The notes under the pieces are model-generated. The model was not told the DNA's origin. It ran no database searches and saw only the letters and a program-made list of their open reading frames with translations. The translations under genes were made by a program, and so were the position numbers. From Butyricicoccus sp. OM04-18BH (GTDB taxonomy: Bacteria; Bacillota; Clostridia; Oscillospirales; Butyricicoccaceae), in contig NZ_QULN01000004.1 of assembly GCF_003481705.1 (NCBI RefSeq), positions 138,905 through 202,904 of the forward strand: a DNA stretch of 64,000 nt. The letters are read 5' to 3'. Shown in pieces: positions 1 to 64,000 of the stretch. Every line of letters starts with the position of its first letter. Position 1 is the first letter of the stretch.

Positions 1-1
1 G

Positions 2-205
2 CTTTTGAAATGGATCGAGGAAACCTCGCGTATGAACAGCGCCTGCAAGGCACGGCGAAAGCTCTGCGAAGGTCTTTCCTTTTCGCAGCGTGCCGCGCTG
101 ATGCAGTTTCAGCGCGAAAGCGCTATCAATCCGGTCACGATCGGCCGGGACTGGAAGCGGCAGTCCCTCCCGAGCTTGCAGGAGGTATTCGAGCTCGAGA
201 CATGA
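2..205 (+). CDS. 3' end of an unidentified gene, cut by the window edge
   Basis: An open frame enters from the left edge and ends at a stop at 203-205. The visible C-terminal part is about 67 residues, rich in Lys, Arg and Gln (for example KARRKLCEGLSFSQRAALMQ), and looks soluble. I do not recognise a family. An alternative overlapping frame from the ATG at 10 is also open to 213, so the reading frame is not certain. It precedes the AAA ATPase gene and a clear promoter, so the two are probably separate transcripts. Confidence 0.4.
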   Translation, partial: LLKWIEETSRMNSACKARRKLCEGLSFSQRAALMQFQRESAINPVTIGRDWKRQSLPSLQEVFELET

Positions 206-272
206 AAGCCTGAGGGACAGAACAGAGAAATGGAAGTAAATGAGAATAATTTATGCCGTGAACAGCATAAAC

Positions 273-301
273 TTGATAAAATAAAAAGTTTGTGCTATGA
301 T
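273..301 (+). promoter_or_regulatory. Sigma-A type promoter for the AAA/DUF4143 gene
   Basis: TTGATA (273-278), a 17-base spacer and TATGAT (296-301) lie just ahead of the ATG at 323. The predicted start near 308 leaves a leader of only about 15 nt, which holds the AAAGGAG ribosome binding site (307-313). A small inverted repeat, TTATGC/GCATAA (251-270), lies upstream and could be an operator. Confidence 0.6.
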
Positions 302-322
302 GATGCAAAGGAGTGATGCCGC

Positions 323-1645
323 ATGATCCGTTCGCATACCCTCAGAAAAAGAGACCTTTACCTGAATAAGCTCATTGCATTTCAGGACACCGAGCCCATC
401 AAAGTAGTAACCGGTATCCGCCGGTGCGGAAAGTCCAGTCTGCTCAAGTTGATGGCGGCGCATCTGCGCGGAAATGGAGTTTCGGATGAGCAGATCATTG
501 AAATGAACTTTGAATCCTACGAGTTTCTGAAGATGACAGCGGACGAGCTGTATCGCTATGTCAAGGAACGCGTGCTTCCGGACAGGCGGATATACCTGTT
601 TTTTGACGAACTTCAGCGCATGGACGGCTGGGAAAACGCCGTCAACTCGTTCCGCGTGGATTTCGACTGCGATATTTATATTACCGGCTCGAATGCCTAT
701 CTGCTTTCCTCTGAGTATTCGACCTATCTATCCGGACGATGTGTGGAAATCAAGATGCTGCCGCTGTCCTTTGCGGAGTTCGTTGATTTTTACGGCTTTA
801 CGATTAAGACGGTCAAGAGCGCACTTGGCGGCCAAAAGAAGAAAGCAGTCGATCAAGATGGTACGCAATACGAACTGCGCGAGATTTTTGATGCCTACAT
901 GCGCTTTGGCGGCATGCCCGGTATTGCCGACGTCGGCATGGAACAGGATAAGGCGCTGACACTTCTGGAGGGCATCTACTCGACGGTCATCGTTCGTGAC
1001 ATTCTCGAACGGGAAAAGCGCAGAGGGCAGCGCCAGCTTACAGATGCTGTGCTGCTCAAGAAAATCGTCCTGTTTCTGGCGGATAACATTGGCAGTTCGG
1101 TTTCAATCTCTTCCATCGGCAACACACTGGTCAGTGAAGGGCTGCTCGATGACAGCGGCCGCCGGGGCAAGCCAAGTGCACACACGGTTCAGGCCTATGT
1201 CAATGCGCTGCTGGAGTCCTATTTTTTCTATGAAATCAAACGATTTGACATCAAAGGCAGGGAGTTCCTGCGCACACTGGGTAAATATTATATCGTGGAC
1301 ATCGGCCTGCGGAATTACCTGCTCGGATTCCGCAACCGCGACAGCGGACATGCGATTGAAAATGTTGTATATTTCGAATTGCTGCGCCGCGGCTATGATG
1401 TCGCAATCGGCAAGGTCGGCAACGCGGAAATTGATTTTATTGCCGCCAAAGCTGATGAAAAAATATACGTGCAGGTAACCGAGTCGATGGAGAGCGAAAC
1501 GGTTCGCGCACGTGAACTGGCGCCGTTGCAGAGGATTGCAGATAACTATGAGAAAATCGTGCTTTCGCTGCATCCGGGACTGGAAACGTCCTATGACGGC
1601 ATTAAATCCATCGATTTGATAGAGTGGCTGCTTGAAAATCAATAA
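323..1645 (+). CDS. AAA-family ATPase with C-terminal DUF4143 domain
   Basis: 440 residues. The N-terminal half is an AAA_14-type P-loop domain with Walker A GIRRCGKSS at residues 31-39 and Walker B YLFFDE at 91-96. The C-terminal half matches the DUF4143 type and contains IEDFIAA-like and VTESM-like segments reminiscent of a PD-(D/E)XK nuclease fold (NAEIDFIAAKADEKIYVQVTE near 375-395). The family is widespread in anaerobes and often lies in accessory DNA; its biochemical role is unknown. The start is supported by AAAGGAG ten bases upstream. It has its own promoter and is followed by an inverted repeat, so it is probably monocistronic. Confidence 0.85.
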   Translation: MIRSHTLRKRDLYLNKLIAFQDTEPIKVVTGIRRCGKSSLLKLMAAHLRGNGVSDEQIIEMNFESYEFLKMTADELYRYVKERVLPDRRIYLFFDELQRMDGWENAVNSFRVDFDCDIYITGSNAYLLSSEYSTYLSGRCVEIKMLPLSFAEFVDFYGFTIKTVKSALGGQKKKAVDQDGTQYELREIFDAYMRFGGMPGIADVGMEQDKALTLLEGIYSTVIVRDILEREKRRGQRQLTDAVLLKKIVLFLADNIGSSVSISSIGNTLVSEGLLDDSGRRGKPSAHTVQAYVNALLESYFFYEIKRFDIKGREFLRTLGKYYIVDIGLRNYLLGFRNRDSGHAIENVVYFELLRRGYDVAIGKVGNAEIDFIAAKADEKIYVQVTESMESETVRARELAPLQRIADNYEKIVLSLHPGLETSYDGIKSIDLIEWLLENQ

Positions 1646-1655
1646 ACCGTATCAA

Positions 1656-1703
1656 CCCTCCTTTTTGTTGATATATTATACTTATATATAACAAAAAGGA
1701 GGG
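1656..1703 (+). promoter_or_regulatory. Perfect inverted repeat covering the ribosome binding site of the next gene
   Basis: CCCTCCTTTTTGTT (1656-1669) is repeated in perfect inverted form as AACAAAAAGGAGGG (1690-1703), with a 20-base AT-rich spacer. The right arm contains the AAGGAGGG Shine-Dalgarno sequence of the gene starting at 1710. In a transcript that includes both arms the site would be hidden in a 14-bp stem. A -10-like TATTAT (1675-1680) lies in the loop, so a shorter transcript could escape this control. Confidence 0.6.
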
Positions 1704-1709
1704 AAAACA

Positions 1710-1937
1710 ATGCCGCCAAACCATTTTATCTGCTCCTGCTGCGGCAAGAGCAAGCCGATCGATCAGCGCATCCTTCTCGGCGGGGATGCGCTTTGCTATG
1801 CCTGCGCCGAGGAGTTTACGACGCTCTGCGACCGCTGCGGTGAGCGGGTGTACCGCAGAGAGACACGACAAGTCAATCATCACACGCTTTGTCCACAATG
1901 CTGTGGAAAAGTCCATGCGCAAAACCGATCCCACTGA
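1710..1937 (+). CDS. Small double zinc-finger protein
   Basis: 75 residues with two Cys-rich treble-clef or LIM-like modules: CSCC...CYAC and CDRC...CPQC. The spacing resembles the Cys modules at the N terminus of the amidoligase encoded at 2299, so the two probably share ancestry. The start follows a very strong AAGGAGGG site. It is probably cytoplasmic and may act as an adaptor binding protein or nucleic acid. It is first in a run that leads to the DUF960, amidoligase and amidotransferase genes. Function unknown. Confidence 0.7.
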   Translation: MPPNHFICSCCGKSKPIDQRILLGGDALCYACAEEFTTLCDRCGERVYRRETRQVNHHTLCPQCCGKVHAQNRSH

Positions 1938-1960
1938 GAGCCATGCTTTCAGTGGGATTT
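1930..1960 (+). terminator. Terminator or attenuator overlapping the stop of the zinc-finger gene
   Basis: CCCACTGA (1930-1937) pairs with TCAGTGGG (1949-1956), followed by ATTTTGCATTTT. The left arm includes the stop codon at 1935-1937. The next gene starts 25 bases later, so partial read-through is plausible. Confidence 0.5.
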
Positions 1961-1980
1961 TGCATTTTAAGGAGAAAATT

Positions 1981-2268
1981 ATGTTTGAAAATCAGAAATT
2001 TCTGACGAGCGGCGTACAAAACGAGATCCCGTCGTGGCTGATAGACTTTATCTGGTGCATAGTTTTTAGCATGAAAACCGAACATAAGGACTATTTGCAG
2101 GTGTTTACCTTAACCAAAACGCCAGCGGGTCAGCACATCGTCCACGAGCAGGAGCAGCCGCCGTACCGTTACGAGCTCGATGTACCGTGTGACGATGCCG
2201 TAGATGCGAAAGTGTTCGTCATCGACGATTTGACGCATTCTACTATGCTGCTCGCTGAAGAATATTGA
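1981..2268 (+). CDS. DUF960 family protein
   Basis: 95 residues beginning MFENQKFLTSGVQNEIPSWL, which matches the typical opening of the DUF960 family (a short, soluble Firmicutes family common on plasmids, phages and integrative elements). The DYLQVFTL segment is also typical. Function is unknown. AAGGAG (1971-1976) sits five bases ahead of the ATG. The frame is open upstream to 1786, but that part overlaps the zinc-finger gene and lacks a ribosome binding site. It lies 30 bases before the amidoligase gene, probably co-transcribed. Confidence 0.75.
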   Translation: MFENQKFLTSGVQNEIPSWLIDFIWCIVFSMKTEHKDYLQVFTLTKTPAGQHIVHEQEQPPYRYELDVPCDDAVDAKVFVIDDLTHSTMLLAEEY

Positions 2269-2298
2269 TATTTACCAGATGAAATGGAGGAACAACCA

Positions 2299-3390
2299 AT
2301 GAAAGAAACCAGAATTTGTGCAAACTGCGGTGCAGAGCACCCGATTGAAGATATGTTTGAGGTAGAAGGCGACTGGCTCTGCGAGGATTGCGCCGACCGT
2401 TTGACCGTAATCTGCGACCACTGCAACGAACGGATTTATGAGGAAAACGCCGTCGAGGATGACACGCACACGCTTTGCGACCACTGCTTCGATGAGTATT
2501 ACGTGCGCTGCGAGGACTGTGGATGCATTATTCACCGCGACCGCGCATATTGGGACGGTGACGATAACGCCTATTGCATATCCTGCTGGGGCGAACACTG
2601 CGAGGTCATCCACGAATACAGCTATACGCCCGACCTTGTGTTCCACGGAAAAGGTCTGCGGCATTTCGGCGTTGAGCTTGAAATCGATGACGGCGGTACG
2701 GTAAACAGCAACGCGCAAAAGCTGCTCGACATCGCGAACAAGGACGCAGAAAATCTCTACATCAAGACGGACGGAAGTCTGGATGAAGGCTTGGAGCTTG
2801 TCACTCATCCGATGACGCTCGAATATCACTTGAACGAAATGCCGTGGGCGGAGGTTCTTCGCAAGGCGCAAAGCATGGGCTATCTCAGCCATGCAGCAGG
2901 AACCTGCGGACTGCATGTACATATCTCCCGCTTGGCATTCGGCTGCACCTACGAGCAGCAGGAAGCTGCAATTGCTCGCCTGCTGTACTTCGTCGAGAAG
3001 TTCTGGGCGGAGCTGCTGCGGTTTAGCCGCCGCACGCAGAGCCAGATGAACCGCTGGGCAGCACGGTACGGCATTCGCCTTACGCCGTCCGAACAAATGA
3101 ACCACGCGAAGAATTCCTGCGCTGGACGTTATACGGCGGTCAACCTTACGAATTCGGATACGGTCGAAATCCGGATGTTCCGCGGCACGCTCAAGCTGAA
3201 TACCCTCAAAGCCACCTTGCAGATGGTCAACCATCTCGTCGAGGTGGCTGTTTCTATGTCCGACACCGCTGTACAGGAGCTTAGCTGGTTTGATTTTCTA
3301 GACGAAATCAAAGAACCGGAGCTGATCCAGTATTTAAAGGAGCGCCGCCTTTATGTAAATGAACCCATAAACACTTCGGAGGAGGAGTAA
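2299..3390 (+). CDS. Putative amidoligase (Amidoligase_2 family) with N-terminal zinc modules
   Basis: 363 residues from the ATG at 2299; GGAGG at 2286-2290 sets this start and rules out the in-frame ATG at 2284, which is part of the site itself. Residues 1-110 carry three CxxC...CxxC modules (CANC/CEDC, CDHC/CDHC, CEDC/CISC). Residues 120-340 are the ligase domain, with FGVELEID, GSLDEGLELVTHP and CGLHVHIS segments typical of the GCS-like COOH-NH2 ligase fold (predicted acidic and His metal-binding residues). Such enzymes are predicted to join an amine to a carboxylate using ATP. The immediate neighbour is a glutamine amidotransferase two bases downstream, a pairing reported for this family in mobile elements. 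Substrate unknown. Confidence 0.8.
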   Translation: MKETRICANCGAEHPIEDMFEVEGDWLCEDCADRLTVICDHCNERIYEENAVEDDTHTLCDHCFDEYYVRCEDCGCIIHRDRAYWDGDDNAYCISCWGEHCEVIHEYSYTPDLVFHGKGLRHFGVELEIDDGGTVNSNAQKLLDIANKDAENLYIKTDGSLDEGLELVTHPMTLEYHLNEMPWAEVLRKAQSMGYLSHAAGTCGLHVHISRLAFGCTYEQQEAAIARLLYFVEKFWAELLRFSRRTQSQMNRWAARYGIRLTPSEQMNHAKNSCAGRYTAVNLTNSDTVEIRMFRGTLKLNTLKATLQMVNHLVEVAVSMSDTAVQELSWFDFLDEIKEPELIQYLKERRLYVNEPINTSEEE

Positions 3391-3391
3391 T

Positions 3392-4330
3392 ATGTGTAGC
3401 CTTTTCGGTTTAATCGATTTCAAAGAGTGCCTGAGCACCCATACGAAGAACAAAATTTTGAATACGTTAGCGCGTGAATGTCAAGTGCGCGGTACGGATG
3501 CAACCGGTATCGCGTACAACTTTAACGACCGCCTTCGGATCTACAAGCGTCCACTTCCCGCTCGAAAAATGAAGATTCACATTCCGCACGGTGTGAATGT
3601 GGTCATGGGTCATACCCGTATGACCACACAGGGCAATGCGCAGTTTAACCAGAACAACCACCCGTTTCTTGGTCATGTTGCCGGAAACAGCTTTGCCCTC
3701 GCCCACAACGGCGTTCTCTGGAATGACAAAGAACTCCGCATGGAAGAAAATCTGCCGCTCACGAGTGTTGAAACGGACAGCTACGTTGCAGTGCAGCTTC
3801 TTGAACAGCAGAAAGTCCTCGACTTTGACAGCCTGCAATCCATGGCTGAAAAGGTCGAGGGTTCTTTTGTGTTTACGGTATTGGATAGGGATGATTCCAT
3901 CTGGTTCGTCATCGGGGACAATCCGCTTTGCATCATGTTCTATGATGGCTTCTTGATTTACGCTTCCACTCAGGAAATACTCTGCAAAACCATCAAAAAG
4001 CTGCGGCTGAAAGCGCCCTCCGACATTCTCGAGCCGCAGGAGGGCGAAATCATGAAAATCAACCGCAATGGCCGTATCACTACAGGCACCTTCACGCCGC
4101 ACACGACATTCGAGCGCTGGTGGCGAAAGTATCCCTTCTATCAGAGCTATTACGAGGACACGCCGACAAATTATGACGACCTGTTTAGCGTGGCGAAATC
4201 ATTCGGCGTAACCGCAGATGAGGTGCAGGCGCTGCTCGATTACGGCTGCTCTGAGGAAGAAATCGAAGAAATGCTGTACGACCCAGAACTCTTTCACGAG
4301 ATGACTGGCGAGCTGCTGTATGCGTACTGA
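3392..4330 (+). CDS. Class II glutamine amidotransferase-like protein
   Basis: 312 residues starting MCSLFGL, so removal of Met exposes Cys2 as the Ntn-type nucleophile. Further GATase II signatures are RGTDATGIAY, GHTRMTTQG and LAHNGVLWN. No synthase domain follows; residues 215-312 are a helical tail ending in acidic repeats of the LLDYGCSEEEIEEM type. The ATG lies two bases after the amidoligase stop, with GGAGGAG overlapping the end of that gene, so the two are translationally linked. Expected role: release ammonia or transfer a glutamine-derived group in concert with the amidoligase. Confidence 0.85.
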   Translation: MCSLFGLIDFKECLSTHTKNKILNTLARECQVRGTDATGIAYNFNDRLRIYKRPLPARKMKIHIPHGVNVVMGHTRMTTQGNAQFNQNNHPFLGHVAGNSFALAHNGVLWNDKELRMEENLPLTSVETDSYVAVQLLEQQKVLDFDSLQSMAEKVEGSFVFTVLDRDDSIWFVIGDNPLCIMFYDGFLIYASTQEILCKTIKKLRLKAPSDILEPQEGEIMKINRNGRITTGTFTPHTTFERWWRKYPFYQSYYEDTPTNYDDLFSVAKSFGVTADEVQALLDYGCSEEEIEEMLYDPELFHEMTGELLYAY

Positions 4331-4347
4331 GGAGAGGAGGTGACCCG

Positions 4348-4446
4348 ATGAAGGTAATCAAGAACACGCTGCTGTTCGGCATTAAGATTGTCGCGGCGGT
4401 GGCGGCGGCAGTCCATGTGCTGCGCGGCAAGGATGGGTCCGAGTAA
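4348..4446 (+). CDS. 32-residue hydrophobic peptide
   Basis: A short frame with a strong GGAGAGGAGG site (4331-4340) encodes a single hydrophobic helix (LLFGIKIVAAVAAAVHVL) flanked by basic residues. It begins 17 bases after the amidotransferase gene. The peptide is probably a membrane-inserted microprotein; it is a plausible but unproven coding gene. Confidence 0.5.
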   Translation: MKVIKNTLLFGIKIVAAVAAAVHVLRGKDGSE

Positions 4447-4504
4447 CAGATTAGCCTTTTCTGTGCGGAACAATGCAATAAACCACACAGAAAGGCGGAT
4501 ACGC

Positions 4505-4687
4505 ATGAACCTGGACAAATATCCCGATGTGCTGACGCTGCGTGAGTGTCAGAAGATTTTGCAGGTGAGCCGCGGCACAATGCTGCGGCTTCTGCATGAA
4601 GGCGAGATCCCGGCGTTTCGCATCGGGAACCGCTGGCGCATTCAGCGGAAAGAAATGCTCGAATTCATCGAGCGCAGCGAATACTGA
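4505..4687 (+). CDS. Excisionase/MerR-type helix-turn-helix protein
   Basis: 60 residues matching the HTH_17 excisionase-like family: a DVLTLRECQKILQVSRGTML helix-turn-helix followed by GEIPAFRIGNRWRIQRKEML, the usual winged segment. Such proteins serve as recombination directionality factors or local regulators. The chosen ATG at 4505 gives the family's normal length; the longer frame from 4388 overlaps the 32-residue peptide. It sits directly ahead of a palindromic cluster and three serine recombinases, consistent with a role in a mobile element. Confidence 0.75.
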   Translation: MNLDKYPDVLTLRECQKILQVSRGTMLRLLHEGEIPAFRIGNRWRIQRKEMLEFIERSEY

Positions 4688-4705
4688 AAACAACAGAAAT
4701 GAACC

Positions 4706-4806
4706 GTTCCGTTTGGGCATACCCATGCGGAACACGCGGAAATCCTCCCGTTTAAGTCGATTTTGAGGTTTCGGAACGTTCCGAAATTTTCATCGGCTTA
4801 AACGGG
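4706..4806 (+). repeat. Nested inverted repeats with four CGGAAC half-sites ahead of the first recombinase
   Basis: GTTCCG (4706-4711) and CGGAAC (4728-4733) flank TGGG/CCCA. Then an 18-base perfect palindrome, TTTCGGAACGTTCCGAAA (4769-4786), sits at the centre of a larger pair, CCCGTTTAAGTCGAT (4747-4761) and ATCGGCTTAAACGGG (4792-4806), with one mismatch. The spacing and position upstream of a small serine recombinase are what one expects of a res/crossover site doubling as an operator, though a stem-loop terminator is another option. Confidence 0.65.
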
Positions 4807-4834
4807 AAATTTCTTTTTTGGAGGGAGACATATC

Positions 4835-5389
4835 ATGAAAATCGGATATGTGCGCGTGAGTACGGAGGAGCAGAACACGGCACGGCAGGAAATCATGCTG
4901 CGCGAGCTCGGCGTAGACGAGCTGTTCGTCGACAGGGCGAGCGGGAAAAACGCGGACCGGCCGGAGCTGAACCGTATGATGAATTTTGTGCGGCGCGGCG
5001 ATACGGTCATCGTTGAGTCGATCAGCCGCTTTGCAAGAAATACGCGCGACCTGCTAGACCTCGTAGAACAGCTGACCGCAAAGCAGGTAGAGTTCGTCAG
5101 CCGCAAGGAAGCCATTGACACAACAACGCCGACCGGCAAGTTTATGCTGACCGTGTTTGCGGCGGTGGCAGAGCTCGAACGCGAGTACATTTTGCAGCGT
5201 CAGCGTGAGGGCATTGCCATTGCCAAACAGCAGGGAAAGTACCGCGGCCGCCCGCCGAAGGCATATCCGGACTTCGAACGCATCGCAGCCCGGTGGCAGA
5301 AGGGCGAAATCACCGCCGTGCAGGCGATGAAACAGCTCGGGATGAGCAAGACAAGATTTTACGAGCGAGTGAAGCGGCTTAAAAAGTAG
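4835..5389 (+). CDS. Small serine recombinase (resolvase/invertase family), paralogue 1
   Basis: 184 residues. Catalytic core 1-135 with YVRVSTEEQ (Ser9), Arg-rich SISRFARN near 63-70 and the AELEREYILQRQREGI helix. Residues 140-184 form the DNA-binding helix-turn-helix, beginning GRPPKAYPDF. The length fits Hin/Tn3-type resolvases. TTGGAGGG lies 12 bases ahead of the ATG. It is first of three related genes and follows a palindromic cluster that may be its binding site. All catalytic signatures are present, so it should be active. Confidence 0.9.
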   Translation: MKIGYVRVSTEEQNTARQEIMLRELGVDELFVDRASGKNADRPELNRMMNFVRRGDTVIVESISRFARNTRDLLDLVEQLTAKQVEFVSRKEAIDTTTPTGKFMLTVFAAVAELEREYILQRQREGIAIAKQQGKYRGRPPKAYPDFERIAARWQKGEITAVQAMKQLGMSKTRFYERVKRLKK

Positions 5390-5560
5390 AAAGCTGCCGT
5401 GTGCGGCGCGGCATACGCTGAAGCAGGATAGAGCTCCTGCCTTTTAAGCAGGGTGTCTAAGGTGATCGTGCGCAGAGACAGAAATGACCGGGCTGCTGAT
5501 GTGAATTCATTGAAAAGTCAATAATGACGAAAATGGGGATTTTCTCTACAATAAAACAAA

Positions 5561-5605
5561 AGGCAGTACTGCATTGCACACGCGCGGTACTGCCTCAAAC
5601 TTTTT
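5561..5605 (+). terminator. Hairpin with T-run ahead of recombinase 2
   Basis: AGGCAGTAC (5561-5569) pairs with GTACTGCCT (5587-5595), then CAAACTTTTT. The hairpin ends about 25 bases before the start codon, placing it between any promoter in 5390-5560 and the gene, so it may act as an attenuator. A weak -10 (TACAAT, 5547-5552) lies just upstream. The rest of 5390-5560 shows nothing else I can name. Confidence 0.5.
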
Positions 5606-5620
5606 ATGGAGGAATTTCAA

Positions 5621-6226
5621 ATGGAAAATCAAATCTACGGCTACATTCGCGTGTCCTCACGTGACCAGAACGAGGACAGGCAGGTGATCGCGATGAGGGA
5701 ATTCGGCATCGCGGAGAAAAATCTGGTCATCGACAAGCAGTCCGGAAAGGATTTCGCGCGGCCGGGCTATCGCAGACTGCTGAGAAAATTAAAGCCGAAC
5801 GACACTCTCGTGATTAAGAGCATCGACCGGCTGGGACGCAATTATGATGAGGTTTTGGAGCAGTGGCGGCTGCTGACCAAGGAGAAACAGGTGGACATTG
5901 TCGTGCTCGATATGCCGCTTTTGGATACGCGGAAGGGCCGTGATTTGATCGGAACACTCATTTCGGACATTGTTTTGCAGCTGCTGTCCTATGTCGCCCA
6001 GACCGAGCGGGAATTTATCCATCAGCGGCAGGCGGAGGGTATTGCGGCCGCCAAGGCGAGAGGGGTCAAATTCGGTCGAAAACCCAAGGAACGCCCGGCG
6101 GAATACGAGCATCTGCGTGATGAATGGCGGGCAGGACGCATTTCCGCACGCGCTGCGGCGCGTCAGCTGGGTGTCGCACATCGAACCTTCATGAAGTGGG
6201 TCGAACAGGAAAATTCAGATTGTTGA
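5621..6226 (+). CDS. Small serine recombinase, paralogue 2
   Basis: 201 residues from the ATG at 5621; the in-frame ATG at 5606 overlaps the GGAGG site and is rejected. YIRVSSRDQ carries the catalytic Ser12, SIDRLGRNYDE the conserved Arg cluster, and AQTEREFIHQRQAEGI the core helix. The C-terminal helix-turn-helix contains GRISARAAARQLGVAHRTFM. It resembles paralogues 1 and 3. It is preceded by a hairpin with T-run. Function as a site-specific resolvase or invertase is expected; the target is unknown. Confidence 0.9.
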   Translation: MENQIYGYIRVSSRDQNEDRQVIAMREFGIAEKNLVIDKQSGKDFARPGYRRLLRKLKPNDTLVIKSIDRLGRNYDEVLEQWRLLTKEKQVDIVVLDMPLLDTRKGRDLIGTLISDIVLQLLSYVAQTEREFIHQRQAEGIAAAKARGVKFGRKPKERPAEYEHLRDEWRAGRISARAAARQLGVAHRTFMKWVEQENSDC

Positions 6227-6232
6227 TAAAAG

Positions 6233-6364
6233 TACGATTTGCTACACAGTGTACAGTATTTTTACTTTGAACTGCTTATTCCATTAAAGTATTTACAATT
6301 ATATCAAAAAATACGCGAAACTACAAGGCTTTGGCAGGTTATTAACCTGTACTATTTGCTACAC
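6233..6364 (+). repeat. Direct repeats and palindromes in the gap before recombinase paralogue 3
   Basis: TACGATTTGCTACAC (6233-6247) recurs as TACTATTTGCTACAC (6350-6364), one mismatch, same orientation, 117 bases apart. Within the interval are TACAC-A-GTGTA (6243-6253) and CAGGTTA-T-TAACCTG (6335-6349). The stretch is AT-rich and should contain the promoter for the next genes. The repeats could be binding or crossover sites for the adjacent recombinases. Confidence 0.5.
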
Positions 6365-6392
6365 TTTTGTCGAGTAATGTGAGGGTTAAGGG

Positions 6393-6986
6393 ATGGAACC
6401 GAGAAGCTTTTATTACTCCTGCACACCGGAAGCTGACCGCGAAACGCAGTTCGAAAGCTTCCGTTCGATGGGAGCACACGAAAGCGAGATTTTCATTGAT
6501 GTGTGCGGGCACAGAAAATCGAGCCGCAGCAGTCTGGCGATGCTCAAGCGCATCGGCCTGCGTGAGGGCGACCGGCTGACTATTCCGACGCTGTACTGTC
6601 TGAGTGATTTGAAAAAGGGCCTTGCAGATGAGCTGAACTGGCTTCGCCAGCACGGAATTCAGCTGCGGATTGCCGATATTCCGATGACGATGCGCTGCTC
6701 TGATGAAACGGAGCAGCGCCTTGCCAGCGAAATGCTGTATCAGGTGATTGATGCGACGGTTCTGAAGGAGCGCGAGGAAAAACGCCAGAAGCAGAGCGAA
6801 GGCATCCGTGCGGCACAGGAAAAGGGCGTGCATATCGGCCGCAAGCCGATGGAGCGCGGCGCCGAGTTTGAAGCGCTGAAGCAGCAGTGGCAGCGCGGCG
6901 AGATCTCGCTCAGAGAGGCCGGCCGACGGCTCGGCGTGACGCATCAGACGTTTAAGAAGTGGGTGGAGGAACCCGAGGAAGATTAA
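6393..6986 (+). CDS. Degenerate serine recombinase-like protein, paralogue 3
   Basis: 197 residues. The C-terminal half (GIRAAQEKGVHIGRKPMERG then a helix-turn-helix ending LGVTHQTFKKWVEE) is clearly related to paralogue 2. The N-terminal catalytic region has lost its motifs: the RVSS segment with the nucleophile is replaced by YYSCTPEAD, and the IDRLGRN Arg cluster by PTLYCLSD. It is therefore unlikely to recombine DNA and may act as a DNA-binding regulator or a partner of the active paralogues. The gene ends 20 bases before the polysaccharide exporter permease, so they may share a transcript. Confidence 0.75.
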   Translation: MEPRSFYYSCTPEADRETQFESFRSMGAHESEIFIDVCGHRKSSRSSLAMLKRIGLREGDRLTIPTLYCLSDLKKGLADELNWLRQHGIQLRIADIPMTMRCSDETEQRLASEMLYQVIDATVLKEREEKRQKQSEGIRAAQEKGVHIGRKPMERGAEFEALKQQWQRGEISLREAGRRLGVTHQTFKKWVEEPEED

Positions 6987-7006
6987 GGATAAGGTTGTAC
7001 AAATTC

Positions 7007-8458
7007 ATGTCAAAAACACAGCAGGGGTTCTCGACCAGAGAACTAAAGAAGATTTTTTCGATTGTTTTCGTCGCGTATATGGTGCTTGCGGTGGCATTTT
7101 ATTTTCTCTCCGGAGAGCAGCTACGTTATCGCGACTCGCGCGGCAATATTGAGATGTCGGTAGCGAACGCTGCGACGGTTGAGTTGACAGCAGGTTCGGT
7201 TGTGGAACAGCAGTTCACACCGAAAATTCAGATTTTTGAGCATCTTTCCGTGCAATGGGGCGTGTTCAACCGTGTCAATCACGGCACGGTGAACGTGCAG
7301 CTTGTGAACCTGGTAACGCAGGAAGTCCTGCTTGATCAGAATTTGCAGGCGGATCAGATCACGGAAGGTCAGGTTACGACGTTTGATTTCCCGGCACTGG
7401 AAACGGTCTGCAATGCGCCGCTTGCGTTGCGTATCACATCGCCCGATGCAGTGGCAGGTGATGCGCTTACGCCGGTGATGAAGACCGATGCAACGCTTGA
7501 AAACGGTCAGCTGTATGTTAATGGACAGGCTGTTGCAGGTGAGCTCGCCTTCTCGGCTACCGGTCGTGACTACATCTGGACCGGCTTGCATTACTGGCAG
7601 TTTGCAGCTGCTGGCGCGGTAATTCTCGCGGCGTTGCTGCTGATGTTGCTGCACAAGCACAAGACCGGCAAGAAAAGCTTTATTCTCAACGCGATGATTG
7701 CCCTGAGGCGGTATCGCTTCCTGATTAAGCAGCTGGTTGACCGCGATTTCAAGGCAAAGTATAAGCGTTCAATTCTTGGCGTGTTCTGGAGCTTTCTCAA
7801 TCCGCTTTTGAACATGATCGTGCAGTATGTTGTGTTCTCCAATATGTTTAAGTTTGATATTCCATACTTTCCGGTTTATCTGCTTTGCGGTAACGTTGTC
7901 TTCAATTACTTCTCTGAGGCATGCGGCATGGCGCTTACATCTATTGTAGGTAACGCTGACCTCATTAAAAAAGTATATGTGCCGAAGTATATTTATCCGC
8001 TGACGCGCATTATGTCGTCGCTTATCAATATGCTGATTTCGCTCATCCCGCTTGCAGCGGTGGCGATTTTTTCGGGTCTGCTGCCGAATAAAACGTATTT
8101 TCTTTTGCCGTTCCCGCTGCTCTGCCTGGCACTGTTTTGTTTAGGACTGGGCATGTTGCTTGCGTCGGCGATGGTGTTCTTCCGGGATATTCAGTTCCTT
8201 TGGGGTGTATTGATTACAATTTGGACATATCTAACGCCGATTTTTTATCCGGTCAGTGCGTTGCCGGATAGTGTACAGGTAATTGTGAAGATGAATCCGT
8301 TATATTTCTATGTAACATTCTTGCGTTCGTGCGTAATGGATGGACTTTCGCCGGAGCCGATAATGTATGTACAGTGTGCACTTATTGCGCTGGTGATGCT
8401 TGCTGTAGGTGCATTTACGTTCAAAAAATCGCAGGATAACTTTGTCCTCTATTTATAA
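7007..8458 (+). CDS. Polysaccharide ABC exporter permease (ABC-2 type) with N-terminal extracytoplasmic domain
   Basis: 483 residues from the ATG at 7007. Residues 25-45 form a membrane helix, about 50-205 a beta-rich outside domain (FTPKIQIFEHLSVQWGVFNR onward), and 207-228 a second helix. From about 240 follows a standard ABC-2/TagG/Wzm permease with six helices (LVDRDFKAKYKRSILGVFWS). Normal family members are about 260 residues, so the first 220 residues are an addition. The ATPase gene starts ten bases downstream. Role: export of an undecaprenyl-linked surface polysaccharide or teichoic-type polymer. The frame extends to 6959, but that part overlaps the upstream gene. Confidence 0.85.
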   Translation: MSKTQQGFSTRELKKIFSIVFVAYMVLAVAFYFLSGEQLRYRDSRGNIEMSVANAATVELTAGSVVEQQFTPKIQIFEHLSVQWGVFNRVNHGTVNVQLVNLVTQEVLLDQNLQADQITEGQVTTFDFPALETVCNAPLALRITSPDAVAGDALTPVMKTDATLENGQLYVNGQAVAGELAFSATGRDYIWTGLHYWQFAAAGAVILAALLLMLLHKHKTGKKSFILNAMIALRRYRFLIKQLVDRDFKAKYKRSILGVFWSFLNPLLNMIVQYVVFSNMFKFDIPYFPVYLLCGNVVFNYFSEACGMALTSIVGNADLIKKVYVPKYIYPLTRIMSSLINMLISLIPLAAVAIFSGLLPNKTYFLLPFPLLCLALFCLGLGMLLASAMVFFRDIQFLWGVLITIWTYLTPIFYPVSALPDSVQVIVKMNPLYFYVTFLRSCVMDGLSPEPIMYVQCALIALVMLAVGAFTFKKSQDNFVLYL

Positions 8459-8467
8459 GGTGGGAAA

Positions 8468-9250
8468 ATGAGCAAAAAAGAGAAGCTGCTCCATGAGCAG
8501 CAGGAAAAAAACGCAGAATTGCAGAAACGGAAAATTATCGAAGTACAAGATGTCTCTATGCGCTTTCGGCTGACAGACGATAAAATCATGTCGCTGAAGG
8601 AGTTCGTAACACGTAAGCTGAGCGGCAAGTACAAGACCTCAGAATTCTGGGCGCTGAAGGATGTATCGTTCGATGTATATCGTGGCGAGGTTGTCGGCAT
8701 TATTGGCCACAACGGCGCAGGCAAAAGCACGATTCTAAAAGTCATTTCGGGCATTCTCAAACCGACTGAGGGCTCTGTGATCTGCGGCGGCAATATTGTG
8801 CCGATGCTGGAGCTTGGCTCGGGTTTCGATCACGATTTGACCGGACGCGAGAATATCTTTCTCAATGGCGCAATTCTCGGTTATACGGAAGATTTCCTGA
8901 AATCGAAATATGATGAAATCGTTGCGTTTTCCGAGTTAGGCGAGTTTATTGATGTGCCGATTCGCAACTACTCATCCGGTATGCTGATGCGTTTGGCGTT
9001 TTCGATCGCGACGGTTGTCAATCCGCAGATTCTCATTGTGGACGAAATTCTTGCTGTCGGCGACGCAAACTTTCAGGAAAAAAGCCGCAAGCGCATGCTG
9101 GAGCTGATGAGCGGCGGCACGACTGTGCTGTTTGTGTCGCATAGCCTTGAGCAGATTCGCGAGATGTGTGACCGGGTTGTCTGGATTGAGCACGGGCAGG
9201 TGCAGACTGTTGGAGAGACGAAAGAAATTTGCGATGAATATGAGCAATGA
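8468..9250 (+). CDS. Polysaccharide ABC exporter ATP-binding protein (Wzt/TagH type)
   Basis: 260 residues: Walker A GHNGAGKST at 80-88, signature YSSGM, Walker B ILIVDEI and the H-loop VSHSLEQI. The MLELGSGFDHDLTGRENIFL segment is typical of the Wzt/TagH/RfbE subfamily. The N-terminal extension (residues 1-22) is charged and helical. There is no C-terminal carbohydrate-binding domain of the kind in some Wzt proteins. It pairs with the permease immediately upstream to export a lipid-linked glycan. Confidence 0.92.
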   Translation: MSKKEKLLHEQQEKNAELQKRKIIEVQDVSMRFRLTDDKIMSLKEFVTRKLSGKYKTSEFWALKDVSFDVYRGEVVGIIGHNGAGKSTILKVISGILKPTEGSVICGGNIVPMLELGSGFDHDLTGRENIFLNGAILGYTEDFLKSKYDEIVAFSELGEFIDVPIRNYSSGMLMRLAFSIATVVNPQILIVDEILAVGDANFQEKSRKRMLELMSGGTTVLFVSHSLEQIREMCDRVVWIEHGQVQTVGETKEICDEYEQ

Positions 9251-9295
9251 ACAGACTGTGAGTAGAATGCATTTAAGAATGATGGAGATGAAGTT

Positions 9296-10153
9296 TTGAA
9301 AGGTCTAATCTTAGCCGCAGGCAAAGGCACGCGCCTTTACCCGATGACAAAACCGATGAGCAAGCCGTTGCTTCCGGTTTACGATAAGCCTATGATTTAT
9401 TACCCGCTTGCAATTCTCATGCAAGCGGGCATTTCCGATGTCATGGTGATCGTTCCGCCGAACGAGACGGATACATTCCGTGCGCTGCTCGGCGACGGAA
9501 GTCAGTTCGGCATTCATATCTGCTATGCAGAACAGCCTGTCGCGCGTGGTATTGCGGACGCACTGCTCATCGGCCGCGAGTTCGTGGGCGATGACTCGGT
9601 ATGCCTTGTGTTGGGCGATAACATTTTCCACAGCGATACGCTGCGTGAAGTGCTCTGTAAGGGCGCACAGCAGCAGAACGGTGCAACGGTGTTCGGCTAC
9701 TGGGTTGAAAATTCGCGGCCGTTCGGTGTGGTAGAGTTTGACGAGGATGGACGGGCTATTTCGATTGAAGAGAAGCCACGCCACCCGAAGAGCAATTACA
9801 TAATTCCCGGTATTTATTTTTACGATAACCAGGCAATGGAGATTGCGGCAAATCTCACGCCGTCGCAGCGCGGCGAACTGGAAATCACAGACGTAAATCT
9901 GGAGTATTTACGCCGGGATCAATTGCAGGTGCTCCCGCTCGAGCGGGACGTCGTGTGGCTGGATGCCGGTACAGCAGACAGCCTGATGGACGCTGGACAG
10001 ACCATTCGAAATATCCAGGCTGAGACCGGACGCTATGTTGGCTGCCTGGAAGAGCTGGCCTTTAACCAAGGCTGGCTGACAGAAGAGCAGGTACACGAAG
10101 CCGGACAAGAGCTCGGCATGACACTCTATGGACAGTACTTGCAGTGCTTATAA
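9296..10153 (+). CDS. rfbA: Glucose-1-phosphate thymidylyltransferase, copy 1
   Basis: 285 residues, the usual length of RfbA/RmlA, which makes dTDP-glucose from dTTP and glucose-1-phosphate. The nucleotide-binding motif GKGTRLYPMT is at 9-18, and SKPLLPVYDKPMIYYPL and GDNIFH are conserved. The start is TTG, preceded by GGAGATGAAG; the second copy at 20917 uses ATG. The two proteins differ at about eight of 285 positions. No rfbB, rfbC or rfbD is present in the window, so later dTDP-sugar steps must be encoded elsewhere. Confidence 0.95.
   Translation: MKGLILAAGKGTRLYPMTKPMSKPLLPVYDKPMIYYPLAILMQAGISDVMVIVPPNETDTFRALLGDGSQFGIHICYAEQPVARGIADALLIGREFVGDDSVCLVLGDNIFHSDTLREVLCKGAQQQNGATVFGYWVENSRPFGVVEFDEDGRAISIEEKPRHPKSNYIIPGIYFYDNQAMEIAANLTPSQRGELEITDVNLEYLRRDQLQVLPLERDVVWLDAGTADSLMDAGQTIRNIQAETGRYVGCLEELAFNQGWLTEEQVHEAGQELGMTLYGQYLQCL
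9299..10153 (+). repeat. Direct repeat, left copy (rfbA coding sequence)
   Basis: The coding part of rfbA copy 1 forms an 855-base direct repeat with 20920-21774. Identity is high and ends sharply at the gene borders. The two copies bracket 10.8 kb of polysaccharide genes. Confidence 0.9.
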
Positions 10154-10166
10154 CGGAGGATAGAAA

Positions 10167-11183
10167 ATGACAGTTTTGTTAGCAGGCGGCGCAGGCTATA
10201 TTGGCTCACACACCGCTGTACAGCTTTTGATGAGCGGACATGACGTAGTAATCGCAGATGATTACAGCAACAGCTGTCCGGAGGTTATCAATCGTATCGA
10301 AGAAATCACCGGAAAGCAGGTTCGCGCCTACGAGACTGACGTGAAGGACAAAGTCAAAGTACAGCGGATTTTCGCAGAAAACGAGATCGACTGCGTGATT
10401 CACTTTGCTGGTCTGAAGGCAGTCGGCGAGTCGGTACAGCAGCCGCTGAAGTATTATCGAAACAATATCGACACCACGCTGACGCTGCTCGAATGCATGC
10501 AGGAGGCAGGCGTCAAGCAGTTTGTTTTCTCGTCCTCCGCGACGGTTTACGGCGAGGAGAATGCGATTCCGTACATCGAAACGATGAAGCGCGGCAGCTG
10601 CTCCAACCCGTATGGCTGGACTAAGGTCATGATGGAAGAAATTCTTGAGGACGCGGCAAAGGCTGACCCGGAACTGACTGTTGTTCTTCTGCGCTATTTC
10701 AATCCAATCGGCGCACATGAGTCCGGTCGTATTGGCGAGGATCCGCAGGGTATTCCGAACAATCTGATGCCGTATATCGCGCAGGTTGCTGTCGGCCGAC
10801 GCGATCATCTCACGATTTTCGGTAACGATTACCCGACACCGGACGGCACCTGCCGCCGCGATTATATCCATGTGATGGACCTTGCGGACGGTCATGTAAA
10901 GGCAGTTGAGTACGCTGCGCAGCATAAGGGCGTTGAGGTGTTCAATCTTGGTACCGGCACGCCGTACAGCGTTCTGGAGATTGTTCACGCATTTGAGAAC
11001 GCGACCGGCGTTGCAATCAAGCACGAGTTCGGCGCACGCCGTGCAGGCGACCTGCCGGAGTTCTGGGCGAATGCAGATAAGGCCGCAAAGGTGCTCGGCT
11101 GGAAGGCGGAGCGTGACTTGACGGCTATGTGCAGAGATACCTGGAGATGGCAGAGCGGAAACCCGGAAGGATATCGGAAATAA
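10167..11183 (+). CDS. galE: UDP-glucose 4-epimerase
   Basis: 338 residues with the Rossmann motif GGAGYIGS (residues 7-14), catalytic Ser near 123-124 and Tyr149-x3-Lys153. It interconverts UDP-glucose and UDP-galactose, and here probably supplies a galactose donor for the polysaccharide. The gene starts 13 bases after rfbA copy 1, with GGAGG ahead of its ATG, and is followed by glycosyltransferases in the same orientation. Length is normal. Confidence 0.95.
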   Translation: MTVLLAGGAGYIGSHTAVQLLMSGHDVVIADDYSNSCPEVINRIEEITGKQVRAYETDVKDKVKVQRIFAENEIDCVIHFAGLKAVGESVQQPLKYYRNNIDTTLTLLECMQEAGVKQFVFSSSATVYGEENAIPYIETMKRGSCSNPYGWTKVMMEEILEDAAKADPELTVVLLRYFNPIGAHESGRIGEDPQGIPNNLMPYIAQVAVGRRDHLTIFGNDYPTPDGTCRRDYIHVMDLADGHVKAVEYAAQHKGVEVFNLGTGTPYSVLEIVHAFENATGVAIKHEFGARRAGDLPEFWANADKAAKVLGWKAERDLTAMCRDTWRWQSGNPEGYRK

Positions 11184-11210
11184 GTGATGAAAAGAAAGGG
11201 GAGAATTGCG

Positions 11211-12020
11211 ATGCCGATGGTCAGTGTTATCATGCCGGTATTCAATGCCGGAGACGGCAGTGAGTTGGAACAAGCAATTCAATCCATTCTTCAGCAAACA
11301 TTTGCTGATTTCGAATTGATTATTTGCGATGATGCTTCTACGGATAACACATGGGAGCATTTGAAGAGGTTGGCATCTCTGGATAGCAGAATCACCTTGC
11401 TGCAGAATGTGGTTAATCAGAGAGCAGGCGCGGCACGCAATCGCTGCATTGATAAATCACAGGGACGATTTATCGCGTTTATGGATGCGGACGACATATC
11501 TGCGCCTAATCGACTGCAAACGCAGTTGGAATTTTTGAAAAATCACCCCGAAATTGCTTTTGTTGGAGCAAGGGGTGAATTTTTTCATAAAGTTCCCGGT
11601 GATTTAAAACAGTGTTACTGGTTTGTGGATCAGCCGCAGGCAAAGGATTTTCTTATGACCTTACCATTTGTTCACGCTTCTATCATGATGCGGCGTGATG
11701 TGATACAGAAAGTCGGCGGATACAGTACTGAGCAAGCCGTTATTCGGTCAGAAGATTACGATATGCTGATGCGTGCATATGCATTGGGATATACAGGAGT
11801 CAATATGGCGGATGTAATGTATTTTATTCGACTGGATGAAGGTACTTACCAAAGACGGAAGTACTGCTATCGCTTAAATGAGTGCATAGTAAAATTCAGA
11901 GGCTTTTCAAAATTGGGATTGATGCCAAAAGGAATTTTATATGTGATCAAACCGCTGATTGTGGGTTTAATACCGATAAAACTGCTGAATGCGCTAAAAA
12001 GACGATATTACAAGACGTAG
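11211..12020 (+). CDS. Glycosyltransferase family 2
   Basis: 269 residues from the ATG at 11211, chosen because AAAGGGGAG lies seven bases upstream; the in-frame GTG at 11184 and ATG at 11187 lack a site. MVSVIMPVFNAGDG and ICDDASTDNTWE give the GT-A fold, and FMDADDIS carries the DXD-type metal site. A cytoplasmic enzyme extending a lipid-linked glycan is expected. The codon use shifts toward AT here compared with galE, the start of the presumably acquired block. Confidence 0.85.
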   Translation: MPMVSVIMPVFNAGDGSELEQAIQSILQQTFADFELIICDDASTDNTWEHLKRLASLDSRITLLQNVVNQRAGAARNRCIDKSQGRFIAFMDADDISAPNRLQTQLEFLKNHPEIAFVGARGEFFHKVPGDLKQCYWFVDQPQAKDFLMTLPFVHASIMMRRDVIQKVGGYSTEQAVIRSEDYDMLMRAYALGYTGVNMADVMYFIRLDEGTYQRRKYCYRLNECIVKFRGFSKLGLMPKGILYVIKPLIVGLIPIKLLNALKRRYYKT

Positions 12021-12041
12021 TTTGCATTAAGAGGAAAAGAA

Positions 12042-14285
12042 ATGAAATTTGATTACGCAAAAGAACCGGGACGTGAACTATTAAACAGTAACCGAGTAAG
12101 CAACGATAAGCCGTCAGTCAGCATCATCACCCCGTATTGCAACGCTGGAAAGTACTTTGAACAAACATTTAACTGTGTGATGAATCAAACGTTTCCGTGG
12201 TTTGAGTGGATTATCGTAGATGACGGCAGCACGGATAAACCTTCGTTAGATACTCTCGAAAGACTGTCGAAACAGGATACGAGAATTCGCGTTCTGCATC
12301 AGTCCAATCAAAGACAGGCTGCTGCGCGTAACGCTGCAATTAAGCATAGTACGACAGATATTATTGTTCCATTGGACGCAGACGATCTGATTGCACCGCC
12401 GTTCATCGAAGAATTGTATTTTGCATTGCAGAAAAATCCCGATGCGGCATGGGCATATACAGATAGTGTTGGTTTTGGTGCACAGAACTATCTTTGGAAA
12501 CAGCCTTTTTCGGCTTCCCGTATGAAAACGGAAAATCTTCTGGTATGCACAGCAGCTATTCGTAAGGAGTGGCTAGAAAAGGTCGGCGGCTATGATGTTT
12601 CGGATAAGTCGTATGATGAGGACTGGCATTTGTGGCTAAAGCTGATGGCTGCCGGAGCAAAGCCGGTACATTTGTCTGGAACACTGTTTTGGTATCGACG
12701 CAGTGCTGAGGGAATGCAGCAGCAGGTGCAGAAGGATCGTGCATTAAAACAGGCCTCTGCAAAGAAGATACAGGAAACTGCTAATGCAATTAAAAATGAT
12801 ATTCAAGCGAAAGAATACCCCTATGGAGGTAAGCCGGGCGAATATGCAGCACCGAAATGCTCCGATTGGAACCGCAAGGTATTTAAGAGCCATGACAAGA
12901 TCCATGTCATGATGCTGCTCCCGTGGATGGAAATGGGCGGCGCTGATCTGTTTAATCTGGATGTCTGTCGGAAAATTGACAAAGAGCGTTTTGAAGTCAG
13001 TATCTTGACGACGGTTCCCGGTGAGCAGAGCTGGCGTCAGCGTTTTGAGGATTATGCGACAGATATTTTCGATTTACCGAGTTTTCTCGAGCCTAAGGAC
13101 TTTCCAGAGTTTATCAGCTACTTCATAAAGTCACGTGAAATTGACGTGCTCTTTCTAAGCAACTCTTACGATGGGTACTATCTGGTGCCGTGGCTACGTG
13201 CACAGTTTCCCGAACTGGCCATTATCGATTACGTTCATATGGAGGAGTGGTATTGGCGCAATGGCGGCTATGCTCGTACTTCGGGTGCAATGGGTGAAAT
13301 TCTAGAAAAGACGTATGTCTGCAACGAGCGCACTCGCCGTGTGCTGATCAATGACTTCGGCCGTGATCCGGAGAGCGTAGAAACGCTGTATATCGGCGTG
13401 GACCAGGAGCAGTATGACGAGACAAAGGTAGAGGCTGGTTTGGTTCGAAAAGGATTGAATATTGCAGAAGATCGTCTGATTATTCTGTTTCCATGCCGTA
13501 TTCATCCGCAAAAGCGTCCGTTCCTCATGGTGGAGATTGCAAAGCAGATCAAGCAGAGTATTCCGAATATCGCTTTTGTCGTTGTAGGTGATGGACCGCA
13601 GTTTGAAGAACTGAAAATTGCGATTGAGCGTGAAAATATGACAGAAACGGTCTACCTCGCTGGTCGGCAGAAGGATATGCGTCCGTATTACAAGGACAGC
13701 GCGTTGACGCTGATCTGCTCACTCAAGGAAGGTCTTGCGCTGACGGCATATGAATCACTTTCGATGAGTAAGCCGGTTGTGACCTCAGATGTAGGTGGGC
13801 AGGCAGAGTTGATTGATGATACGGTAGGACGCGTGTTGCCGCTGCTGCAAAGTGAGGCAGACGAGCTGGATAGTCGGGCATTCTCGCAAGAAGAAGTCCA
13901 GATGTATGTTAAGGCAATTACAGATGTGCTTGCTGATCAAAAACAGTATCAGCAGATGTGCAGGAATTGTCGTCGGAAGATTGAAGAGAGATTTTCTTCG
14001 CAGATTATGATTCGCAAGCTAGAAAGGATTTTTGGGGATTTAGTGTCGGGTAAGGAAGAAAACTTGAATCGTCAGGGTATGTCCAAAAGAATAAGTTATC
14101 CCTGTAAGCATATGGCACAGGAATTGTGGACACTGCAAGCGGAATTAAATTCTTATATATATTCATACAAAAATGTGTGCGGAGTGGACCAACGATACGA
14201 GTTAATGCGAATTGCCTCTTCTAAATGGGGAAAAAGATTGATTAGTTTGGCTTTCCGTTTGGGAATGAATAAATGGTTCAGATGA
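12042..14285 (+). CDS. Bifunctional glycosyltransferase: GT2 domain fused to GT4 domain
   Basis: 747 residues. Residues 20-250 are a GT2 domain (SVSIITPYCNAGKYF, IIVDDGSTD, PLDADDLI). Residues 285-650 are a GT-B domain of the GT4 kind, with VMMLLPWMEMGGADLF at its N-terminal lobe and the donor-site signature LKEGLALTAYESLSMSKPVV at its C-terminal lobe. A helical tail of about 90 residues follows. The fusion suggests two successive sugar additions by one protein. It lies 21 bases after the previous GT2 gene. Confidence 0.85.
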   Translation: MKFDYAKEPGRELLNSNRVSNDKPSVSIITPYCNAGKYFEQTFNCVMNQTFPWFEWIIVDDGSTDKPSLDTLERLSKQDTRIRVLHQSNQRQAAARNAAIKHSTTDIIVPLDADDLIAPPFIEELYFALQKNPDAAWAYTDSVGFGAQNYLWKQPFSASRMKTENLLVCTAAIRKEWLEKVGGYDVSDKSYDEDWHLWLKLMAAGAKPVHLSGTLFWYRRSAEGMQQQVQKDRALKQASAKKIQETANAIKNDIQAKEYPYGGKPGEYAAPKCSDWNRKVFKSHDKIHVMMLLPWMEMGGADLFNLDVCRKIDKERFEVSILTTVPGEQSWRQRFEDYATDIFDLPSFLEPKDFPEFISYFIKSREIDVLFLSNSYDGYYLVPWLRAQFPELAIIDYVHMEEWYWRNGGYARTSGAMGEILEKTYVCNERTRRVLINDFGRDPESVETLYIGVDQEQYDETKVEAGLVRKGLNIAEDRLIILFPCRIHPQKRPFLMVEIAKQIKQSIPNIAFVVVGDGPQFEELKIAIERENMTETVYLAGRQKDMRPYYKDSALTLICSLKEGLALTAYESLSMSKPVVTSDVGGQAELIDDTVGRVLPLLQSEADELDSRAFSQEEVQMYVKAITDVLADQKQYQQMCRNCRRKIEERFSSQIMIRKLERIFGDLVSGKEENLNRQGMSKRISYPCKHMAQELWTLQAELNSYIYSYKNVCGVDQRYELMRIASSKWGKRLISLAFRLGMNKWFR

Positions 14286-14325
14286 GAAACAGCAATATGA
14301 CAAAGAAAAATATGGAGGCTGTTGA

Positions 14326-15291
14326 ATGAGTGAATTGGTTAGCATCATTGTACCCGTATATAAGGTGGAACAATATTTGAGCAGGTGTGTTGACTCGATT
14401 TTACAGCAGAGTTACAGCAATCTCGAAATCATATTGGTAGATGATGGATCTCCCGATTCTTGTGGCATGATATGTGATGAATATCAGAAAAAGGATAGTC
14501 GCGTTCAAGTTATTCATAAGTCCAACGGAGGATTATCCGATGCAAGAAACTATGGGATAGAAGCTGCTCAAGGAAAGTATTTGGCATTTGTAGATAGCGA
14601 TGATTGGCTAGACTTCGATATGATCGATATTTTATATAGAGTTCTTACAAGCCAAGACGCCGATATTGCTGAGTGCAGTTACCGCAATTTATATGCTGAT
14701 TGTGTTAAAGAAGAAACGTCATGCTCCGGTGAGATTATATGTGGCAATAATTTATTTGCCTTAGAAGGAATGTTAGACTGGAAATATTTCAAGCCTAATG
14801 CGTGGAATAAGTTGTATAAGCGAGAAGTTATAGGTGATATCAGGTATCCGAAGGGTAAAATCCATGAAGATGAGTATACCACATACAAATATTTTTATAA
14901 CGCTAAAAAATTAGCTTATGTAGATATTTCTAAATATAATTACGATCGTCGACGGACGGACAGCATAACAGGAGATAAATTTCGCGAAGCGAATCTGGAC
15001 GCGTGCTGGGCGTTTAAAGAACGCGTTCTTTTTTTTGAAGAAAATCATCTGAATAGCTTAGAAGAAAAAATGAATAATGCGTATTGTTGGCAGGTTTTAC
15101 ACTGCGCATATAGATACTATAAGGAGCAGATAGCAGGAAGACGTGTAGATGAACTAGTTTCTATGGCAAAACAAGATATACCTTATTTGAAAAAACATAA
15201 AGTAGATCCTTGGTATATTACAGAATTTGAAATGCTGCAACATGGAGTAGATTATTATGGAAACAAGCGCCAAGCAAGAGAAAATAGTTAG
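14326..15291 (+). CDS. Glycosyltransferase family 2
   Basis: 321 residues. The N-terminal GT-A domain has VSIIVPVYKVEQYLSRCVDS, ILVDDGSPDSCG and FVDSDDWLD, as in capsule and exopolysaccharide transferases. TATGGAGGCTG precedes the ATG. Its last 35 bases overlap the start of the next glycosyltransferase, which suggests translational coupling. AT-rich codon use contrasts with the flanking housekeeping genes. Confidence 0.87.
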   Translation: MSELVSIIVPVYKVEQYLSRCVDSILQQSYSNLEIILVDDGSPDSCGMICDEYQKKDSRVQVIHKSNGGLSDARNYGIEAAQGKYLAFVDSDDWLDFDMIDILYRVLTSQDADIAECSYRNLYADCVKEETSCSGEIICGNNLFALEGMLDWKYFKPNAWNKLYKREVIGDIRYPKGKIHEDEYTTYKYFYNAKKLAYVDISKYNYDRRRTDSITGDKFREANLDACWAFKERVLFFEENHLNSLEEKMNNAYCWQVLHCAYRYYKEQIAGRRVDELVSMAKQDIPYLKKHKVDPWYITEFEMLQHGVDYYGNKRQARENS

Positions 15292-16507
15292 TATTATTAT
15301 ACCGGTATATAATGCGGAAAAATATTTAGGATATTGTCTGAATTCTATAGTTTCTCAGACGTACAAGGACTTAGAAATCATTCTCGTGAATGATGGTTCT
15401 ACAGATGATTCATTAAAAATATGCGATAATTATGCTTTCTTAGATTCCCGTGTCCGGGTAATAAACATTGCTAACAGAGGCGTTAGCAATGCACGCAATG
15501 TGGGGTTAAAAGCAGCAACAGGAGAATACATTGAATTTGCAGACGCTGACGACGTCCTTAACCCCAAAATGGTAGCAACTCTTGTTGATAAGATGGACAC
15601 GTATCAAAGCGATATCATCATTTGCGGTTTTGAGATGGTTAGTTTGGATTCTAATCAGCAGCCACGGGATATAATACATTTTAACTCCCGGATACTTGGA
15701 GAAGAGTGTGTATATACTCAGAAACTATTTTTTGAAAAGCTTTCGTGCATTCTATGGAAAACTAGTTTATTAGAATGTCCGTGGAATAAAATGTTTCGAA
15801 AAGATATTATCGAAAATCACAACTTGCAATTTCCAATAGATAAGAGTTTGGGAGAAGATTTTTGTTTTAATATAGATTACTTTGCGTATGTGAACAAGGC
15901 GGTAATATTAAGTGATGAATTGTATTATTACATGCAAATTAACCAGACTGCACTGACGAGAAAGTATCAAGCAAATTATTTTGAGGACCAACTATATCTC
16001 GTGAAGAAGTTCGATGATATGGTTCGGAAAAATATCAAACCGAGCAAGCAGGAACGGATATATTTAGCAGAGTATATGATAGCTAAAACAATCCAATCCA
16101 TATGCCATCTATTTGATAAGAATTGTGAATTAAATTCAGCACAGAAAAAAGCAAGAATTGCTGATGTTATCAACAATTCCTATATTCGAGATGCGGTAGA
16201 AATAGCAGAATATATAGATGAACGATATTTATGGATTAGAGAAGCAATAGAAAAATCTGACGTTCAGAAAATATATATGATTTTCAAGCAAAATGCAACG
16301 CAGGAAACGAAGAAACAGTTAGAAAATAAAGTTGCGAACGACAATGAATTGCATCCATCGTATATAAACAAGCTGTTGGTTAAAGTGTGCGACATTATTT
16401 TACGGAGGCGTGAATGTTCGGCTGTGCAAAAGGTAAGGAATAATTTACAAAATCGTGGAATAAAGTACACAATCAAAAAAATATGGCGTGTCATTATGAA
16501 AAGATAA
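15257..16507 (+). CDS. Glycosyltransferase family 2 with long C-terminal extension
   Basis: 416 residues. The GT2 core (IVSIIIPVYNAEKYLGYC, ILVNDGSTDDS, FADADDVL) covers about 1-230. The remainder is charged and mainly helical, without a recognisable domain. It starts inside the previous gene, in another frame. The strongly AT-rich composition supports acquisition of this part of the locus. Confidence 0.85.
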   Translation: METSAKQEKIVSIIIPVYNAEKYLGYCLNSIVSQTYKDLEIILVNDGSTDDSLKICDNYAFLDSRVRVINIANRGVSNARNVGLKAATGEYIEFADADDVLNPKMVATLVDKMDTYQSDIIICGFEMVSLDSNQQPRDIIHFNSRILGEECVYTQKLFFEKLSCILWKTSLLECPWNKMFRKDIIENHNLQFPIDKSLGEDFCFNIDYFAYVNKAVILSDELYYYMQINQTALTRKYQANYFEDQLYLVKKFDDMVRKNIKPSKQERIYLAEYMIAKTIQSICHLFDKNCELNSAQKKARIADVINNSYIRDAVEIAEYIDERYLWIREAIEKSDVQKIYMIFKQNATQETKKQLENKVANDNELHPSYINKLLVKVCDIILRRRECSAVQKVRNNLQNRGIKYTIKKIWRVIMKR

Positions 16508-16529
16508 TGTAAATATAAGGAACTATAAG

Positions 16530-17936
16530 ATGGATAAAATACAATATTTAAATTATATTAAAGACAAATATAAAATCCAACCAATGGTAAGAAATATCTT
16601 CATTATAGGAACACCTAGCCATGGTAATCTTGGCGATCATGCAATTTGGTATGCAACCTGGAAACTTTTGCGAGAAATGTATGCAACAGCTAATATTGTC
16701 GATATTCTGATTGAAGATTTTTTTGCAGAAATTGACGCGATATATGAATTGACCCAGGATCAGGATCTCATAATTTTGCAGGGCGGCGGTAATTTAGGAA
16801 ATTGCTATATGGACGATGAGATGATTAGAAGATACGTTCTTTTGCGATTTCAGAAAAATCAGATTATTCTGTTTCCTCAGACGGTATATTTCACTGATGA
16901 TAAAAAGGGAAAAGAAGAATTAAAGAAAAGTATTATGATTTATAATTCTCATCCCAACTTAACATTGATGGGGCGAGACCATGTGTCGACTTGTTTTTTG
17001 AAAGAACATTTTAATGCGAGTATATACGAAGCGTTTGATGTTGTATTAACAATGAGCGCTAAAAGTGAACAGTCACGCAGAGGAGCATTAATTTGTCTCA
17101 GAAATGATTCTGAATCGTCTTTGCCTGATCCTCGAAGAAAAGAGATCATATCTCGCATAGAGAGGATTTGTCCTGAATTACGGATTACAGACACAATGGA
17201 TGAGTCGTTTGCTTGGCGAGAGGAACGAGAAGAACGAGTTTTGAAGAAAATACAAGAATTTCAGATGGCTCAAATTGTGATAACAGATCGTTTGCATGGC
17301 ATGATTTTTTCAGCAATTACGGGGACTCCATGTATTGTGCTGAATAATAATAACAGCAAAGTTAAAAACTATTATGAAAAATTGAGAAATTTGAAATTTA
17401 TCCAATTCATAGATGACACTTCATCATTAGAGAGAGATTTTAAATCGTTATCTAAAACCAAGGAAAACATTTTTGATTCTAATAGCTACAAAGAACAGAT
17501 AAAAAATATTCTGAAGTTAATAGAAGGTAAGAAGAAAACAGAACAACCCATGAATACTTTCGTGGATATTGCAATGGAAACTGCGTCATATGATGAGAAA
17601 TACTGGTTTGAAATGAGGCATTGGTTTAAGAAAACTCAAAAGGATTTCAAACAGTTAGAGCACTGGCATACGCAGTTGAAAAATGATTATGAGAATGAAC
17701 AGACGTCTGTAGATCAAGCTCATGATCAACTAAAAATCGCATATCAAAAGTATGCAGAGCTAGAAATGTGGCATACAAGATTAAAACAAGACCTGCAAGA
17801 GGCACAATCGAAACAAGTTGAGCTGTACAGTATTATTCAGGACTATCAAAAAAAGTATAAAGAGTTGGAAATTTGGCATAACCAGCTAAAGTTAGCATAT
17901 GAGGATGTTAAAGAAAAATTAGAACGAAGGAGATAA
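16530..17936 (+). CDS. Polysaccharide pyruvyltransferase family protein with coiled-coil tail
   Basis: 468 residues. Residues 20-330 match the PF04230 family: GTPSHGNLGDHAIWYATW, LQGGGNLGNCY, and ITDRLHGMIFSAITGTPCIV. Members such as CsaB and WcaK add pyruvyl ketals to surface glycans from phosphoenolpyruvate. Residues 375-468 are a predicted coiled coil in which LExWHxxLK recurs three times (LEHWHTQLK, LEMWHTRLK, LEIWHNQLK), an unusual addition. If it works as CsaB does, it could create the pyruvylated polymer that SLH domains bind, and an SLH protein lies 5 kb downstream. Confidence 0.75.
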   Translation: MDKIQYLNYIKDKYKIQPMVRNIFIIGTPSHGNLGDHAIWYATWKLLREMYATANIVDILIEDFFAEIDAIYELTQDQDLIILQGGGNLGNCYMDDEMIRRYVLLRFQKNQIILFPQTVYFTDDKKGKEELKKSIMIYNSHPNLTLMGRDHVSTCFLKEHFNASIYEAFDVVLTMSAKSEQSRRGALICLRNDSESSLPDPRRKEIISRIERICPELRITDTMDESFAWREEREERVLKKIQEFQMAQIVITDRLHGMIFSAITGTPCIVLNNNNSKVKNYYEKLRNLKFIQFIDDTSSLERDFKSLSKTKENIFDSNSYKEQIKNILKLIEGKKKTEQPMNTFVDIAMETASYDEKYWFEMRHWFKKTQKDFKQLEHWHTQLKNDYENEQTSVDQAHDQLKIAYQKYAELEMWHTRLKQDLQEAQSKQVELYSIIQDYQKKYKELEIWHNQLKLAYEDVKEKLERRR

Positions 17937-17947
17937 GAAAGTTAGGT

Positions 17948-19420
17948 ATGGTAAAAAAATATTCGCGTAAAGAGCATATATTGTTGATTGGATTTTCAAC
18001 TATTATTTTTTTAAGTATGCTTTTATTTTTTCTTAGAATACACCCCTTGATTATATATGATGGGGATGATTGGCTATACGCATCGTATTTCAGATTACCC
18101 ATCCCAATATGGAATGATTGGAATCCGTCTAGAGTCTTCCCTGAAATTTTTATGCCACTGTGTTCTACCTTGGCAGTTTATCTTTTTATGCCTTTGACGC
18201 ATGACTATATTTGGTCTCTTGCACTCATGTATGGCATTGTTGTTAGTTTCTTTATCACATTATATGTATATGCATTTGCACTTTTCCTACGAGAGAAGAT
18301 AAAGGCATCTGTATCGAACAGTATTATCATTTCGACGATTTTCTTTCTCTTCCACTTCTTGATTTTTAAAACTGCAGAATCAGGAAATCATCATATGTTT
18401 TATGCAAATGATGTTACATGCTATTTTTATTACATTATCCCTACAATTTTAAATGTCGTTTTGGTGATCATTCTGGAGCTATATCCCGATTTAATGGACA
18501 TTTTTTCGCGAAAAAATGATATTTTGAAGGGCATAATCTTATTCAGTGTATATATGGCGATTTTCTCGAATATGTTTTGCTCTGTTATTCTTGCAGTTTG
18601 GGCTGGCGTTGAAATAATTAATTCCAGCTTAAATTCGATAATATGCAAAAAAATCCCATTCAAAGCAATTCTGAAAAATAACATTTACAAATTATTGATT
18701 GTGCTTAGCTGGTTGATTTCTATTATATTTGAACTGAGTGGTGGACGAGCGGAAAGTTTGGCAGGAAACTCATTTGTTGAAAATGTTAAACATACAATTT
18801 ACAATTTGATTCAAGTTGTAATTAGCGTTAATAAATATGTCGCCATATTTGCGATTTGTGTAATTATATTATATTTAATGACCGTTCGCGGAAAGAAGCA
18901 ATGGCAAAATATACTTATTGCATTGGCCAATATGGTAATTATTTGTGCATTTTTGATTTTGGCTTGCGCCAAGTCTCGTGTAGATTATATAGCGAGAACA
19001 GATATATTATTAGCAGTTTGTTTTTGGTTTTTTACTATAATTTGCATCATGATGGCAGCGATGATTAGCAACAAAGTTGTTCGGATTCTACTACCTGCTG
19101 TATTGCTTCTACTATGTGTAAGTGTAAATTCACATGATATTACATTTTCTGATGCAAATTGCGTCGGAATGGATTGGAAGATTTGCTATGATATAAGTTC
19201 GGGGTTTGTGAAGCAAATAAAGGAAGCGGACGACAATCATAATAGTGATATTGTTTTAAAAGTTCCTTTATATAACGGTGAAGACAACTGGCCATTACCC
19301 TTTTATTTGGCAGATCGTATGAGTTATACATTATACAAACACGGGATAGTTTCACATAATCTTAATGTGATATTCGAACCCGATAATTCGATAAATCAAA
19401 AATGGGGAATTACTTCGTGA
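17948..19420 (+). CDS. Polytopic membrane protein, possible GT-C type transferase
   Basis: 490 residues with about ten predicted membrane helices. An early acidic motif, YDGDDWLYASYFRLP (about residues 37-51), lies after the first helix, as in GT-C glycosyltransferases and the DUF6056-like proteins, followed by a large outside loop at the C terminus. This suggests a role at the outer face of the membrane using a lipid-linked sugar. I cannot assign a donor. It is the most AT-rich gene in the locus. Confidence 0.6.
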   Translation: MVKKYSRKEHILLIGFSTIIFLSMLLFFLRIHPLIIYDGDDWLYASYFRLPIPIWNDWNPSRVFPEIFMPLCSTLAVYLFMPLTHDYIWSLALMYGIVVSFFITLYVYAFALFLREKIKASVSNSIIISTIFFLFHFLIFKTAESGNHHMFYANDVTCYFYYIIPTILNVVLVIILELYPDLMDIFSRKNDILKGIILFSVYMAIFSNMFCSVILAVWAGVEIINSSLNSIICKKIPFKAILKNNIYKLLIVLSWLISIIFELSGGRAESLAGNSFVENVKHTIYNLIQVVISVNKYVAIFAICVIILYLMTVRGKKQWQNILIALANMVIICAFLILACAKSRVDYIARTDILLAVCFWFFTIICIMMAAMISNKVVRILLPAVLLLLCVSVNSHDITFSDANCVGMDWKICYDISSGFVKQIKEADDNHNSDIVLKVPLYNGEDNWPLPFYLADRMSYTLYKHGIVSHNLNVIFEPDNSINQKWGITS

Positions 19421-19523
19421 TGGAATAGTAATTTAAAAGAAAAAGCATATAGATTGACGCTTACATTTGAGTAAGTAGATTTTCCAGAAAACTTAAAGTA
19501 CATACTGAACAAGGAGAAAAATA

Positions 19524-20483
19524 ATGAACTCAACCCTATACATAGTAATCCCCTGCTACAAGGAGCAGGAGGTTTTACACGAAACCGCAAGCCGTTTAAA
19601 GGTCAAGATGGAGAGCCTGATTGCGGCAGGCAAAATCAGCTCGGAAAGCCGCGTCATGTTTGTCAACGACGGTTCTTCAGACAACACCTGGCCGATTATC
19701 TGCGAGCTGCACGAGTCGGATCCGCTGTTCTCCGGCATCAATCTGTCACGCAACCGCGGTCACCAGAACGCGCTTTTAGCCGGTCTTATGACTGCCAAAG
19801 ACCTTGCCGATATGGTTATTTCCATGGACGCGGATTTGCAGGATGACATTGATGCGGTTGACGCGATGGTGGACAAGTACCACGAAGGTTGCGATATTGT
19901 CTACGGTGTCCGTTCCTCTCGCGAGAAAGATACGTTCTTCAAGCGCTTTACCGCAGAAGGTTTCTATCGTGTGATGAGCTTTCTGGGTGCCGATACCGTG
20001 TTCAACCATGCCGATTACCGCTTGATGTCCAAGCGAGCGCTGGAAGGCCTGGCACAGTTTAAGGAGGTCAACCTTTTCCTGCGCGGTATTGTACCGATGA
20101 TCGGCTACAAGTCCGACGTAGTTACTTACGAACGAGGTGAGCGCTTTGCAGGCGAGAGCAAGTATCCTCTCAAGAAAATGCTTGCCTTTGCGATGGAGGG
20201 CATTACGTCTCTGTCGACCAAGCCAATCCGCTTTATCGCTACGCTTGGCTTTGCAGTATTTGCCGTGAGCATTCTCATGCTGATCTACTTTATCGTTCGA
20301 TGGGCGATCGGCGCTACCGTTCTTGGATGGGCCAGCGTGATCTGCTCTGTTTGGGCAATCGGCGGTCTGATCTTGCTGTCCATTGGTGTAATCGGCGAGT
20401 ACATCGGCAAGATCTATCTGGAAACCAAGGCGCGCCCGCGCTTTATCATTCAGGATGTTCTGGATGACAAGTTTCATTCGTGA
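19524..20483 (+). CDS. GtrB-type polyprenyl-phosphate glycosyltransferase
   Basis: 319 residues: GT2 domain 1-230 (LYIVIPCYKEQEVLHETASR, MFVNDGSSDNTW, SMDADLQDD) and two C-terminal membrane helices at about 235-300 (FIATLGFAVFAVSILMLIYF). This is the layout of bactoprenol glucosyltransferases such as GtrB and related DPM1-like enzymes, which load a sugar on undecaprenyl phosphate at the inner face. The following gene encodes the matching GtrA-like flippase. GC content returns to that of the flanking genome. Confidence 0.9.
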   Translation: MNSTLYIVIPCYKEQEVLHETASRLKVKMESLIAAGKISSESRVMFVNDGSSDNTWPIICELHESDPLFSGINLSRNRGHQNALLAGLMTAKDLADMVISMDADLQDDIDAVDAMVDKYHEGCDIVYGVRSSREKDTFFKRFTAEGFYRVMSFLGADTVFNHADYRLMSKRALEGLAQFKEVNLFLRGIVPMIGYKSDVVTYERGERFAGESKYPLKKMLAFAMEGITSLSTKPIRFIATLGFAVFAVSILMLIYFIVRWAIGATVLGWASVICSVWAIGGLILLSIGVIGEYIGKIYLETKARPRFIIQDVLDDKFHS

Positions 20484-20491
20484 GGTTCGCC

Positions 20492-20899
20492 ATGAAGTCA
20501 AAAATCATCAATAACACACTAGTCAAATTTCTGGCGGTAGGCGTATTGAATACCATCATCGGCGCAGGCACGATGTTCCTGCTGTACAATCTTGCACATG
20601 CGTCGTACTGGCTGTCATCGGCGGCCAATTATGTTGTTGGCGGCATCGTCAGCTTTTTCCTCAACAAATACTTTACGTTTGAAAGTAAAGAATGGTCATG
20701 GTCGCAGGTTTGGAAGTTCGTTCTGAATGTTACGGTATGCTATATTCTGGGTTACGGTCTGGCAAAGCCGCTCGCGTTGAAGGCACTTGCCGGTCAGAGC
20801 GTCAAGGTGCAGGAAAATGTTGCTATGCTGGTGGGTATGTGCCTGTATACCGGGTTTAACTATTTGGGACAGAAGTTTTTTGCGTTTAAGAAGAAATAA
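20492..20899 (+). CDS. GtrA-family membrane protein, putative flippase
   Basis: 135 residues, four predicted membrane helices, with FLAVGVLNTIIGAGTMFLLY and FFLNKYFTFES typical of GtrA (PF04138). GtrA is thought to flip bactoprenol-linked glucose made by GtrB. The start at 20492 is preferred, with GAGG (20482-20485) six bases ahead; the GTG at 20480 overlaps the gtrB stop. It forms a two-gene unit with the upstream transferase and is followed by rfbA copy 2. Confidence 0.88.
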   Translation: MKSKIINNTLVKFLAVGVLNTIIGAGTMFLLYNLAHASYWLSSAANYVVGGIVSFFLNKYFTFESKEWSWSQVWKFVLNVTVCYILGYGLAKPLALKALAGQSVKVQENVAMLVGMCLYTGFNYLGQKFFAFKKK

Positions 20900-20916
20900 A
20901 AGATAGGTAAAAGAAG

Positions 20917-21774
20917 ATGAAAGGTCTAATCTTAGCCGCAGGCAAAGGCACGCGCCTTTACCCGATGACAAAACCGATGAGCAAGCCGTTGCTCCCGGTT
21001 TACGACAAGCCCATGATTTACTACCCGCTTGCAATTCTTATGCAAGCGGGCATTTCGGATGTCATGGTGATCGTGCCACCGAACGAAACGGATACCTTCC
21101 GCGCACTGCTCGGCAATGGAAGTCAGTTTGGCATTCAGATCTGCTATGCAGAACAGCCTGTCACGCGTGGTATTGCGGACGCACTGCTCATCGGCCGCGA
21201 GTTCGTGAGAGACGACTCGGTATGCCTTGTGCTCGGCGATAACATCTTCCACAGCGACACGCTGGCGGAGGTTCTGCGTAAGGGCGCGCAGCAGCAGAAC
21301 GGTGCAACGGTGTTCGGCTACTGGGTCGAAAATCCGCGGCCGTTCGGCGTGGTAGAGTTTGACGAGGATGGACGGGCTATTTCGATTGAGGAGAAACCGC
21401 GTCATCCGAAGAGCAACTACATAATCCCCGGCATTTACTTTTATGACAACCAGGCGATGGAAATTGCGGCAAACCTTACACCATCGCAGCGCGGCGAACT
21501 GGAAATCACAGACGTAAATCTGGAATATCTGCGCCGTGACCAGTTGCAGGTGCTCCCGCTCGAGCGGGACGTCGTGTGGCTGGACGCTGGTACAGCAGAC
21601 AGCCTGATGGACGCCGGACAGACTATTCGAACCATTCAAGCCGAGACCGGACGCTATGTTGGCTGCCTGGAAGAGCTGGCCTTTAACCAAGGCTGGCTGA
21701 CAGAAGAGCAGGTACACGAAGCCGGACAAGAGCTCGGAATGACGCTTTATGGACAGTACTTGCAGTGCTTATAA
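20917..21774 (+). CDS. rfbA: Glucose-1-phosphate thymidylyltransferase, copy 2
   Basis: 285 residues, almost the same as the copy at 9296 (differences include D/N, H/Q, A/T, G/R, R/A, C/R, S/P and N/T). It begins with ATG, unlike the TTG of copy 1. Similarity at the DNA level starts with the second codon and ends at the stop codon; flanks differ. It is the last gene of the polysaccharide locus, 94 bases before a strong terminator. The enzyme makes dTDP-glucose. Confidence 0.95.
   Translation: MKGLILAAGKGTRLYPMTKPMSKPLLPVYDKPMIYYPLAILMQAGISDVMVIVPPNETDTFRALLGNGSQFGIQICYAEQPVTRGIADALLIGREFVRDDSVCLVLGDNIFHSDTLAEVLRKGAQQQNGATVFGYWVENPRPFGVVEFDEDGRAISIEEKPRHPKSNYIIPGIYFYDNQAMEIAANLTPSQRGELEITDVNLEYLRRDQLQVLPLERDVVWLDAGTADSLMDAGQTIRTIQAETGRYVGCLEELAFNQGWLTEEQVHEAGQELGMTLYGQYLQCL
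20920..21774 (+). repeat. Direct repeat, right copy (rfbA coding sequence)
   Basis: Partner of the repeat at 9299-10153, same orientation. Recombination between them would delete galE, the glycosyltransferases, the pyruvyltransferase-like gene and gtrBA as a circle. Confidence 0.9.
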
Positions 21775-21867
21775 TAGGCAATAAGATAAGAAAAAATCTG
21801 CGCATGTTTTACTTGCAACAGCATACGAGTTTAACAAACAAATAAATTAGCTTAGCGAAGCACACCG

Positions 21868-21898
21868 AACCCCGACTGCATCGCAGTCGGGGTTTCTT
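21868..21898 (+). terminator. Terminator of the polysaccharide locus
   Basis: AACCCCGACTGC (21868-21879) pairs perfectly with GCAGTCGGGGTT (21883-21894) around a 3-base loop, followed by TTTCTTCT. It lies 94 bases after rfbA copy 2. Confidence 0.85.
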
Positions 21899-21905
21899 CT
21901 GCCCC

Positions 21906-21934
21906 TTGCCGTCCCTGCCAAAACCGCCTATAAT
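21906..21934 (+). promoter_or_regulatory. Promoter ahead of a truncated reading frame
   Basis: TTGCCG (21906-21911), 17 bases, TATAAT (21929-21934). It drives a 20-codon frame at 21992 with a strong ribosome binding site, apparently the start of a lost gene. Confidence 0.6.
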
Positions 21935-21991
21935 AAATCTATCAAGTCACGGCGGCGCGGCCGCTGTGCGGGAAGGCGAAGGAGGGGCAGC

Positions 21992-22051
21992 ATGATCAAC
22001 AGAGACAAGCTGAAGCCGGTCATAGAGAAATACAAAGCACTTCAGGCTTGA
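21992..22051 (+). pseudogene. N-terminal remnant of a lost gene (19 residues)
   Basis: GAAGGAGGGG precedes an ATG encoding MINRDKLKPVIEKYKALQA, then TGA. The opening resembles the N termini of McrB-like AAA proteins (a Lys-rich start followed by IEKYK), but this is weak. Promoter, ribosome binding site and first codons look intact, so the body of the gene was probably removed by a deletion whose end lies near 22050. Confidence 0.35.
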
Positions 22052-22067
22052 CATCTAATAGTTAGTC

Positions 22068-22140
22068 TTTCGGGCAGAATTAAAGCCCTCGGAATATCTC
22101 CGGGAGTTTCTACATCATAATATATATTCTAGATTGTTCA
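22068..22140 (+). promoter_or_regulatory. Sequence resembling part of a purine riboswitch (possibly decayed)
   Basis: CTCGGAATATCTCCGGGAG (22089-22107) would form a P2-like hairpin, and GTTTCTAC directly after it matches the conserved J2/3 segment of purine riboswitches. A canonical P3 loop (CCGTAAA) and closing P1 are not visible. Either a decayed aptamer or a chance match. Confidence 0.25.
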
Positions 22141-22299
22141 TATTTCGGAAACACGCTACTGCATCGAGGATATATACAGATACAGAAAATCGAGGCGGTA
22201 AGCATCAGGCCGTAATGACAGGATTGCATATGTGAAAAAATGCACAAATTCGCACAGGGAATAGCAATCGATATTTGTGTATAATATATTTAAAAATGA

Positions 22300-22328
22300 T
22301 TGCTAAATACAGGAAGAGATGCTATACT
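22300..22328 (+). promoter_or_regulatory. Promoter for the riboswitch-controlled SLH gene
   Basis: TTGCTA (22300-22305), 17 bases, TATACT (22323-22328), giving a start near 22335 and about 345 nt of leader. A second -10-like TATAAT at 22280-22285 lacks a clear -35. Confidence 0.65.
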
Positions 22329-22381
22329 AAGGATATAAAACGAGGTGCAAAAAATTGTGTTGATGCACAGAAATGCACCCT

Positions 22382-22492
22382 GCTGCAAAATTTAAAAGCC
22401 TGGCAAACCTGTTGAAAAGCAGGGACGCAAAGCCATATGGGTCTAAGGGCGCCTTCGGGCGGCTAAGGCAGCCGGTTGCAATTTGGAGTCGT
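22382..22492 (+). promoter_or_regulatory. c-di-GMP-I (GEMM-I) riboswitch
   Basis: The aptamer core is clear: GGCAAACC (22402-22409), a hairpin CCTGTT-GAAA-AGCAGG with the GNRA tetraloop, GGGACGCAAAGCC (22422-22434), GGTCTAAGG, a second hairpin with a UUCG tetraloop (GCC-TTCG-GGC, 22451-22460) and CTAAGGCAGCCGG as the 3' strand. This agrees with the GEMM-I consensus, including the tetraloop-receptor arrangement. It lies in the 5' leader of the SLH-domain protein gene. The last part of P1 (AATTTG, 22480-22485) is shared with a downstream hairpin, which suggests switching by transcription termination. Confidence 0.93.
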
Positions 22493-22510
22493 ACTCTAAA
22501 TTTTATTAAA
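22480..22510 (+). terminator. Hairpin of the riboswitch expression platform
   Basis: AATTTGGAGT (22480-22489) pairs with ACTCTAAATT (22493-22502), one G-U pair, then TTATTAAA. Its left arm is also the presumed 3' strand of aptamer P1, so ligand binding should prevent it. This would make c-di-GMP an activator; the T-run is weak, so the sign of control is inference. Confidence 0.5.
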
Positions 22511-22678
22511 GTGCCCTGCTTTGTCCTTTGGATGACTATAAGCATGGGCATTTATCTATTTGTGACAAATTTATGCTCCGATACTGTCAGACTAGATCGT
22601 GAGGAAGGCGAAACTCGAGGATGTCGCTCTGAAATAGCGGCAAAAACAGTGACTTCAGTAAAATGGAGGTTGAGTGAA

Positions 22679-25186
22679 ATGAAAAAAAGATTATTGGCAA
22701 GCGTGCTCTCTCTCGCTATGGTTGCAACAATGATGCCGGCGGCATTGGCGGATGATGAGGGTAATGAGCCAGCAGGCGGCGAAAATAGCAACAAACCTAA
22801 TTTCGCTATCAATTCGGCTGATGCCTTGAGTGTTGCAATCGCTGGCGCTAAGGGCGATGATTATACGATTGCACTGGATACCGATATCACGAGTGCCGTT
22901 TCAATTCCGAAGGATACAAGTATTGTCTTGGATTTGAATGGTCATAAGCTGACCAATACAGAGGGTAAAGATACCATCACCGTTGCAAAGAACGCTACAT
23001 TGACTATTACGGGTACAGGTACGGTAGATAATATTTCGCACGGTAAAGCAGCTATTTATAATATGGGTACCGCTACACTGAAAAATGGCGTGTTTGAACG
23101 ATCTCAAGAAGCGGGTAAGGATGCCAATGATAATGGTGGCAACAGCTACTATACGTTGCTGAACCATGGCGTTATGACTGTGCAAGAGGATGTTACCGTT
23201 AATAATAAGGGTGGCCATTCTAGTTTATTTGATAATGGGTATTTTTCTTGGAAGTCGAAAGACGGTATTGATAATCCTACTCTGACGATTGAAGGCGGCA
23301 CATTTAATGGCGGCTTAAACACCATCAAAAATGATGATGATGCAATTCTGAACATTGCAGGCGGTGAATTCATCAACTATACGCAGGCAGCATTCCAGAA
23401 CCATGGTTCTGCTACGGTCACGGGTGGTAAGTTCGAAGCAAGTTCTGTATATTCCATTTATAACTGTGGCTGTGATCCAGAGCATGATCTGGGAAAGCTG
23501 GACATCTCTGACGGCACGTTCAACGGTCAGCTTGCTGTTGTAGGTGGCAACAGTGATGTTAATATCACTGGCGGTACGTTCAACGGTACAATTTATAAGA
23601 ATGCTGCTGATAAACTGTCGATCTCCGGTGGTACATTCAGTACTGACGTTTCTAAGTACTGTGTTGATGGCAAAACGGCTCTGAAGCAGAACAATGGTAC
23701 ATTTGTTGTTGGAGAGCTGAAAAAGAACGAGAATGTTGTTGTTGCCGAAGCTGACAAGAAGGGCGATACGCAGGCTGCTGTAAATGATAGTATTACAGAT
23801 AAAGGTGCTGCAACGGAAACTGGTAAGACTGTAGCTCCGACTGAAGCTATTAAAGATGACAACCCAATTGACGTAACAACTGAAGAGAATGCTATTACTG
23901 CATTGAAAAATGCAAGTATGATTACGCTTAATCCCGATGGTACGATTGTTGACAAGACGGTTACTATTGTAAAGGAAACTTATCTGGACGTTAAGGTTGA
24001 AGAGTATACGCTCGGTACAACTGAGGACACCTATAAGATTTCCATGGATATTACGCCTAAGTGCAATCTGATTGCCACTACTAACAAGGACAATCAGACT
24101 GAAGAGAATTCTGTAACGTTCTCTGAGGGTAATCTTATGAAGGTTACTGCAAAGACCAAGGTTACTGTAACTCTTCCCAGCGTATTCGCAAACAAGCTTG
24201 TATACATCAATCACGACAACAAGGAACTGTACACTGCAAAAGCTGATAAGGATGGCAGGATTACTTTCGAAACCAATGGTTTCAGCCCGTTCACCTTCAC
24301 ACTGACGAAGCCGAGCGGATTTGACAATGGTTCTTCCGGTGGTTCCTCCGGCGGCGGTTCGTCCAGCTCCTCTACCTACAAGGTAACCGTTGCGACGGTT
24401 TCCAATGGTTCTGCCAAGGCTTCCACATCTACGGCTGCCAAGGACGCGACCGTAACCGTAACCCTGTCCCCGGACAAGGGCTACAAGCTTGATAAGATCA
24501 CGGTAACCGATGCTTCCGGCAAGGAAATCGCGACTACAAAGAAGAGCGATACCTCCTACACGTTCACCATGCCGGCATCCGCAGTTACCGTAAAGGTTGC
24601 TTATGTCAAGGATGATGCAGCGGTTGTAGAGCCGACCACCGGCTTCAACGATGTTGCCGACAAGGACTGGTTCGCTGACGCTGTTAAGTATGTTGCCGAC
24701 AAGGGCATGATGAACGGCACGAGCAAGACCACCTTCGGCCCGAACGACAGCACCACGCGCGGTATGATCGTAACCGTTCTGTACCGTCTGGAGAACGAGC
24801 CGAGCGCTGCTGCTGCATCGTTCACTGACGTCGTTTCTGGCCAGTACTACACGGACGCAGTCGCGTGGGCGAATGCGAACGGCATCGTTACCGGCTACGG
24901 CAATGGCAAGTTCGGTCCGAACGATGTTGTAACCCGCGAGCAGCTCGCGGCGATCCTGTATCGCTACGCGCAGTACAAGAAGTACGATGTTTCTGTCGGC
25001 GAGGATACCAATATCCTCAGTTATGCCGATGCGCAGAGCGTTTCTGCATATGCAATCCCGGCTATGCAGTGGGCATGCGGCGCAGGTATCGTAAACGGCG
25101 CGAACGGCAAGCTCAATCCGCAGAACAACGCAACCCGTGCGGAAGTTGCCGCAATCCTCATGCGTTTTTGTGAGAATGTTAAGTAA
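22679..25186 (+). CDS. Secreted cell-wall protein with beta-helix-like repeats and three SLH domains
   Basis: 835 residues from the ATG at 22679, with GGAGGT eight bases upstream; the frame is open farther back through the riboswitch but that part is not coding. Signal peptide 1-24 (KRLLASVLSLAMVATMMPAA). Residues 45-310 have repeated GGTFNG-type turns, like right-handed beta-helix adhesins. A Gly/Ser linker lies at 550-566, then a beta-sandwich repeat 567-645 (TFTMPASAVTVKVAYV). SLH domains follow at about 655-705, 715-768 and 778-835 (FNDVADKDWFADAVKYVADK first). SLH domains hold proteins to pyruvylated wall polymers. Leader control by c-di-GMP suggests a role in adhesion or sessile growth. 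Confidence 0.88.
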   Translation: MKKRLLASVLSLAMVATMMPAALADDEGNEPAGGENSNKPNFAINSADALSVAIAGAKGDDYTIALDTDITSAVSIPKDTSIVLDLNGHKLTNTEGKDTITVAKNATLTITGTGTVDNISHGKAAIYNMGTATLKNGVFERSQEAGKDANDNGGNSYYTLLNHGVMTVQEDVTVNNKGGHSSLFDNGYFSWKSKDGIDNPTLTIEGGTFNGGLNTIKNDDDAILNIAGGEFINYTQAAFQNHGSATVTGGKFEASSVYSIYNCGCDPEHDLGKLDISDGTFNGQLAVVGGNSDVNITGGTFNGTIYKNAADKLSISGGTFSTDVSKYCVDGKTALKQNNGTFVVGELKKNENVVVAEADKKGDTQAAVNDSITDKGAATETGKTVAPTEAIKDDNPIDVTTEENAITALKNASMITLNPDGTIVDKTVTIVKETYLDVKVEEYTLGTTEDTYKISMDITPKCNLIATTNKDNQTEENSVTFSEGNLMKVTAKTKVTVTLPSVFANKLVYINHDNKELYTAKADKDGRITFETNGFSPFTFTLTKPSGFDNGSSGGSSGGGSSSSSTYKVTVATVSNGSAKASTSTAAKDATVTVTLSPDKGYKLDKITVTDASGKEIATTKKSDTSYTFTMPASAVTVKVAYVKDDAAVVEPTTGFNDVADKDWFADAVKYVADKGMMNGTSKTTFGPNDSTTRGMIVTVLYRLENEPSAAAASFTDVVSGQYYTDAVAWANANGIVTGYGNGKFGPNDVVTREQLAAILYRYAQYKKYDVSVGEDTNILSYADAQSVSAYAIPAMQWACGAGIVNGANGKLNPQNNATRAEVAAILMRFCENVK

Positions 25187-25207
25187 AAAATAAACATCTT
25201 TCTGAGA

Positions 25208-25239
25208 GCAGCTGCACCTCACCGTGCGGCTGTTCCTTT
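25208..25239 (+). terminator. Possible terminator after the SLH gene
   Basis: GCAGCTGCAC (25208-25217) pairs with GTGCGGCTGT (25224-25233) with two G-U pairs, followed by TCCTTTA. Weak T-run. Confidence 0.4.
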
Positions 25240-25262
25240 ATGGAAAAGGGGGGCATTCCTTG

Positions 25263-25970
25263 ATGGGAATGAGCGAAAACAGGGCGCAGAGGGCGGTTTT
25301 AGAACGGCTTTTCGCCTTGCAGGACACGAAATACCGGGCGTTTCAGAGCAAGCTGATGCCGACCGTCGCGCCCGAAACCGTAATCGGCGTGCGCACGCCG
25401 CTGCTGCGGAACCTCGCAAAGGAGCTTGCGGGCACCGCCGAGGCGGCGGACTTCCTGCGCGTTCTGCCGCACGCATACTACGAGGAGAACAACCTCCATG
25501 CGTTCCTCGTGGAGAAAATCCGCGACTACGACGCAGCGCTCGCGGAAACCGAACGGTTCCTGCCGTACATCGACAACTGGGCGACCTGCGACTGCTTTTC
25601 GCCCAAGGTTTTCGCGAAGCATAAGGACGAGCTGCTGACGCCCGTCCGCCGGTGGCTCTTATCGGAAAAACTCTACACTGTGCGCTACGCAATCGGCATG
25701 CTGATGCGGCATTATCTCGATGCGGATTTCCGGCCGGAATACCTCGCGTGGGTGGCGGATGTGCAGAGCGAGGAGTATTACCTGAACATGATGCGTGCGT
25801 GGTACTTCGCCACGGCGCTCGCCAAGCAGCCGGACGACACGCTGCCGTATCTCACCGAGCGGCGGCTCGACGTCTGGACGCACAACAAGGCCATTCAGAA
25901 GGCCGTGGAGAGCTATCGCATTCCGCCCGAATTGAAGCAGCACCTTCGCGAAATGCGCATCCGCGCGTAA
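25263..25970 (+). CDS. DNA alkylation repair protein (AlkD-like)
   Basis: 235 residues of the PF08713 HEAT-like repeat fold. IGVRTPLLRNLAKEL, YYEENNLHAFLVEKI and FLPYIDNWATCDCFSPKVF are family hallmarks; the Trp-Ala-x-Cys-Asp segment lies at the DNA-binding groove where the catalytic Asp sits in AlkD. The reaction is removal of N3- or N7-alkylated purines, with no base flipping in characterised members. The start at 25263 is uncertain: an ATG at 25269 is also possible, and GGGGGG lies about 11 bases upstream. A bidirectional terminator follows. Confidence 0.85.
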   Translation: MGMSENRAQRAVLERLFALQDTKYRAFQSKLMPTVAPETVIGVRTPLLRNLAKELAGTAEAADFLRVLPHAYYEENNLHAFLVEKIRDYDAALAETERFLPYIDNWATCDCFSPKVFAKHKDELLTPVRRWLLSEKLYTVRYAIGMLMRHYLDADFRPEYLAWVADVQSEEYYLNMMRAWYFATALAKQPDDTLPYLTERRLDVWTHNKAIQKAVESYRIPPELKQHLREMRIRA

Positions 25971-25985
25971 AACTTCCATAAAAAT

Positions 25986-26031
25986 ACCGGAGCGCACGGC
26001 CCAAATCGTCAGGCTGTGCGCTCCGGTTTTT
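25986..26031. terminator. Bidirectional terminator between alkD-like and xre genes
   Basis: ACCGGAGCGCAC (25986-25997) and GTGCGCTCCGGT (26016-26027), with additional inner pairing, flanked by A-rich and T-rich runs. It serves convergent genes. Confidence 0.85.
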
Positions 26032-26371
26032 ACTTATCGTCCTTATGGTTCATCGCGCTGATGACGGCTTTCAGCACGTTTTCCAGATAAGGAAGCTGAC
26101 TCGGTGTTACGCTCTCGATCATCGGGGCAAGCGCCTTGAATGCCCAGGATTTATCCTTTTTTTCCTGCTTTCCGAACAGGATATAGTCGGTGGACAGGCT
26201 GAGCGTCGAGGCAATACGGCACAGCGTCGGGACAGACATACCCTTGACGCCGAGCTCGATATCTGAACAGAATTTCGGCGTAATATCCAGTTTTTCAGCA
26301 AACTGCTCGCGCGTCAGTCCTAAATACTCGCGCTGCTTGCGGATTCGTCCGCCAATCGCTACCCAGTCCAT
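26030..26371 (-). CDS. XRE-family transcriptional regulator
   Basis: 113 residues. The helix-turn-helix is at about 8-63: GGRIRKQREYLGLTREQFAE, LDITPKFCSDIELGVKGMSV and STDYILFG. This Cro/C1 layout with the STDYIL(F/Y)G ending is common in Clostridia. The C-terminal half may mediate dimerisation. Its own start codon is preceded by AGGAACAGA. Target unknown; the next gene to its right is divergent, so it could control the zinc-ribbon genes from the shared 125-base gap. Confidence 0.9.
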   Translation of the reverse strand: MDWVAIGGRIRKQREYLGLTREQFAEKLDITPKFCSDIELGVKGMSVPTLCRIASTLSLSTDYILFGKQEKKDKSWAFKALAPMIESVTPSQLPYLENVLKAVISAMNHKDDK

Positions 26372-26495
26372 TCTGTTCCTCCGTCAAGTCTTTTCATTTA
26401 GTGTACCCCGGATAGTTCCTGCGAAGAATAAACTATTAGGGTGGAAATTAGAGAACTTTGGGTGTATAATAAAGACAATTGAGGGGGGACTGCCG

Positions 26496-28997
26496 ATGGA
26501 GTACAGAGAGCATGCGTTTACGGTGCACGGAAGAGAAATCCGTTTTTCACATGCGCAGGATATCTATAATGCAATCGAACAGCAATTCTGGCCGCGATAT
26601 AACGAGACGGTGAAAGATTTCGACCGGTTTTATTCGTCTAATATTTCTTCGTTTGAAGACATCTTTCGATACCTGCCTGGGGGAGCGGACAGCCGCATAC
26701 GGAACCTTGTGATATCGTCCGTGGGCATTCTGCCGAGTGCTGGCGTTCTGTCCTATACGCCGGTGAGCTTTTACGGGGAGTACGAAAACGAACTGATTTA
26801 CGAACCCTGCATGAAGGAGCTGTACGAGACACGGGAGCAGATTGAACAGGCTCGTGAGCAGCAGGAGCAGTACCGTGCCGCGCAAAAGGCAAGCCGGAGA
26901 CACTGGCAGGGCGGCGGATTTGGTTTTTCGGGTGCGATCAAAGGTGCCGTGATGGCCGGTATGCTGAACGCAGGCAGCGGACTGATTCATGGTGTCGGCG
27001 ACTCATTTGCCGCGGCAGGAGACTGGGCCCAGATCGCAGGCGCGAAACGTCAGGTCTTTCAGCATGTGCAGAAGAGCGGAATGCTGAAGGAGGCGTTTTA
27101 TCTCCGCTGCCAGCGCATCTTTTATGAGGTTTTAGAAACCGTCGGGTATGAACTGCATGTTGAAATGCCGGATTATGACGAGGAGAAAGCAAACGCGACG
27201 TTCCAAAATGCGGCGGCGCAGCACCGAAAGGGACAGCTTTCGGACGAACAGTATTTCGACTATCTGATAAAATGCGTGCAACTTTATCCGTACAAGCCCA
27301 GCATATATGGAGAGCTGTATCGACTGCATCCGGAGGACGATAAGGAACTACAGTCGCTGTCCGAATATCTGCATTTGCGGGAAGAATATCTGAAGCAAAG
27401 GGCGGCGGTCATTGAAGCACAGCTTTCCTATATTGCAGACATGCCGAGCGATACGATCATCGCAGTACAGAAGAAAATACAGGCGCTTGACGAGCTGGCG
27501 GAACGCTATCACGCAGCGGATGATAACGACTGGCTGAGCGAGAAAAACAAGGCGCAGACAAAGCTGCAAGAGCTGCTCCGGCTGAAGGATGAACAGGAGC
27601 GCACCGCACTGGGCGTTCTTCTGCCGACGAAAGAGGAAGCGGACCTTGTTCGCATGGAATGGAGGCAGGTATCTGCTGTTCTGGATGACTATCCGTACCT
27701 GTCAGACATTGGTGCGGCACGAAAGTGCGCCGAAGCGCTGAAGGAAATTTCGGTCACGCATCCTCTGGTGCGCGAACAGGTCGAGCGGGTAGAGGATCAG
27801 GTGGTCATTTTACAGGCGAAGCAGGGTTCGTTCCAGGAGGAGATGACGCGGCAGTACCGGAAGATTTTCGGCAGTGCAGAACTTGGGGAATCCCTCGTCA
27901 ATATCGACAGCGAGTACGATGAGGACTCGAATGCCGAGCTTGACCCGGAGAGCGAAAAATTTATCAATATGATCTGCGATATGACGGTCGAAAGAATGCT
28001 GCTGTACAGCATGACAAGGCAGGTGCTGTGTCTGACTGACACCATGCTGCACATCGCCACATTCGAGAACGAGCAGGCGCATTTTGTCCATTTTCCGCTG
28101 TACGGAGACAGAATTGAGATCGAATTTCCGTCCAGCACCATGATGGAGCTGCATACGCGCACGCAGAGAGCACAGTTTTCACTGGAAGACCTCGAAAACG
28201 TGCCGCAATTCAAGGAAATGCTGCAAGCATTTCTCCGGGAAGCATCGATTTGCAGACTGCCGCCGTTTTCGGGTGCACTCAGCTGCAAACGTCTGCTCAG
28301 CCGGTTCGCGGCAGAACTGCCGCAGATCGATACCGAATGCCGAGACCGGATTGCGGAGCGGATGCAGCTGCTGAAGGATGCCGTGCTGTGCAGCAACCCA
28401 TTCCCGGGGCAGGTACAGCAGGTGCTCCCTAATCCGATGTCTCGGTGGCAGACCGGAGAAGATGCCTGGCAGAGGATGCGCAGCATTGCGGAACAGCAGG
28501 AGCCGCCTGAAATCCCGACGGTGCTTTATCGGGACGCGCCAGAGGGCGCACAGAAACTCACGGCTTTCTTTACCGACCGGGCGGTGTACCGGCTGGACGG
28601 CGATGCGTGTGAACGGCTTGCGCTGAATGAGATTACGGAAATGACAGTGCATGCCACGTTAGCTGAACCGTATCTTCAGCTGAGCAGTACGGTCGTTCTT
28701 CCGGCGGAAGAGATCGGTCCGCATCATCTCGGCGAGTTCGCACAGCTGGTCGGCAATATCGTGCATGTGCTGCTTGGCGGCGTGATTGAGGAAGCGCTCT
28801 GCGAGCCCCCGCAGGAAGAGCCTGCGCTGCCTGCATCGTCGGTTCGGTTTTGCCCGTCCTGCGGCGAGGCAGTAGAAGAGGGTGCACGATTCTGCGGCAG
28901 CTGCGGTGAGCCGCTCTTCCGGTACTGCGCTTCGTGTGGTGCGGAAAACGATATAAGCGCCATGTTCTGTATGGAATGCGGCGAGAAAATGATGTAA
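26496..28997 (+). CDS. Large protein with C-terminal double zinc ribbon, function unknown
   Basis: 833 residues from the ATG at 26496 (GAGGGGGG upstream, -10-like TATAAT at 26465). Residues 95-150 are helical and charged with a Gly-rich stretch (GGGFGFSGAIKGAVMAGMLN), which may associate with membranes. The middle contains long alpha-helical segments. The end, from about 784, is a pair of zinc ribbons: CPSC...CGSC and CASC...CMEC. No enzyme motif was found. A second zinc-ribbon protein is encoded 16 bases downstream, so the two likely work together. Confidence 0.75.
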   Translation: MEYREHAFTVHGREIRFSHAQDIYNAIEQQFWPRYNETVKDFDRFYSSNISSFEDIFRYLPGGADSRIRNLVISSVGILPSAGVLSYTPVSFYGEYENELIYEPCMKELYETREQIEQAREQQEQYRAAQKASRRHWQGGGFGFSGAIKGAVMAGMLNAGSGLIHGVGDSFAAAGDWAQIAGAKRQVFQHVQKSGMLKEAFYLRCQRIFYEVLETVGYELHVEMPDYDEEKANATFQNAAAQHRKGQLSDEQYFDYLIKCVQLYPYKPSIYGELYRLHPEDDKELQSLSEYLHLREEYLKQRAAVIEAQLSYIADMPSDTIIAVQKKIQALDELAERYHAADDNDWLSEKNKAQTKLQELLRLKDEQERTALGVLLPTKEEADLVRMEWRQVSAVLDDYPYLSDIGAARKCAEALKEISVTHPLVREQVERVEDQVVILQAKQGSFQEEMTRQYRKIFGSAELGESLVNIDSEYDEDSNAELDPESEKFINMICDMTVERMLLYSMTRQVLCLTDTMLHIATFENEQAHFVHFPLYGDRIEIEFPSSTMMELHTRTQRAQFSLEDLENVPQFKEMLQAFLREASICRLPPFSGALSCKRLLSRFAAELPQIDTECRDRIAERMQLLKDAVLCSNPFPGQVQQVLPNPMSRWQTGEDAWQRMRSIAEQQEPPEIPTVLYRDAPEGAQKLTAFFTDRAVYRLDGDACERLALNEITEMTVHATLAEPYLQLSSTVVLPAEEIGPHHLGEFAQLVGNIVHVLLGGVIEEALCEPPQEEPALPASSVRFCPSCGEAVEEGARFCGSCGEPLFRYCASCGAENDISAMFCMECGEKMM

Positions 28998-29013
28998 ACA
29001 GAGGAGAATTACA

Positions 29014-29670
29014 ATGGCAATCAAAGATGCAACCTGTCCGGCCTGCGGAAAGTCGATCAAGCTGAATGATGAGAAACCGTTCGGCTTTTGCAGCTTCTGC
29101 GGACATAAGATCGATATGGCAGAGTATTTCAACGCTAAAGTGCCTAAAGCGTCTGCTGTTCAGGCAGAAACGGATAAGCCGGAGCCTGCGGCGGCACCAA
29201 TCTCGGCTCCGACTCCAACTCCGGCAGCAGCGCCCTCCATCAAGATTACGCAGGATGCGCAGAGCAGCGCAATCAGCCAGATCGAAGCGATGTATACGCT
29301 CTGCTCGACCGAACAGGAATACATGGGCCTGCGTCAGCGCGTACTTGATGGAGCTTACTCCGACCAGGACAAGGTGGTCATGGTATCCGAGCTGGACCGG
29401 CTGATGAGCAAGCGGCTGCACAACGAACTGGCACTGGAGGCAGACCTGCCTGCGGCAAAAGAAGAGGTCTCCAAACTCGCGATGGGAACGGTATTGATCG
29501 CCGTTATCGGCCTTGTCGTGACGATGTTTTTCCCGATTGCGCTGCTGATTACCGCCGTTCTGGTGCTGTGTTGCATCGCGGGCGGCGCGAAGGACCGCAA
29601 GAGAAAGAAACAGTGCGTTCGGGCGCATAAGCGTCTGGAGCAGTACCGCAAGCTCGGATATAAGCTTTGA
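29014..29670 (+). CDS. Zinc-ribbon membrane protein
   Basis: 218 residues. An N-terminal zinc ribbon (CPAC...CSFC, residues 8-29), a Pro/Ala-rich linker at 48-80, a helical domain at 83-145, then two membrane helices near 155-190 (TVLIAVIGLVVTMFFPIALL) and a basic tail. GAGGAG precedes the ATG. Probably anchored to the membrane with the zinc ribbon in the cytoplasm. Likely co-transcribed with the 833-residue protein. Confidence 0.75.
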   Translation: MAIKDATCPACGKSIKLNDEKPFGFCSFCGHKIDMAEYFNAKVPKASAVQAETDKPEPAAAPISAPTPTPAAAPSIKITQDAQSSAISQIEAMYTLCSTEQEYMGLRQRVLDGAYSDQDKVVMVSELDRLMSKRLHNELALEADLPAAKEEVSKLAMGTVLIAVIGLVVTMFFPIALLITAVLVLCCIAGGAKDRKRKKQCVRAHKRLEQYRKLGYKL

Positions 29671-29710
29671 TTGAGACGCTATCAATGCAAAAAGTTCCGG
29701 TCGTGTCGTA

Positions 29711-29738
29711 TTGACAAAGCCGGAGCGCACGTTATAAT
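29711..29738 (+). promoter_or_regulatory. Strong promoter without a coding gene behind it
   Basis: TTGACA (29711-29716), 16 bases, TATAAT (29733-29738): near-consensus. The RNA would start near 29745 and meets a hairpin with T-run about 95 nt later. Confidence 0.75.
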
Positions 29739-29744
29739 CAAACA

Positions 29745-29842
29745 GAGAGGGACGCTGTTACCGCAGTCAGCCCCTAATTGATCAAAACTTAAAGTAGTCA
29801 TTGACCGTTTCGGAGTCCACCCGAGCGGTCAATGCGCTTTTA
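29745..29842 (+). ncRNA. Candidate small RNA of about 97 nt
   Basis: It is bounded by the near-consensus promoter at 29711-29738 and a hairpin CATTGACCG (29799-29807) / CGGTCAATG (29826-29834) with an inner TCGG/CCGA stem, followed by CGCTTTT. No credible coding frame with a ribosome binding site lies in between. The stretch 29843-30449 beyond it holds no gene I can support, only a repeated GAAAAATCAGCA and AT-rich sequence. Confidence 0.5.
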
Positions 29843-30449
29843 TGCAGAAAAATGCACAGCAAAAATGCCTCACAGTGCGCCTGCCGAGACGCTTCATGAC
29901 ATCCTGCGGCTTCACGATACGCAAGCCGTGCTCGCACTCTGCGTAGTCGTTCGAGCACAGTTCTGTAGAGAACCTTGCGAAAAAATAATGAATATTTATA
30001 TAGCTGATTGTACGATAATGCCTTATCTGCTGGGGATATGTCGGTTTACTCCGGCTTTGTTGATTTTCATGAAATTTTCGAAACACTCTGGTGAAAATTC
30101 TGATGTGAAAAATCAGCAGATTTTCAAGGAATGGAGGGAACGGACGCGCGGAAATCTGTCACAGGGGCGAAAAATCAGCAAGCACTTTTTCGAAATAGGG
30201 AAAATGTGGCAAAACGGCACTTGCCGTGTCCGGACGATTTCCTTAACGGTATCTTAACACGGAGATGCAAAATTCGGGAAATTATTTGTATAAAATGCTG
30301 TCTGGAATACGGAATTTCGACGCGATAGGAAAATAATGGATATTACACGAAAAAATCATACTTTATTCCTTTGAAATCTTATGATATAACTTTTGTATAG
30401 GCAGGAGGTAAGCTGGAAACACAGAATCAAAAGGAAGGTCGTGTATAAG

Positions 30450-30908
30450 ATGAAGAATAGAATTGAGCGGGGAACTGGGCTGTATGCGGAAAATCTGCGC
30501 ACGATTGCTGCGAGAGAAATTGAATTTCGCTTAACACCATATATCTTTAATCTCGGCATCCCGCCGCACGTTTCGGGGTACAATTATCTGCGTGATGCGG
30601 TGATTGAGCTGCTGCTCGAGCCTGCGGCACAGGTCGGAGTGACAAAATGTGTATATCCGAGCGTTGCCGCCATGTACGGCACAACGGTGCACGCGGTGGA
30701 GCGTTCGGTGCGGCACGCGATCACGTCGGCATGGAATGGCGGCGGCCTGCGCCGGGTGAAGGGCGATCCGCAAAATACGATTCTGAGATTTCACAGCAGA
30801 CCGACAAACAAAAAATGTATCATGGCGCTCGCACAGATGATGCAGGAACAATATGGGAACCAGATTCCCGACTGGTATGGCGATGCTGTATGCAGTGAAA
30901 CCGAATGA
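30450..30908 (+). CDS. Stand-alone Spo0A C-terminal DNA-binding domain protein
   Basis: 152 residues. Residues 33-135 match the Spo0A effector domain: LGIPPHVSGYNYLRDAVIEL, VYPSVAAMYGTTVHAVERSV and RHAITSAWNGG correspond to its helices, including the recognition helix. The receiver domain of true Spo0A is absent, so phosphorylation cannot control it directly. AAGGAAGG lies 12 bases before the ATG. A Spo0A-box-like GTCGAAA lies upstream on the minus strand (30315-30321). It might compete with or fine-tune Spo0A at target sites. Confidence 0.8.
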   Translation: MKNRIERGTGLYAENLRTIAAREIEFRLTPYIFNLGIPPHVSGYNYLRDAVIELLLEPAAQVGVTKCVYPSVAAMYGTTVHAVERSVRHAITSAWNGGGLRRVKGDPQNTILRFHSRPTNKKCIMALAQMMQEQYGNQIPDWYGDAVCSETE

Positions 30909-30953
30909 CAGGGACACACCATCGCCCGTAAAACGGATGATCTGACAGAACCG

Positions 30954-31002
30954 AAAATCCCTCCGGAACCACTCGAACAGGGTGGAGCCGGAGGGATTTT
31001 TT
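30954..31002 (+). terminator. Terminator of the Spo0A-C-like gene
   Basis: AAAATCCCTCCGG (30954-30966) pairs with CCGGAGGGATTTT (30988-31000), then TT. The flanking A/T arms make it usable in both directions. Confidence 0.8.
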
Positions 31003-31036
31003 GCTGTTATTCAGCTGCAATTTTTAGCGGGAGAGA

Positions 31037-31846
31037 TTAAGCTGGCCTGCTCTCAGTCAGAGTCTTGACTTCGTCAACACTGATTTCCAGCGCATCGGCA
31101 ATATCTTCATAGGTATATTTGCCGGAGTTCAACATACGCCGCGCAATCCTGACCATTCTGGCTTTATCGGCTTCGCGCGCCGCTTCATTTCTCATATCTT
31201 CCATAGCCTTGCACATAGTCGCAACTCCTTCCGTATCTTCTTTGAAATAGCGAACTCTGTCCGCCAGAATTTGATAGTGCATCTCCTCGGCGCTGGTGCA
31301 GGAAAAGTCGTGCATGAGCTGCCCCAGAGCCGTATCGCCTTTGATCTGGGCGTTTACATACAGGATATGCGACTCGTCCCCGAACAATGCGCCGGTTTCT
31401 CTGACCGTCCGGTCAATGTGATAGATCGGACAGCTGCCGTCCAGTACATCATGCTCCGTGATGAAAATGACATAGGTTTCGTTCAGCTTTTCATATTCAT
31501 CGCCGGGTTCGGTCACATTGGCATCGATCAGGCTGCTGTTATACCGGGCACGCTTGACGCCGGCGCCTTTATCGCTGCGCTGCACCTCGATATTGTAAAC
31601 GCGGTCTGTTTCATCGACGGCCAGAATATCAAGCCGCACGGAGCGTCCCTGCAGATTCTTAATATCGTGCTGACCATGTACGCGCTGTACGCGCAGATCG
31701 GTACGCTGCAAAATGATCTGGAGCAGGAACTCGGCACAAGCCTTGTCCTCAAACACCTTGTTCATAAAATCATCATCCAGCAGACGAAAACCGCGCAGCC
31801 GCTGCAAATCCTCGGCGTGCTTGCGCTCGAAATCCAGGTCGGACAT
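31037..31846 (-). CDS. Rpn/PDDEXK_2-family nuclease-like protein
   Basis: 269 residues. The N-terminal 140 residues match the PD-(D/E)XK transposase-like family (PF12784): FMNKVFEDKACAEFLLQIIL, then RLDILAVDETDRVYNIEVQ, carrying the D...ExQ catalytic set. Characterised Rpn proteins are DNA endonucleases that promote RecA-independent recombination. The C-terminal part is helical. The family is strongly multi-copy in gut Clostridia. It lies beside the broken sigG fragment, transcribed in the same direction, and may have its own promoter near 31860-31880. Confidence 0.85.
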   Translation of the reverse strand: MSDLDFERKHAEDLQRLRGFRLLDDDFMNKVFEDKACAEFLLQIILQRTDLRVQRVHGQHDIKNLQGRSVRLDILAVDETDRVYNIEVQRSDKGAGVKRARYNSSLIDANVTEPGDEYEKLNETYVIFITEHDVLDGSCPIYHIDRTVRETGALFGDESHILYVNAQIKGDTALGQLMHDFSCTSAEEMHYQILADRVRYFKEDTEGVATMCKAMEDMRNEAAREADKARMVRIARRMLNSGKYTYEDIADALEISVDEVKTLTESRPA

Positions 31847-31891
31847 AACGTCACATCCTTATCTATAATATACCATGGAAATCCGGGCGGT

Positions 31892-32386
31892 TCAAGCCGT
31901 GACGGCGGCTGTTTTCCCCGCTTTCTGCCCTTTTTCTTGTTTCCTTTTGTTTGGCGAAAGGTGTATCTCACGAGCGACCTCCATCTGGGTGCGGCCCTCG
32001 AAAAAGCGCAGGCGGATGATGCGCTTTTCGCGGTCATCCAGACCGTCGATGGCCTCGCGCAGGGCGATGGCGGCGAGCCAGTGGTCGTCCGTATTGCGCG
32101 TGTCGCCGACCTGATCCATGACGCAGACCGTGTCGGCGCCGTCATGAAAAACCGGCTCGAACAGCGAGACCGGGTCGAGGATGGCGTCGAGCGCGAAAAC
32201 GACCTCCTCCTTGGGCACGTTCATCGCCCGGGCAAGCTCGACAATATCCGGCTCGCGCTGGTGCTCGCGCACGAAGGCCTCCTTGGCCTGAAGAGCACGG
32301 TATGCCGTGTCGCGCAGACTTCGCGAGACGCGCAGCGTGCTGTTGTCGCGCAGGTAGCGGCGGATTTCCCCAATGATCATCGGCAT
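31892..32386 (-). pseudogene. sigG: Internal fragment of the forespore sigma factor gene sigG
   Basis: The first 141 codons read as SigG regions 3 and part of 4: PMIIGEIRRYLRD, VSRSLRDTAYRALQ, VVFALDAILDPVSLFEP, RFFEGRTQMEVAREI. This corresponds to about residues 97-237 of the 260-residue Bacillus subtilis protein. Regions 1-2 (core and -10 binding) are missing at the front, where an in-frame TGA and then the recombinase gene lie. At the back the ISQAQVSRLEK recognition helix is replaced by unrelated Lys-rich codons. Both ends are thus broken, so this is not a working sigma factor. No other sigG half was seen in the window. Confidence 0.8.
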
Positions 32387-32409
32387 GAACGTTCAAAGGG
32401 GAAAAACAG

Positions 32410-33789
32410 CTATCCGGCGCGGACCTCCGAGCGTTCCGCGCCCTCGATGGCGTAAAATATTTCGATGCGGTCATTTCGGAGCACGATCCTGTCCACGCAG
32501 GCGCGGACAAGCGACTGCTTCTCTCTCGCGTCCAGACTGTCCCACTGCGCGCCGACCGTGCGCAGTGCGCCGAGCGCGTCCTCTTTCTCTGCGTCCTGTC
32601 CGGCACGCTGCTGCGCCGCGAGAAGCGCCTCTGAGGCGCGGTCTCTGTCGTGCTTCGCGCGCGCGATCGTATCGCGGAGCGTGTTGTCCTCGTCCTCGGC
32701 ATACAGCTCGTACAGCCGCCGCAGCTTTCGCTCTGCACGGGCGAGCGCCTTCCGGCAGTTCTGCTCGTCCTCGGCCGGGGCGGACGGCGGACCTGGCTGC
32801 GCGGCAAGCCGGGCAAGGTCTGCGGTCACGATGCGCTCGACCTCCTGCGCCATGATGCCGCGGTTCGGGCAGTTTTCGTCGTGGACGAGGTGCGGCTTGG
32901 ACTTGTCGCGCGAGTAGCAGACCAGCCGGTCTCCGGCGCGGCCCCATTTCTGATAGCGCATTTTCGCGCCGCAGTGGCCGCACGCGAGCAGCCCGGTCAG
33001 CAGCTTCCCGCCGTCGGCGGCGCGCGGTCGGTTGGGGCGGTGCAGACGGCGCTGCGCGCGCAGCCATGTCTCGCGGTCGATGAGCGGCTCGTGGCGTCCG
33101 GGATAGCGCTCGCCCTTGTACAGGATAATGCCGGTGTTGCTCTCACGGTCGAGGATCTGCCGCACGAGATGCTCGTAGCGCAGACCGAGCGCCCGGGCGA
33201 TGCTCCCGGCGGACTCGCCGGCGAGATACCGCGCGTAGATCTCGCGCACGGTGTCCGCGTCGCGGTTGGGCACGAGGATGCCCTTTGCGGCGTCGTAATC
33301 GTAGCCGAAGGGGATCTTGCCGCCGCCCGGCCAGTAACCCTGCCGGACGCGCTCGACCATGCCCATGCGCGTGCGCAGGAAGATGTTCTCGCGCTCGAGC
33401 TGTGCAAAGGCGGACAGAATGCCGATCATGGCGCGGCCGTAGGGCGTGCCGGTGTCGATGTTTTCGTTGATCGAGACGAAATCCACGCCGTGCGGCGCGA
33501 AAACGTCCTCGATCAAGTAAAGCGTGTCCTTCTGGCTGCGGCTCAGGCGGTCGAGCTTGTAGACGACCACGCGCTCGACCTCGCCGCGGCGGATGCAGTC
33601 GATGAGCTGCGTCACGGCCGGACGCGACAGGTTCGAGCCGGAAAAGCCGCCGTCCACATACTGTGTGAAGCGGCCGATGCCCTTCATGCGGCAGTAGGCT
33701 TCGAGCTTTTCGGCCTGTGCGGCGAGCGAATAGCCCTCGTCGGCCTGCGCTTCGGTCGAAACGCGCAGGTATAAAGCGGTGTGTTTCAT
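32410..33789 (-). CDS. Large serine recombinase
   Basis: 459 residues from the start at 33789. Resolvase domain 1-145 with YLRVSTEAQADEGYSLAAQ (Ser11) and KLDRLSRSQKD; recombinase domain about 160-265 (GKIPFGYDYD); zinc ribbon about 290-335 (LACGHCGAKMRYQKWG); coiled-coil C-terminal part. This is the integrase type used by phages and elements such as skin. Its end lies 24 bases from the sigG fragment. The start overlaps the stop of a 53-residue frame by ATGA. The longer frame to 33975 lacks a start signal. Confidence 0.93.
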   Translation of the reverse strand: MKHTALYLRVSTEAQADEGYSLAAQAEKLEAYCRMKGIGRFTQYVDGGFSGSNLSRPAVTQLIDCIRRGEVERVVVYKLDRLSRSQKDTLYLIEDVFAPHGVDFVSINENIDTGTPYGRAMIGILSAFAQLERENIFLRTRMGMVERVRQGYWPGGGKIPFGYDYDAAKGILVPNRDADTVREIYARYLAGESAGSIARALGLRYEHLVRQILDRESNTGIILYKGERYPGRHEPLIDRETWLRAQRRLHRPNRPRAADGGKLLTGLLACGHCGAKMRYQKWGRAGDRLVCYSRDKSKPHLVHDENCPNRGIMAQEVERIVTADLARLAAQPGPPSAPAEDEQNCRKALARAERKLRRLYELYAEDEDNTLRDTIARAKHDRDRASEALLAAQQRAGQDAEKEDALGALRTVGAQWDSLDAREKQSLVRACVDRIVLRNDRIEIFYAIEGAERSEVRAG

Positions 33790-33947
33790 GGTTTTCCCTT
33801 TCCGGGACTGCGTTCCTCCGCCTTCAGTATAGCAGAGCGCGCGGGGCGCGGCAATGGAACATGCTGGCGCGGCAGGGGGAAGGACAGGACGAGCGGCGGC
33901 ATCGCGCCGGAGAGCGGGACGCCGTTCAGATAGCGGATGATCTGCAT
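33786..33947 (-). CDS. 53-residue protein coupled to the large recombinase
   Basis: AAAGGAG lies ahead of the ATG at 33947. The peptide begins MQIIRYLNGVPLSG and is Pro/Arg-rich. Its TGA shares bases with the recombinase ATG, so translation should be coupled. Function unknown; it could be a directionality factor or a leader peptide. Confidence 0.5.
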   Translation of the reverse strand: MQIIRYLNGVPLSGAMPPLVLSFPLPRQHVPLPRPARSAILKAEERSPGKGKP

Positions 33948-34069
33948 GGAAGAGCTCCTTTCCGCAGGGGAACATTGCCCTGCATCGGAAGTTTCCCCCG
34001 AAACGGCCCGCTGCAACCCTGTGAGAGCCGGTTTTTCAGCCTTTCCGACAGCCAAGGCTAAATTTTGTC

Positions 34070-34098
34070 TTGTGAGCACGCCTGCACAGGTGTATAAT
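34070..34098 (+). promoter_or_regulatory. Promoter of pta
   Basis: TTGTGA (34070-34075), 17 bases, TATAAT (34093-34098). The transcript would start near 34105 and has a 60-nt leader with GAAGGAG before the ATG. Confidence 0.7.
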
Positions 34099-34167
34099 GT
34101 ATATAGAAAACATTTGTCTGCGGGCGAGGTATGCCTGCACGGACGAGATAACGAAGGAGAATGAAAT

Positions 34168-35178
34168 ATGTTTGAGAACCTGATTTCGGCTCTGAAGGCT
34201 GAAAAGCGTACCATCGTATTTACCGAGGGCGAGGATGCCCGTATTCTTGAGGCTGCTTCCCGCCTGAAGAAGGACGGCCTGATGGACTCCATCCTGGTCG
34301 GCAACGTAGAGGCTGTTAAGGCTGCTGCTGCAAAGGGCGGCTTTGATATCGAGGGCATGGAGATCATCGATCCGGCAACCTATTCCGAGATGGACGCGAT
34401 GGTCGAGAAGATGGTCGAGCTGCGCAAGGGCAAGATGAGCGCAGAGGACTGCAAGGCTGCTCTGGCAAAGGGCAACTACTTCGGCACCATGCTCGTCAAG
34501 ATGGGCAAGGCTGACGCTCTGCTCGGCGGCGCTACCTACTCCACCGCTGATACCGTTCGTCCGGCGCTCCAGCTCATCAAGACCAAGCCGGGCGCACACC
34601 TCGTAAGCTCCTGCTTTATTCTCGTCCGCGAGAAGGACGGCGTCGAGGAGAAGCTGGCGATGGGCGACTGCGCAATCAACATCGACTACCCGGACTCTGT
34701 CGATAAGGAAGGCAACGTAACCCTGAAGGGCAGCCAGAAGCTGGCTGAGGTTGCAATCGAGACCGCAAACACCGCAAAGGCTTTCGGCATCGACCCGAAG
34801 GTTGCCGTTCTGTCCTTCTCCACCAAGGGCTCCGGCAAGGGCGGCACGGTCGCTCTGTCCCGCGAGGCTACCGAGTACGCAAAGGAAATGAACCCGGATC
34901 TGGCGATCGACGGCGAGCTGCAGTTTGACGCTGCTGTATCTCCGGTCGTTGCTGCTACCAAGTGCAAGGGCTCTCCGGTTGCAGGTCAGGCCAACACCTT
35001 CATCTTCCCGTCCATCGAGGCAGGCAACATCGGCTACAAGATCGCTCAGCGTCTGGGCGGCTTCGCAGCTTACGGCCCGATCCTGCAGGGCCTGAACGCT
35101 CCGATCAACGATCTGTCCCGCGGCTGCAACGCAGACGAGGTTTACCAGATGGCGATCATCACCGCAGGCCTGAAGTAA
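34168..35178 (+). CDS. pta: Phosphate acetyltransferase
   Basis: 336 residues, the length of short clostridial Pta. It converts acetyl-CoA and phosphate to acetyl phosphate and CoA, feeding acetate kinase and ATP formation. FTEGEDARILEAASRLKKDG opens the protein, and the conserved C-terminal regions FDAAVSPVVAATKC, FPSIEAGNIGYK and RLGGFAAYGPILQGL are present. Codon use is strongly biased (mostly AAG, CTG, GGC), typical of high expression. It has its own promoter and terminator. No ackA is adjacent. A phosphate butyryltransferase is less likely because of length and signature. Confidence 0.93.
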   Translation: MFENLISALKAEKRTIVFTEGEDARILEAASRLKKDGLMDSILVGNVEAVKAAAAKGGFDIEGMEIIDPATYSEMDAMVEKMVELRKGKMSAEDCKAALAKGNYFGTMLVKMGKADALLGGATYSTADTVRPALQLIKTKPGAHLVSSCFILVREKDGVEEKLAMGDCAINIDYPDSVDKEGNVTLKGSQKLAEVAIETANTAKAFGIDPKVAVLSFSTKGSGKGGTVALSREATEYAKEMNPDLAIDGELQFDAAVSPVVAATKCKGSPVAGQANTFIFPSIEAGNIGYKIAQRLGGFAAYGPILQGLNAPINDLSRGCNADEVYQMAIITAGLK

Positions 35179-35204
35179 TTTCAGCTTAAAAACCGTAGTA
35201 TCAG

Positions 35205-35249
35205 CCGCCGACGTGAAAACAAACCTTCGCGCCGGCGGTTTGTTTTTTC
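35205..35249 (+). terminator. Terminator of pta
   Basis: CCGCCGACG (35205-35213) pairs with CGCCGGCGG (35230-35238), one mismatch, then TTTGTTTTTT. Confidence 0.8.
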
Positions 35250-35266
35250 AGTGAGGAGGGAATGCA

Positions 35267-35707
35267 GTGAAACGAGGACTGATTTATGCGCTCGCCTCGT
35301 CCGTGGCGTGCATCGCGCTTGCGGCGTGGCTCGTGCCGTATGCGCCGACGCCGAAGGCGGAGGGCATCGGCAAGATCGAGGTGCTGGGCACGATACAGGG
35401 ACAGTATTCGGCATATGTCACGCGCTGGCTCGATACGGACGAGGTGCGGCAGCTGCTGCCGCAGATCAAAATGAACAGCATTCCCGAAATTCTGGGCCGA
35501 TACCCGGAGGGACGGCTGACCTACCGGCTTGAGACGGATTATAACGGCCAGCCGCTCTATCTTTATTACTATCCGCCGGAATTCTATGTCACCTATAACG
35601 GAAGATGGATGCACAGGCTGTGCGGCAGCGAGGACGCCGTGCAGCGCCTGCATGAGATATGCCTCGACGCCTGCGAGCAGGAATTGGCAGATACGATATA
35701 CTGGTAG
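35267..35707 (+). CDS. Hypothetical exported or membrane-anchored protein
   Basis: 146 residues. Residues 4-24 are a hydrophobic signal or anchor (GLIYALASSVACIALAAWLV). The rest is soluble with many Tyr residues (YRLETDYNGQPLYLYYYPPE) and two Cys near the end. GAGGAGGG precedes the ATG. No family recognised. It is monocistronic between the pta terminator and a bidirectional terminator. Confidence 0.6.
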   Translation: MKRGLIYALASSVACIALAAWLVPYAPTPKAEGIGKIEVLGTIQGQYSAYVTRWLDTDEVRQLLPQIKMNSIPEILGRYPEGRLTYRLETDYNGQPLYLYYYPPEFYVTYNGRWMHRLCGSEDAVQRLHEICLDACEQELADTIYW

Positions 35708-35806
35708 TAATATAATGCACAGATATAACAAAAGCACTCCCGTTTCGGCGCGAAAGAGGATTTTGTGGAATAATACGAACTGTAATATTATACGAAACGG
35801 AAACAA

Positions 35807-35835
35807 AAAGGACGCTCTTTTTTAGAGCGTCCTTT
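35807..35835. terminator. Bidirectional terminator
   Basis: AAAGGACGCTC (35807-35817) pairs perfectly with GAGCGTCCTTT (35825-35835); A-rich on the left, T-rich inside and outside. It serves the 146-residue gene and pdxT. Confidence 0.85.
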
Positions 35836-35839
35836 GGTC

Positions 35840-36394
35840 TTACATTTTGAGAAAATACTCGTGGATGGCGGTGCTGCTGTCAAGCTCGGGATGAAACGCG
35901 GTGACAAGCTGATTATCCTGCCGCGCCGCAACGATCTTGCCGCCGACAACGGCGAGCGCCTTCGCGCCGCCCGACACCGACTCGATATAGGGCGCGCGGA
36001 TGAAGGTCATCGGCAGCGTGCCGAGTCCCTCGAAGCTGTCGTTCGTGAAAAAGCTGCCGAGCTGACGGCCATAGGCGTTGCGCTTGACCGCGATGTCCAT
36101 GGTCGCGAAGCACGGAACGCCGCCGTCGACCTGCTTTGCGAGCAGGATGAGTCCGGCGCAGGTGCCGAAGACCGGCATTCCCTCCGTGATGCGCGCGCGG
36201 AGCGCATCGAACAGGTCAAGGTCGTGCAGCAGGCGGCGCATGACCGTGCTCTCACCGCCGGGGATGATGAGGCGGTCGAGCGGCTTTTCGAGGTCGCGTG
36301 CCTGCCGGATCTCAAAATGCGGCTCGCCCAGACGGTCGAGCATGGCGGCATGCTCCGCGAACGCGCCCTGAAGCGCTAAAATTCCGGTTGCCAT
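35840..36394 (-). CDS. pdxT: Pyridoxal 5'-phosphate synthase, glutaminase subunit
   Basis: 184 residues, class I glutamine amidotransferase. PGGEST (45-50), nucleophile Cys79 in FGTCAGLILLA, and the His-x-Glu pair in AFHPELDSS complete the triad. It hydrolyses glutamine and passes ammonia to PdxS. The gene starts three bases after pdxS stops, so the two form one operon. Confidence 0.95.
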   Translation of the reverse strand: MATGILALQGAFAEHAAMLDRLGEPHFEIRQARDLEKPLDRLIIPGGESTVMRRLLHDLDLFDALRARITEGMPVFGTCAGLILLAKQVDGGVPCFATMDIAVKRNAYGRQLGSFFTNDSFEGLGTLPMTFIRAPYIESVSGGAKALAVVGGKIVAARQDNQLVTAFHPELDSSTAIHEYFLKM

Positions 36395-36397
36395 GGC

Positions 36398-37270
36398 TTA
36401 CTTGCCGCGCTCCGCCATGAGCAGAGCGATCTCGTTCTCGTTGATGCCGACCATCGCCTCGCCGAGGTTGGTGGACAGCTCTGCGATCAGCTTTGCATCG
36501 GTGTAGTTCGTGACCGCCTTCACGATCGCCGCCGCACGCTTTGCCGGGTCGCCGGATTTGAAGATGCCCGAGCCGACGAATACGCCTTCCGCACCGAGCT
36601 GCATCATGAGCGCGGCGTCCGCCGGGGTAGCAACACCGCCGGCTGCGAAGTTGACGACCGGCAGACGGCCGTTTTCGTGGACATACTGCACCAGCTCGAC
36701 CGGAACGGCCAGCTGCTTCGCTGCTTCATACAGCTCGTCCTCGCGCAGGTTCTGCACGCGGCGGATCTCTGCGTTCATCGCACGCATATGAGTGACGGCC
36801 TGTACAACGTCGCCCGTGCCCGGCTCGCCCTTGGTGCGGATCATGCTCGCGCCCTCTGCGATGCGGCGGAGCGCTTCGCCCAGATCACGTGCGCCGCAGA
36901 CGAACGGCACGTTGAACTTGGTCTTGTCGATGTGGTAAACGTCGTCGGCCGGGGAGAGGACCTCGCTCTCGTCGATATAGTCGATCTCGATCGCCTCGAG
37001 GATCTGCGCCTCAACAAAGTGACCGATGCGGCACTTTGCCATGACCGGGATGGAAACGGCCTCCTGAATGCCGCGGATCATGCCGGGGTCGCTCATGCGG
37101 GATACGCCGCCAGCCGCGCGGATATCCGCCGGGATGCGCTCGAGCGCCATGACCGCGCAGGCGCCGGCCTCCTCTGCGATCTTTGCCTGCTCCGGGGTGG
37201 TAACGTCCATGATGACGCCGCCCTTGAGCATCTGCGCCAGTTCCTTGTTGAGTTCGTAACGTGTAGCCAT
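36398..37270 (-). CDS. pdxS: Pyridoxal 5'-phosphate synthase, lyase subunit
   Basis: 290 residues. It makes pyridoxal phosphate from ribose 5-phosphate, glyceraldehyde 3-phosphate and ammonia. [40 protein letters not shown] and [19 protein letters not shown] match the catalytic barrel with its two lysines. AGAGGAG lies ahead of the ATG. A -10 TATAAT for this operon is on the minus strand at 37317-37322 with a weak -35. The enzyme is part of the cofactor supply used by several PLP proteins in this window (speA, nspC). Confidence 0.96.
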
Positions 37271-37407
37271 TTTATTGTTCTCCTCTCGGATTATCGTTCT
37301 TTGCTGTGATGCCGTTATTATACCGCCTGAGTGGCATGAACAAAATAATCAGTTTGCGAATATTTTATAAGGTCAGATAAAAAAATCACCAAATTGGCGG
37401 ACGGCTC

Positions 37408-37436
37408 TTGATTTTCGGCTCGCTGTCTGGTATTAT
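37408..37436 (+). promoter_or_regulatory. Promoter ahead of the symporter remnant
   Basis: TTGATT (37408-37413), 17 bases, TATTAT (37431-37436). A hairpin AAGGGCGCG/CGCGCCCTT (37453-37486) with TTTT follows at once, so transcription would be attenuated before the short frame at 37532. Confidence 0.6.
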
Positions 37437-37452
37437 ATTGATATTATTTCGC

Positions 37453-37488
37453 AAGGGCGCGGGACGGTACAGTCTCGCGCCCTTTTGC
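37453..37488 (+). terminator. Hairpin with T-run close to a transcription start
   Basis: AAGGGCGCG (37453-37461) and CGCGCCCTT (37476-37484) with an inner GAC/GTC pair, then TT. About ten bases from the predicted start. Confidence 0.6.
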
Positions 37489-37531
37489 CTTCTGCTGCGG
37501 CGCGGAGGGCGACGAAAGGATGGGAATAAAA

Positions 37532-37693
37532 ATGGAGAAATTCACCGAGATGATCAACGCTCTCGACAGCTGGCTGTGGGGTCTTCCCATGATCGTGCTG
37601 CTGCTCTCGGGCGTCATCGCGAAGGAGACACGCCACTATCTCGCGAACCTCGACGAGAAGGATAAGACGGAGATCCCGGTTGTACGCCGCTGA
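37532..37693 (+). pseudogene. Internally deleted copy of an alanine/sodium symporter gene (53 codons)
   Basis: The frame reads MEKFTEMINALDSWLWGLPM, like the first 20 residues of the full symporter at 37987 (MEAFSSFITSLGNWIWGAPM), then passes directly into VLLLSGVIAKETRHYL...TEIPVV, like its last 30 residues. About 1.2 kb between the two ends is missing. Reading frame is kept. Promoter, early hairpin and a purine-rich site (GAAAGG) remain. Best read as the remnant of a tandem duplicate after a deletion at a short GTGCTGCTGCT-like match; a functional micropeptide cannot be excluded. Confidence 0.75.
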
Positions 37694-37726
37694 ACTTATA
37701 AAAACACCTGTCTCCGATGAAAAAAC

Positions 37727-37755
37727 TTGTGTCACAGGGGGGAATATGTTATACT
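37727..37755 (+). promoter_or_regulatory. Promoter of the AGCS symporter gene
   Basis: TTGTGT (37727-37732), 17 bases, TATACT (37750-37755). It gives a leader of about 225 nt. Confidence 0.7.
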
Positions 37756-37761
37756 GATAAG

Positions 37762-37980
37762 GCGTTTCGCGTATTATGACACTAAGCTGTCGCGCGGACG
37801 GCTCCCGTTTCAGAAGCTCGGGGGGCGAGGCACTATGCTTCGCTCCCTTTCTTTGTCTGAAAACGGGGGAGGAGTGTATGCAAGGCAGCACTGCATAATT
37901 GAACAGGAGCAATTTGCGGAAATTATGCAGTATTGCCGTAAATCTGGCGGAAACCGTTTCCGTCGAAAAAAAGGAGACAG
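37762..37980 (+). promoter_or_regulatory. Highly structured leader of the symporter gene
   Basis: Three stems: CCCGTTTCAGA (37804-37814) with TCTGAAAACGGG (37856-37867), enclosing an 11-bp GC-rich hairpin (GGGGGCGAGGC/GCTTCGCTCCC); ACTGCATAATT (37890-37900) with AATTATGCAGT (37921-37931), extended by GGCA/TGCC; and CGGAAAC-C-GTTTCCG (37948-37962). No known riboswitch class was recognised. GAGG-rich site AAAGGAGAC lies ahead of the ATG at 37987. Confidence 0.5.
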
Positions 37981-37986
37981 AAAAAC

Positions 37987-39384
37987 ATGGAGGCTTTCTC
38001 GAGCTTTATCACCTCGCTCGGAAACTGGATATGGGGCGCGCCTATGCTCATCCTGCTATGCGGCACGCATATCTTCATGACGCTGCGCACCGGATTTATC
38101 CAGAAAAAGACGTTCACCGGCATCCGGCTGTCGGTGACGAAGGACCCGGACTCCCCGGGCGACGTCAGCCAGTTTCAGGCGCTGACGACCGCGCTCGCGT
38201 CCACCATCGGCACGGGCAACATCATAGGCGTGGGCACGGCCATCTATCTCGGCGGCCCGGGCGCGGTGCTGTGGTGCTGGCTGACCGGTGTGTTCGGCAT
38301 CGCGACCAAGTACGCGGAGAGCCTGATCGCGGTCAAGTACCGCGTGCAGACCGCAGACGGCCGCATGATGGGCGGCGCGATGTATGCACTTGAGCGCGGC
38401 CTGAAATGGAAGAAGTTCGGCAAGGTGATGGCGGTTCTGTTCGCGCTGTTTGCCATGCTGGCGTCCTTCGGCACCGGCTGCGGCACGCAGATCAACGCCA
38501 TCGCGGAGGTCATCGAGACCAACCTGCCCATCGGCATTCCGCGCATCGCCATCGGCATCGTGTTCGGCATCGTTACCGCCATCATCATCCTCGGCGGCAT
38601 CGAGAGCATCGCGACCGTGTGCGAAAAGCTGGTTCCGGTCATGGCGCTGTTCTACGTGCTCGGCTGCATCGTCATCCTCGGCATTAACTTCGACTACATT
38701 CTCCCGGCCTTCCGGGCGATCTTCACGCTTGCGTTCCGGCCGGGCGCGGTCGCGGGCGGTCTGGTCGGCGGCGGTATCCGTCTCGCGCTCCAGTACGGCG
38801 TGGCGCGCGGTCTGTTCTCGAACGAGTCCGGCATGGGCTCCGCGCCGCTCGTTGCATCCGCCGCGCAGACGCGCAATCCGGTGCGTCAGGCGCTCGTCTC
38901 CGCGACCGGCACGTTCTGGACGACGGTTGTTGTCTGCCTTATGACCGGTCTCGTGCTCATCTCGACTATCATGAAGAACCCGGCGGTCGATATGGCGAGC
39001 ATCGCCAACGGCGGTCAGATGACCACGATCGCGTTCGCGCAGATCCCGTACATCGGCCCGGCCATCCTTGTGTTCAGCATTATCACCTTCGCCTACTCGA
39101 CCATCCTCGGCTGGTCGTACTACGGCGAGCGGGCGGCGGAGTATCTGCTCGGCCGAAAGGCGATTCTGCCGTACAAGCTGGTGTTCCTCGCGGTCGTCGT
39201 GTTCAGCCCGGTGCTCGCGCTCGACCTTATGTGGTCTATCGCGGACATTCTGAACGCGCTGATGGCGATCCCGAACCTGATCGCGGTGCTGCTGCTCTCG
39301 GGCGTCATCGCGCAGGAGACAAGGCACTACCTCAAGAACCTCGACGAGGAAGATATGACGGAGATACCGGTCGTAGACCGGTGA
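37987..39384 (+). CDS. Alanine/glycine:cation symporter family protein (AGCS)
   Basis: 465 residues, about eleven membrane helices. The AGCS signature region FQALTTALASTIGTGNIIGV is present near 57-76, and GPGAVLWCWLTG and FSNESGMGSAPLVASAAQT follow as in AlsT/DagA transporters. It should import alanine or glycine with sodium. It has a promoter and a long leader of its own and ends with a hairpin. A deleted paralogue lies directly upstream. Confidence 0.92.
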   Translation: MEAFSSFITSLGNWIWGAPMLILLCGTHIFMTLRTGFIQKKTFTGIRLSVTKDPDSPGDVSQFQALTTALASTIGTGNIIGVGTAIYLGGPGAVLWCWLTGVFGIATKYAESLIAVKYRVQTADGRMMGGAMYALERGLKWKKFGKVMAVLFALFAMLASFGTGCGTQINAIAEVIETNLPIGIPRIAIGIVFGIVTAIIILGGIESIATVCEKLVPVMALFYVLGCIVILGINFDYILPAFRAIFTLAFRPGAVAGGLVGGGIRLALQYGVARGLFSNESGMGSAPLVASAAQTRNPVRQALVSATGTFWTTVVVCLMTGLVLISTIMKNPAVDMASIANGGQMTTIAFAQIPYIGPAILVFSIITFAYSTILGWSYYGERAAEYLLGRKAILPYKLVFLAVVVFSPVLALDLMWSIADILNALMAIPNLIAVLLLSGVIAQETRHYLKNLDEEDMTEIPVVDR

Positions 39385-39390
39385 TCTCCT

Positions 39391-39415
39391 CTAAGGGGGA
39401 CAGCGTCCCCCTTAG
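39391..39415 (+). terminator. Hairpin after the symporter gene
   Basis: CTAAGGGGGAC (39391-39401) and GTCCCCCTTAG (39405-39415) pair perfectly; a T-run is lacking on the plus strand. Confidence 0.6.
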
Positions 39416-39416
39416 A

Positions 39417-39439
39417 ATGATGCCGTTTTACGGCATCAT
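39417..39439 (-). terminator. Hairpin at the end of the DAHP synthase gene
   Basis: ATGATGCCGT (39417-39426) and ACGGCATCAT (39430-39439) pair around TTT; the stem includes the stop codon of the minus-strand gene, and TCT follows. Together with the adjacent hairpin it separates convergent genes. Confidence 0.6.
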
Positions 39440-40444
39440 AATTCTGCCTTCGAACTCGGCGCGGCGCTTGATGTCGGACATGACATGATCGAACTGGTCG
39501 AGGTCGAGCGACTGCGCGCCGTCGCACAGCGCGTGCTTCGGGTCGTTGTGCGCCTCGATGATCAGGCCGTCCGCACCGGCAGCGATCGCGGCGCGGGAGA
39601 GCGGCTGAACCATGTCGCGGCGGCCTGCTGCGTGAGACGGGTCGATGATGATCGGCAGGTGGCTGAACATCTTGACGAGCGGAACAGCCGACAGGTCGAG
39701 GTTGTTGCGGATCATCTTTTCGAACGTGCGGATGCCGCGCTCGCACAGGATGACCTGCTTATTGCCGCCGGCGAAAATGTACTCGGCAGCCATGAGGAAC
39801 TCCTCCATTGTCGCGGACAGGCCGCGCTTGAGCAGGATCGGCTTGTTGCAGCGGCCGAGCTCCTTGAGCAGCATGAAGTTCTGCATATTGCGCGCGCCGA
39901 GCTGGATGATGTCGACGTCCGCGAACAGGTCGAGGTGCTTTTCGCTCATGATCTCGGTGACGATCGGCAGGCCGGTCTGGCGCTTTGCCTCGAGCAGCAG
40001 CTTGAGGCCTTCGGCCTCGAGACCCTGGAACGAGTAGGGGGAGGTGCGCGGCTTGAACGCACCGCCGCGCAGGAAGGATGCGCCGGCTGCCTTGACGCGC
40101 TCCGCGCACTCGACGATCTGCGCCTCGTTCTCGACCGAGCACGGACCTGCCATAACATTGAAGTAGCCGGCGCCGATCTTGCGGCCCGCGACCTCGATGA
40201 TCGTGTCCTCGGGGTGGAATTTGCGGTTGACAGCCTTGAATGGCTCGGTCACGCGCTGTACGCGCTCGACCACGTCATACGCCATAATGTCCCCTTCATC
40301 GAGCCGGGTCGTGTCGCCCATCAGGCCGAGAATAGTGGTATCCTCGCCCTGGGAATAGTTGATCCGCAGCCCCATATCCTTGAAATGCTGCATCAGTCGC
40401 TCGACACGTTCCTTGTCGCTGTTCTGTTTGAGTACAACGATCAT
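39428..40444 (-). CDS. aroF: 3-deoxy-7-phosphoheptulonate synthase
   Basis: 338 residues, type I-beta DAHP synthase with an N-terminal ferredoxin-like regulatory domain (MIVVLKQNSDKERVERLMQH, residues 1-68), followed by the barrel: VMAGPCSVENEAQI, GAFKPRTSPYSFQGL, LKRGLSATMEEFLMAAEYI and IIDPSHAAGRRDMV. It condenses phosphoenolpyruvate and erythrose 4-phosphate, the first step of aromatic amino acid synthesis. GAAGGAG precedes the start. Monocistronic. The N-terminal domain suggests feedback control by an aromatic product. Confidence 0.95.
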   Translation of the reverse strand: MIVVLKQNSDKERVERLMQHFKDMGLRINYSQGEDTTILGLMGDTTRLDEGDIMAYDVVERVQRVTEPFKAVNRKFHPEDTIIEVAGRKIGAGYFNVMAGPCSVENEAQIVECAERVKAAGASFLRGGAFKPRTSPYSFQGLEAEGLKLLLEAKRQTGLPIVTEIMSEKHLDLFADVDIIQLGARNMQNFMLLKELGRCNKPILLKRGLSATMEEFLMAAEYIFAGGNKQVILCERGIRTFEKMIRNNLDLSAVPLVKMFSHLPIIIDPSHAAGRRDMVQPLSRAAIAAGADGLIIEAHNDPKHALCDGAQSLDLDQFDHVMSDIKRRAEFEGRIMMP

Positions 40445-40485
40445 TTCAGTTCACTCCTTCACAATGTGATAATTTTAATCGATCT

Positions 40486-40536
40486 GCTGTCTGCCGCTTT
40501 CTCATCGGAAGCAGACAGCGTACATTTTGCAGTATA
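40486..40536 (-). promoter_or_regulatory. -10 element and leader hairpin of aroF
   Basis: On the minus strand TATACT (40531-40536) is a good -10 with a weak -35. The leader contains GCTGTCTGC/GCAGACAGC (40486-40494 and 40511-40519), a 9-bp perfect stem with no T-run, so perhaps a stabilising or protein-binding hairpin. Confidence 0.45.
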
Positions 40537-40545
40537 CCATAGCGG

Positions 40546-40580
40546 GCGGCAAAAAGAAAGAGCGATTTACGACAAATCGC
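40546..40580 (-). terminator. Terminator of the amidase gene
   Basis: On the minus strand GCGATTT/AAATCGC (40562-40580) is followed by TCTTTCTTTTT. Confidence 0.75.
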
Positions 40581-40626
40581 CCCTGCTTTTTACGGTTCTT
40601 TTTTACACGGTTGCGCTGTGCTAACT

Positions 40627-41322
40627 CTAATTCTCTGCGTCGGCGGCCTTGAGCTCTGTGTATTTCTGCTTGACGGCGGCGCAGAACTCGTCCCAGCGGC
40701 CCTCGTTGATGAGTCTCGCGGGGCAGACCTTTTCCATGAAATCCTGATGCTTTTTGAGCGCCTTGTCCGGGTTCAGATTGTAGGCAAGGCACAGCTGCGC
40801 GCACAGCTTTTCCGTGTTGATGAGGGTCTGCTCGTAGTTTCCGCCCTCGTTGACGCACATTTCGATGCCGATGCCGTTCATGTTGCCGCCGCCCTCGGTC
40901 ATCATGTCGCCGGCATGGTAGGCGGTCTCGGTGTCGGGGAGGTGGTGGTAGATCTCGTGGTCATCCACTGTGTAGTGCCACGAAACGATGCCGCTGTCCG
41001 CGTCGGCGTTCTGATGGATGAAGGAATTGTGCGCCGCGGCGTCCGCACCGGCGGAGAAGTTGTCGGTCTCGTGAATGACGAGATATTTGATCTCGCGCGT
41101 CTGACCGGGGCGCGCACGGCTGCCCTCGGGGATGAAGTCGGTGTAAACGGGGATGCCGTCTATGTAGCTGAGGTTCGCGTCCTGCTGCGGCGTTTTCGTG
41201 AGCGCGCGCTGGGTGAGCATGCCGCCCATAAAGGAAAGCAGCATGAGCACGGCGACGGCGATCACGGCGGGATTTACGGCGCGTTTTCCCTTCTTTCTGC
41301 GGTGAAAAGCGGAAGTTTTCAA
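40627..41322 (-). CDS. N-acetylmuramoyl-L-alanine amidase (Amidase_2), membrane-anchored
   Basis: 231 residues. A basic start (RRKKGKR) and a helix at 17-37 (PAVIAVAVLMLLSFMGGML) anchor it. The Amidase_2/PGRP domain covers about 70-215: YLVIHETDNFSAGADAAAHN carries the first zinc His, SWHYTVDDHEIYHHLPD follows, and KKHQDFMEKVCPARL supplies the second His and Cys ligands. It cleaves the amide between N-acetylmuramic acid and L-alanine in peptidoglycan outside the cell. Monocistronic. Confidence 0.88.
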   Translation of the reverse strand: MKTSAFHRRKKGKRAVNPAVIAVAVLMLLSFMGGMLTQRALTKTPQQDANLSYIDGIPVYTDFIPEGSRARPGQTREIKYLVIHETDNFSAGADAAAHNSFIHQNADADSGIVSWHYTVDDHEIYHHLPDTETAYHAGDMMTEGGGNMNGIGIEMCVNEGGNYEQTLINTEKLCAQLCLAYNLNPDKALKKHQDFMEKVCPARLINEGRWDEFCAAVKQKYTELKAADAEN

Positions 41323-41428
41323 GCGTTATCTCTCTCCAATCCTGTCTTGTAATCTTATTGTACTACGATCAGCGCGGATTTTCCACCCGAAGGGGTGTAA
41401 ACTTTTTATGACAAAAAAAGCAGGCTGC

Positions 41429-42099
41429 TTTTACCCTCAGCAGAGGGGAGACCCTCTGCCGATACAGCGGCGCAGCCGGTGGAGGCGACTTGACGCTCAA
41501 AGTGAGCGTGTGCAATGGCCGCCTTCGGCGGCCCGAGGAAGGCCGTACCCACGGCCGGGGGCAAGAGGGGAAAGACAACCAAGGTTTTCTTTCCCCTCTT
41601 AACTCCCCAAACTTTCCTTAGGACGCGACTCCCTTCGGTCGCGCGTCTAAATGCGAGGGGCCCACAGGGGCGTTTGCTGCTCCAAGAGCACATCCTTGAT
41701 CGAAGCGGAGCTTTTCGCAGCGCAAATCAAGCGCCCTGCACCGTCTGGCCGCGCACTGTTATGCGCGGCGGTTTACGCAAAGTAAATTCAGGGTCTAACA
41801 GCCTCCCAAAAGCTGCCCGACGCACGGAACCGAGCCCCCGTAACCCCCGTTTCGCCGCGCAACCGAAGGGCGTCGCGGCGCAAAGGAGGGTTTGGGGGAG
41901 TCAAGAGGGGGAAAGGGAACCATTTGGTGCCCTTGCCCCCTCTTGCCCTTCGCCGTGGGCACGGCGTACCCCCGCCGCCGGGCGGCGGCAATGCACAGCC
42001 ATGTCATGGCGAATATCCCCCGGCCCGGGAGGGCCTGTCTCGCCTGCGGCGGCAAGCCGCCGGAACGGCGGAACCGCTCACCCTCTGCTGAGGGTAAAA
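41429..42099 (+). repeat. MITE-like intergenic repeat, copy A
   Basis: It is bounded by perfect 19-base terminal inverted repeats, TTTTACCCTCAGCAGAGGG (41429-41447) and its complement (42081-42099). The core (about 41620-41890) matches copies B and C closely, e.g. GCGAGGGGCCCACAGGGGCG and GAAGCGGAGCTTTTCGCAGC. GC-rich with several hairpins (GGGGCAAGAGGGGAAAG.../...CTTTCCCCTC). It has no credible coding frame or transposase. Its left end resembles copy C and its right end copy B, as if recombined. The rest of 41323-42600 apart from the speD leader holds nothing else I can name. Confidence 0.8.
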
Positions 42100-42200
42100 A
42101 CCACGGCGCACCGCCGGATCGGCGGAAGGTCTGCCCTCTGCTGACGATCGGGCTTTTAAGGATTTGCAAAGCCTTTTACAAAGGCTTTTCCTGAAAAGCC

Positions 42201-42229
42201 TTGCATTCCACCCGGCGGTACGATATAAT
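42201..42229 (+). promoter_or_regulatory. Promoter of the spermidine operon
   Basis: TTGCAT (42201-42206), 17 bases, TATAAT (42224-42229); start near 42236, some 365 nt before speD. Confidence 0.75.
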
Positions 42230-42235
42230 AAAACT

Positions 42236-42590
42236 ACTCGGAGAGGCAAAGCCTTTACCAGCAGAATTTCTTTGACCGCCCTTTCCTGCCGGAAAGGTGC
42301 TAAGGCCATACGGACAGCCGGGTCAAATGCCGAACATGGCAACTTTGTTGCCTTATTGAATTTTTATAAGTTGGCTGACTAAAAGCCGTGTGCCGCGGGC
42401 GCATACACTTGTGAAACAATCAATAAGAGTAGTAAAAGTAACGATTCTTGCTATATAGACTCTTTCCTCTTCCACAGACACGAAAAACAGTGCGGTCACT
42501 CCGCGCGAGAAGAGAATGATTGATTTTCCCCAAGGTGAAAGCGTGCCCGGTGCACTCCCTTCCATCCGGGGATTTTTTTATTATTTTTGT
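42236..42590 (+). promoter_or_regulatory. Long structured leader of the speD operon with terminator, candidate riboswitch
   Basis: The leader contains several hairpins, including GGCAAC-TTT-GTTGCC (42338-42352), GCC-GAACAT-GGC (42329-42340) and CTTAT/ATAAG (42352-42370). It ends in CCCGG...CCGGG (42546-42570) plus ATTTTTTT, an intrinsic terminator about 20 nt before the speD start. A promoter, a long leader and a terminator directly ahead of the gene indicate attenuation. I could not match a known riboswitch class. Confidence 0.55.
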
Positions 42591-42601
42591 GAGGATATGA
42601 T

Positions 42602-43366
42602 ATGGAGAACAAGCTCAAACTCTACGGCTTTAACAACCTGACCAAGGCGCTGTCCTTTAATATTTACGATGTCTGCTACGCAAAGACCGAGCGAGAACAG
42701 CGCGACTACATCAAGTACATCGATCAGCAGTACAACTCCGAGCGACTGACCGGCATCATGGAAAAGCTGACCGAGATGATCGGCGCACATGTGCTGCACA
42801 TCTCCAAGCAGGACTACGATCCGCAGGGCGCTTCCGTCACCTTCCTGATCGCGGAGGAGCATATGAAGCCGGCGCTCGAGCCGGATACCATCGTGGCGCA
42901 CCTCGACAAGAGCCATGTCACCGTGCACACCTACCCCGAGTACCATCCGGATACCTGCCTTGCGACCTTCCGCGTGGACATCGACGTGGCCACCTGCGGC
43001 GAGATCACGCCGCTGTCCACCCTCGACTACCTCATCGGCTCGTTCGATTCGGACATTATCACGATGGACTACCGCGTGCGCGGCTTTACGCGCGATATTG
43101 AGGGCAAAAAGCTGTTTATGGACCACAATATGACGTCCATTCAGGACTTTATCGACCCCGCGACGCTCGACCGCTACGATGCCTACGACATCAACGTGTA
43201 TCAGGCCAACCTGTTCCACACCCGTATGCTGCTCAAGGAGATCGACCTTCAGAACTACCTGTTCAACACCGACATCTACGAGCTGCCGCCCAAGACCCGT
43301 CTCAAGATCCACTCCGACCTCCGCCGTGAGATGATCGAGATCTTTTCGGGCAAAAACATCTACTGA
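42602..43366 (+). CDS. speD: S-adenosylmethionine decarboxylase proenzyme
   Basis: 254 residues, the larger Escherichia coli-type Spe[20 protein letters not shown] contains the cleavage site between Lys103 and Ser104; Ser104 becomes the pyruvoyl group. It yields decarboxylated AdoMet, the aminopropyl donor for SpeE. TGAGGA precedes the ATG. It is first of the operon speD-speA-speE-dehydrogenase-nspC, behind a long leader with a terminator. A structured repeat lies between it and the next gene. Confidence 0.95.
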
Positions 43367-43369
43367 TTT

Positions 43370-43550
43370 CGATTGAAAATACATTTTCAATCGAGAAAGA
43401 CAAACCGAACGATGTTCGGATTTGTCTCACAATAAAATTTGCGCGTCGCTGCGCGGCACACAAATTTTATTCCTTGTATAAAAACCGTGATACATGCTCC
43501 CGGTTTTTATCAATCTGCTGCGCAGATTGTATTTCATGCGCGCTTCGCGC
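43370..43550 (+). repeat. Six-hairpin intergenic repeat, copy 1
   Basis: Hairpins: CGATTGAAAAT/ATTTTCAATCG (43370-43393); GACAAA-C-CGAAC/GTTCG-GA-TTTGTC (43399-43426); AATAAAATTT/AAATTTTATT (43431-43471); ATAAAAACCG/CGGTTTTTAT with a 13-base loop (43478-43510); CAATCTGC/GCAGATTG (43511-43529); GCGCG/CGCGC (43538-43550). The fourth is identical in copy 2 at 60507-60544; the others keep their pairing with different bases. It lies between speD and speA, so it may also affect expression of the downstream genes. Confidence 0.8.
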
Positions 43551-43592
43551 GAAAGCGCAGCATATCATTCTCTGCCGAAAGAAGGCATTTCT

Positions 43593-45050
43593 ATGGATCA
43601 ATCCCGTGCGCCCATCATGGAGGCGCTCGAAAACTTCAAGGATATGCGCATTGTGCCGTTCGACGTTCCCGGACACAAGCGCGGACGCGGCTCACCGGAG
43701 CTGACAAAGTTCCTCGGCCAGCAGTGCATGACCGTGGACGTCAACTCGATGAAGCCGCTCGACAATCTGTGCCACCCAACGAGCGTCATCCGCGAGGCGG
43801 AGGAGCTGGCGGCCGATGCGTTCGGCGCGGCGCACGCCTTCCTCATGGTCGGCGGTACGACGAGCAGCGTGCAGGCGATGATACTCTCGGTCGTGAAGCG
43901 CGGCGACGAGATCATTCTGCCGCGCAACGTGCACCGCAGCGTCATCAACGCGCTCGTGCTCACCGGCGCGATACCGGTCTATGTCAATCCGCAGATGAAC
44001 GACCGCCTGGGCATTTCGCTCGGCATGTCGGTCGCGGACGTCAAGGCCGCCATCGAGAAGCACCCGTCTGCGAAGGCGGTGCTGGTCAACAACCCGACCT
44101 ATTACGGCATCTGCTCGAACATCCGCGAGATTGTCAAACTGGCGCACGCGGCGGGCATGAAGGTGCTCGCGGACGAGGCGCACGGCACGCATTTCTACTT
44201 CGGGGAGAATATGCCGGTCTCCGCGATGGCGGCGGGCGCGGATTTGGCATCCGTTTCCATGCACAAGTCGGGCGGCTCACTCACGCAGTCGAGCTTTCTG
44301 CTGTGCGGCCCGTCGATGAACGCCGAACACGTTCGCCAGATCATCAATCTGACCCAGACGACCTCGGGTTCGTATCTGCTGATGGTCAGCCTTGACATTT
44401 CGCGCAAAAACCTTGCGCTGCACGGAAAAGAGGTTTTCCGAAAAGTCGTTGATCTCACGACCTATGCCCGCGAGGAGATCAACCAGATCGGCGACTACTA
44501 CGCCTACGGCAGCGAGCTCATCAACGGCGACACCGTGTACGATTTTGACACGACCAAGCTCGCGGTCAACACGCTCGACGTCGGCCTCGCCGGTATCGAG
44601 GTCTACGACATCCTGCGCGATTACTACGACATTCAGACCGAGTTCGGCGACCTCGGCAACCTGCTCGCCTATGTTTCGGTCGGCGACAGAGAACGCGACC
44701 TCGAACGTCTGGTATCCGCTCTAGCGGACATCCGCCGCCGCTATAAGCGCGACAAGGCGACGCTCATGCGGCAGGAGTATATCTCGCCGCAGGTGGTCGC
44801 GGGGCCGCAGGAGGCGTTCTACGCGGACAAGAAGGCCATGCCGCTCGATGAGTCGGTCGGCCGCATCTGTGCGGAGTTTGTCATGTGCTATCCGCCCGGC
44901 ATTCCGATCCTCGCGCCGGGTGAGCGTATCACCCGCGACATTCTTGATTATATCCGTTACGCCAAGGAAAAGAACTGTATGCTGCTCGGCACCGAGGACC
45001 CCGAGGTGAACAGCCTTCAGGTTATCCGCGGCGTCATCAGTCCGGAATAA
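43593..45050 (+). CDS. speA: Arginine/lysine/ornithine decarboxylase family protein
   Basis: 485 residues from the ATG at 43593 (AAGAAGG upstream). PLP fold-type I: VPFDVPGHKRGRGSPEL, VGGTTSSVQAMIL, VLADEAHGTH with Asp194, and VSMHKSGGSLTQSS with the PLP lysine at 225. The shorter gram-positive form is typical of arginine decarboxylase in Clostridia and Bacillus. Arginine is the probable substrate, giving agmatine, but no agmatinase gene lies in the window, so lysine or ornithine cannot be excluded. It stands between speD and speE in the operon. Confidence 0.85.
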   Translation: MDQSRAPIMEALENFKDMRIVPFDVPGHKRGRGSPELTKFLGQQCMTVDVNSMKPLDNLCHPTSVIREAEELAADAFGAAHAFLMVGGTTSSVQAMILSVVKRGDEIILPRNVHRSVINALVLTGAIPVYVNPQMNDRLGISLGMSVADVKAAIEKHPSAKAVLVNNPTYYGICSNIREIVKLAHAAGMKVLADEAHGTHFYFGENMPVSAMAAGADLASVSMHKSGGSLTQSSFLLCGPSMNAEHVRQIINLTQTTSGSYLLMVSLDISRKNLALHGKEVFRKVVDLTTYAREEINQIGDYYAYGSELINGDTVYDFDTTKLAVNTLDVGLAGIEVYDILRDYYDIQTEFGDLGNLLAYVSVGDRERDLERLVSALADIRRRYKRDKATLMRQEYISPQVVAGPQEAFYADKKAMPLDESVGRICAEFVMCYPPGIPILAPGERITRDILDYIRYAKEKNCMLLGTEDPEVNSLQVIRGVISPE

Positions 45051-45066
45051 AAGGAGCGTTTTCCCT

Positions 45067-45924
45067 ATGCAACTTACTTTTACCGAAATGCACACGCCGA
45101 CGGTCGGACTTCAAATTCAGGTGGACCGTCAGCTGCATACCGAACAGAGCGACTTTCAGCGCATCGACGTCTTTGAATGCGAGGAGTTCGGCCGCTTTCT
45201 CACGCTCGACGGCTACATGATGCTGACCGAGCGGGACGAGTTCATCTACCATGAGATGATGGTGCACGTACCGCTCGCGGTGCTCGGCGAGAAGATCAAA
45301 AAGGTGCTCGTCATCGGCGGCGGCGACGGCGGCTGCGTGCGCGAGCTGTGCCGCTACAAGCACATCGAGCACATCGACCTCGTGGAGATCGACGAGCGCG
45401 TCGTCGCGGTCTGCAAGGAGTATCTGCCCGGCGTGGCGTGCTCGCTCGACGATCCGCGCGTTCATATCCTGTATCAGGACGGCCTCAAGTACATCCGCCG
45501 CATCGAGGACGAATACGACCTCATCATCATCGACTCGACCGACCCGTTCGGCCCGGGCGAGGGCCTGTTCACGATGGAGTTCTACGGCAACTGCTACAAG
45601 GCGCTCCACGAGCACGGCGTGCTGGTCAATCAGCACGAAAGCCCGTTCTACAAGGGCGATGCACTGGCGTGCCAGAGAGCGCACCGCAATATCGTCCACT
45701 CGTTCGAGCTCAGCCGCCTGTTTCAGGCGCATATCCCGACGTATCCGTCCGGCCACTGGCTGTTCGGTTTCTCGTCCCGCGGCGTGCATCCGGTGCGCGA
45801 TCTGAATCCGGACTGGTGGAATAGTCTGGGACTGGAAACTAAATATTACAATACCAATCTGCACAAGGGCGCGTTCTATCTGCCGAATTATGTGCAGAAG
45901 CTGCTTGAAAAAGTAGAGGAATAA
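45067..45924 (+). CDS. speE: Spermidine synthase (aminopropyltransferase)
   Basis: 285 residues. VLVIGGGDGGCVRELCR binds decarboxylated AdoMet, and IIIDSTDPFGPGEGLFT carries the catalytic Asp. It transfers an aminopropyl group from decarboxylated AdoMet to a diamine, normally putrescine. AAAGGAG precedes the ATG. Length and motifs are normal. It is 16 bases after speA. Confidence 0.94.
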   Translation: MQLTFTEMHTPTVGLQIQVDRQLHTEQSDFQRIDVFECEEFGRFLTLDGYMMLTERDEFIYHEMMVHVPLAVLGEKIKKVLVIGGGDGGCVRELCRYKHIEHIDLVEIDERVVAVCKEYLPGVACSLDDPRVHILYQDGLKYIRRIEDEYDLIIIDSTDPFGPGEGLFTMEFYGNCYKALHEHGVLVNQHESPFYKGDALACQRAHRNIVHSFELSRLFQAHIPTYPSGHWLFGFSSRGVHPVRDLNPDWWNSLGLETKYYNTNLHKGAFYLPNYVQKLLEKVEE

Positions 45925-45990
45925 TGTTATCCCTTTGCACATTTTATCATTTTGAACCATTTAACAGGAAACAATGAGGAGGAACTAACC

Positions 45991-47250
45991 ATGGGAAGAG
46001 CATTGATCATCGGCTGCGGCGGCGTTGCCGGCGTTGTCATTCACAAGTGCTGCCAGAACAGCGACGTTTTCGAGGAAATTATGATCGCGTCCCGCACCAA
46101 GAGCAAGTGCGACGCCATCAAGGAGAAGCTCGACGGCACGACCGCGACCAAGATCCGCACCGCAAAGGTGGACGCGGACAACGTGGACGAGCTGTGCGCG
46201 CTCATCGACGAGTACAAGCCGGACATCGTCATGAATATCGCTCTGCCGTATCAGGATCTGACCATCATGGACGCCTGCCTCAAGTGCGGCGTCAACTACA
46301 TGGATACCGCCAACTACGAGCCGGAGGACACCGACGATCCGGAGTGGCGCGCCATTTACGAGAAGCGCTGCAAGGACGAGGGCTTTACCGCGTACTTTGA
46401 CTACTCCTGGCAGTGGGCGTACAAGAAAAAGTTTGAGGAGGCCGGTCTGACCGCGCTGCTCGGCTCCGGCTTCGACCCGGGCGTAACGCAGGCGTACTGC
46501 GCTTACGCACAGAAGCATCTGTTCGATGAAATCGACACCATCGACATTCTGGACTGCAACGGCGGCGACCACGGCTATCCGTTTGCGACCAACTTCAACC
46601 CGGAGATCAACCTGCGCGAGGTTTCCGCGCCGGGTTCGTACTGGGAGAACGGCCACTGGGTCGAGATTCCGGCAATGAGCATCAAGCGTGAGTACGACTT
46701 CGATCAGGTCGGCCACAAGGATATGTACCTGCTCCATCACGAGGAGATCGAGTCGCTCGCGAAGAACATCCCGGGCGTCAAGCGCATCCGCTTCTTCATG
46801 ACCTTCGGTCAGTCCTACCTGACCCACATGAAGTGCCTTGAGAACGTCGGCATGCTGTCCACCACCCCGATCGAGTTCGAGGGCCATCAGATCGTGCCGA
46901 TCCAGTTCCTCAAGGCGCTGCTGCCCGACCCGGCGACCCTCGGTCCGCGCACCAAGGGCAAGACCAACATCGGCTGCATCTTCACCGGCAAGAAGGACGG
47001 CAAGGAAAAGACCGCCTACATTTACAACGTCTGCGACCACGAGGAATGCTACCGCGAGGTCGGCTCGCAGGCCATCAGCTACACGACCGGCGTTCCGGCG
47101 ATGATCGGCGCGGCGATGCTGCTGACCGGCAAGTGGAACAAGCCGGGCGTGTACACCGTCGAGGAGTTCGATCCCGATCCGTACATGGAGGCGCTGAACA
47201 AGTGGGGCCTGCCGTGGCAGATCGACGACAAGCCGGTGCTGGTGGACTGA
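45991..47250 (+). CDS. Carboxyspermidine dehydrogenase-type saccharopine dehydrogenase
   Basis: 419 residues from the ATG at 45991, set by GAGGAGGAA. The N-terminal Rossmann motif is GCGGVAGVVIHKC (residues 8-20). The family joins aspartate semialdehyde with putrescine (or diaminopropane) by reductive amination, giving carboxyspermidine. VNYMDTANYEPEDTDD and LLGSGFDPGVTQAYCAYAQK agree with the CASDH branch. The next gene, nspC, starts one base after its stop and encodes the matching decarboxylase, which settles the assignment. Lysine-pathway saccharopine dehydrogenase is the main alternative. Confidence 0.88.
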   Translation: MGRALIIGCGGVAGVVIHKCCQNSDVFEEIMIASRTKSKCDAIKEKLDGTTATKIRTAKVDADNVDELCALIDEYKPDIVMNIALPYQDLTIMDACLKCGVNYMDTANYEPEDTDDPEWRAIYEKRCKDEGFTAYFDYSWQWAYKKKFEEAGLTALLGSGFDPGVTQAYCAYAQKHLFDEIDTIDILDCNGGDHGYPFATNFNPEINLREVSAPGSYWENGHWVEIPAMSIKREYDFDQVGHKDMYLLHHEEIESLAKNIPGVKRIRFFMTFGQSYLTHMKCLENVGMLSTTPIEFEGHQIVPIQFLKALLPDPATLGPRTKGKTNIGCIFTGKKDGKEKTAYIYNVCDHEECYREVGSQAISYTTGVPAMIGAAMLLTGKWNKPGVYTVEEFDPDPYMEALNKWGLPWQIDDKPVLVD

Positions 47251-47251
47251 T

Positions 47252-48382
47252 ATGAGATTTACCGATCTTCCGACTCCCTGCTTTATCATCGACGAAAACC
47301 GCCTTGTGCAGAACCTTGCGGTGCTGCGCGACGTCGCGCGGCGCAGCGGCGCGAAGATCCTGCTCGCGCAGAAGGCGTTTTCCATGTTTTCGACCTATCC
47401 GCTGCTGCGCGAATACCTCGCCGGAACGACCGCGTCCGGTCTGTTCGAGGCGCGGCTGGGTCACGAGGAATTCGGCGGCGAGACGCATGTCTATTCGCCC
47501 GCGTACACGCCGGACGAGTTCCATGAAATCCTGAATTATGCCGACCACATCGTGTTCAACTCGTTCACGCAGTGGAAAAAGTACGGCAATCTGGCGCGCG
47601 TGGCCGGAAAGAGCTGCGGTCTGCGTCTCAATCCGGAGTGCTCGACGCAGCCGAGCGACCACGCCATCTATGACCCGTGCGGCCCGACCTCGCGTCTGGG
47701 CATCACCGAGGCGAACTTTCAGCCTGACCTGCTCGACGGCATCGAGGGTTTCCATTTCCACACGCTGTGCGAGCAGAACGCGGACGATCTCGTGCGCACG
47801 GTCGCGGCGTTTGAAATGCGCTTCGGCCGCTACATGGAGGGCATGAAGTGGCTCAATCTCGGCGGCGGCCATCACATCACCCGTGCGGACTACGATGTGG
47901 ACGCGCTCGTCAACTGCATCATCTATCTGCGCGACAAGTACAAGGTGCAGATCTATCTCGAGCCGGGCGAGGCGGTCGTGCTGAACGCCGGCTATCTGGT
48001 CTCGACCGTGCTCGAGACCATGAAAAACCGCAAGGATATCGCCATTCTCGATACCTCGGCGGCGTGCCATATGCCGGACGTACTCGAAATGCCGTACCGT
48101 CCGCCGGTCATGCGTGCGGACGAGCCGGGGTGCAAGGCGTTCGATTATCTGCTGACCGGCCGCACCTGTCTTGCGGGCGACGTCATCGGCGAGTATTCGT
48201 TCGATGTGCCGCTGATGGCAGGCGAGCAGGTGGTTTTCGAGGATATGGCGCTGTACACCATGGTCAAGACCAATACGTTCAACGGTATGCCTCTGCCGCT
48301 GATCGCCGTCCGCCGTGCGGATGGCACGGACGAAGTCGTCCGCATGTTCAGCTATGAGGATTTCAAAAACCGACTGTCGTAA
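47252..48382 (+). CDS. nspC: Carboxynorspermidine/carboxyspermidine decarboxylase
   Basis: 376 residues, PLP fold-type III (alanine racemase-like barrel). The PLP lysine is Lys41 in ILLAQKAFSMF, and LNLGGGHHITRADYDVDAL, HFHTLCEQNADD and LEPGEAVVLNAGYL are typical of NspC. It decarboxylates the product of the upstream dehydrogenase to spermidine. Last gene of the operon, ended by a strong terminator. Confidence 0.92.
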   Translation: MRFTDLPTPCFIIDENRLVQNLAVLRDVARRSGAKILLAQKAFSMFSTYPLLREYLAGTTASGLFEARLGHEEFGGETHVYSPAYTPDEFHEILNYADHIVFNSFTQWKKYGNLARVAGKSCGLRLNPECSTQPSDHAIYDPCGPTSRLGITEANFQPDLLDGIEGFHFHTLCEQNADDLVRTVAAFEMRFGRYMEGMKWLNLGGGHHITRADYDVDALVNCIIYLRDKYKVQIYLEPGEAVVLNAGYLVSTVLETMKNRKDIAILDTSAACHMPDVLEMPYRPPVMRADEPGCKAFDYLLTGRTCLAGDVIGEYSFDVPLMAGEQVVFEDMALYTMVKTNTFNGMPLPLIAVRRADGTDEVVRMFSYEDFKNRLS

Positions 48383-48391
48383 AAAAACAGG

Positions 48392-48424
48392 ACGACCGTC
48401 TCCAGCCCGGAGACGGTCGTTTTC
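48392..48424 (+). terminator. Terminator of the spermidine operon
   Basis: ACGACCGTCTCC (48392-48403) and GGAGACGGTCGT (48409-48420) pair perfectly, then TTTCT. Confidence 0.88.
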
Positions 48425-48465
48425 TATACTCTTGGTATAATTATACGATTTGCAATCGTGAAATC

Positions 48466-49106
48466 TTCCGCCGTTCCGGCGGCTTGCCGCCGCAGGCGAG
48501 ATTGGCTGCCGATGGGCAGGCTGGGCATTGCCGCCGTCTGGCGGCGGAGGTGCCGGTGTTCACCGGCGGGGTACGCCGTGCCCACGGCGAGGGGCAAAAG
48601 GGGGCAAGGGCACCGTATGGTTCCCTTGCCCCCTCTTGACTCCCCCAAACCCTCCTTTGCGCCGCGACTCCCTTCGGTCGCGCAGCGAAACGGGGGAAAC
48701 GGGGGCTCGGTTCCGTGCGTCGGGCAGATTTTGGGACGCTGTAAGGCCCTGAGGTCAGCTTGCGTGGTTTGCCGCGCATAACAGTGCGCGGCCATCCGGT
48801 GCAGAGCGGCAGCTCTCCGCTGCGAAAAGCTCCGCTTCGATCAAGGGTGTACTCTTGGAGCACCAAACGCCCCTGTGGGCCCCTCGCATTTAGACGCGCG
48901 ACCGCAGGGAGTCGCGTCCAAAGGAAGGTAAGGGGAGTCAAGAGGGGACAGGAAACCATTGGTGTCCTGTCCCCTTTTGCCCCTGCCGGTGGGCACGGCG
49001 TCTCCGCCGCCGAAGGCGGCCACTTCCCACGCCATGTCATGGCGAACATCCCTCGTCCCGGGAGGGCCTATCTCGCCTGCGGCGGCAAGCCGCCGGAACG
49101 GCGGAA
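48466..49106 (-). repeat. MITE-like intergenic repeat, copy B (inverted relative to A and C)
   Basis: 37-base perfect terminal inverted repeats, 48466-48502 and 49070-49106, beginning TTCCGCCGTTCCGGCGG. The core carries the complement of the copy A core (CGCCCCTGTGGGCCCCTCGC near 48867-48887). Hairpin arms such as GGCAAGGG/CCCTTGCC lie inside each end. The region 48425-49143 contains no credible gene; open frames in it follow the repeat and recur in the other copies. Confidence 0.85.
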
Positions 49107-49143
49107 AATTTCGCGCCTGCCTGCGGTAAGGCAGAAAAGACGT

Positions 49144-50400
49144 TTACAGATGCTTCGAAAGAAGCTCGCGGTATTCGTCCTCTGCGCCCGGATTGCCGAC
49201 AACGGCAAGCGATGCCTGCGCCGGGTCGAAGATCCGCCGCGCCAGCTCAAGAATATCATCCCGCGTTACGCTGTCGTAGCCGGCGAGCACATCCTCGATC
49301 TTCGAGACCTCGCCGCGGATCAGCTCGCTGCGGCCGATGGTCATCATGCGCGTGCCCGTGTTCTCGAGACCCATGAGCAGCGTGGTCTTGGCCTGCTCGC
49401 GGGTACGGGAAATCTCGTCCTTCGCCGGGCCGTCCTCACAGAACTGATGCAGCTCCTGCAGAATGCGCTCGAGTGCGCGGCGCTCGGTCTCCTCGCCGAG
49501 ACCGGTGTAGATCGACATCAGACCCGTGTCCTGGTGCGGCGTGGTGAACGTGTAGATCGAGTAGCACAGGCCGTTCTGCTCGCGGATGCTCTGGAACAGG
49601 CGCGACGACATACCGCCGCCGAGGATGTTGCACAGCAGGTTCATCGTGAAGCGGTCCTTCGACAGCGCGGACACGCCGGGGAAGGACAGACACAGGTGGT
49701 TCTGCTCGATCTTCTTGCTGCGGAGCACGAGCGAGGGCTTGTATATCGCCGGGGTGATCTGGTTGCGGCCCGAGCCGGTCATGACAGAGAACAGGTCTGC
49801 GATATAGTCGAGATCATCGTCGGTGAAGTGACCGGAGACCGCGATGACCGTATCCTCCGGGCGGTAATACTCGTGCATGTATTTGTGCATGGTCTCGGTC
49901 GTGATAGGCGCGAGCGTCTCCTCTGTGCCGAGGATGGGGCGGCCGAGCGCCGAGCCGTCATAGCACTTTTCGAACAGCTTGTCGATGGCAACGTCCTCGG
50001 GGGAGTCCTCGTACATATCGATCTCCTCGAGCACAACGCCGCGCTCAAGCTCGATGTCCTCCTGCGCGAAGCGCGACTCGAGGAACATATCCGCGAGCAG
50101 GGAAATGCCGGTCTGGAGACGGCTGTCGAGCACCTTCATATAGTAGCAGGTGCATTCCTTGTCGGTGAAGGCGTTGGCCTGACCGCCGAGCGCGTCGATG
50201 GCGATGGCGATATGACGCGCGGAACGCTTTTCCGTGCCCTTGAAGATCATGTGCTCGATGAAGTGCGAAATGCCGTTCAGCTCCGCCGGTTCATAGCGGC
50301 TGCCGTTGCCGACCCAGATGCCGACCGATACCGTGCGCACATTGTCCAGACGCTCGGAGATGATGCGCACGCCGTTGGGGAGAACTCGTTTTACATACAT
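49144..50400 (-). CDS. M16-family zinc peptidase
   Basis: 418 residues from the start at 50400 (AGGAGCG upstream). The inverse zinc motif HFIEH is at 46-50, and the third ligand is in GVVLEEIDMYEDSPED near 120-135. A catalytically poor second M16 domain follows, with GGGMSSRLFQSIREQNGLCY. Related to processing peptidases such as YmxG/MppA-like proteins; substrate unknown. It lies 125 bases after the LCP gene, beyond a terminator. Confidence 0.9.
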   Translation of the reverse strand: MYVKRVLPNGVRIISERLDNVRTVSVGIWVGNGSRYEPAELNGISHFIEHMIFKGTEKRSARHIAIAIDALGGQANAFTDKECTCYYMKVLDSRLQTGISLLADMFLESRFAQEDIELERGVVLEEIDMYEDSPEDVAIDKLFEKCYDGSALGRPILGTEETLAPITTETMHKYMHEYYRPEDTVIAVSGHFTDDDLDYIADLFSVMTGSGRNQITPAIYKPSLVLRSKKIEQNHLCLSFPGVSALSKDRFTMNLLCNILGGGMSSRLFQSIREQNGLCYSIYTFTTPHQDTGLMSIYTGLGEETERRALERILQELHQFCEDGPAKDEISRTREQAKTTLLMGLENTGTRMMTIGRSELIRGEVSKIEDVLAGYDSVTRDDILELARRIFDPAQASLAVVGNPGAEDEYRELLSKHL

Positions 50401-50466
50401 AATATCCGCTCCTATATTTCTTTCTTCCTGTTTGTCCTGCGGGGGAGGAGTGAGGCGGCGGCGCCG

Positions 50467-50510
50467 CCAAAAAAAGCAGGGGAGCATAACCGCGGTCATG
50501 TTCCCCTGCT
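50467..50510 (-). terminator. Terminator of the LCP gene
   Basis: On the minus strand the arms AGCAGGGGAACATGACC and GGTTATGCTCCCCTGCT (50475-50510) pair with one mismatch, followed by TTTTTTT (50474-50468). Confidence 0.85.
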
Positions 50511-50525
50511 GCGATTATTTACTTG

Positions 50526-51707
50526 TTAATAATACACCCGATTGCCGTTTTCGTCCAGATAGTATCTGTCTCCGTCCGAGTCATAATAATCGCCGGTGGA
50601 GGCGTCGTAGCTGCCGCCCTCCTCGACGAGCGACTCCGGGTCGACCGTCGCAGACGGCTGGCTCGTGGTCGAACCGGTGGTGCTGCTGTCCGACGGCTTG
50701 CCGGTCGAGGTGCTGCTGTCCGTGGAATCCGTGCTGCCGGAGTCGGTGCCGGGCGTTACATCGTTGTAGATATACTCGTGCAGCTCGTCGGCCACGACGT
50801 CCACGTCATACATAATGTATTCGTTGGACGAGCCGTAATACTTCCATTCGCCGTCGAGCGGAAAACGGACGTGCTCCACAGCGGGGACGCCGTTCTTGAC
50901 CGCGCCGACGATCAGGGGCGCAATGTCCGCCGGAGCGAGCGAGGTCGTGACGTAGGGCATGAGTCGGTTCATGATGCCGAGCAGGCCGTTTGCGTCCATC
51001 GAGCTGATCTTCGCGAACATGGCGTTCAGCACGACGCTCTGGCGCTCGACGCGGCTCCAGTCGTCGCCGGTGTTGCCCTTGCGGATACGGCCGTAGCACA
51101 GCGCCTGCACGCCGTCCAGCGTTTGCAGGCCGGTCTTTTCGACAGGGGAGAATTCCTTGCCCTGCTCGAGGCCGTAGTCGCGGATGACGCGGTTGAGCTC
51201 GGTCAGCTCAGCCTCGGAGGCGACGTTGATCTCGATGCCGTCCAGCGCGTCCACGATCTCGACGACCTGCTCGAAGTTCACGGCGATATAGTCCTCGATG
51301 TCCGTGCCGAAGTTCTCGTTGATCGTGCGGATGGCGAGGCTCGGGCCGCCGCGGAAATAGGCTGCGTTGAGCTTGTCCTCGCCCACGCCGTCGATCTCGA
51401 CGAGCGAGTCGCGCATCAGGCTGGACAGCTTGATCTTGCCGCGCGTGTTGTCGATCGTGACGATCATCATGCAGTCCGAATGGCTTTTTTCGTCCCCCGG
51501 ACGGGTGTCCAGACCGAACAGGGCGATATTCGTGATGTTTTCGTCCGCCTGAATGCCGGCCGAGAGATCCTCGTCGGAGAGCGAGGAGTCATAGTGATAG
51601 CCGAAGACAGCGCGGTATCCGTACAGACCGATCGAGCCGGCCGTCGCGAGGATGACGACGACGGTCAGCAGACGGACGAGAATGCGACGGAAGCGTTTGA
51701 AAGACAT
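50526..51707 (-). CDS. LCP (LytR-CpsA-Psr) family cell-wall glycopolymer ligase
   Basis: 393 residues. Cytoplasmic start, one membrane helix at about 8-30, LCP domain about 50-290: LFGLDTRPGDEKSHSDCMMI, LMRDSLVEIDGVGEDKLNAA and RKGNTGDDWSRVERQ give the conserved Arg/Asp residues of the polyprenyl-phosphate pocket. A Ser/Thr-rich tail (about 300-350) and a Tyr/Asp-rich end follow. LCP enzymes attach teichoic acids or capsule to peptidoglycan, so it may act on the polysaccharide made by the 7-21 kb locus. It follows pyk by 12 bases. Confidence 0.92.
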   Translation of the reverse strand: MSFKRFRRILVRLLTVVVILATAGSIGLYGYRAVFGYHYDSSLSDEDLSAGIQADENITNIALFGLDTRPGDEKSHSDCMMIVTIDNTRGKIKLSSLMRDSLVEIDGVGEDKLNAAYFRGGPSLAIRTINENFGTDIEDYIAVNFEQVVEIVDALDGIEINVASEAELTELNRVIRDYGLEQGKEFSPVEKTGLQTLDGVQALCYGRIRKGNTGDDWSRVERQSVVLNAMFAKISSMDANGLLGIMNRLMPYVTTSLAPADIAPLIVGAVKNGVPAVEHVRFPLDGEWKYYGSSNEYIMYDVDVVADELHEYIYNDVTPGTDSGSTDSTDSSTSTGKPSDSSTTGSTTSQPSATVDPESLVEEGGSYDASTGDYYDSDGDRYYLDENGNRVYY

Positions 51708-51719
51708 AAGCGACCTTCT

Positions 51720-53183
51720 TTAGTCCTGAACGAACGGTGCAAAGGACAGCTCGGTGAGCTGGTGAACGCGCAGGGTGTTGGTGTAGTTGACATGGCCTAC
51801 CGGCATGCCTGCGGTGATGGTGATGATGTCGCCGACGCGCAGGTCGAGGGTCTGGATGGCAGCCTGCTCAGACAGGCTGTACAGCTCGGTGCCGGAGGAC
51901 GGGCGCTTTGCGACCAGAACCGGCTTTACGCCCCAGGACATGGACAGACGGTTGAAGGTCTGCTCGCACGGGGTAGCCGCGACGATGAGCGTGCCCGGGC
52001 GGTAGGTGGATACGGCGCGCGCGGTCGAGCCGGACTCGGTGAAGGCGACGATGCACTTCGCGCCGAGGTCAGCGGAAGTCGAGCAGGTCGCGTGGGAGAT
52101 AGCGAGGGTCTTCATGTCGCCGGAAACGTGCATGTTCTGGAACTCCAGACGGGTGACGCGGCGGCGGTCATAGTGGATGGTGCGCTCGGCGTTCTCGGCG
52201 ATGCGGCTCATGGTAGCAACGGTCTCTACCGGGTACTTGCCGACCGAGGTCTCGCCGGACAGCATGATCGCGGAGGTGCCGTCGTAGACTGCGTTTGCAA
52301 CGTCGGAAACCTCTGCGCGGGTCGGACGCGGGTTCTTCGCCATGCTCTCGAGCATCTGGGTCGCGGTGACGACGCGCTTGCCGCGGGAGATGCAGGTCTT
52401 GATGATGTTCTTCTGGATCTCCGGCAGCTCCTCGAACGGAACCTCAACGCCCAGGTCGCCGCGGGCGACCATGACGCCGTTCGCCTCGTCGAGGATCTCC
52501 TGAATGTTGTTTACGCCTTCCATGTTCTCGATCTTGCAGATGATCTCGACGTCTTCCTTGCCGTGTGCCTTGAGGATGGCCTTGATGTCGCGGACGTCCT
52601 GTGCGCAGCGGGTGAAGGAAGCGGCGATGAAGTCGATGTCCTGCGTCAGGCCGAACTCGATGTCCTCGCGGTCCTTGTCGGAGATAAACTTCATGTTGAG
52701 CTTGATGCCCGGAACATTGATGGACTTGCGGTTGGAGAGCGGGCCGCCGTTGAGCGCCTTGCAGATGATGTCGGTGCCGTCGACGATCTTGAGCACCTCG
52801 AACGCGACCAGACCGTCGTCGATGAGGATGCGGGTGCCCGGCTGAACGTCGTTCGGCAGGCCTTCGTAGGTGATGGAGACGATGGTGTTGTCGCCCTCGA
52901 TGTCGCGGGTGGTCAGGGTGAACTCCTGACCCTCGACGATCTCGATCTTGCCGTCCTTGTAGGTCTTGGTGCGGATCTCCGGGCCCTTGGTGTCGAGCAT
53001 GATGCCGACCGGCATGCCGAGCTCCTTGCGGGCAGCCTTTACCGCGTCCATGCGCGCCTTGTGCTCCTCGTGGGAGCCGTGGCTGAAGTTCATACGGGCA
53101 ACGTTCATGCCCGCCTTGATCATTTCGGGCAGGATACCGTCGGTCGCAGGACCGAGGGTGCAGATAATTTTAGTTTTGCGCAT
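51720..53183 (-). CDS. pyk: Pyruvate kinase
   Basis: 487 residues. TKIICTLGPATDGILPEMIK opens the protein; NFSHGSHEEHKARMDAVK, IMLDTKGPEIRTKTY, MVARGDLGVEVPFEELPEIQ and VTATQMLESMAKNPRPTRAE are the active-site blocks. It converts phosphoenolpyruvate and ADP to pyruvate and ATP. The C-terminal allosteric domain is normal and no PEP-utiliser extension is present. Strong codon bias. On the minus strand a -10 TATAAT lies at 53231-53236. The LCP gene follows in the same operon. Confidence 0.96.
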   Translation of the reverse strand: MRKTKIICTLGPATDGILPEMIKAGMNVARMNFSHGSHEEHKARMDAVKAARKELGMPVGIMLDTKGPEIRTKTYKDGKIEIVEGQEFTLTTRDIEGDNTIVSITYEGLPNDVQPGTRILIDDGLVAFEVLKIVDGTDIICKALNGGPLSNRKSINVPGIKLNMKFISDKDREDIEFGLTQDIDFIAASFTRCAQDVRDIKAILKAHGKEDVEIICKIENMEGVNNIQEILDEANGVMVARGDLGVEVPFEELPEIQKNIIKTCISRGKRVVTATQMLESMAKNPRPTRAEVSDVANAVYDGTSAIMLSGETSVGKYPVETVATMSRIAENAERTIHYDRRRVTRLEFQNMHVSGDMKTLAISHATCSTSADLGAKCIVAFTESGSTARAVSTYRPGTLIVAATPCEQTFNRLSMSWGVKPVLVAKRPSSGTELYSLSEQAAIQTLDLRVGDIITITAGMPVGHVNYTNTLRVHQLTELSFAPFVQD

Positions 53184-53425
53184 CAGTCATATTCCTCTCT
53201 GTATCAGATAACTAACGAAACGTGTATAACATTATATCAGACCTATTTTAGCACTTTTCGTGCGGTTTGGCAATCGTCCGCGAAAACGGCAGATTGTTTT
53301 CGTGCTTTTCGACAAAAAAGCAAATGCTGCGTGTCGGCGGATTGGGCAAGACCGCATAATCTCCTTCATGAAAAAGGTAAAAATGCACGGTCTCCGTCCC
53401 CTGCGCCGCGGCGGCGGCTTCGCTC

Positions 53426-53454
53426 TTGTATTTTACCCGCCCTTACGATATAAT
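53426..53454 (+). promoter_or_regulatory. Promoter of the nucleotidyltransferase operon
   Basis: TTGTAT (53426-53431), 17 bases, TATAAT (53449-53454). The divergent 340-base gap between pyk and this gene shows nothing else beyond the pyk -10. Confidence 0.7.
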
Positions 53455-53525
53455 AAAAGTATCTGAGCGAAATACAGCACAGCGGCGGACGACACGAAAA
53501 CGCCGCTTTGAAAGGAAGAAAACAT

Positions 53526-54446
53526 ATGAATAAACCGGTTCTGGTCATTATGGCGGCAGGTATGGGCTCGCGCTACGGCGGCCTCAAGCAGATCGACCCC
53601 ATCGGTCCGAACGGTCAGATCATTCTGGATTACTCGGTCTACGACGCCCACCGCGCAGGCTTCGAGCGCGTGGTGTTCATCATCCGCCCCGAGCTGCACG
53701 AGGCGTTCGAGCAGGCCATCGGCGCGAAGTCGCGCCGCTTCATGCAGGTCGACTACGCCTACCAGACGCTCGACCGTCTGCCGGAGGGCCTGAAGGCGCC
53801 CGAGGGACGCGAAAAGCCGCTCGGCACCGCGCACGCGGTCTGGTGCGCGAAGGAGCTGACCGAGGGCTGCCCGATCGCGGTCATCAACGCGGACGATTTC
53901 TACGGCGCGGACGCCTTCCGCAAGATGTACGACTATCTGTCGCAGGCGGAGGACGACGATAAGTTCCGCTACTGCATGGTCGGCTATCAGGTCGAGAACA
54001 CCCTCACCGAGAACGGCACGGTCTCGCGCGGCGTGTGCACCGAGGACGAGCACGGCCTGCTCGCGCACATCATCGAGCGCACTTCCATCCACCGCGACGC
54101 GGACGGCGTCATCCGCTATGACGCGGACGGCGATGCACCGGCCGGCGAGATCGCGCCGGGTACGCCGGTCTCGCTCAATCTCTGGGGCTTCACCCCGTCC
54201 TTCCTGCCCTCGCTCGACGAGGGCCTGCGCACGTTCTTTGCGGAGAAGCTGCCGGAAAATCCGATGAAGGGCGAATATTACCTGCCGTTCGCGGTCGACG
54301 CGCTCATCAAGGCAGGAAAGGCGACCGCGAAGGTCCTCAAGACCTCCGCGCGCTGGTACGGCGTGACCTATCGCGAGGACAAGCCGGTCATCACGGCTGC
54401 GGTTTCGCAGATGACGGCGGACGGCGAGTACCCGGAAGACCTGTAA
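53526..54446 (+). CDS. Sugar nucleotidyltransferase-like protein
   Basis: 306 residues from the ATG at 53526 (AAAGGAAG upstream). LVIMAAGMGSRYGGLKQIDP is the nucleotide-binding loop of NTP-transferase enzymes, followed by PLGTAHAVWCAKEL and INADDFYGADAF, which carries the metal Asp pair. Substrate unknown; sugar 1-phosphates are likely. It is followed at 13 bases by a small unknown gene. Confidence 0.85.
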   Translation: MNKPVLVIMAAGMGSRYGGLKQIDPIGPNGQIILDYSVYDAHRAGFERVVFIIRPELHEAFEQAIGAKSRRFMQVDYAYQTLDRLPEGLKAPEGREKPLGTAHAVWCAKELTEGCPIAVINADDFYGADAFRKMYDYLSQAEDDDKFRYCMVGYQVENTLTENGTVSRGVCTEDEHGLLAHIIERTSIHRDADGVIRYDADGDAPAGEIAPGTPVSLNLWGFTPSFLPSLDEGLRTFFAEKLPENPMKGEYYLPFAVDALIKAGKATAKVLKTSARWYGVTYREDKPVITAAVSQMTADGEYPEDL

Positions 54447-54459
54447 AAAGGAGAGCGGC

Positions 54460-54969
54460 ATGGATTTTTCGACTGAATTTGTCGCGCTGCGCGACCGGCT
54501 GATCGAGACCCAGGACAAGGCGTTCCGCACGCAGACCAATGTCGAGGTCGCGGGCCGCATGGCGGCGCTCTGCTCCTCGTTCACCATCAAGAGCGCGCGC
54601 AAGATCCTCGGTCTGATGCCGACGGGCGGCGTCGGCCACGCGCACGAATACCGCCTGCTGTTTGCCGTTCCGAAGCTCGGCGAGGACGAGCTTGCGGACT
54701 GGTGGGCGTATGCGGAAAGGGTGTTCGAAACGCTCGTTGAGCCGGATGAAAACCACGATTTCTCCATCGTTTCGGTCATCCTCGCCGCTGGCGAGCTGGA
54801 AAAGGACGTGCCGAAGCGGCTGAAAAAGCTCGCGCACGAGCAGCAGTTCGAGGGCGGAAAGCACGGCTGGGGCTCGGTGCGCATGGCGTGCGTCGACCTC
54901 GAGGCGCATAAGCTCTGCGTGAGCCGCATGGGAGACTCGCTGAAAAATATCATGAAAGCTGTGCTTTGA
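54460..54969 (+). CDS. Conserved hypothetical protein
   Basis: 169 residues, mixed alpha/beta, soluble. AAAGGAGAG precedes the ATG. No motif recognised. The spacing suggests it is co-transcribed with the nucleotidyltransferase. A promoter for secG follows at 54983, so the operon probably ends here. Confidence 0.6.
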   Translation: MDFSTEFVALRDRLIETQDKAFRTQTNVEVAGRMAALCSSFTIKSARKILGLMPTGGVGHAHEYRLLFAVPKLGEDELADWWAYAERVFETLVEPDENHDFSIVSVILAAGELEKDVPKRLKKLAHEQQFEGGKHGWGSVRMACVDLEAHKLCVSRMGDSLKNIMKAVL

Positions 54970-54982
54970 GAGCGGAAAACTC

Positions 54983-55011
54983 TTGAAATACAGCGCGAAA
55001 TATGATATAGT
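54983..55011 (+). promoter_or_regulatory. Promoter of secG
   Basis: TTGAAA (54983-54988), 17 bases, TATAGT (55006-55011). Confidence 0.7.
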
Positions 55012-55079
55012 ATCATGTACGCAATCTGACGCGGACGCTGTTCCGCGATAAAAGAAAAATGTAATGGAGGAAAAAACAC

Positions 55080-55316
55080 ATGACTACCGCACAGATCGCT
55101 CTTTCTGTCATCATGATCATCGCAAGCCTGTTCCTGATCGTTGTCGTTCTGCTTCAGGAGGGTGCGCAGCAGGGTCTCGGCGCCATCGAGGGCGGCGCAG
55201 ACACCTTCTTCGGCAAGGGTAAGGCTTCCGCTTCTGACCGCATTTTTGCCCGTCTGACCTCGATCGTCGGCGTGATCTTCGTCGTCGCAGCGATCGTTCT
55301 CAACGTCGTTCACTAA
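55080..55316 (+). CDS. secG: Preprotein translocase subunit SecG
   Basis: 78 residues with two membrane helices (IALSVIMIIASLFLIVVVLL and LTSIVGVIFVVAAIVLNVV) around the conserved loop LLQEGAQQGLGAIEGGADTF. It is the accessory subunit of SecYEG at the plasma membrane. ATGGAGG precedes the start. The adjacent small membrane protein begins two bases after its stop. Confidence 0.93.
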   Translation: MTTAQIALSVIMIIASLFLIVVVLLQEGAQQGLGAIEGGADTFFGKGKASASDRIFARLTSIVGVIFVVAAIVLNVVH

Positions 55317-55317
55317 A

Positions 55318-55548
55318 ATGCCGGCGCAGACCATTCAGCGTCTGCTGCTCTTTCTGTTCGTCGCATTTGCCGCGCTGACTGCCTTCCAGCAGCTGCGCTA
55401 CGGCATGATCTGCGGCCGCAGTGAGCAGGAGGACCGGCAGGATGACCCCAAGGCGAAGGCCTGCCACGCGCAGGCGATGCTGTACGCCGTGCTTGCGGCG
55501 GTCAGCCTGATCGCCAACATCATCGTCGGCGCACTGACGCGCGGATAA
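55318..55548 (+). CDS. Small membrane protein of unknown function
   Basis: 76 residues, two membrane helices (LLLFLFVAFAALTAFQQLRY and AMLYAVLAAVSLIANIIVGA) around a charged loop with two Cys. It starts one base after the secG stop, so it is translated with secG. No family recognised; a two-helix layout like SecG may indicate an accessory role. Confidence 0.55.
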   Translation: MPAQTIQRLLLFLFVAFAALTAFQQLRYGMICGRSEQEDRQDDPKAKACHAQAMLYAVLAAVSLIANIIVGALTRG

Positions 55549-55553
55549 CACAT

Positions 55554-55596
55554 AAAAAAGAGGATGCAATGTGAAAGCGTTGCATCCTCTTTTTTT
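55554..55596 (+). terminator. Terminator of the secG unit
   Basis: AAAAAGAGGATGCAA and TTGCATCCTCTTTTT pair perfectly (55555-55569 and 55580-55594). It works in both directions. Confidence 0.88.
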
Positions 55597-55962
55597 CAGC
55601 TGTCGAAAAGCTCCGTTTTTTTCAGACGCCCGCGCTGCCGTATCAGCATTATGAAAACGGACTTTATCGACCGGCCGGAGAAGAATTTCCGTTCCGCTTG
55701 ACCGTTTGAGGTCAATTTTTCCGGTATCCGCGCTATGGGTGAGGGGACTTTTCCCCTCGGCATGGCAGACAGAGCGATGCGTCTGACGGAGCGGGAACAG
55801 GATGCGGCGGCCGGTCAGGTGAGAGTTCGTTCTGTCAGACACAGGGAAAACTGCGATCTGACCCGACAGGTCTTTTCGTGCTGCCCGCCGTTTTTTTCTT
55901 GCCGGGAAATCGGGATTTCTGGCCGGGAAATGGCGGTTTGCCGCCCGGAAAGTACACATAGA

Positions 55963-56039
55963 ACAGGACAGCAGAGTACAGCACAGTACAGTAGAGTACA
56001 GCACAGCACAGCAGAGCACAGCACAGTACAGCAGAGCAG
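55963..56039 (+). repeat. Degenerate pentanucleotide tandem repeat
   Basis: About fifteen 5-base units of the type ACAGC/ACAGT/AGAGC follow in register. It lies in a 550-base gap between secG and carB. The remaining part (55597-55962) has no gene or known element I can name, only a doubled GCCGGGAAAT (near 55912 and 55932). Confidence 0.8.
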
Positions 56040-56074
56040 AAAAAGTCCGCCATTCCCCGAAGGGAACAGCGGAC
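56040..56074 (-). terminator. Terminator of carB
   Basis: On the minus strand GTCCGCTGTTCCC/GGGAATGGCGGAC around a TTCG loop (56045-56074) with TTTTT behind it. Confidence 0.85.
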
Positions 56075-56101
56075 CTGATTTCTGGTTTCTGGATGCTGCG
56101 G

Positions 56102-59100
56102 TCAGATCGAGTTGATGTCGATCATTTCGCAGTTTTCGATCTTGATGTCGCCCTCGAGGCAGCGCAGCAGTGCGGAAACAGTATCCATCGAGGTCAGGCA
56201 CGGGATGGCGCGCTCGACCGCAGTGCGGCGGATATGCACCGAGCCAAGCTCCGGATGACGGCCCTTGACCGAGGTGGCGATGACGTAGTCGATCTTGCCG
56301 GACTCGATCAGGTCGATGATGTTCGGGGACGGCTCATCCACGTTGCGGATGGCGTTGGTCGCGACCATGTGGCGGTTGAGCACGTTCGCGGTGCCGCTGG
56401 TGGCGTAGATGTCGAAGCCGAGCGCCTCGAAACGCTCGCCGATGCGGATAGCCTCCTGCTTGTCCGAGTCGCGGACGGAAATCAGGACGGCGCCCTTCTT
56501 CTTCATCTGGAAGCCTGCGCCGGTCAGACCCTTGAGCAGCGCCTCGCGGAAGCTCTTGGCAACGCCGAGGACCTCGCCGGTGGACTTCATCTCAGGGCCG
56601 AGCTGGGTGTCGAGGTCGCGCAGCTTCTGGAAGGAGAATACCGGGACCTTGACGGCGTAGTGGTCGCTCTCCGGGTGCAGGCCGGTGCCGCAGCCCATGT
56701 CGCGCAGCTTCTCGCCGAACATGCAGCGGGTCGCCAGATCGACCATCGGAACGCCCGTTACCTTGGAGATGTACGGAACGGTACGAGAGGAACGCGGGTT
56801 GACCTCGATAACGTAGATCTGGTCGTTGTACAGAACGAACTGGATGTTGACCAGACCGAGAACGGCGAGGTTCTTCGCGAGCGACTCGGTGTAGCGCACG
56901 AGGGTGTCCTTGTGCTTCTTCTCGATGTTGATGGACGGGTAGATGGAGATGGAGTCGCCGGAGTGAACGCCTGCGCGCTCGAAATGCTCCATGATGCCCG
57001 GGATGAGGATGTCGTCGCCGTCGCAGATGGCGTCGACCTCGATCTCGCGGCCCATCATGTACTTGTCGACCAGAACCGGGTTCTCGACCTTGTTGCGGGT
57101 GATGACCTGCATGAACTCGCGGACATCGGACTCCTTGTAGGCAATCTCCATGCCCTGACCGCCCAGAACGTAGGACGGACGGACGAGAACCGGGTAGCCC
57201 AGCTCGTCGGCGGCCTTGACGGCCTCCTCCTCGGTCATAACCGTGTGGCCCGCCGGACGCGGGATGCCGCACTTCTCGAGGATAACGTCGAACTTTTCGC
57301 GGTCCTCAGCGGCGTCGATCGACCATGCCGGGGTGCCGAGAATCGGAACGCCGAGCTTTTCGAGGTGCGCCGCGAGGTTGATGGCGGTCTGACCGCCGAA
57401 CTGAACGATCGCGTAGTCCGGCTTCTCGGCCTCGACAACGCCGGTCACGTCCTCCGGAGTCAGCGGCTCGAAGTACAGACGGTCAGCGGTATCGAAGTCG
57501 GTGGAGACGGTCTCCGGGTTGTTGTTGATGATGACGGTCTCGCAGCCGAGCTTCTGCAGCGCCCAGACAGCGTGAACCGAGCAGTAGTCGAACTCGATGC
57601 CCTGACCGATGCGGATCGGGCCGGAACCGAGAACGAGGATCTTCTTCTTGCCGGACGGGGGAGCAACCTCGGTCTCCTCGTCATAGGTGGAGTAGTAGTA
57701 CGGGGTCTCTGCCTCGAACTCCGCCGCGCAGGTATCTACCATCTTGTAGACCGGCAGACGCTTAACATCGGAAATATCCTTGCCGGACAGCTGCTCGATG
57801 GTCTTGTCGAGGAAGCCCATCTTCTTGGCGCGGATGTACAGGTCGGAGTCGATCTTCTCAGCCGACGCCAGCTCCTTCTCCATGTCGATGATGTTCTGGA
57901 ACTTGTGCAGGAAGAATACGTCCATCGTGGTGATGTCGTGAATTTCCTCAATGGTCATGATGCCGCGGCGCAGCGCCTCGCAGATGTGGAACAGGCGCTG
58001 GTCGTCCGTGCGGGAAACGCCCTTCTTGATCTCGGCGTCCGACTGCTTCTGGATGCGCGGCGCGATCATGCTGTCGAGCTTGATCTCACAGCCGCGAACG
58101 GCCTTCATCAGCGCGCCCTCAAAGCTGTTGTCGATGGCCATGACCTCGCCGGTCGCCTTCATCTGGGTGCCGAGGGTGTTGTCCGCGTAGACGAACTTGT
58201 CGAACGGCCAGCGCGGGAACTTGACGACACAGTAGTCCAGGGTCGGCTCGAAGCACGCCTTGGTCTTGCCGGTAACAGCGTTGGAGATTTCATCCAGACC
58301 ATAGCCGACTGCAATCTTTGCGGTTACCTTTGCAATCGGGTAGCCGGTCGCCTTGGAAGCCAGTGCGGAGGAACGGGAAACACGGGGGTTTACCTCGATG
58401 ACCGCATATTCAAAGGACTCCGGATTGAGCGCGTACTGCACGTTGCAGCCGCCCTCGATGCCCAGCTCGGTGATGATGTTGAGCGCGGAGGTGCGGAGCA
58501 TCTGATACTCCTTGTCGCACAGGGTCTGGCTCGGCGCAACTACGACAGAGTCGCCGGTGTGTACGCCGACCGGGTCAACGTTCTCCATGTTACAGATGGT
58601 GATGGCGTTGCCCTTGTGGTCGCGCATGACCTCGTACTCGATTTCCTTCCAGCCTGCGATGCACTTCTCGACCAGAATTTCGTCAACACGCGAGTACATG
58701 ATGCCGGAGGCCGCGATCTCGCGCAGCTGCTCCCAGGTGTAGGCGATGCCGCCGCCGGTGCCGCCGAGCGTGTACGCCGGACGGATGATGACCGGCAGAC
58801 CGATCTCGCGGGTGAAATCGACCGCGTCCTCGACCGTGTGAACGACCTTGGAGGCGATGATCGGCTCGCCGATCTTCTCCATGGTGTCCTTGAACATCTG
58901 GCGGTCCTCCGCCTTTGCGATGGTGGTCGGGTTCGCGCCGAGCAGCTTTACGCCCATCTTTTCGAGGAAGCCGTTCTCGCACAGCTCCATGGCGAGGTTC
59001 AGACCGGTCTGGCCGCCGAGGTTGGGCAGCAGGGAGTCCGGGCGCTCCTTCTTGATGATCTCCTGAACGGCCTCGACGGTCATCGGCTCGATGTAGACCT

Positions 59101-59287
59101 TGTCCGCCATAGCCTTGTCGGTCATGATGGTCGCTGGGTTGGAGTTAACAAGAACGACCTCCAGACCCTCTTCGCGCAGTGCGCGGCAGGCCTGCGTGCC
59201 TGCGTAGTCGAACTCGGCCGCCTGACCGATGACGATCGGGCCGGAGCCCAGTACCATTACCTTATGAATATCCTTGCGCAGCGGCAT
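56102..59287 (-). CDS. carB: Carbamoyl-phosphate synthase, large subunit
   Basis: 1061 residues, full length. Two ATP-grasp halves: VLGSGPIVIGQAAEFDYAGT at the start and VLGSGPIRIGQGIEFDYCSV near 550, each with a biotin-carboxylase-like core (VIEVNPRVSRSSALASKATG and VIEVNPRSSRTVPYISKVTG). The last 140 residues are the MGS-like allosteric domain. With CarA it makes carbamoyl phosphate from bicarbonate, glutamine and two ATP. Its ATG overlaps the carA stop by one base (TAATG). Confidence 0.97.
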   Translation of the reverse strand: MPLRKDIHKVMVLGSGPIVIGQAAEFDYAGTQACRALREEGLEVVLVNSNPATIMTDKAMADKVYIEPMTVEAVQEIIKKERPDSLLPNLGGQTGLNLAMELCENGFLEKMGVKLLGANPTTIAKAEDRQMFKDTMEKIGEPIIASKVVHTVEDAVDFTREIGLPVIIRPAYTLGGTGGGIAYTWEQLREIAASGIMYSRVDEILVEKCIAGWKEIEYEVMRDHKGNAITICNMENVDPVGVHTGDSVVVAPSQTLCDKEYQMLRTSALNIITELGIEGGCNVQYALNPESFEYAVIEVNPRVSRSSALASKATGYPIAKVTAKIAVGYGLDEISNAVTGKTKACFEPTLDYCVVKFPRWPFDKFVYADNTLGTQMKATGEVMAIDNSFEGALMKAVRGCEIKLDSMIAPRIQKQSDAEIKKGVSRTDDQRLFHICEALRRGIMTIEEIHDITTMDVFFLHKFQNIIDMEKELASAEKIDSDLYIRAKKMGFLDKTIEQLSGKDISDVKRLPVYKMVDTCAAEFEAETPYYYSTYDEETEVAPPSGKKKILVLGSGPIRIGQGIEFDYCSVHAVWALQKLGCETVIINNNPETVSTDFDTADRLYFEPLTPEDVTGVVEAEKPDYAIVQFGGQTAINLAAHLEKLGVPILGTPAWSIDAAEDREKFDVILEKCGIPRPAGHTVMTEEEAVKAADELGYPVLVRPSYVLGGQGMEIAYKESDVREFMQVITRNKVENPVLVDKYMMGREIEVDAICDGDDILIPGIMEHFERAGVHSGDSISIYPSINIEKKHKDTLVRYTESLAKNLAVLGLVNIQFVLYNDQIYVIEVNPRSSRTVPYISKVTGVPMVDLATRCMFGEKLRDMGCGTGLHPESDHYAVKVPVFSFQKLRDLDTQLGPEMKSTGEVLGVAKSFREALLKGLTGAGFQMKKKGAVLISVRDSDKQEAIRIGERFEALGFDIYATSGTANVLNRHMVATNAIRNVDEPSPNIIDLIESGKIDYVIATSVKGRHPELGSVHIRRTAVERAIPCLTSMDTVSALLRCLEGDIKIENCEMIDINSI

Positions 59288-60390
59288 TACTGAGCGCCTC
59301 CTTTCGACTTTTCGATGTTTTCGATGAATTTATCAAACAGATACGAGGTGTCCATCGGGCCGGGGCATACCTCGGGGTGATACTGCACGGTGAATACCGG
59401 ACGGCCGATGTGCTCGAGACCCTCGACCGTGCCGTCGTTCAGGTTGACGTAGCGCACGCGGGCAATCCGCGGGTCAACCGACTCGCCTACAACGGCATAG
59501 CCATGGTTCTGCGAGGTGATGTAGGTGCGGTCCGCGTCGATGTCCTTGACCGGATGGTTGACGCCGCGGTGGCCGTACTTCAGCTTGGTGGTCTTTGCGT
59601 CGATGGCCAGCGCCAGCAGCTGATGGCCGAGGCAGATGCCGAAGATCGGCATATCGGACTTCAGCAGCTCCTTGAGGTTCGCAACGATCTCGACGTTCTC
59701 CGCCGGGTCGCCGGGGCCGTTGGACAGCATCACGCCGTCGTACTTGCCGACTACGTCCTCCGGCTTGGTGTACGCCGGAACGACGGTGACCTCGCAGCCG
59801 CGCTTGCACAGCTCGCGCTCAATGTTGTACTTTACGCCGTAGTCGAACAGCGCGATGCGGTACTTGGTTTCGCCCTCAGCCGGGTAAACGATGTTCTCCG
59901 CACAGGTAACGGTCTTGACCGCATCCTTGACAACGTAAGCCTTCATTTCTGCGATGGTCTGCTCGTCCGGTTCGAAGCCCTCGGTGTAGATGACGCCGTT
60001 CATGACGCCTTCGCCGCGCAGCTTGCGGGTCAGACGGCGGGTGTCGATGCCGGCGAGACCGACGACCTTCTGCGCCTTGAGGTACTCGTCGAGCGTTACC
60101 TTGCAGCGCCAGTTGGACGGATATTCGCACATCTCGCGCATGATGAAGCCGGAAACCCAGCTCTTGCGCGACTCGTAGTCCTCGAAGTTAATGCCGTAGT
60201 TGCCGACGAGCGGGTAGGTCATGGTAACGACCTGACCGTAGTAGGACGGGTCGGTCAGGACCTCCTGATAGCCGGCCATGCCGGTGTTGAATACGACCTC
60301 ACCGATGCTCTGTCCTTCGTAGCCGACTGCGGTGCCCTCGAACAGGGTGCCGTCCGCCAGCAGTAAGTATGCTTTTTTCACTATATCCAC
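59287..60390 (-). CDS. carA: Carbamoyl-phosphate synthase, small subunit
   Basis: 367 residues. The C-terminal class I glutaminase has FGICLGHQLLA with the catalytic Cys, and QYHPEVCPGPMDTSYLF with His and Glu. The N-terminal domain begins KKAYLLLADGTLFEGTAVG. Supplies ammonia to CarB. It is in the order pyrR-pyrF-carA-carB, so it probably serves pyrimidine synthesis; a structured repeat lies between pyrF and carA. Confidence 0.97.
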   Translation of the reverse strand: MDIVKKAYLLLADGTLFEGTAVGYEGQSIGEVVFNTGMAGYQEVLTDPSYYGQVVTMTYPLVGNYGINFEDYESRKSWVSGFIMREMCEYPSNWRCKVTLDEYLKAQKVVGLAGIDTRRLTRKLRGEGVMNGVIYTEGFEPDEQTIAEMKAYVVKDAVKTVTCAENIVYPAEGETKYRIALFDYGVKYNIERELCKRGCEVTVVPAYTKPEDVVGKYDGVMLSNGPGDPAENVEIVANLKELLKSDMPIFGICLGHQLLALAIDAKTTKLKYGHRGVNHPVKDIDADRTYITSQNHGYAVVGESVDPRIARVRYVNLNDGTVEGLEHIGRPVFTVQYHPEVCPGPMDTSYLFDKFIENIEKSKGGAQ

Positions 60391-60406
60391 ACGCTCCTTA
60401 ATTCTT

Positions 60407-60587
60407 CGATTGAAACCGCGGTTTCAATCGAGGGGACATACCGCGCTGAAAGCGCGGATATGTCCAGAACTGCGCAAAGCTCCGACGAGCGAAACTTTGC
60501 TCCGTACTTGTATAAAAACCGTGATACATGCTCCCGGTTTTTATGAATTTGCAAGGCAAATTCTATTTTATGCGCGCCGATGGCGCG
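60407..60587 (+). repeat. Six-hairpin intergenic repeat, copy 2
   Basis: Same order as copy 1: CGATTGAAACCG/CGGTTTCAATCG (60407-60430); GACATA-C-CGCGCT/AGCGCG-GA-TATGTC (60435-60464); GCAAAG/CTTTGC (60474-60500); ATAAAAACCG/CGGTTTTTAT (60512-60544, loop identical to copy 1); GAATTTGC/GCAAATTC (60545-60563); CGCGCC/GGCGCG (60573-60587). The asymmetric C versus GA internal loop is kept. Here it faces against the surrounding genes (pyrF, carA), unlike copy 1. Confidence 0.8.
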
Positions 60588-60594
60588 GTTTATA

Positions 60595-61512
60595 TTATTT
60601 GATGGCCGCTACGATGTCGTCGCGCATGCGGATCGCTTCTGCGCGGGCGGCTTCCTTGTAGTCCTCGCCGTTGTTTCCGGTCTTTTTCCACGCGCACATG
60701 ATGCCGCGGGAGGAATTTACGATCGCGCCGAGGCCGTCGTCGTTGAACGCATTTGCAATGTCCTTTGCGGTCGCGCCCTGCGCGCCGTAGCCCGGTACGA
60801 GGAAGTAGCTCTTCGGCAGCAGCTCGCGGATGATCCTCTGCTCCTCGGGATAGGTCGCGCCGACGACCGCGCCGATCTGGTTGTAGCCACACGGGGTGTC
60901 CAGACCTTCGCCCCACTTTGCGACCATCTCAGCCATGCGCGCGTAGAGCGGCTTGCCCTCCATGTCGCGGTTCTGCAGCTCGCCGGAGGACGGGTTGGAG
61001 GTCTTGACGAGCAGGAACAGGCTCTTCTCACGGCTGCGGCACTCCTTGAGGAAGGGCTCGACGCCGTCCGTGCCGAGGTAGCCGTTTACGGTGACGCTGT
61101 CGCAGCCATAGGGCGCGATCTCGGTGTCGCCGACACGGGTCTTGCCGAGGTACGCCTCTGCATACGCGGAAGCGGTCGCGCCGATGTCGTTGCGCTTGAT
61201 GTCGCCGATGACGTACATGCCCTTGGCGTGCGCGTAGTCGATGGTCTCCTTGAGTGCCATCGCGCCGTAGGAGCCGAGCAGCTCATAATATGCAGCCTGC
61301 GGCTTGACCGCCGGGACGATGTCGCACAGCGCGTCGATCAGACCGCAGTTGAACGCAACAACGCTCTCGGCTGCTGCGCGCAGGGTCTCGCCGTGCAGCA
61401 TCATGTTGCGCCCCGAAATATGCTGCGGAATGTATTCGAGACGGGCGTCCAGACCGGCTACGGTCGGATTGCCTTTTTCCTTGATCTTTTCTACTAAGGT
61501 TTGGATAGACAT
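60595..61512 (-). CDS. pyrF: Orotidine 5'-phosphate decarboxylase (long form)
   Basis: 305 residues, the longer PyrF2 type. NPTVAGLDARLEYIPQHISG opens the barrel; VIGDIKRNDIGATASAYAEA carries the DxKxxD catalytic set and YFLVPGYGAQGATAKDIANA the phosphate site. It makes UMP from OMP. GAAAGGAAG precedes the start. It is second in the pyrR-pyrF-carAB run. Confidence 0.95.
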   Translation of the reverse strand: MSIQTLVEKIKEKGNPTVAGLDARLEYIPQHISGRNMMLHGETLRAAAESVVAFNCGLIDALCDIVPAVKPQAAYYELLGSYGAMALKETIDYAHAKGMYVIGDIKRNDIGATASAYAEAYLGKTRVGDTEIAPYGCDSVTVNGYLGTDGVEPFLKECRSREKSLFLLVKTSNPSSGELQNRDMEGKPLYARMAEMVAKWGEGLDTPCGYNQIGAVVGATYPEEQRIIRELLPKSYFLVPGYGAQGATAKDIANAFNDDGLGAIVNSSRGIMCAWKKTGNNGEDYKEAARAEAIRMRDDIVAAIK

Positions 61513-61575
61513 TTGGTTCTTCCTTTCTCATAGTGAGTGTATCATGCGGCTGCAAGAGACAGCGGGGATGCTGCC

Positions 61576-62205
<630 letters not shown>

Positions 62206-62333
62206 TTACACCTGTCCCCCTGTTTCGGCTGACGGCGTATGCACTGTTTTCTGCCTTGTGCGGCTCACGGGCCGCTTCTTAAAGGCGGATTTTTCCAAAT
62301 CGTACCGTGAACGGAGCCACGGTGTTCTCTATC

Positions 62334-62362
62334 ATTATACTGTATGTGAGCGTTTTTGTAAA
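62334..62362 (-). promoter_or_regulatory. Promoter of the pyr/car operon
   Basis: On the minus strand TTTACA (62357-62362), 17 bases, TATAAT (62334-62339). The leader to pyrR is about 230 nt and includes ACCGTG/CACGGT (62306-62325) and a GCGGC-rich hairpin; 62098-62333 holds no gene. Confidence 0.75.
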
Positions 62363-62504
62363 CAGTCGATTGCGCAAAATATTCCGGATTTTGCAGGTGG
62401 ATTTTGTCAGCGCTGACGGAGGAAGAAAGCGGGCGCGGCGGGACATAATAAGGGAGCGGCGCGGAGAGCGGCGCTGAAAAAAAGCGAAAAACGGAGGAAG
62501 AAGT

Positions 62505-62675
62505 ATGCAGGTATCACCATTTGTATCGGGTGTCGCGACGGGAGCGGTCGCGGGGGCAGTGATGAGCATTGTGGCGGCGAGTGCGATGCTGAACCCGTCG
62601 CTGCGGCATTCGGCGCAGCACGCAGCGAACCGGGCGGAGCACGCAGTGCACCGTGCGGTGAGCAGGATGGGATAA
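62505..62675 (+). CDS. 56-residue membrane protein
   Basis: GGAGG (62493-62497) lies eight bases ahead of the ATG. The protein is MQVSPFVSGVATGAVAGAVM then an Ala-rich helix and a His/Arg-rich tail (HSAQHAANRAEHAVHRAV). The first helix is Gly/Ala-rich with small-residue spacing, like YtxH-type membrane helices. Unknown function; clearly separate from the repeat that follows. Confidence 0.6.
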   Translation: MQVSPFVSGVATGAVAGAVMSIVAASAMLNPSLRHSAQHAANRAEHAVHRAVSRMG

Positions 62676-62703
62676 GCCCGCCCGAGGGCAGGCGTCCCTT
62701 TTG

Positions 62704-63362
62704 CTTTACCGTCGGATGACGGCAGACCTTCCGCCGATACAGCGGCTCGCCGCTGGAGGCGAGAATGGCCCTCCCGGGCCGGGGATGTTCGCCATGGCAT
62801 GGCGTGGGGATTGCCGCCGCCCGGCGGCGGGGGCAAAAGGGGCAGGGACACCAAGGTTTCCCTGCCCCTCTTGACTCCCCAACCTTTCCTGGGGACGCGA
62901 CTCCCTTCGGTCGCGCGTCTAAAAGCGAGGGGCCCACAGGGACGTCTGGTGCTCCAAGGCACAATCCTTGATTGAAGCGGAGCTTTTCGCAGCGGAACGC
63001 TGTCGTTCTGCACAGAATGGCCGCGCACTGTTATGCGCGGCGCCTTACGCAAGGGAAATTCAGGGCAGTAAAGCGTCCAAAAATCTGCCCGACGCACGGA
63101 ACCGAGCTCCCGTACCCCGTTTAGCCGAGCATCTTCGATGCGACGGCTCAAAGGAAGGTCAGGGGAGTCAAGAGGGGACAGGAAACCATGTTTGGTGTCC
63201 TGTCCCCTTTTGCCCTCCGCCGTGGGCACGGCGTCTCCGCCGCCGAAGGCGGCAATGCATACGCCATGTCATAGCGAATACCCTCTGCCCGGGAGAGCCG
63301 TTTTCGCCTCCAGCGGCGAGCCGCTGTATCGGCGGAACCGCCTGCCGTCAGCAGACGGTTAA
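62704..63362 (+). repeat. MITE-like intergenic repeat, copy C
   Basis: A 32-base perfect inverted pair, 62731-62762 and 63304-63335 (starting CCGCCGATACAGCGG), extends outward with some mismatches to 62704 and 63362. The core 62890-63140 matches copy A in the same orientation (GCGAGGGGCCCACAGGG). The outer stems differ from A but still pair (CCGTC/GACGG in place of CCCTC/GAGGG). The region 62676-63394 has no other feature. Confidence 0.85.
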
Positions 63363-63394
63363 GAGAAAAAAACCTCTGCTGAGGGCATAAGAAA

Positions 63395-63421
63395 AAGGCT
63401 CCCTTTTGTCAAGAGAGCCTT
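63395..63421 (-). terminator. Terminator of the right-edge dehydrogenase gene
   Basis: On the minus strand AAGGCTCTCTT/AAAGGGAGCCTT with TTTCTT behind it. Confidence 0.8.
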
Positions 63422-63463
63422 CTTTTCTTGTTTTACATCAGCGTACGCTGCGGATTTTCGGAA

Positions 63464-64000
63464 TTACTCCTCAACCTTTACGTAAACGCCGCCGTTACGG
63501 CAGGACTCGGTAGCAGCCTTAGCCATGAGAACCGGACGCAGGCCGTCAACAGCGCCGACAGCAACCGGCTTGTCGTTGTTGATCGCATCAACGAAGGAGA
63601 TAACCTGGTTGATGAATGCCTGGTTGTAGCGCTCGAGGAAGAACCACAGCGGCTTCTCGGACTTTGCGCCGTCTACGGTCATAACGGTGGTGGTGTTGAC
63701 CAGATCGTTAGCGTCGGAAGCCATGCCCTTGGAGCCGAAAGCCTCTACGCGCTGATCGTAGCCGTAAACTGCCTGACGGGAGTTGTTGATAACAGCGATG
63801 CAGCCGTTAGCCATCTTCATGGTAACAACAGCGGTGTCAACGTCCGGAATGCCGGACTCTTCCTGCAGCTTCGGGTTAACGAGGCAGGAACCGACAGCGG
63901 AGATCTCAACAGCCTCGGAACCGGTTACGTAGCGAACCATGTCGAAGTCGTGGATCATCATATCATAGAAGATACCGCCGGAAACTGCGACGTAGGATGC
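63464..64000 (-). CDS. Gfo/Idh/MocA family dehydrogenase, C-terminal part (cut by window edge)
   Basis: 179 codons are visible and the frame continues past the right edge. GGIFYDMMIHDFDMVRYVTG is the conserved catalytic stretch with the HDFD motif of inositol 2-dehydrogenase (IolG), and VEAFGSKGMASDAND and RYNQAFINQVISFVDAI follow. It most resembles inositol 2-dehydrogenase, which oxidises myo-inositol with NAD, but the nucleotide-binding domain is outside the window. Ended by a terminator at 63395-63421. Confidence 0.85.
   Translation of the reverse strand, partial: ASYVAVSGGIFYDMMIHDFDMVRYVTGSEAVEISAVGSCLVNPKLQEESGIPDVDTAVVTMKMANGCIAVINNSRQAVYGYDQRVEAFGSKGMASDANDLVNTTTVMTVDGAKSEKPLWFFLERYNQAFINQVISFVDAINNDKPVAVGAVDGLRPVLMAKAATESCRNGGVYVKVEE

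Follow-up and report, generated by a model that had tools for sequence, protein, structure and literature searches.

Does the c-di-GMP-I riboswitch at this locus control the gene of an SLH-anchored surface protein that follows it, and if so, does c-di-GMP turn the gene on or off? An earlier note on this DNA had read the locus as an ON switch. We analysed the window, by which we mean the whole 64-kb stretch of DNA (64,000 nucleotides) that was presented. In our assessment the riboswitch very probably controls the SLH gene, and the direction that we slightly, and tentatively, favour is OFF by transcription attenuation. The leader and the gene are laid out as follows.

22300..22328, + strand: promoter-like site TTGCTA-17-TATACT with an extended -10 (TG), from a promoter-pattern scan
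22344..22379, + strand: 5' hairpin GGUGCA...UGCACC ahead of the aptamer, from folding
22392..22483, + strand: c-di-GMP-I (GEMM-I) aptamer, Rfam RF01051, 64.0 bits
22665..22669, + strand: Shine-Dalgarno GGAGG, 9 nt before the ATG, read from the sequence
22679..25186, + strand: SLH-anchored surface protein, 835 aa, from Pfam, PDB sequence match and AlphaFold2

The aptamer is almost certainly genuine. RF01051 is the only c-di-GMP-I match in the 64-kb window and scores well above the gathering score of 35 (E 3.3e-10, cmscan, repeated locally), and scanning the leader against Rfam gave no other family above the cut-off. Among the model pairs with bases on both sides, 20 of 21 are standard. P2 spans 22408-22423 with a GNRA-type GAAA tetraloop at 22414-22417, and P3 spans 22431-22477. 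By covariance-model position, the Vc2 contacts G20, A47 and C92 correspond to G22402, A22429 and C22479 here, the equivalence being as given for Bc1 (PMC11218506). The aptamer seen in the earlier note is thereby confirmed, and it is predicted to bind c-di-GMP. GEMM-I riboswitches of the cGAMP type have A at the position of G20; the cGAMP-type reading was rejected because position 20 is G here. Bc2 carries A at this position and still responds to c-di-GMP (PMC4933901).

The region contains three promoter-like sites where shuffles give 1.9, which makes the promoter at 22300..22328 only suggestive; transcription would start near 22335. The segment of the 5' hairpin (22335-22384) folds at -14.3 kcal/mol, which 1 of 500 shuffles equalled or bettered. 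Of 500 shuffles of the platform behind the aptamer (22480-22565), one folds as well as the native sequence. The leader end (22555-22678) was rejected as a further structured RNA, with 298 of 500 shuffles folding as well. We also considered a protein start further upstream, in the open frame from 22373, and disfavoured it, since the Shine-Dalgarno sequence, the signal peptide and the relatives point to 22679. An open frame through the aptamer is present in one relative (G021, L104) and absent from the near-identical L105 of G022. In the sole other leader that was compared (n = 1), that of the metagenomic relative P0007, whose protein is identical to the window SLH protein at 787 of 835 residues, the database translation, in which synonymous changes are invisible, has 0 residue changes in the 73 codons of 22373-22591 (aptamer and both hairpins described below) and 3 changes in the next 29 codons, with 1 at the start codon (p 0.006).

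The protein has three SLH domains (triad at residues 656-835) and Flg_new_2 at 567-644 according to Pfam. The triad has a PDB sequence match to Sap SLH. In the AlphaFold2 model (pLDDT 82.5) a beta-helix at residues about 38-348 and beta domains are predicted, preceded by a putative signal peptide, and the fold matches support a parallel beta-helix. In this picture the SLH triad anchors the protein to the wall, and the beta-helix is displayed. The fold reveals no function; among its matches, phage tailspikes and lyases have similar scores. Of the wall-bound, beta-helix-like adhesin that had been proposed, the SLH anchor and the beta-helix fold are thus retained, and adhesion is a putative role read from the fold. 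The first scan of genome contigs with the protein gave no relative, and the viral contigs searched gave none either. Close relatives came from the protein database only, with none in the genomes; weaker relatives occur in 11 of 87 family genomes, the best being 44% identical (G019). In two genomes, G019 and G057, the contig that carries the relative has no riboswitch match.

A c-di-GMP-I riboswitch ahead of an SLH gene is a real arrangement, and one that recurs in the genus. A protein of the window, which we take to be carboxynorspermidine-synthase-like, is 94-95% identical in Agathobaculum records including A. massiliense (L001, L003, L004). Among the 87 family genomes, c-di-GMP-I scores above the cut-off in 17 and reaches E <= 0.001 in 18 (strict filters). 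GGDEF proteins occur in all 18 riboswitch genomes and in 42 of the 69 others, the content of c-di-GMP enzymes being taken from the genomes of relatives. In the genus set (n = 25 genomes) 7 have the riboswitch, and 4 of these (G005, G008, G019, G021) carry between them six riboswitches that lie ahead of SLH proteins identified by Pfam. Other targets in the family are transglutaminase-like proteins, CotH, an M60 peptidase, a VTC-domain protein, and flagellar rod and prepilin-peptidase genes. The Pfam annotation covered 22 downstream ORFs, and 32 of 48 family riboswitch entries were analysed. Among the 93 riboswitches of a wider set, 86 have an ORF and 10 lie ahead of an SLH protein. The family, with the window counted in, contributes 8 of its 33, of which two form a tandem upstream of a single gene; a sample of the order contributes 2 of its 60. 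At the order level, matches were obtained in at least 104 of 394 genomes, and the 60 entries were sampled from the top of the list after setting aside family genomes, second members of tandems and one entry at a contig end; this sample was screened for SLH alone, by applying an SLH profile of our own making to the longest ORF that begins no further than 600 nt away. A search with the leader gave matches in 9 of the 87 family genomes, all of them short pieces and mainly aptamer.

The direction of control depends on the elements that follow the aptamer and on the strands that they may share with it.

22480..22502, + strand: T1, an AU-rich 10-bp hairpin directly after C22479, followed by UUAUUAAAG and overlapping the P1 3' strand, from folding
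22416..22428, + strand: aptamer strand AAAGCAGGG-A-CGC (P2 3' side and core CGC), the proposed antiterminator partner of the T2 left arm, from duplex folding
22511..22522, + strand: T2 left arm GUGCCCUGCUUU, which pairs with 22416-22428 or inside T2, from duplex folding
22512..22550, + strand: T2, a strong hairpin followed by UUUAUCUAUUUG, the main terminator candidate, from folding

Both hairpins have U-rich tails, and both are below the terminator cut-off. T1 starts one base past C22479 and has a stability of -7.2 kcal/mol. Its d'Aubenton-Carafa-type terminator score D, for which the cut-off is 0, is -21 to -40; of ten relatives scored likewise, eight are above -5 and the other two are at -18 and -40. 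Perfect stems of the length of T1 occur in 82 of 2000 platform shuffles. We regard T1 as a weak terminator candidate. T2 starts 33 nt past the ligand-binding C, folds at about -16 kcal/mol (-15.4 to -18.9 depending on the boundary) and is the best local fold of the platform, with 1 of 300 shuffles as good. Its D score is -16 to -37, and its U-rich tail is interrupted. The template 22335-22520, which had been proposed for single-round transcription, stops inside T2.

The left arm of T2 is complementary to the P2 3' strand and core of the aptamer, forming 12 bp with one bulge at -19.8 kcal/mol. Duplexes at least as good arose from 17 of 2000 shuffled arms, from 4 of 200 platforms shuffled by dinucleotide, from 17 of 200 shuffled aptamers, from 3 of 150 shuffles with hand-set terminators and from 4 of 100 with automatic boundaries, the last being borderline. 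Pairing between aptamer and platform was tested in 14-nt windows. A test for long duplexes between the two does not discriminate, because it counts gapped duplexes; it gave 496 to 757 of 1000 shuffles as good over four ranges. The spacer before T2 was rejected as an antiterminator of T2 (151 of 200 shuffles). In RNA modelled as ending at 22535, the antiterminator helix reached a probability of 0.47 when the aptamer was free, against 0.00 when it was locked. Once T2 is complete, the antiterminator has a probability of 0.00 and T2 of 1.00 at equilibrium in all modelled states, with the aptamer locked or not. Since T2 wins at equilibrium, the antiterminator could be effective only during transcription, that is, under kinetic control. 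The OFF switch that we tentatively favour would then work as follows. Without ligand, the nascent RNA would pair 22416-22428 with 22511-22522, and this pairing would keep T2 unformed and allow read-through into the SLH gene. With c-di-GMP, the aptamer would lock the P2 strand and free the T2 left arm, T2 would form and transcription would stop. T1 would be a weak accessory hairpin.

We compared the layouts across relatives. The ON layout, in which the best terminator includes the ligand-binding C, is found in 11 of 93 riboswitches, including one ahead of an SLH gene (G163); the window is not among them. Nineteen terminators were set by hand, 14 of them behind the ligand-binding C. In 4 of these 14, the pairing of the terminator arm with the aptamer (the OFF layout) was reached by at most 7 of 150 shuffles, namely in the window (3/150), flgB (0/150), the prepilin-peptidase gene (1/150) and the SLH gene of G005 (7/150). 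The other ten gave 12 to 137 of 150, and five of them belong to SLH genes (G008a 12/150, G021b 28/150, G019b 29/150, G019a 125/150 and G008c 137/150). In a related layout, where the strand that holds the ligand-binding C is set against the terminator, 3 of 14 terminators tested score, two of them at SLH genes (G008c 4/200, G021b 7/200 and G057 0/200), and the other eleven gave 22 to 171 of 200. When boundaries were set automatically, the 5% level was reached by 11 of the 58 terminators tested, where about 3 would be expected. The window passes as a borderline case (4/100), whereas flgB (8/100), prepilin peptidase (10/100), G005b (11/100), G021b (23/100) and G008c (72/100) fail. The comparative signal for the OFF layout is suggestive but fragile, because the outcome varies with how the arms are cut.

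The earlier note had proposed that the downstream hairpin shares its left arm with P1, so that ligand binding would prevent termination and turn the gene on: c-di-GMP would stabilise P1, whose 3' strand is the T1 left arm, T1 would be blocked and the gene read. We consider this less likely than the OFF switch, although several observations speak for it. T1 does begin at the base that follows the ligand-binding C, and it shares sequence with the P1 3' strand. Its left arm can form a P1 of 7 bp (with 22382-22389, -6.1 kcal/mol), and when this P1 is forced in folding the probability of T1 becomes 0. ON switches of class I before surface proteins are known, as Bc2 before cap (PMC4933901), and Bc3-5 is likewise reported as ON (PMC4759541); the ON layout described above also occurs once ahead of an SLH gene. 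However, the P1 pairing of the T1 arm is at chance level, being matched by 929 of 5000 shuffled strands and by 654 of 5000 random window segments, so that the shared arm exists on paper and is indistinguishable from chance. Over 33 sequences of the family, the mean for P1 duplexes is -4.26, only slightly better than the -3.77 obtained with mispaired strands (sd 0.32). Even with the aptamer locked, T1 outcompetes P1 by 5.5 kcal/mol at an RNA end of 22505. T1 is a poor terminator by its D score, it contains neither the ligand-binding C nor P3, unlike the predicted terminator of Bc3-5, and a polymerase that passes T1 still meets T2. With T1 this weak, P1 pairing at chance and the stronger T2 overlooked, the proposed ON direction is unsupported.

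A non-responding switch is also conceivable, because in the equilibrium model locking of the aptamer makes no difference to T2. Here the weak T1 would be sensitive to ligand, but T2 behind it would terminate strongly and constitutively, and the gene would stay low at any c-di-GMP level. The order of a weak hairpin followed by a strong one, the T2 probability of 1.00 in each state modelled, and Bc1, which has the same order and does not respond to c-di-GMP (PMC11218506), are consistent with this. We nevertheless hold it to be less probable than the ON switch, given that T2 is under the standard terminator cut-off, that the leader of P0007 is conserved from aptamer to T2 while the remaining leader drifts, and that the contact positions of the aptamer are retained. 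Far less probable still is that the aptamer match arose by chance or has decayed, with no effect on the gene. For this reading, P1 is not demonstrably above chance and ligand binding is a prediction; against it stand the 64 bits (E 3.3e-10), the conserved contacts, the conservation of the leader and the recurrence of the arrangement in sister species. The aptamer might also serve two opposite logics, with c-di-GMP removing T1 through P1 yet licensing T2 through the P2 lock. This is very doubtful; if true, the SLH protein would be made only at mid-range c-di-GMP or under certain elongation kinetics, which would be a band-pass switch from one riboswitch. We see hardly any room for an outcome that is none of OFF, ON and no response.

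Agathobaculum relatives are gut bacteria, and the locus ties c-di-GMP to SLH-anchored beta-helix proteins in them. In a literature search, no paper among the matches listed tied a c-di-GMP riboswitch to SLH proteins in these relatives. As the arrangement recurs in the genus, it suggests, as a working hypothesis, a way in which these commensals might adjust their surface. If the OFF switch is correct, the SLH protein would mark a low-c-di-GMP state and not sessile life. The proposed tie between a messenger of sessile life and a surface adhesin stands in so far as the link of riboswitch and SLH gene is recurrent; the ON direction attached to it is unsupported, and a role in adhesion does not imply ON.

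Functional class I riboswitches of C. difficile are reported to be OFF switches (PMC6366702, PMC6200980). One repressed class I locus there encodes a putative adhesin, so that "adhesin, therefore ON" does not follow, and the transcript of one class I locus rose with c-di-GMP (PMC6200980). Those of C. difficile (flgB and others) resemble the window in being class I aptamers in Clostridia, with an OFF action that is reported for them and tentatively favoured here; they differ in that none lies ahead of an SLH protein in the excerpts of these two papers. A riboswitch candidate called the SLH motif is described upstream of SLH-domain genes, with c-di-GMP suggested by its authors as a possible ligand (PMC6429828). 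It too is a structured RNA that precedes SLH genes, in Clostridia among others, but it is a separate motif; among Rfam families, the window leader matches only c-di-GMP-I above the cut-off. Bc2 of B. thuringiensis, before the collagen adhesion protein gene cap, is a demonstrated ON switch (PMC4933901) and shares with the window a class I aptamer, transcription attenuation (here as proposed) and a wall-anchored surface protein. For Bc2 one terminator is described, whereas the window has an SLH anchor, two hairpins and a direction for which OFF is only tentatively favoured. The terminator predicted for Bc3-5 incorporates part of P3 together with the P1 strand and the ligand-binding C (PMC4759541), and the terminator candidates of the window hold neither this C nor P3. 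Bc1 of B. thuringiensis resembles the window in having a long platform whose first hairpin is weak and whose second is strong (PMC11218506). It precedes a chemotaxis gene and has a T1-T2 spacing of 28 bp, compared with 9 nt here, and unlike in Bc1 as described in that excerpt, the T2 left arm in the window is complementary to the P2 strand of the aptamer.

Among the relatives, four c-di-GMP-I riboswitches form a sub-type in which CGAAAGGAG stands immediately 3' of the ligand-binding CC; these are G019c (locus L163, in the sister genome G019), G034a (L173), G083b (L108) and G081a (L094). A transglutaminase-like gene, recognized by Pfam, lies downstream of G019c, G034a and G083b, the three of the four that were scanned. 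As read from the sequence, translational OFF control is suggested for G019c and G034a because the outer strand of P1, the closing stem of the aptamer, can pair with the Shine-Dalgarno sequence in both.

In P0007, a metagenomic protein record 94% identical to the SLH protein of the window, the codon matching the start ATG of the SLH gene encodes Ile, and the frame of the leader is open, beginning just upstream of the aptamer.

The following other features of the window were recorded.

9297-10153, +, rfbA-like gene, first copy
16530-17936, +, polysaccharide pyruvyl transferase gene (PF04230)
20918-21774, +, rfbA-like gene, second copy
41430-42098, +, dispersed element, copy 1
42273-42333, +, SpF59_sRNA (Rfam), 66.2 bits
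48466-49142, -, dispersed element, copy 2
62693-63363, -, dispersed element, copy 3

Less than 5 kb separates the pyruvyl transferase gene from the SLH gene downstream of it, and the transferase carries a long coiled-coil-like tail besides the PF04230 domain. Pyruvylated wall polysaccharide is a known binding partner of SLH domains, according to the title of 6bt4.

The two rfbA-like copies are 92% identical and flank glycosyltransferase genes, one per side; the sister genome G019 has one whole copy and another that is seemingly rearranged. The three copies of the dispersed element, approximately 570-680 bp long and 76-84% alike, each contain internal inverted repeats.

The SpF59_sRNA match lies upstream of a speD-like gene (42602), which is followed by a run of decarboxylase, spermidine-synthase and carboxynorspermidine genes (43494-48382), as we take all four to be from their sequences. 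The match corresponds to ldcC RNA, a family described from Streptococcus (Rfam), and together with the gene run it apparently constitutes a polyamine operon in a host distant from Streptococcus.
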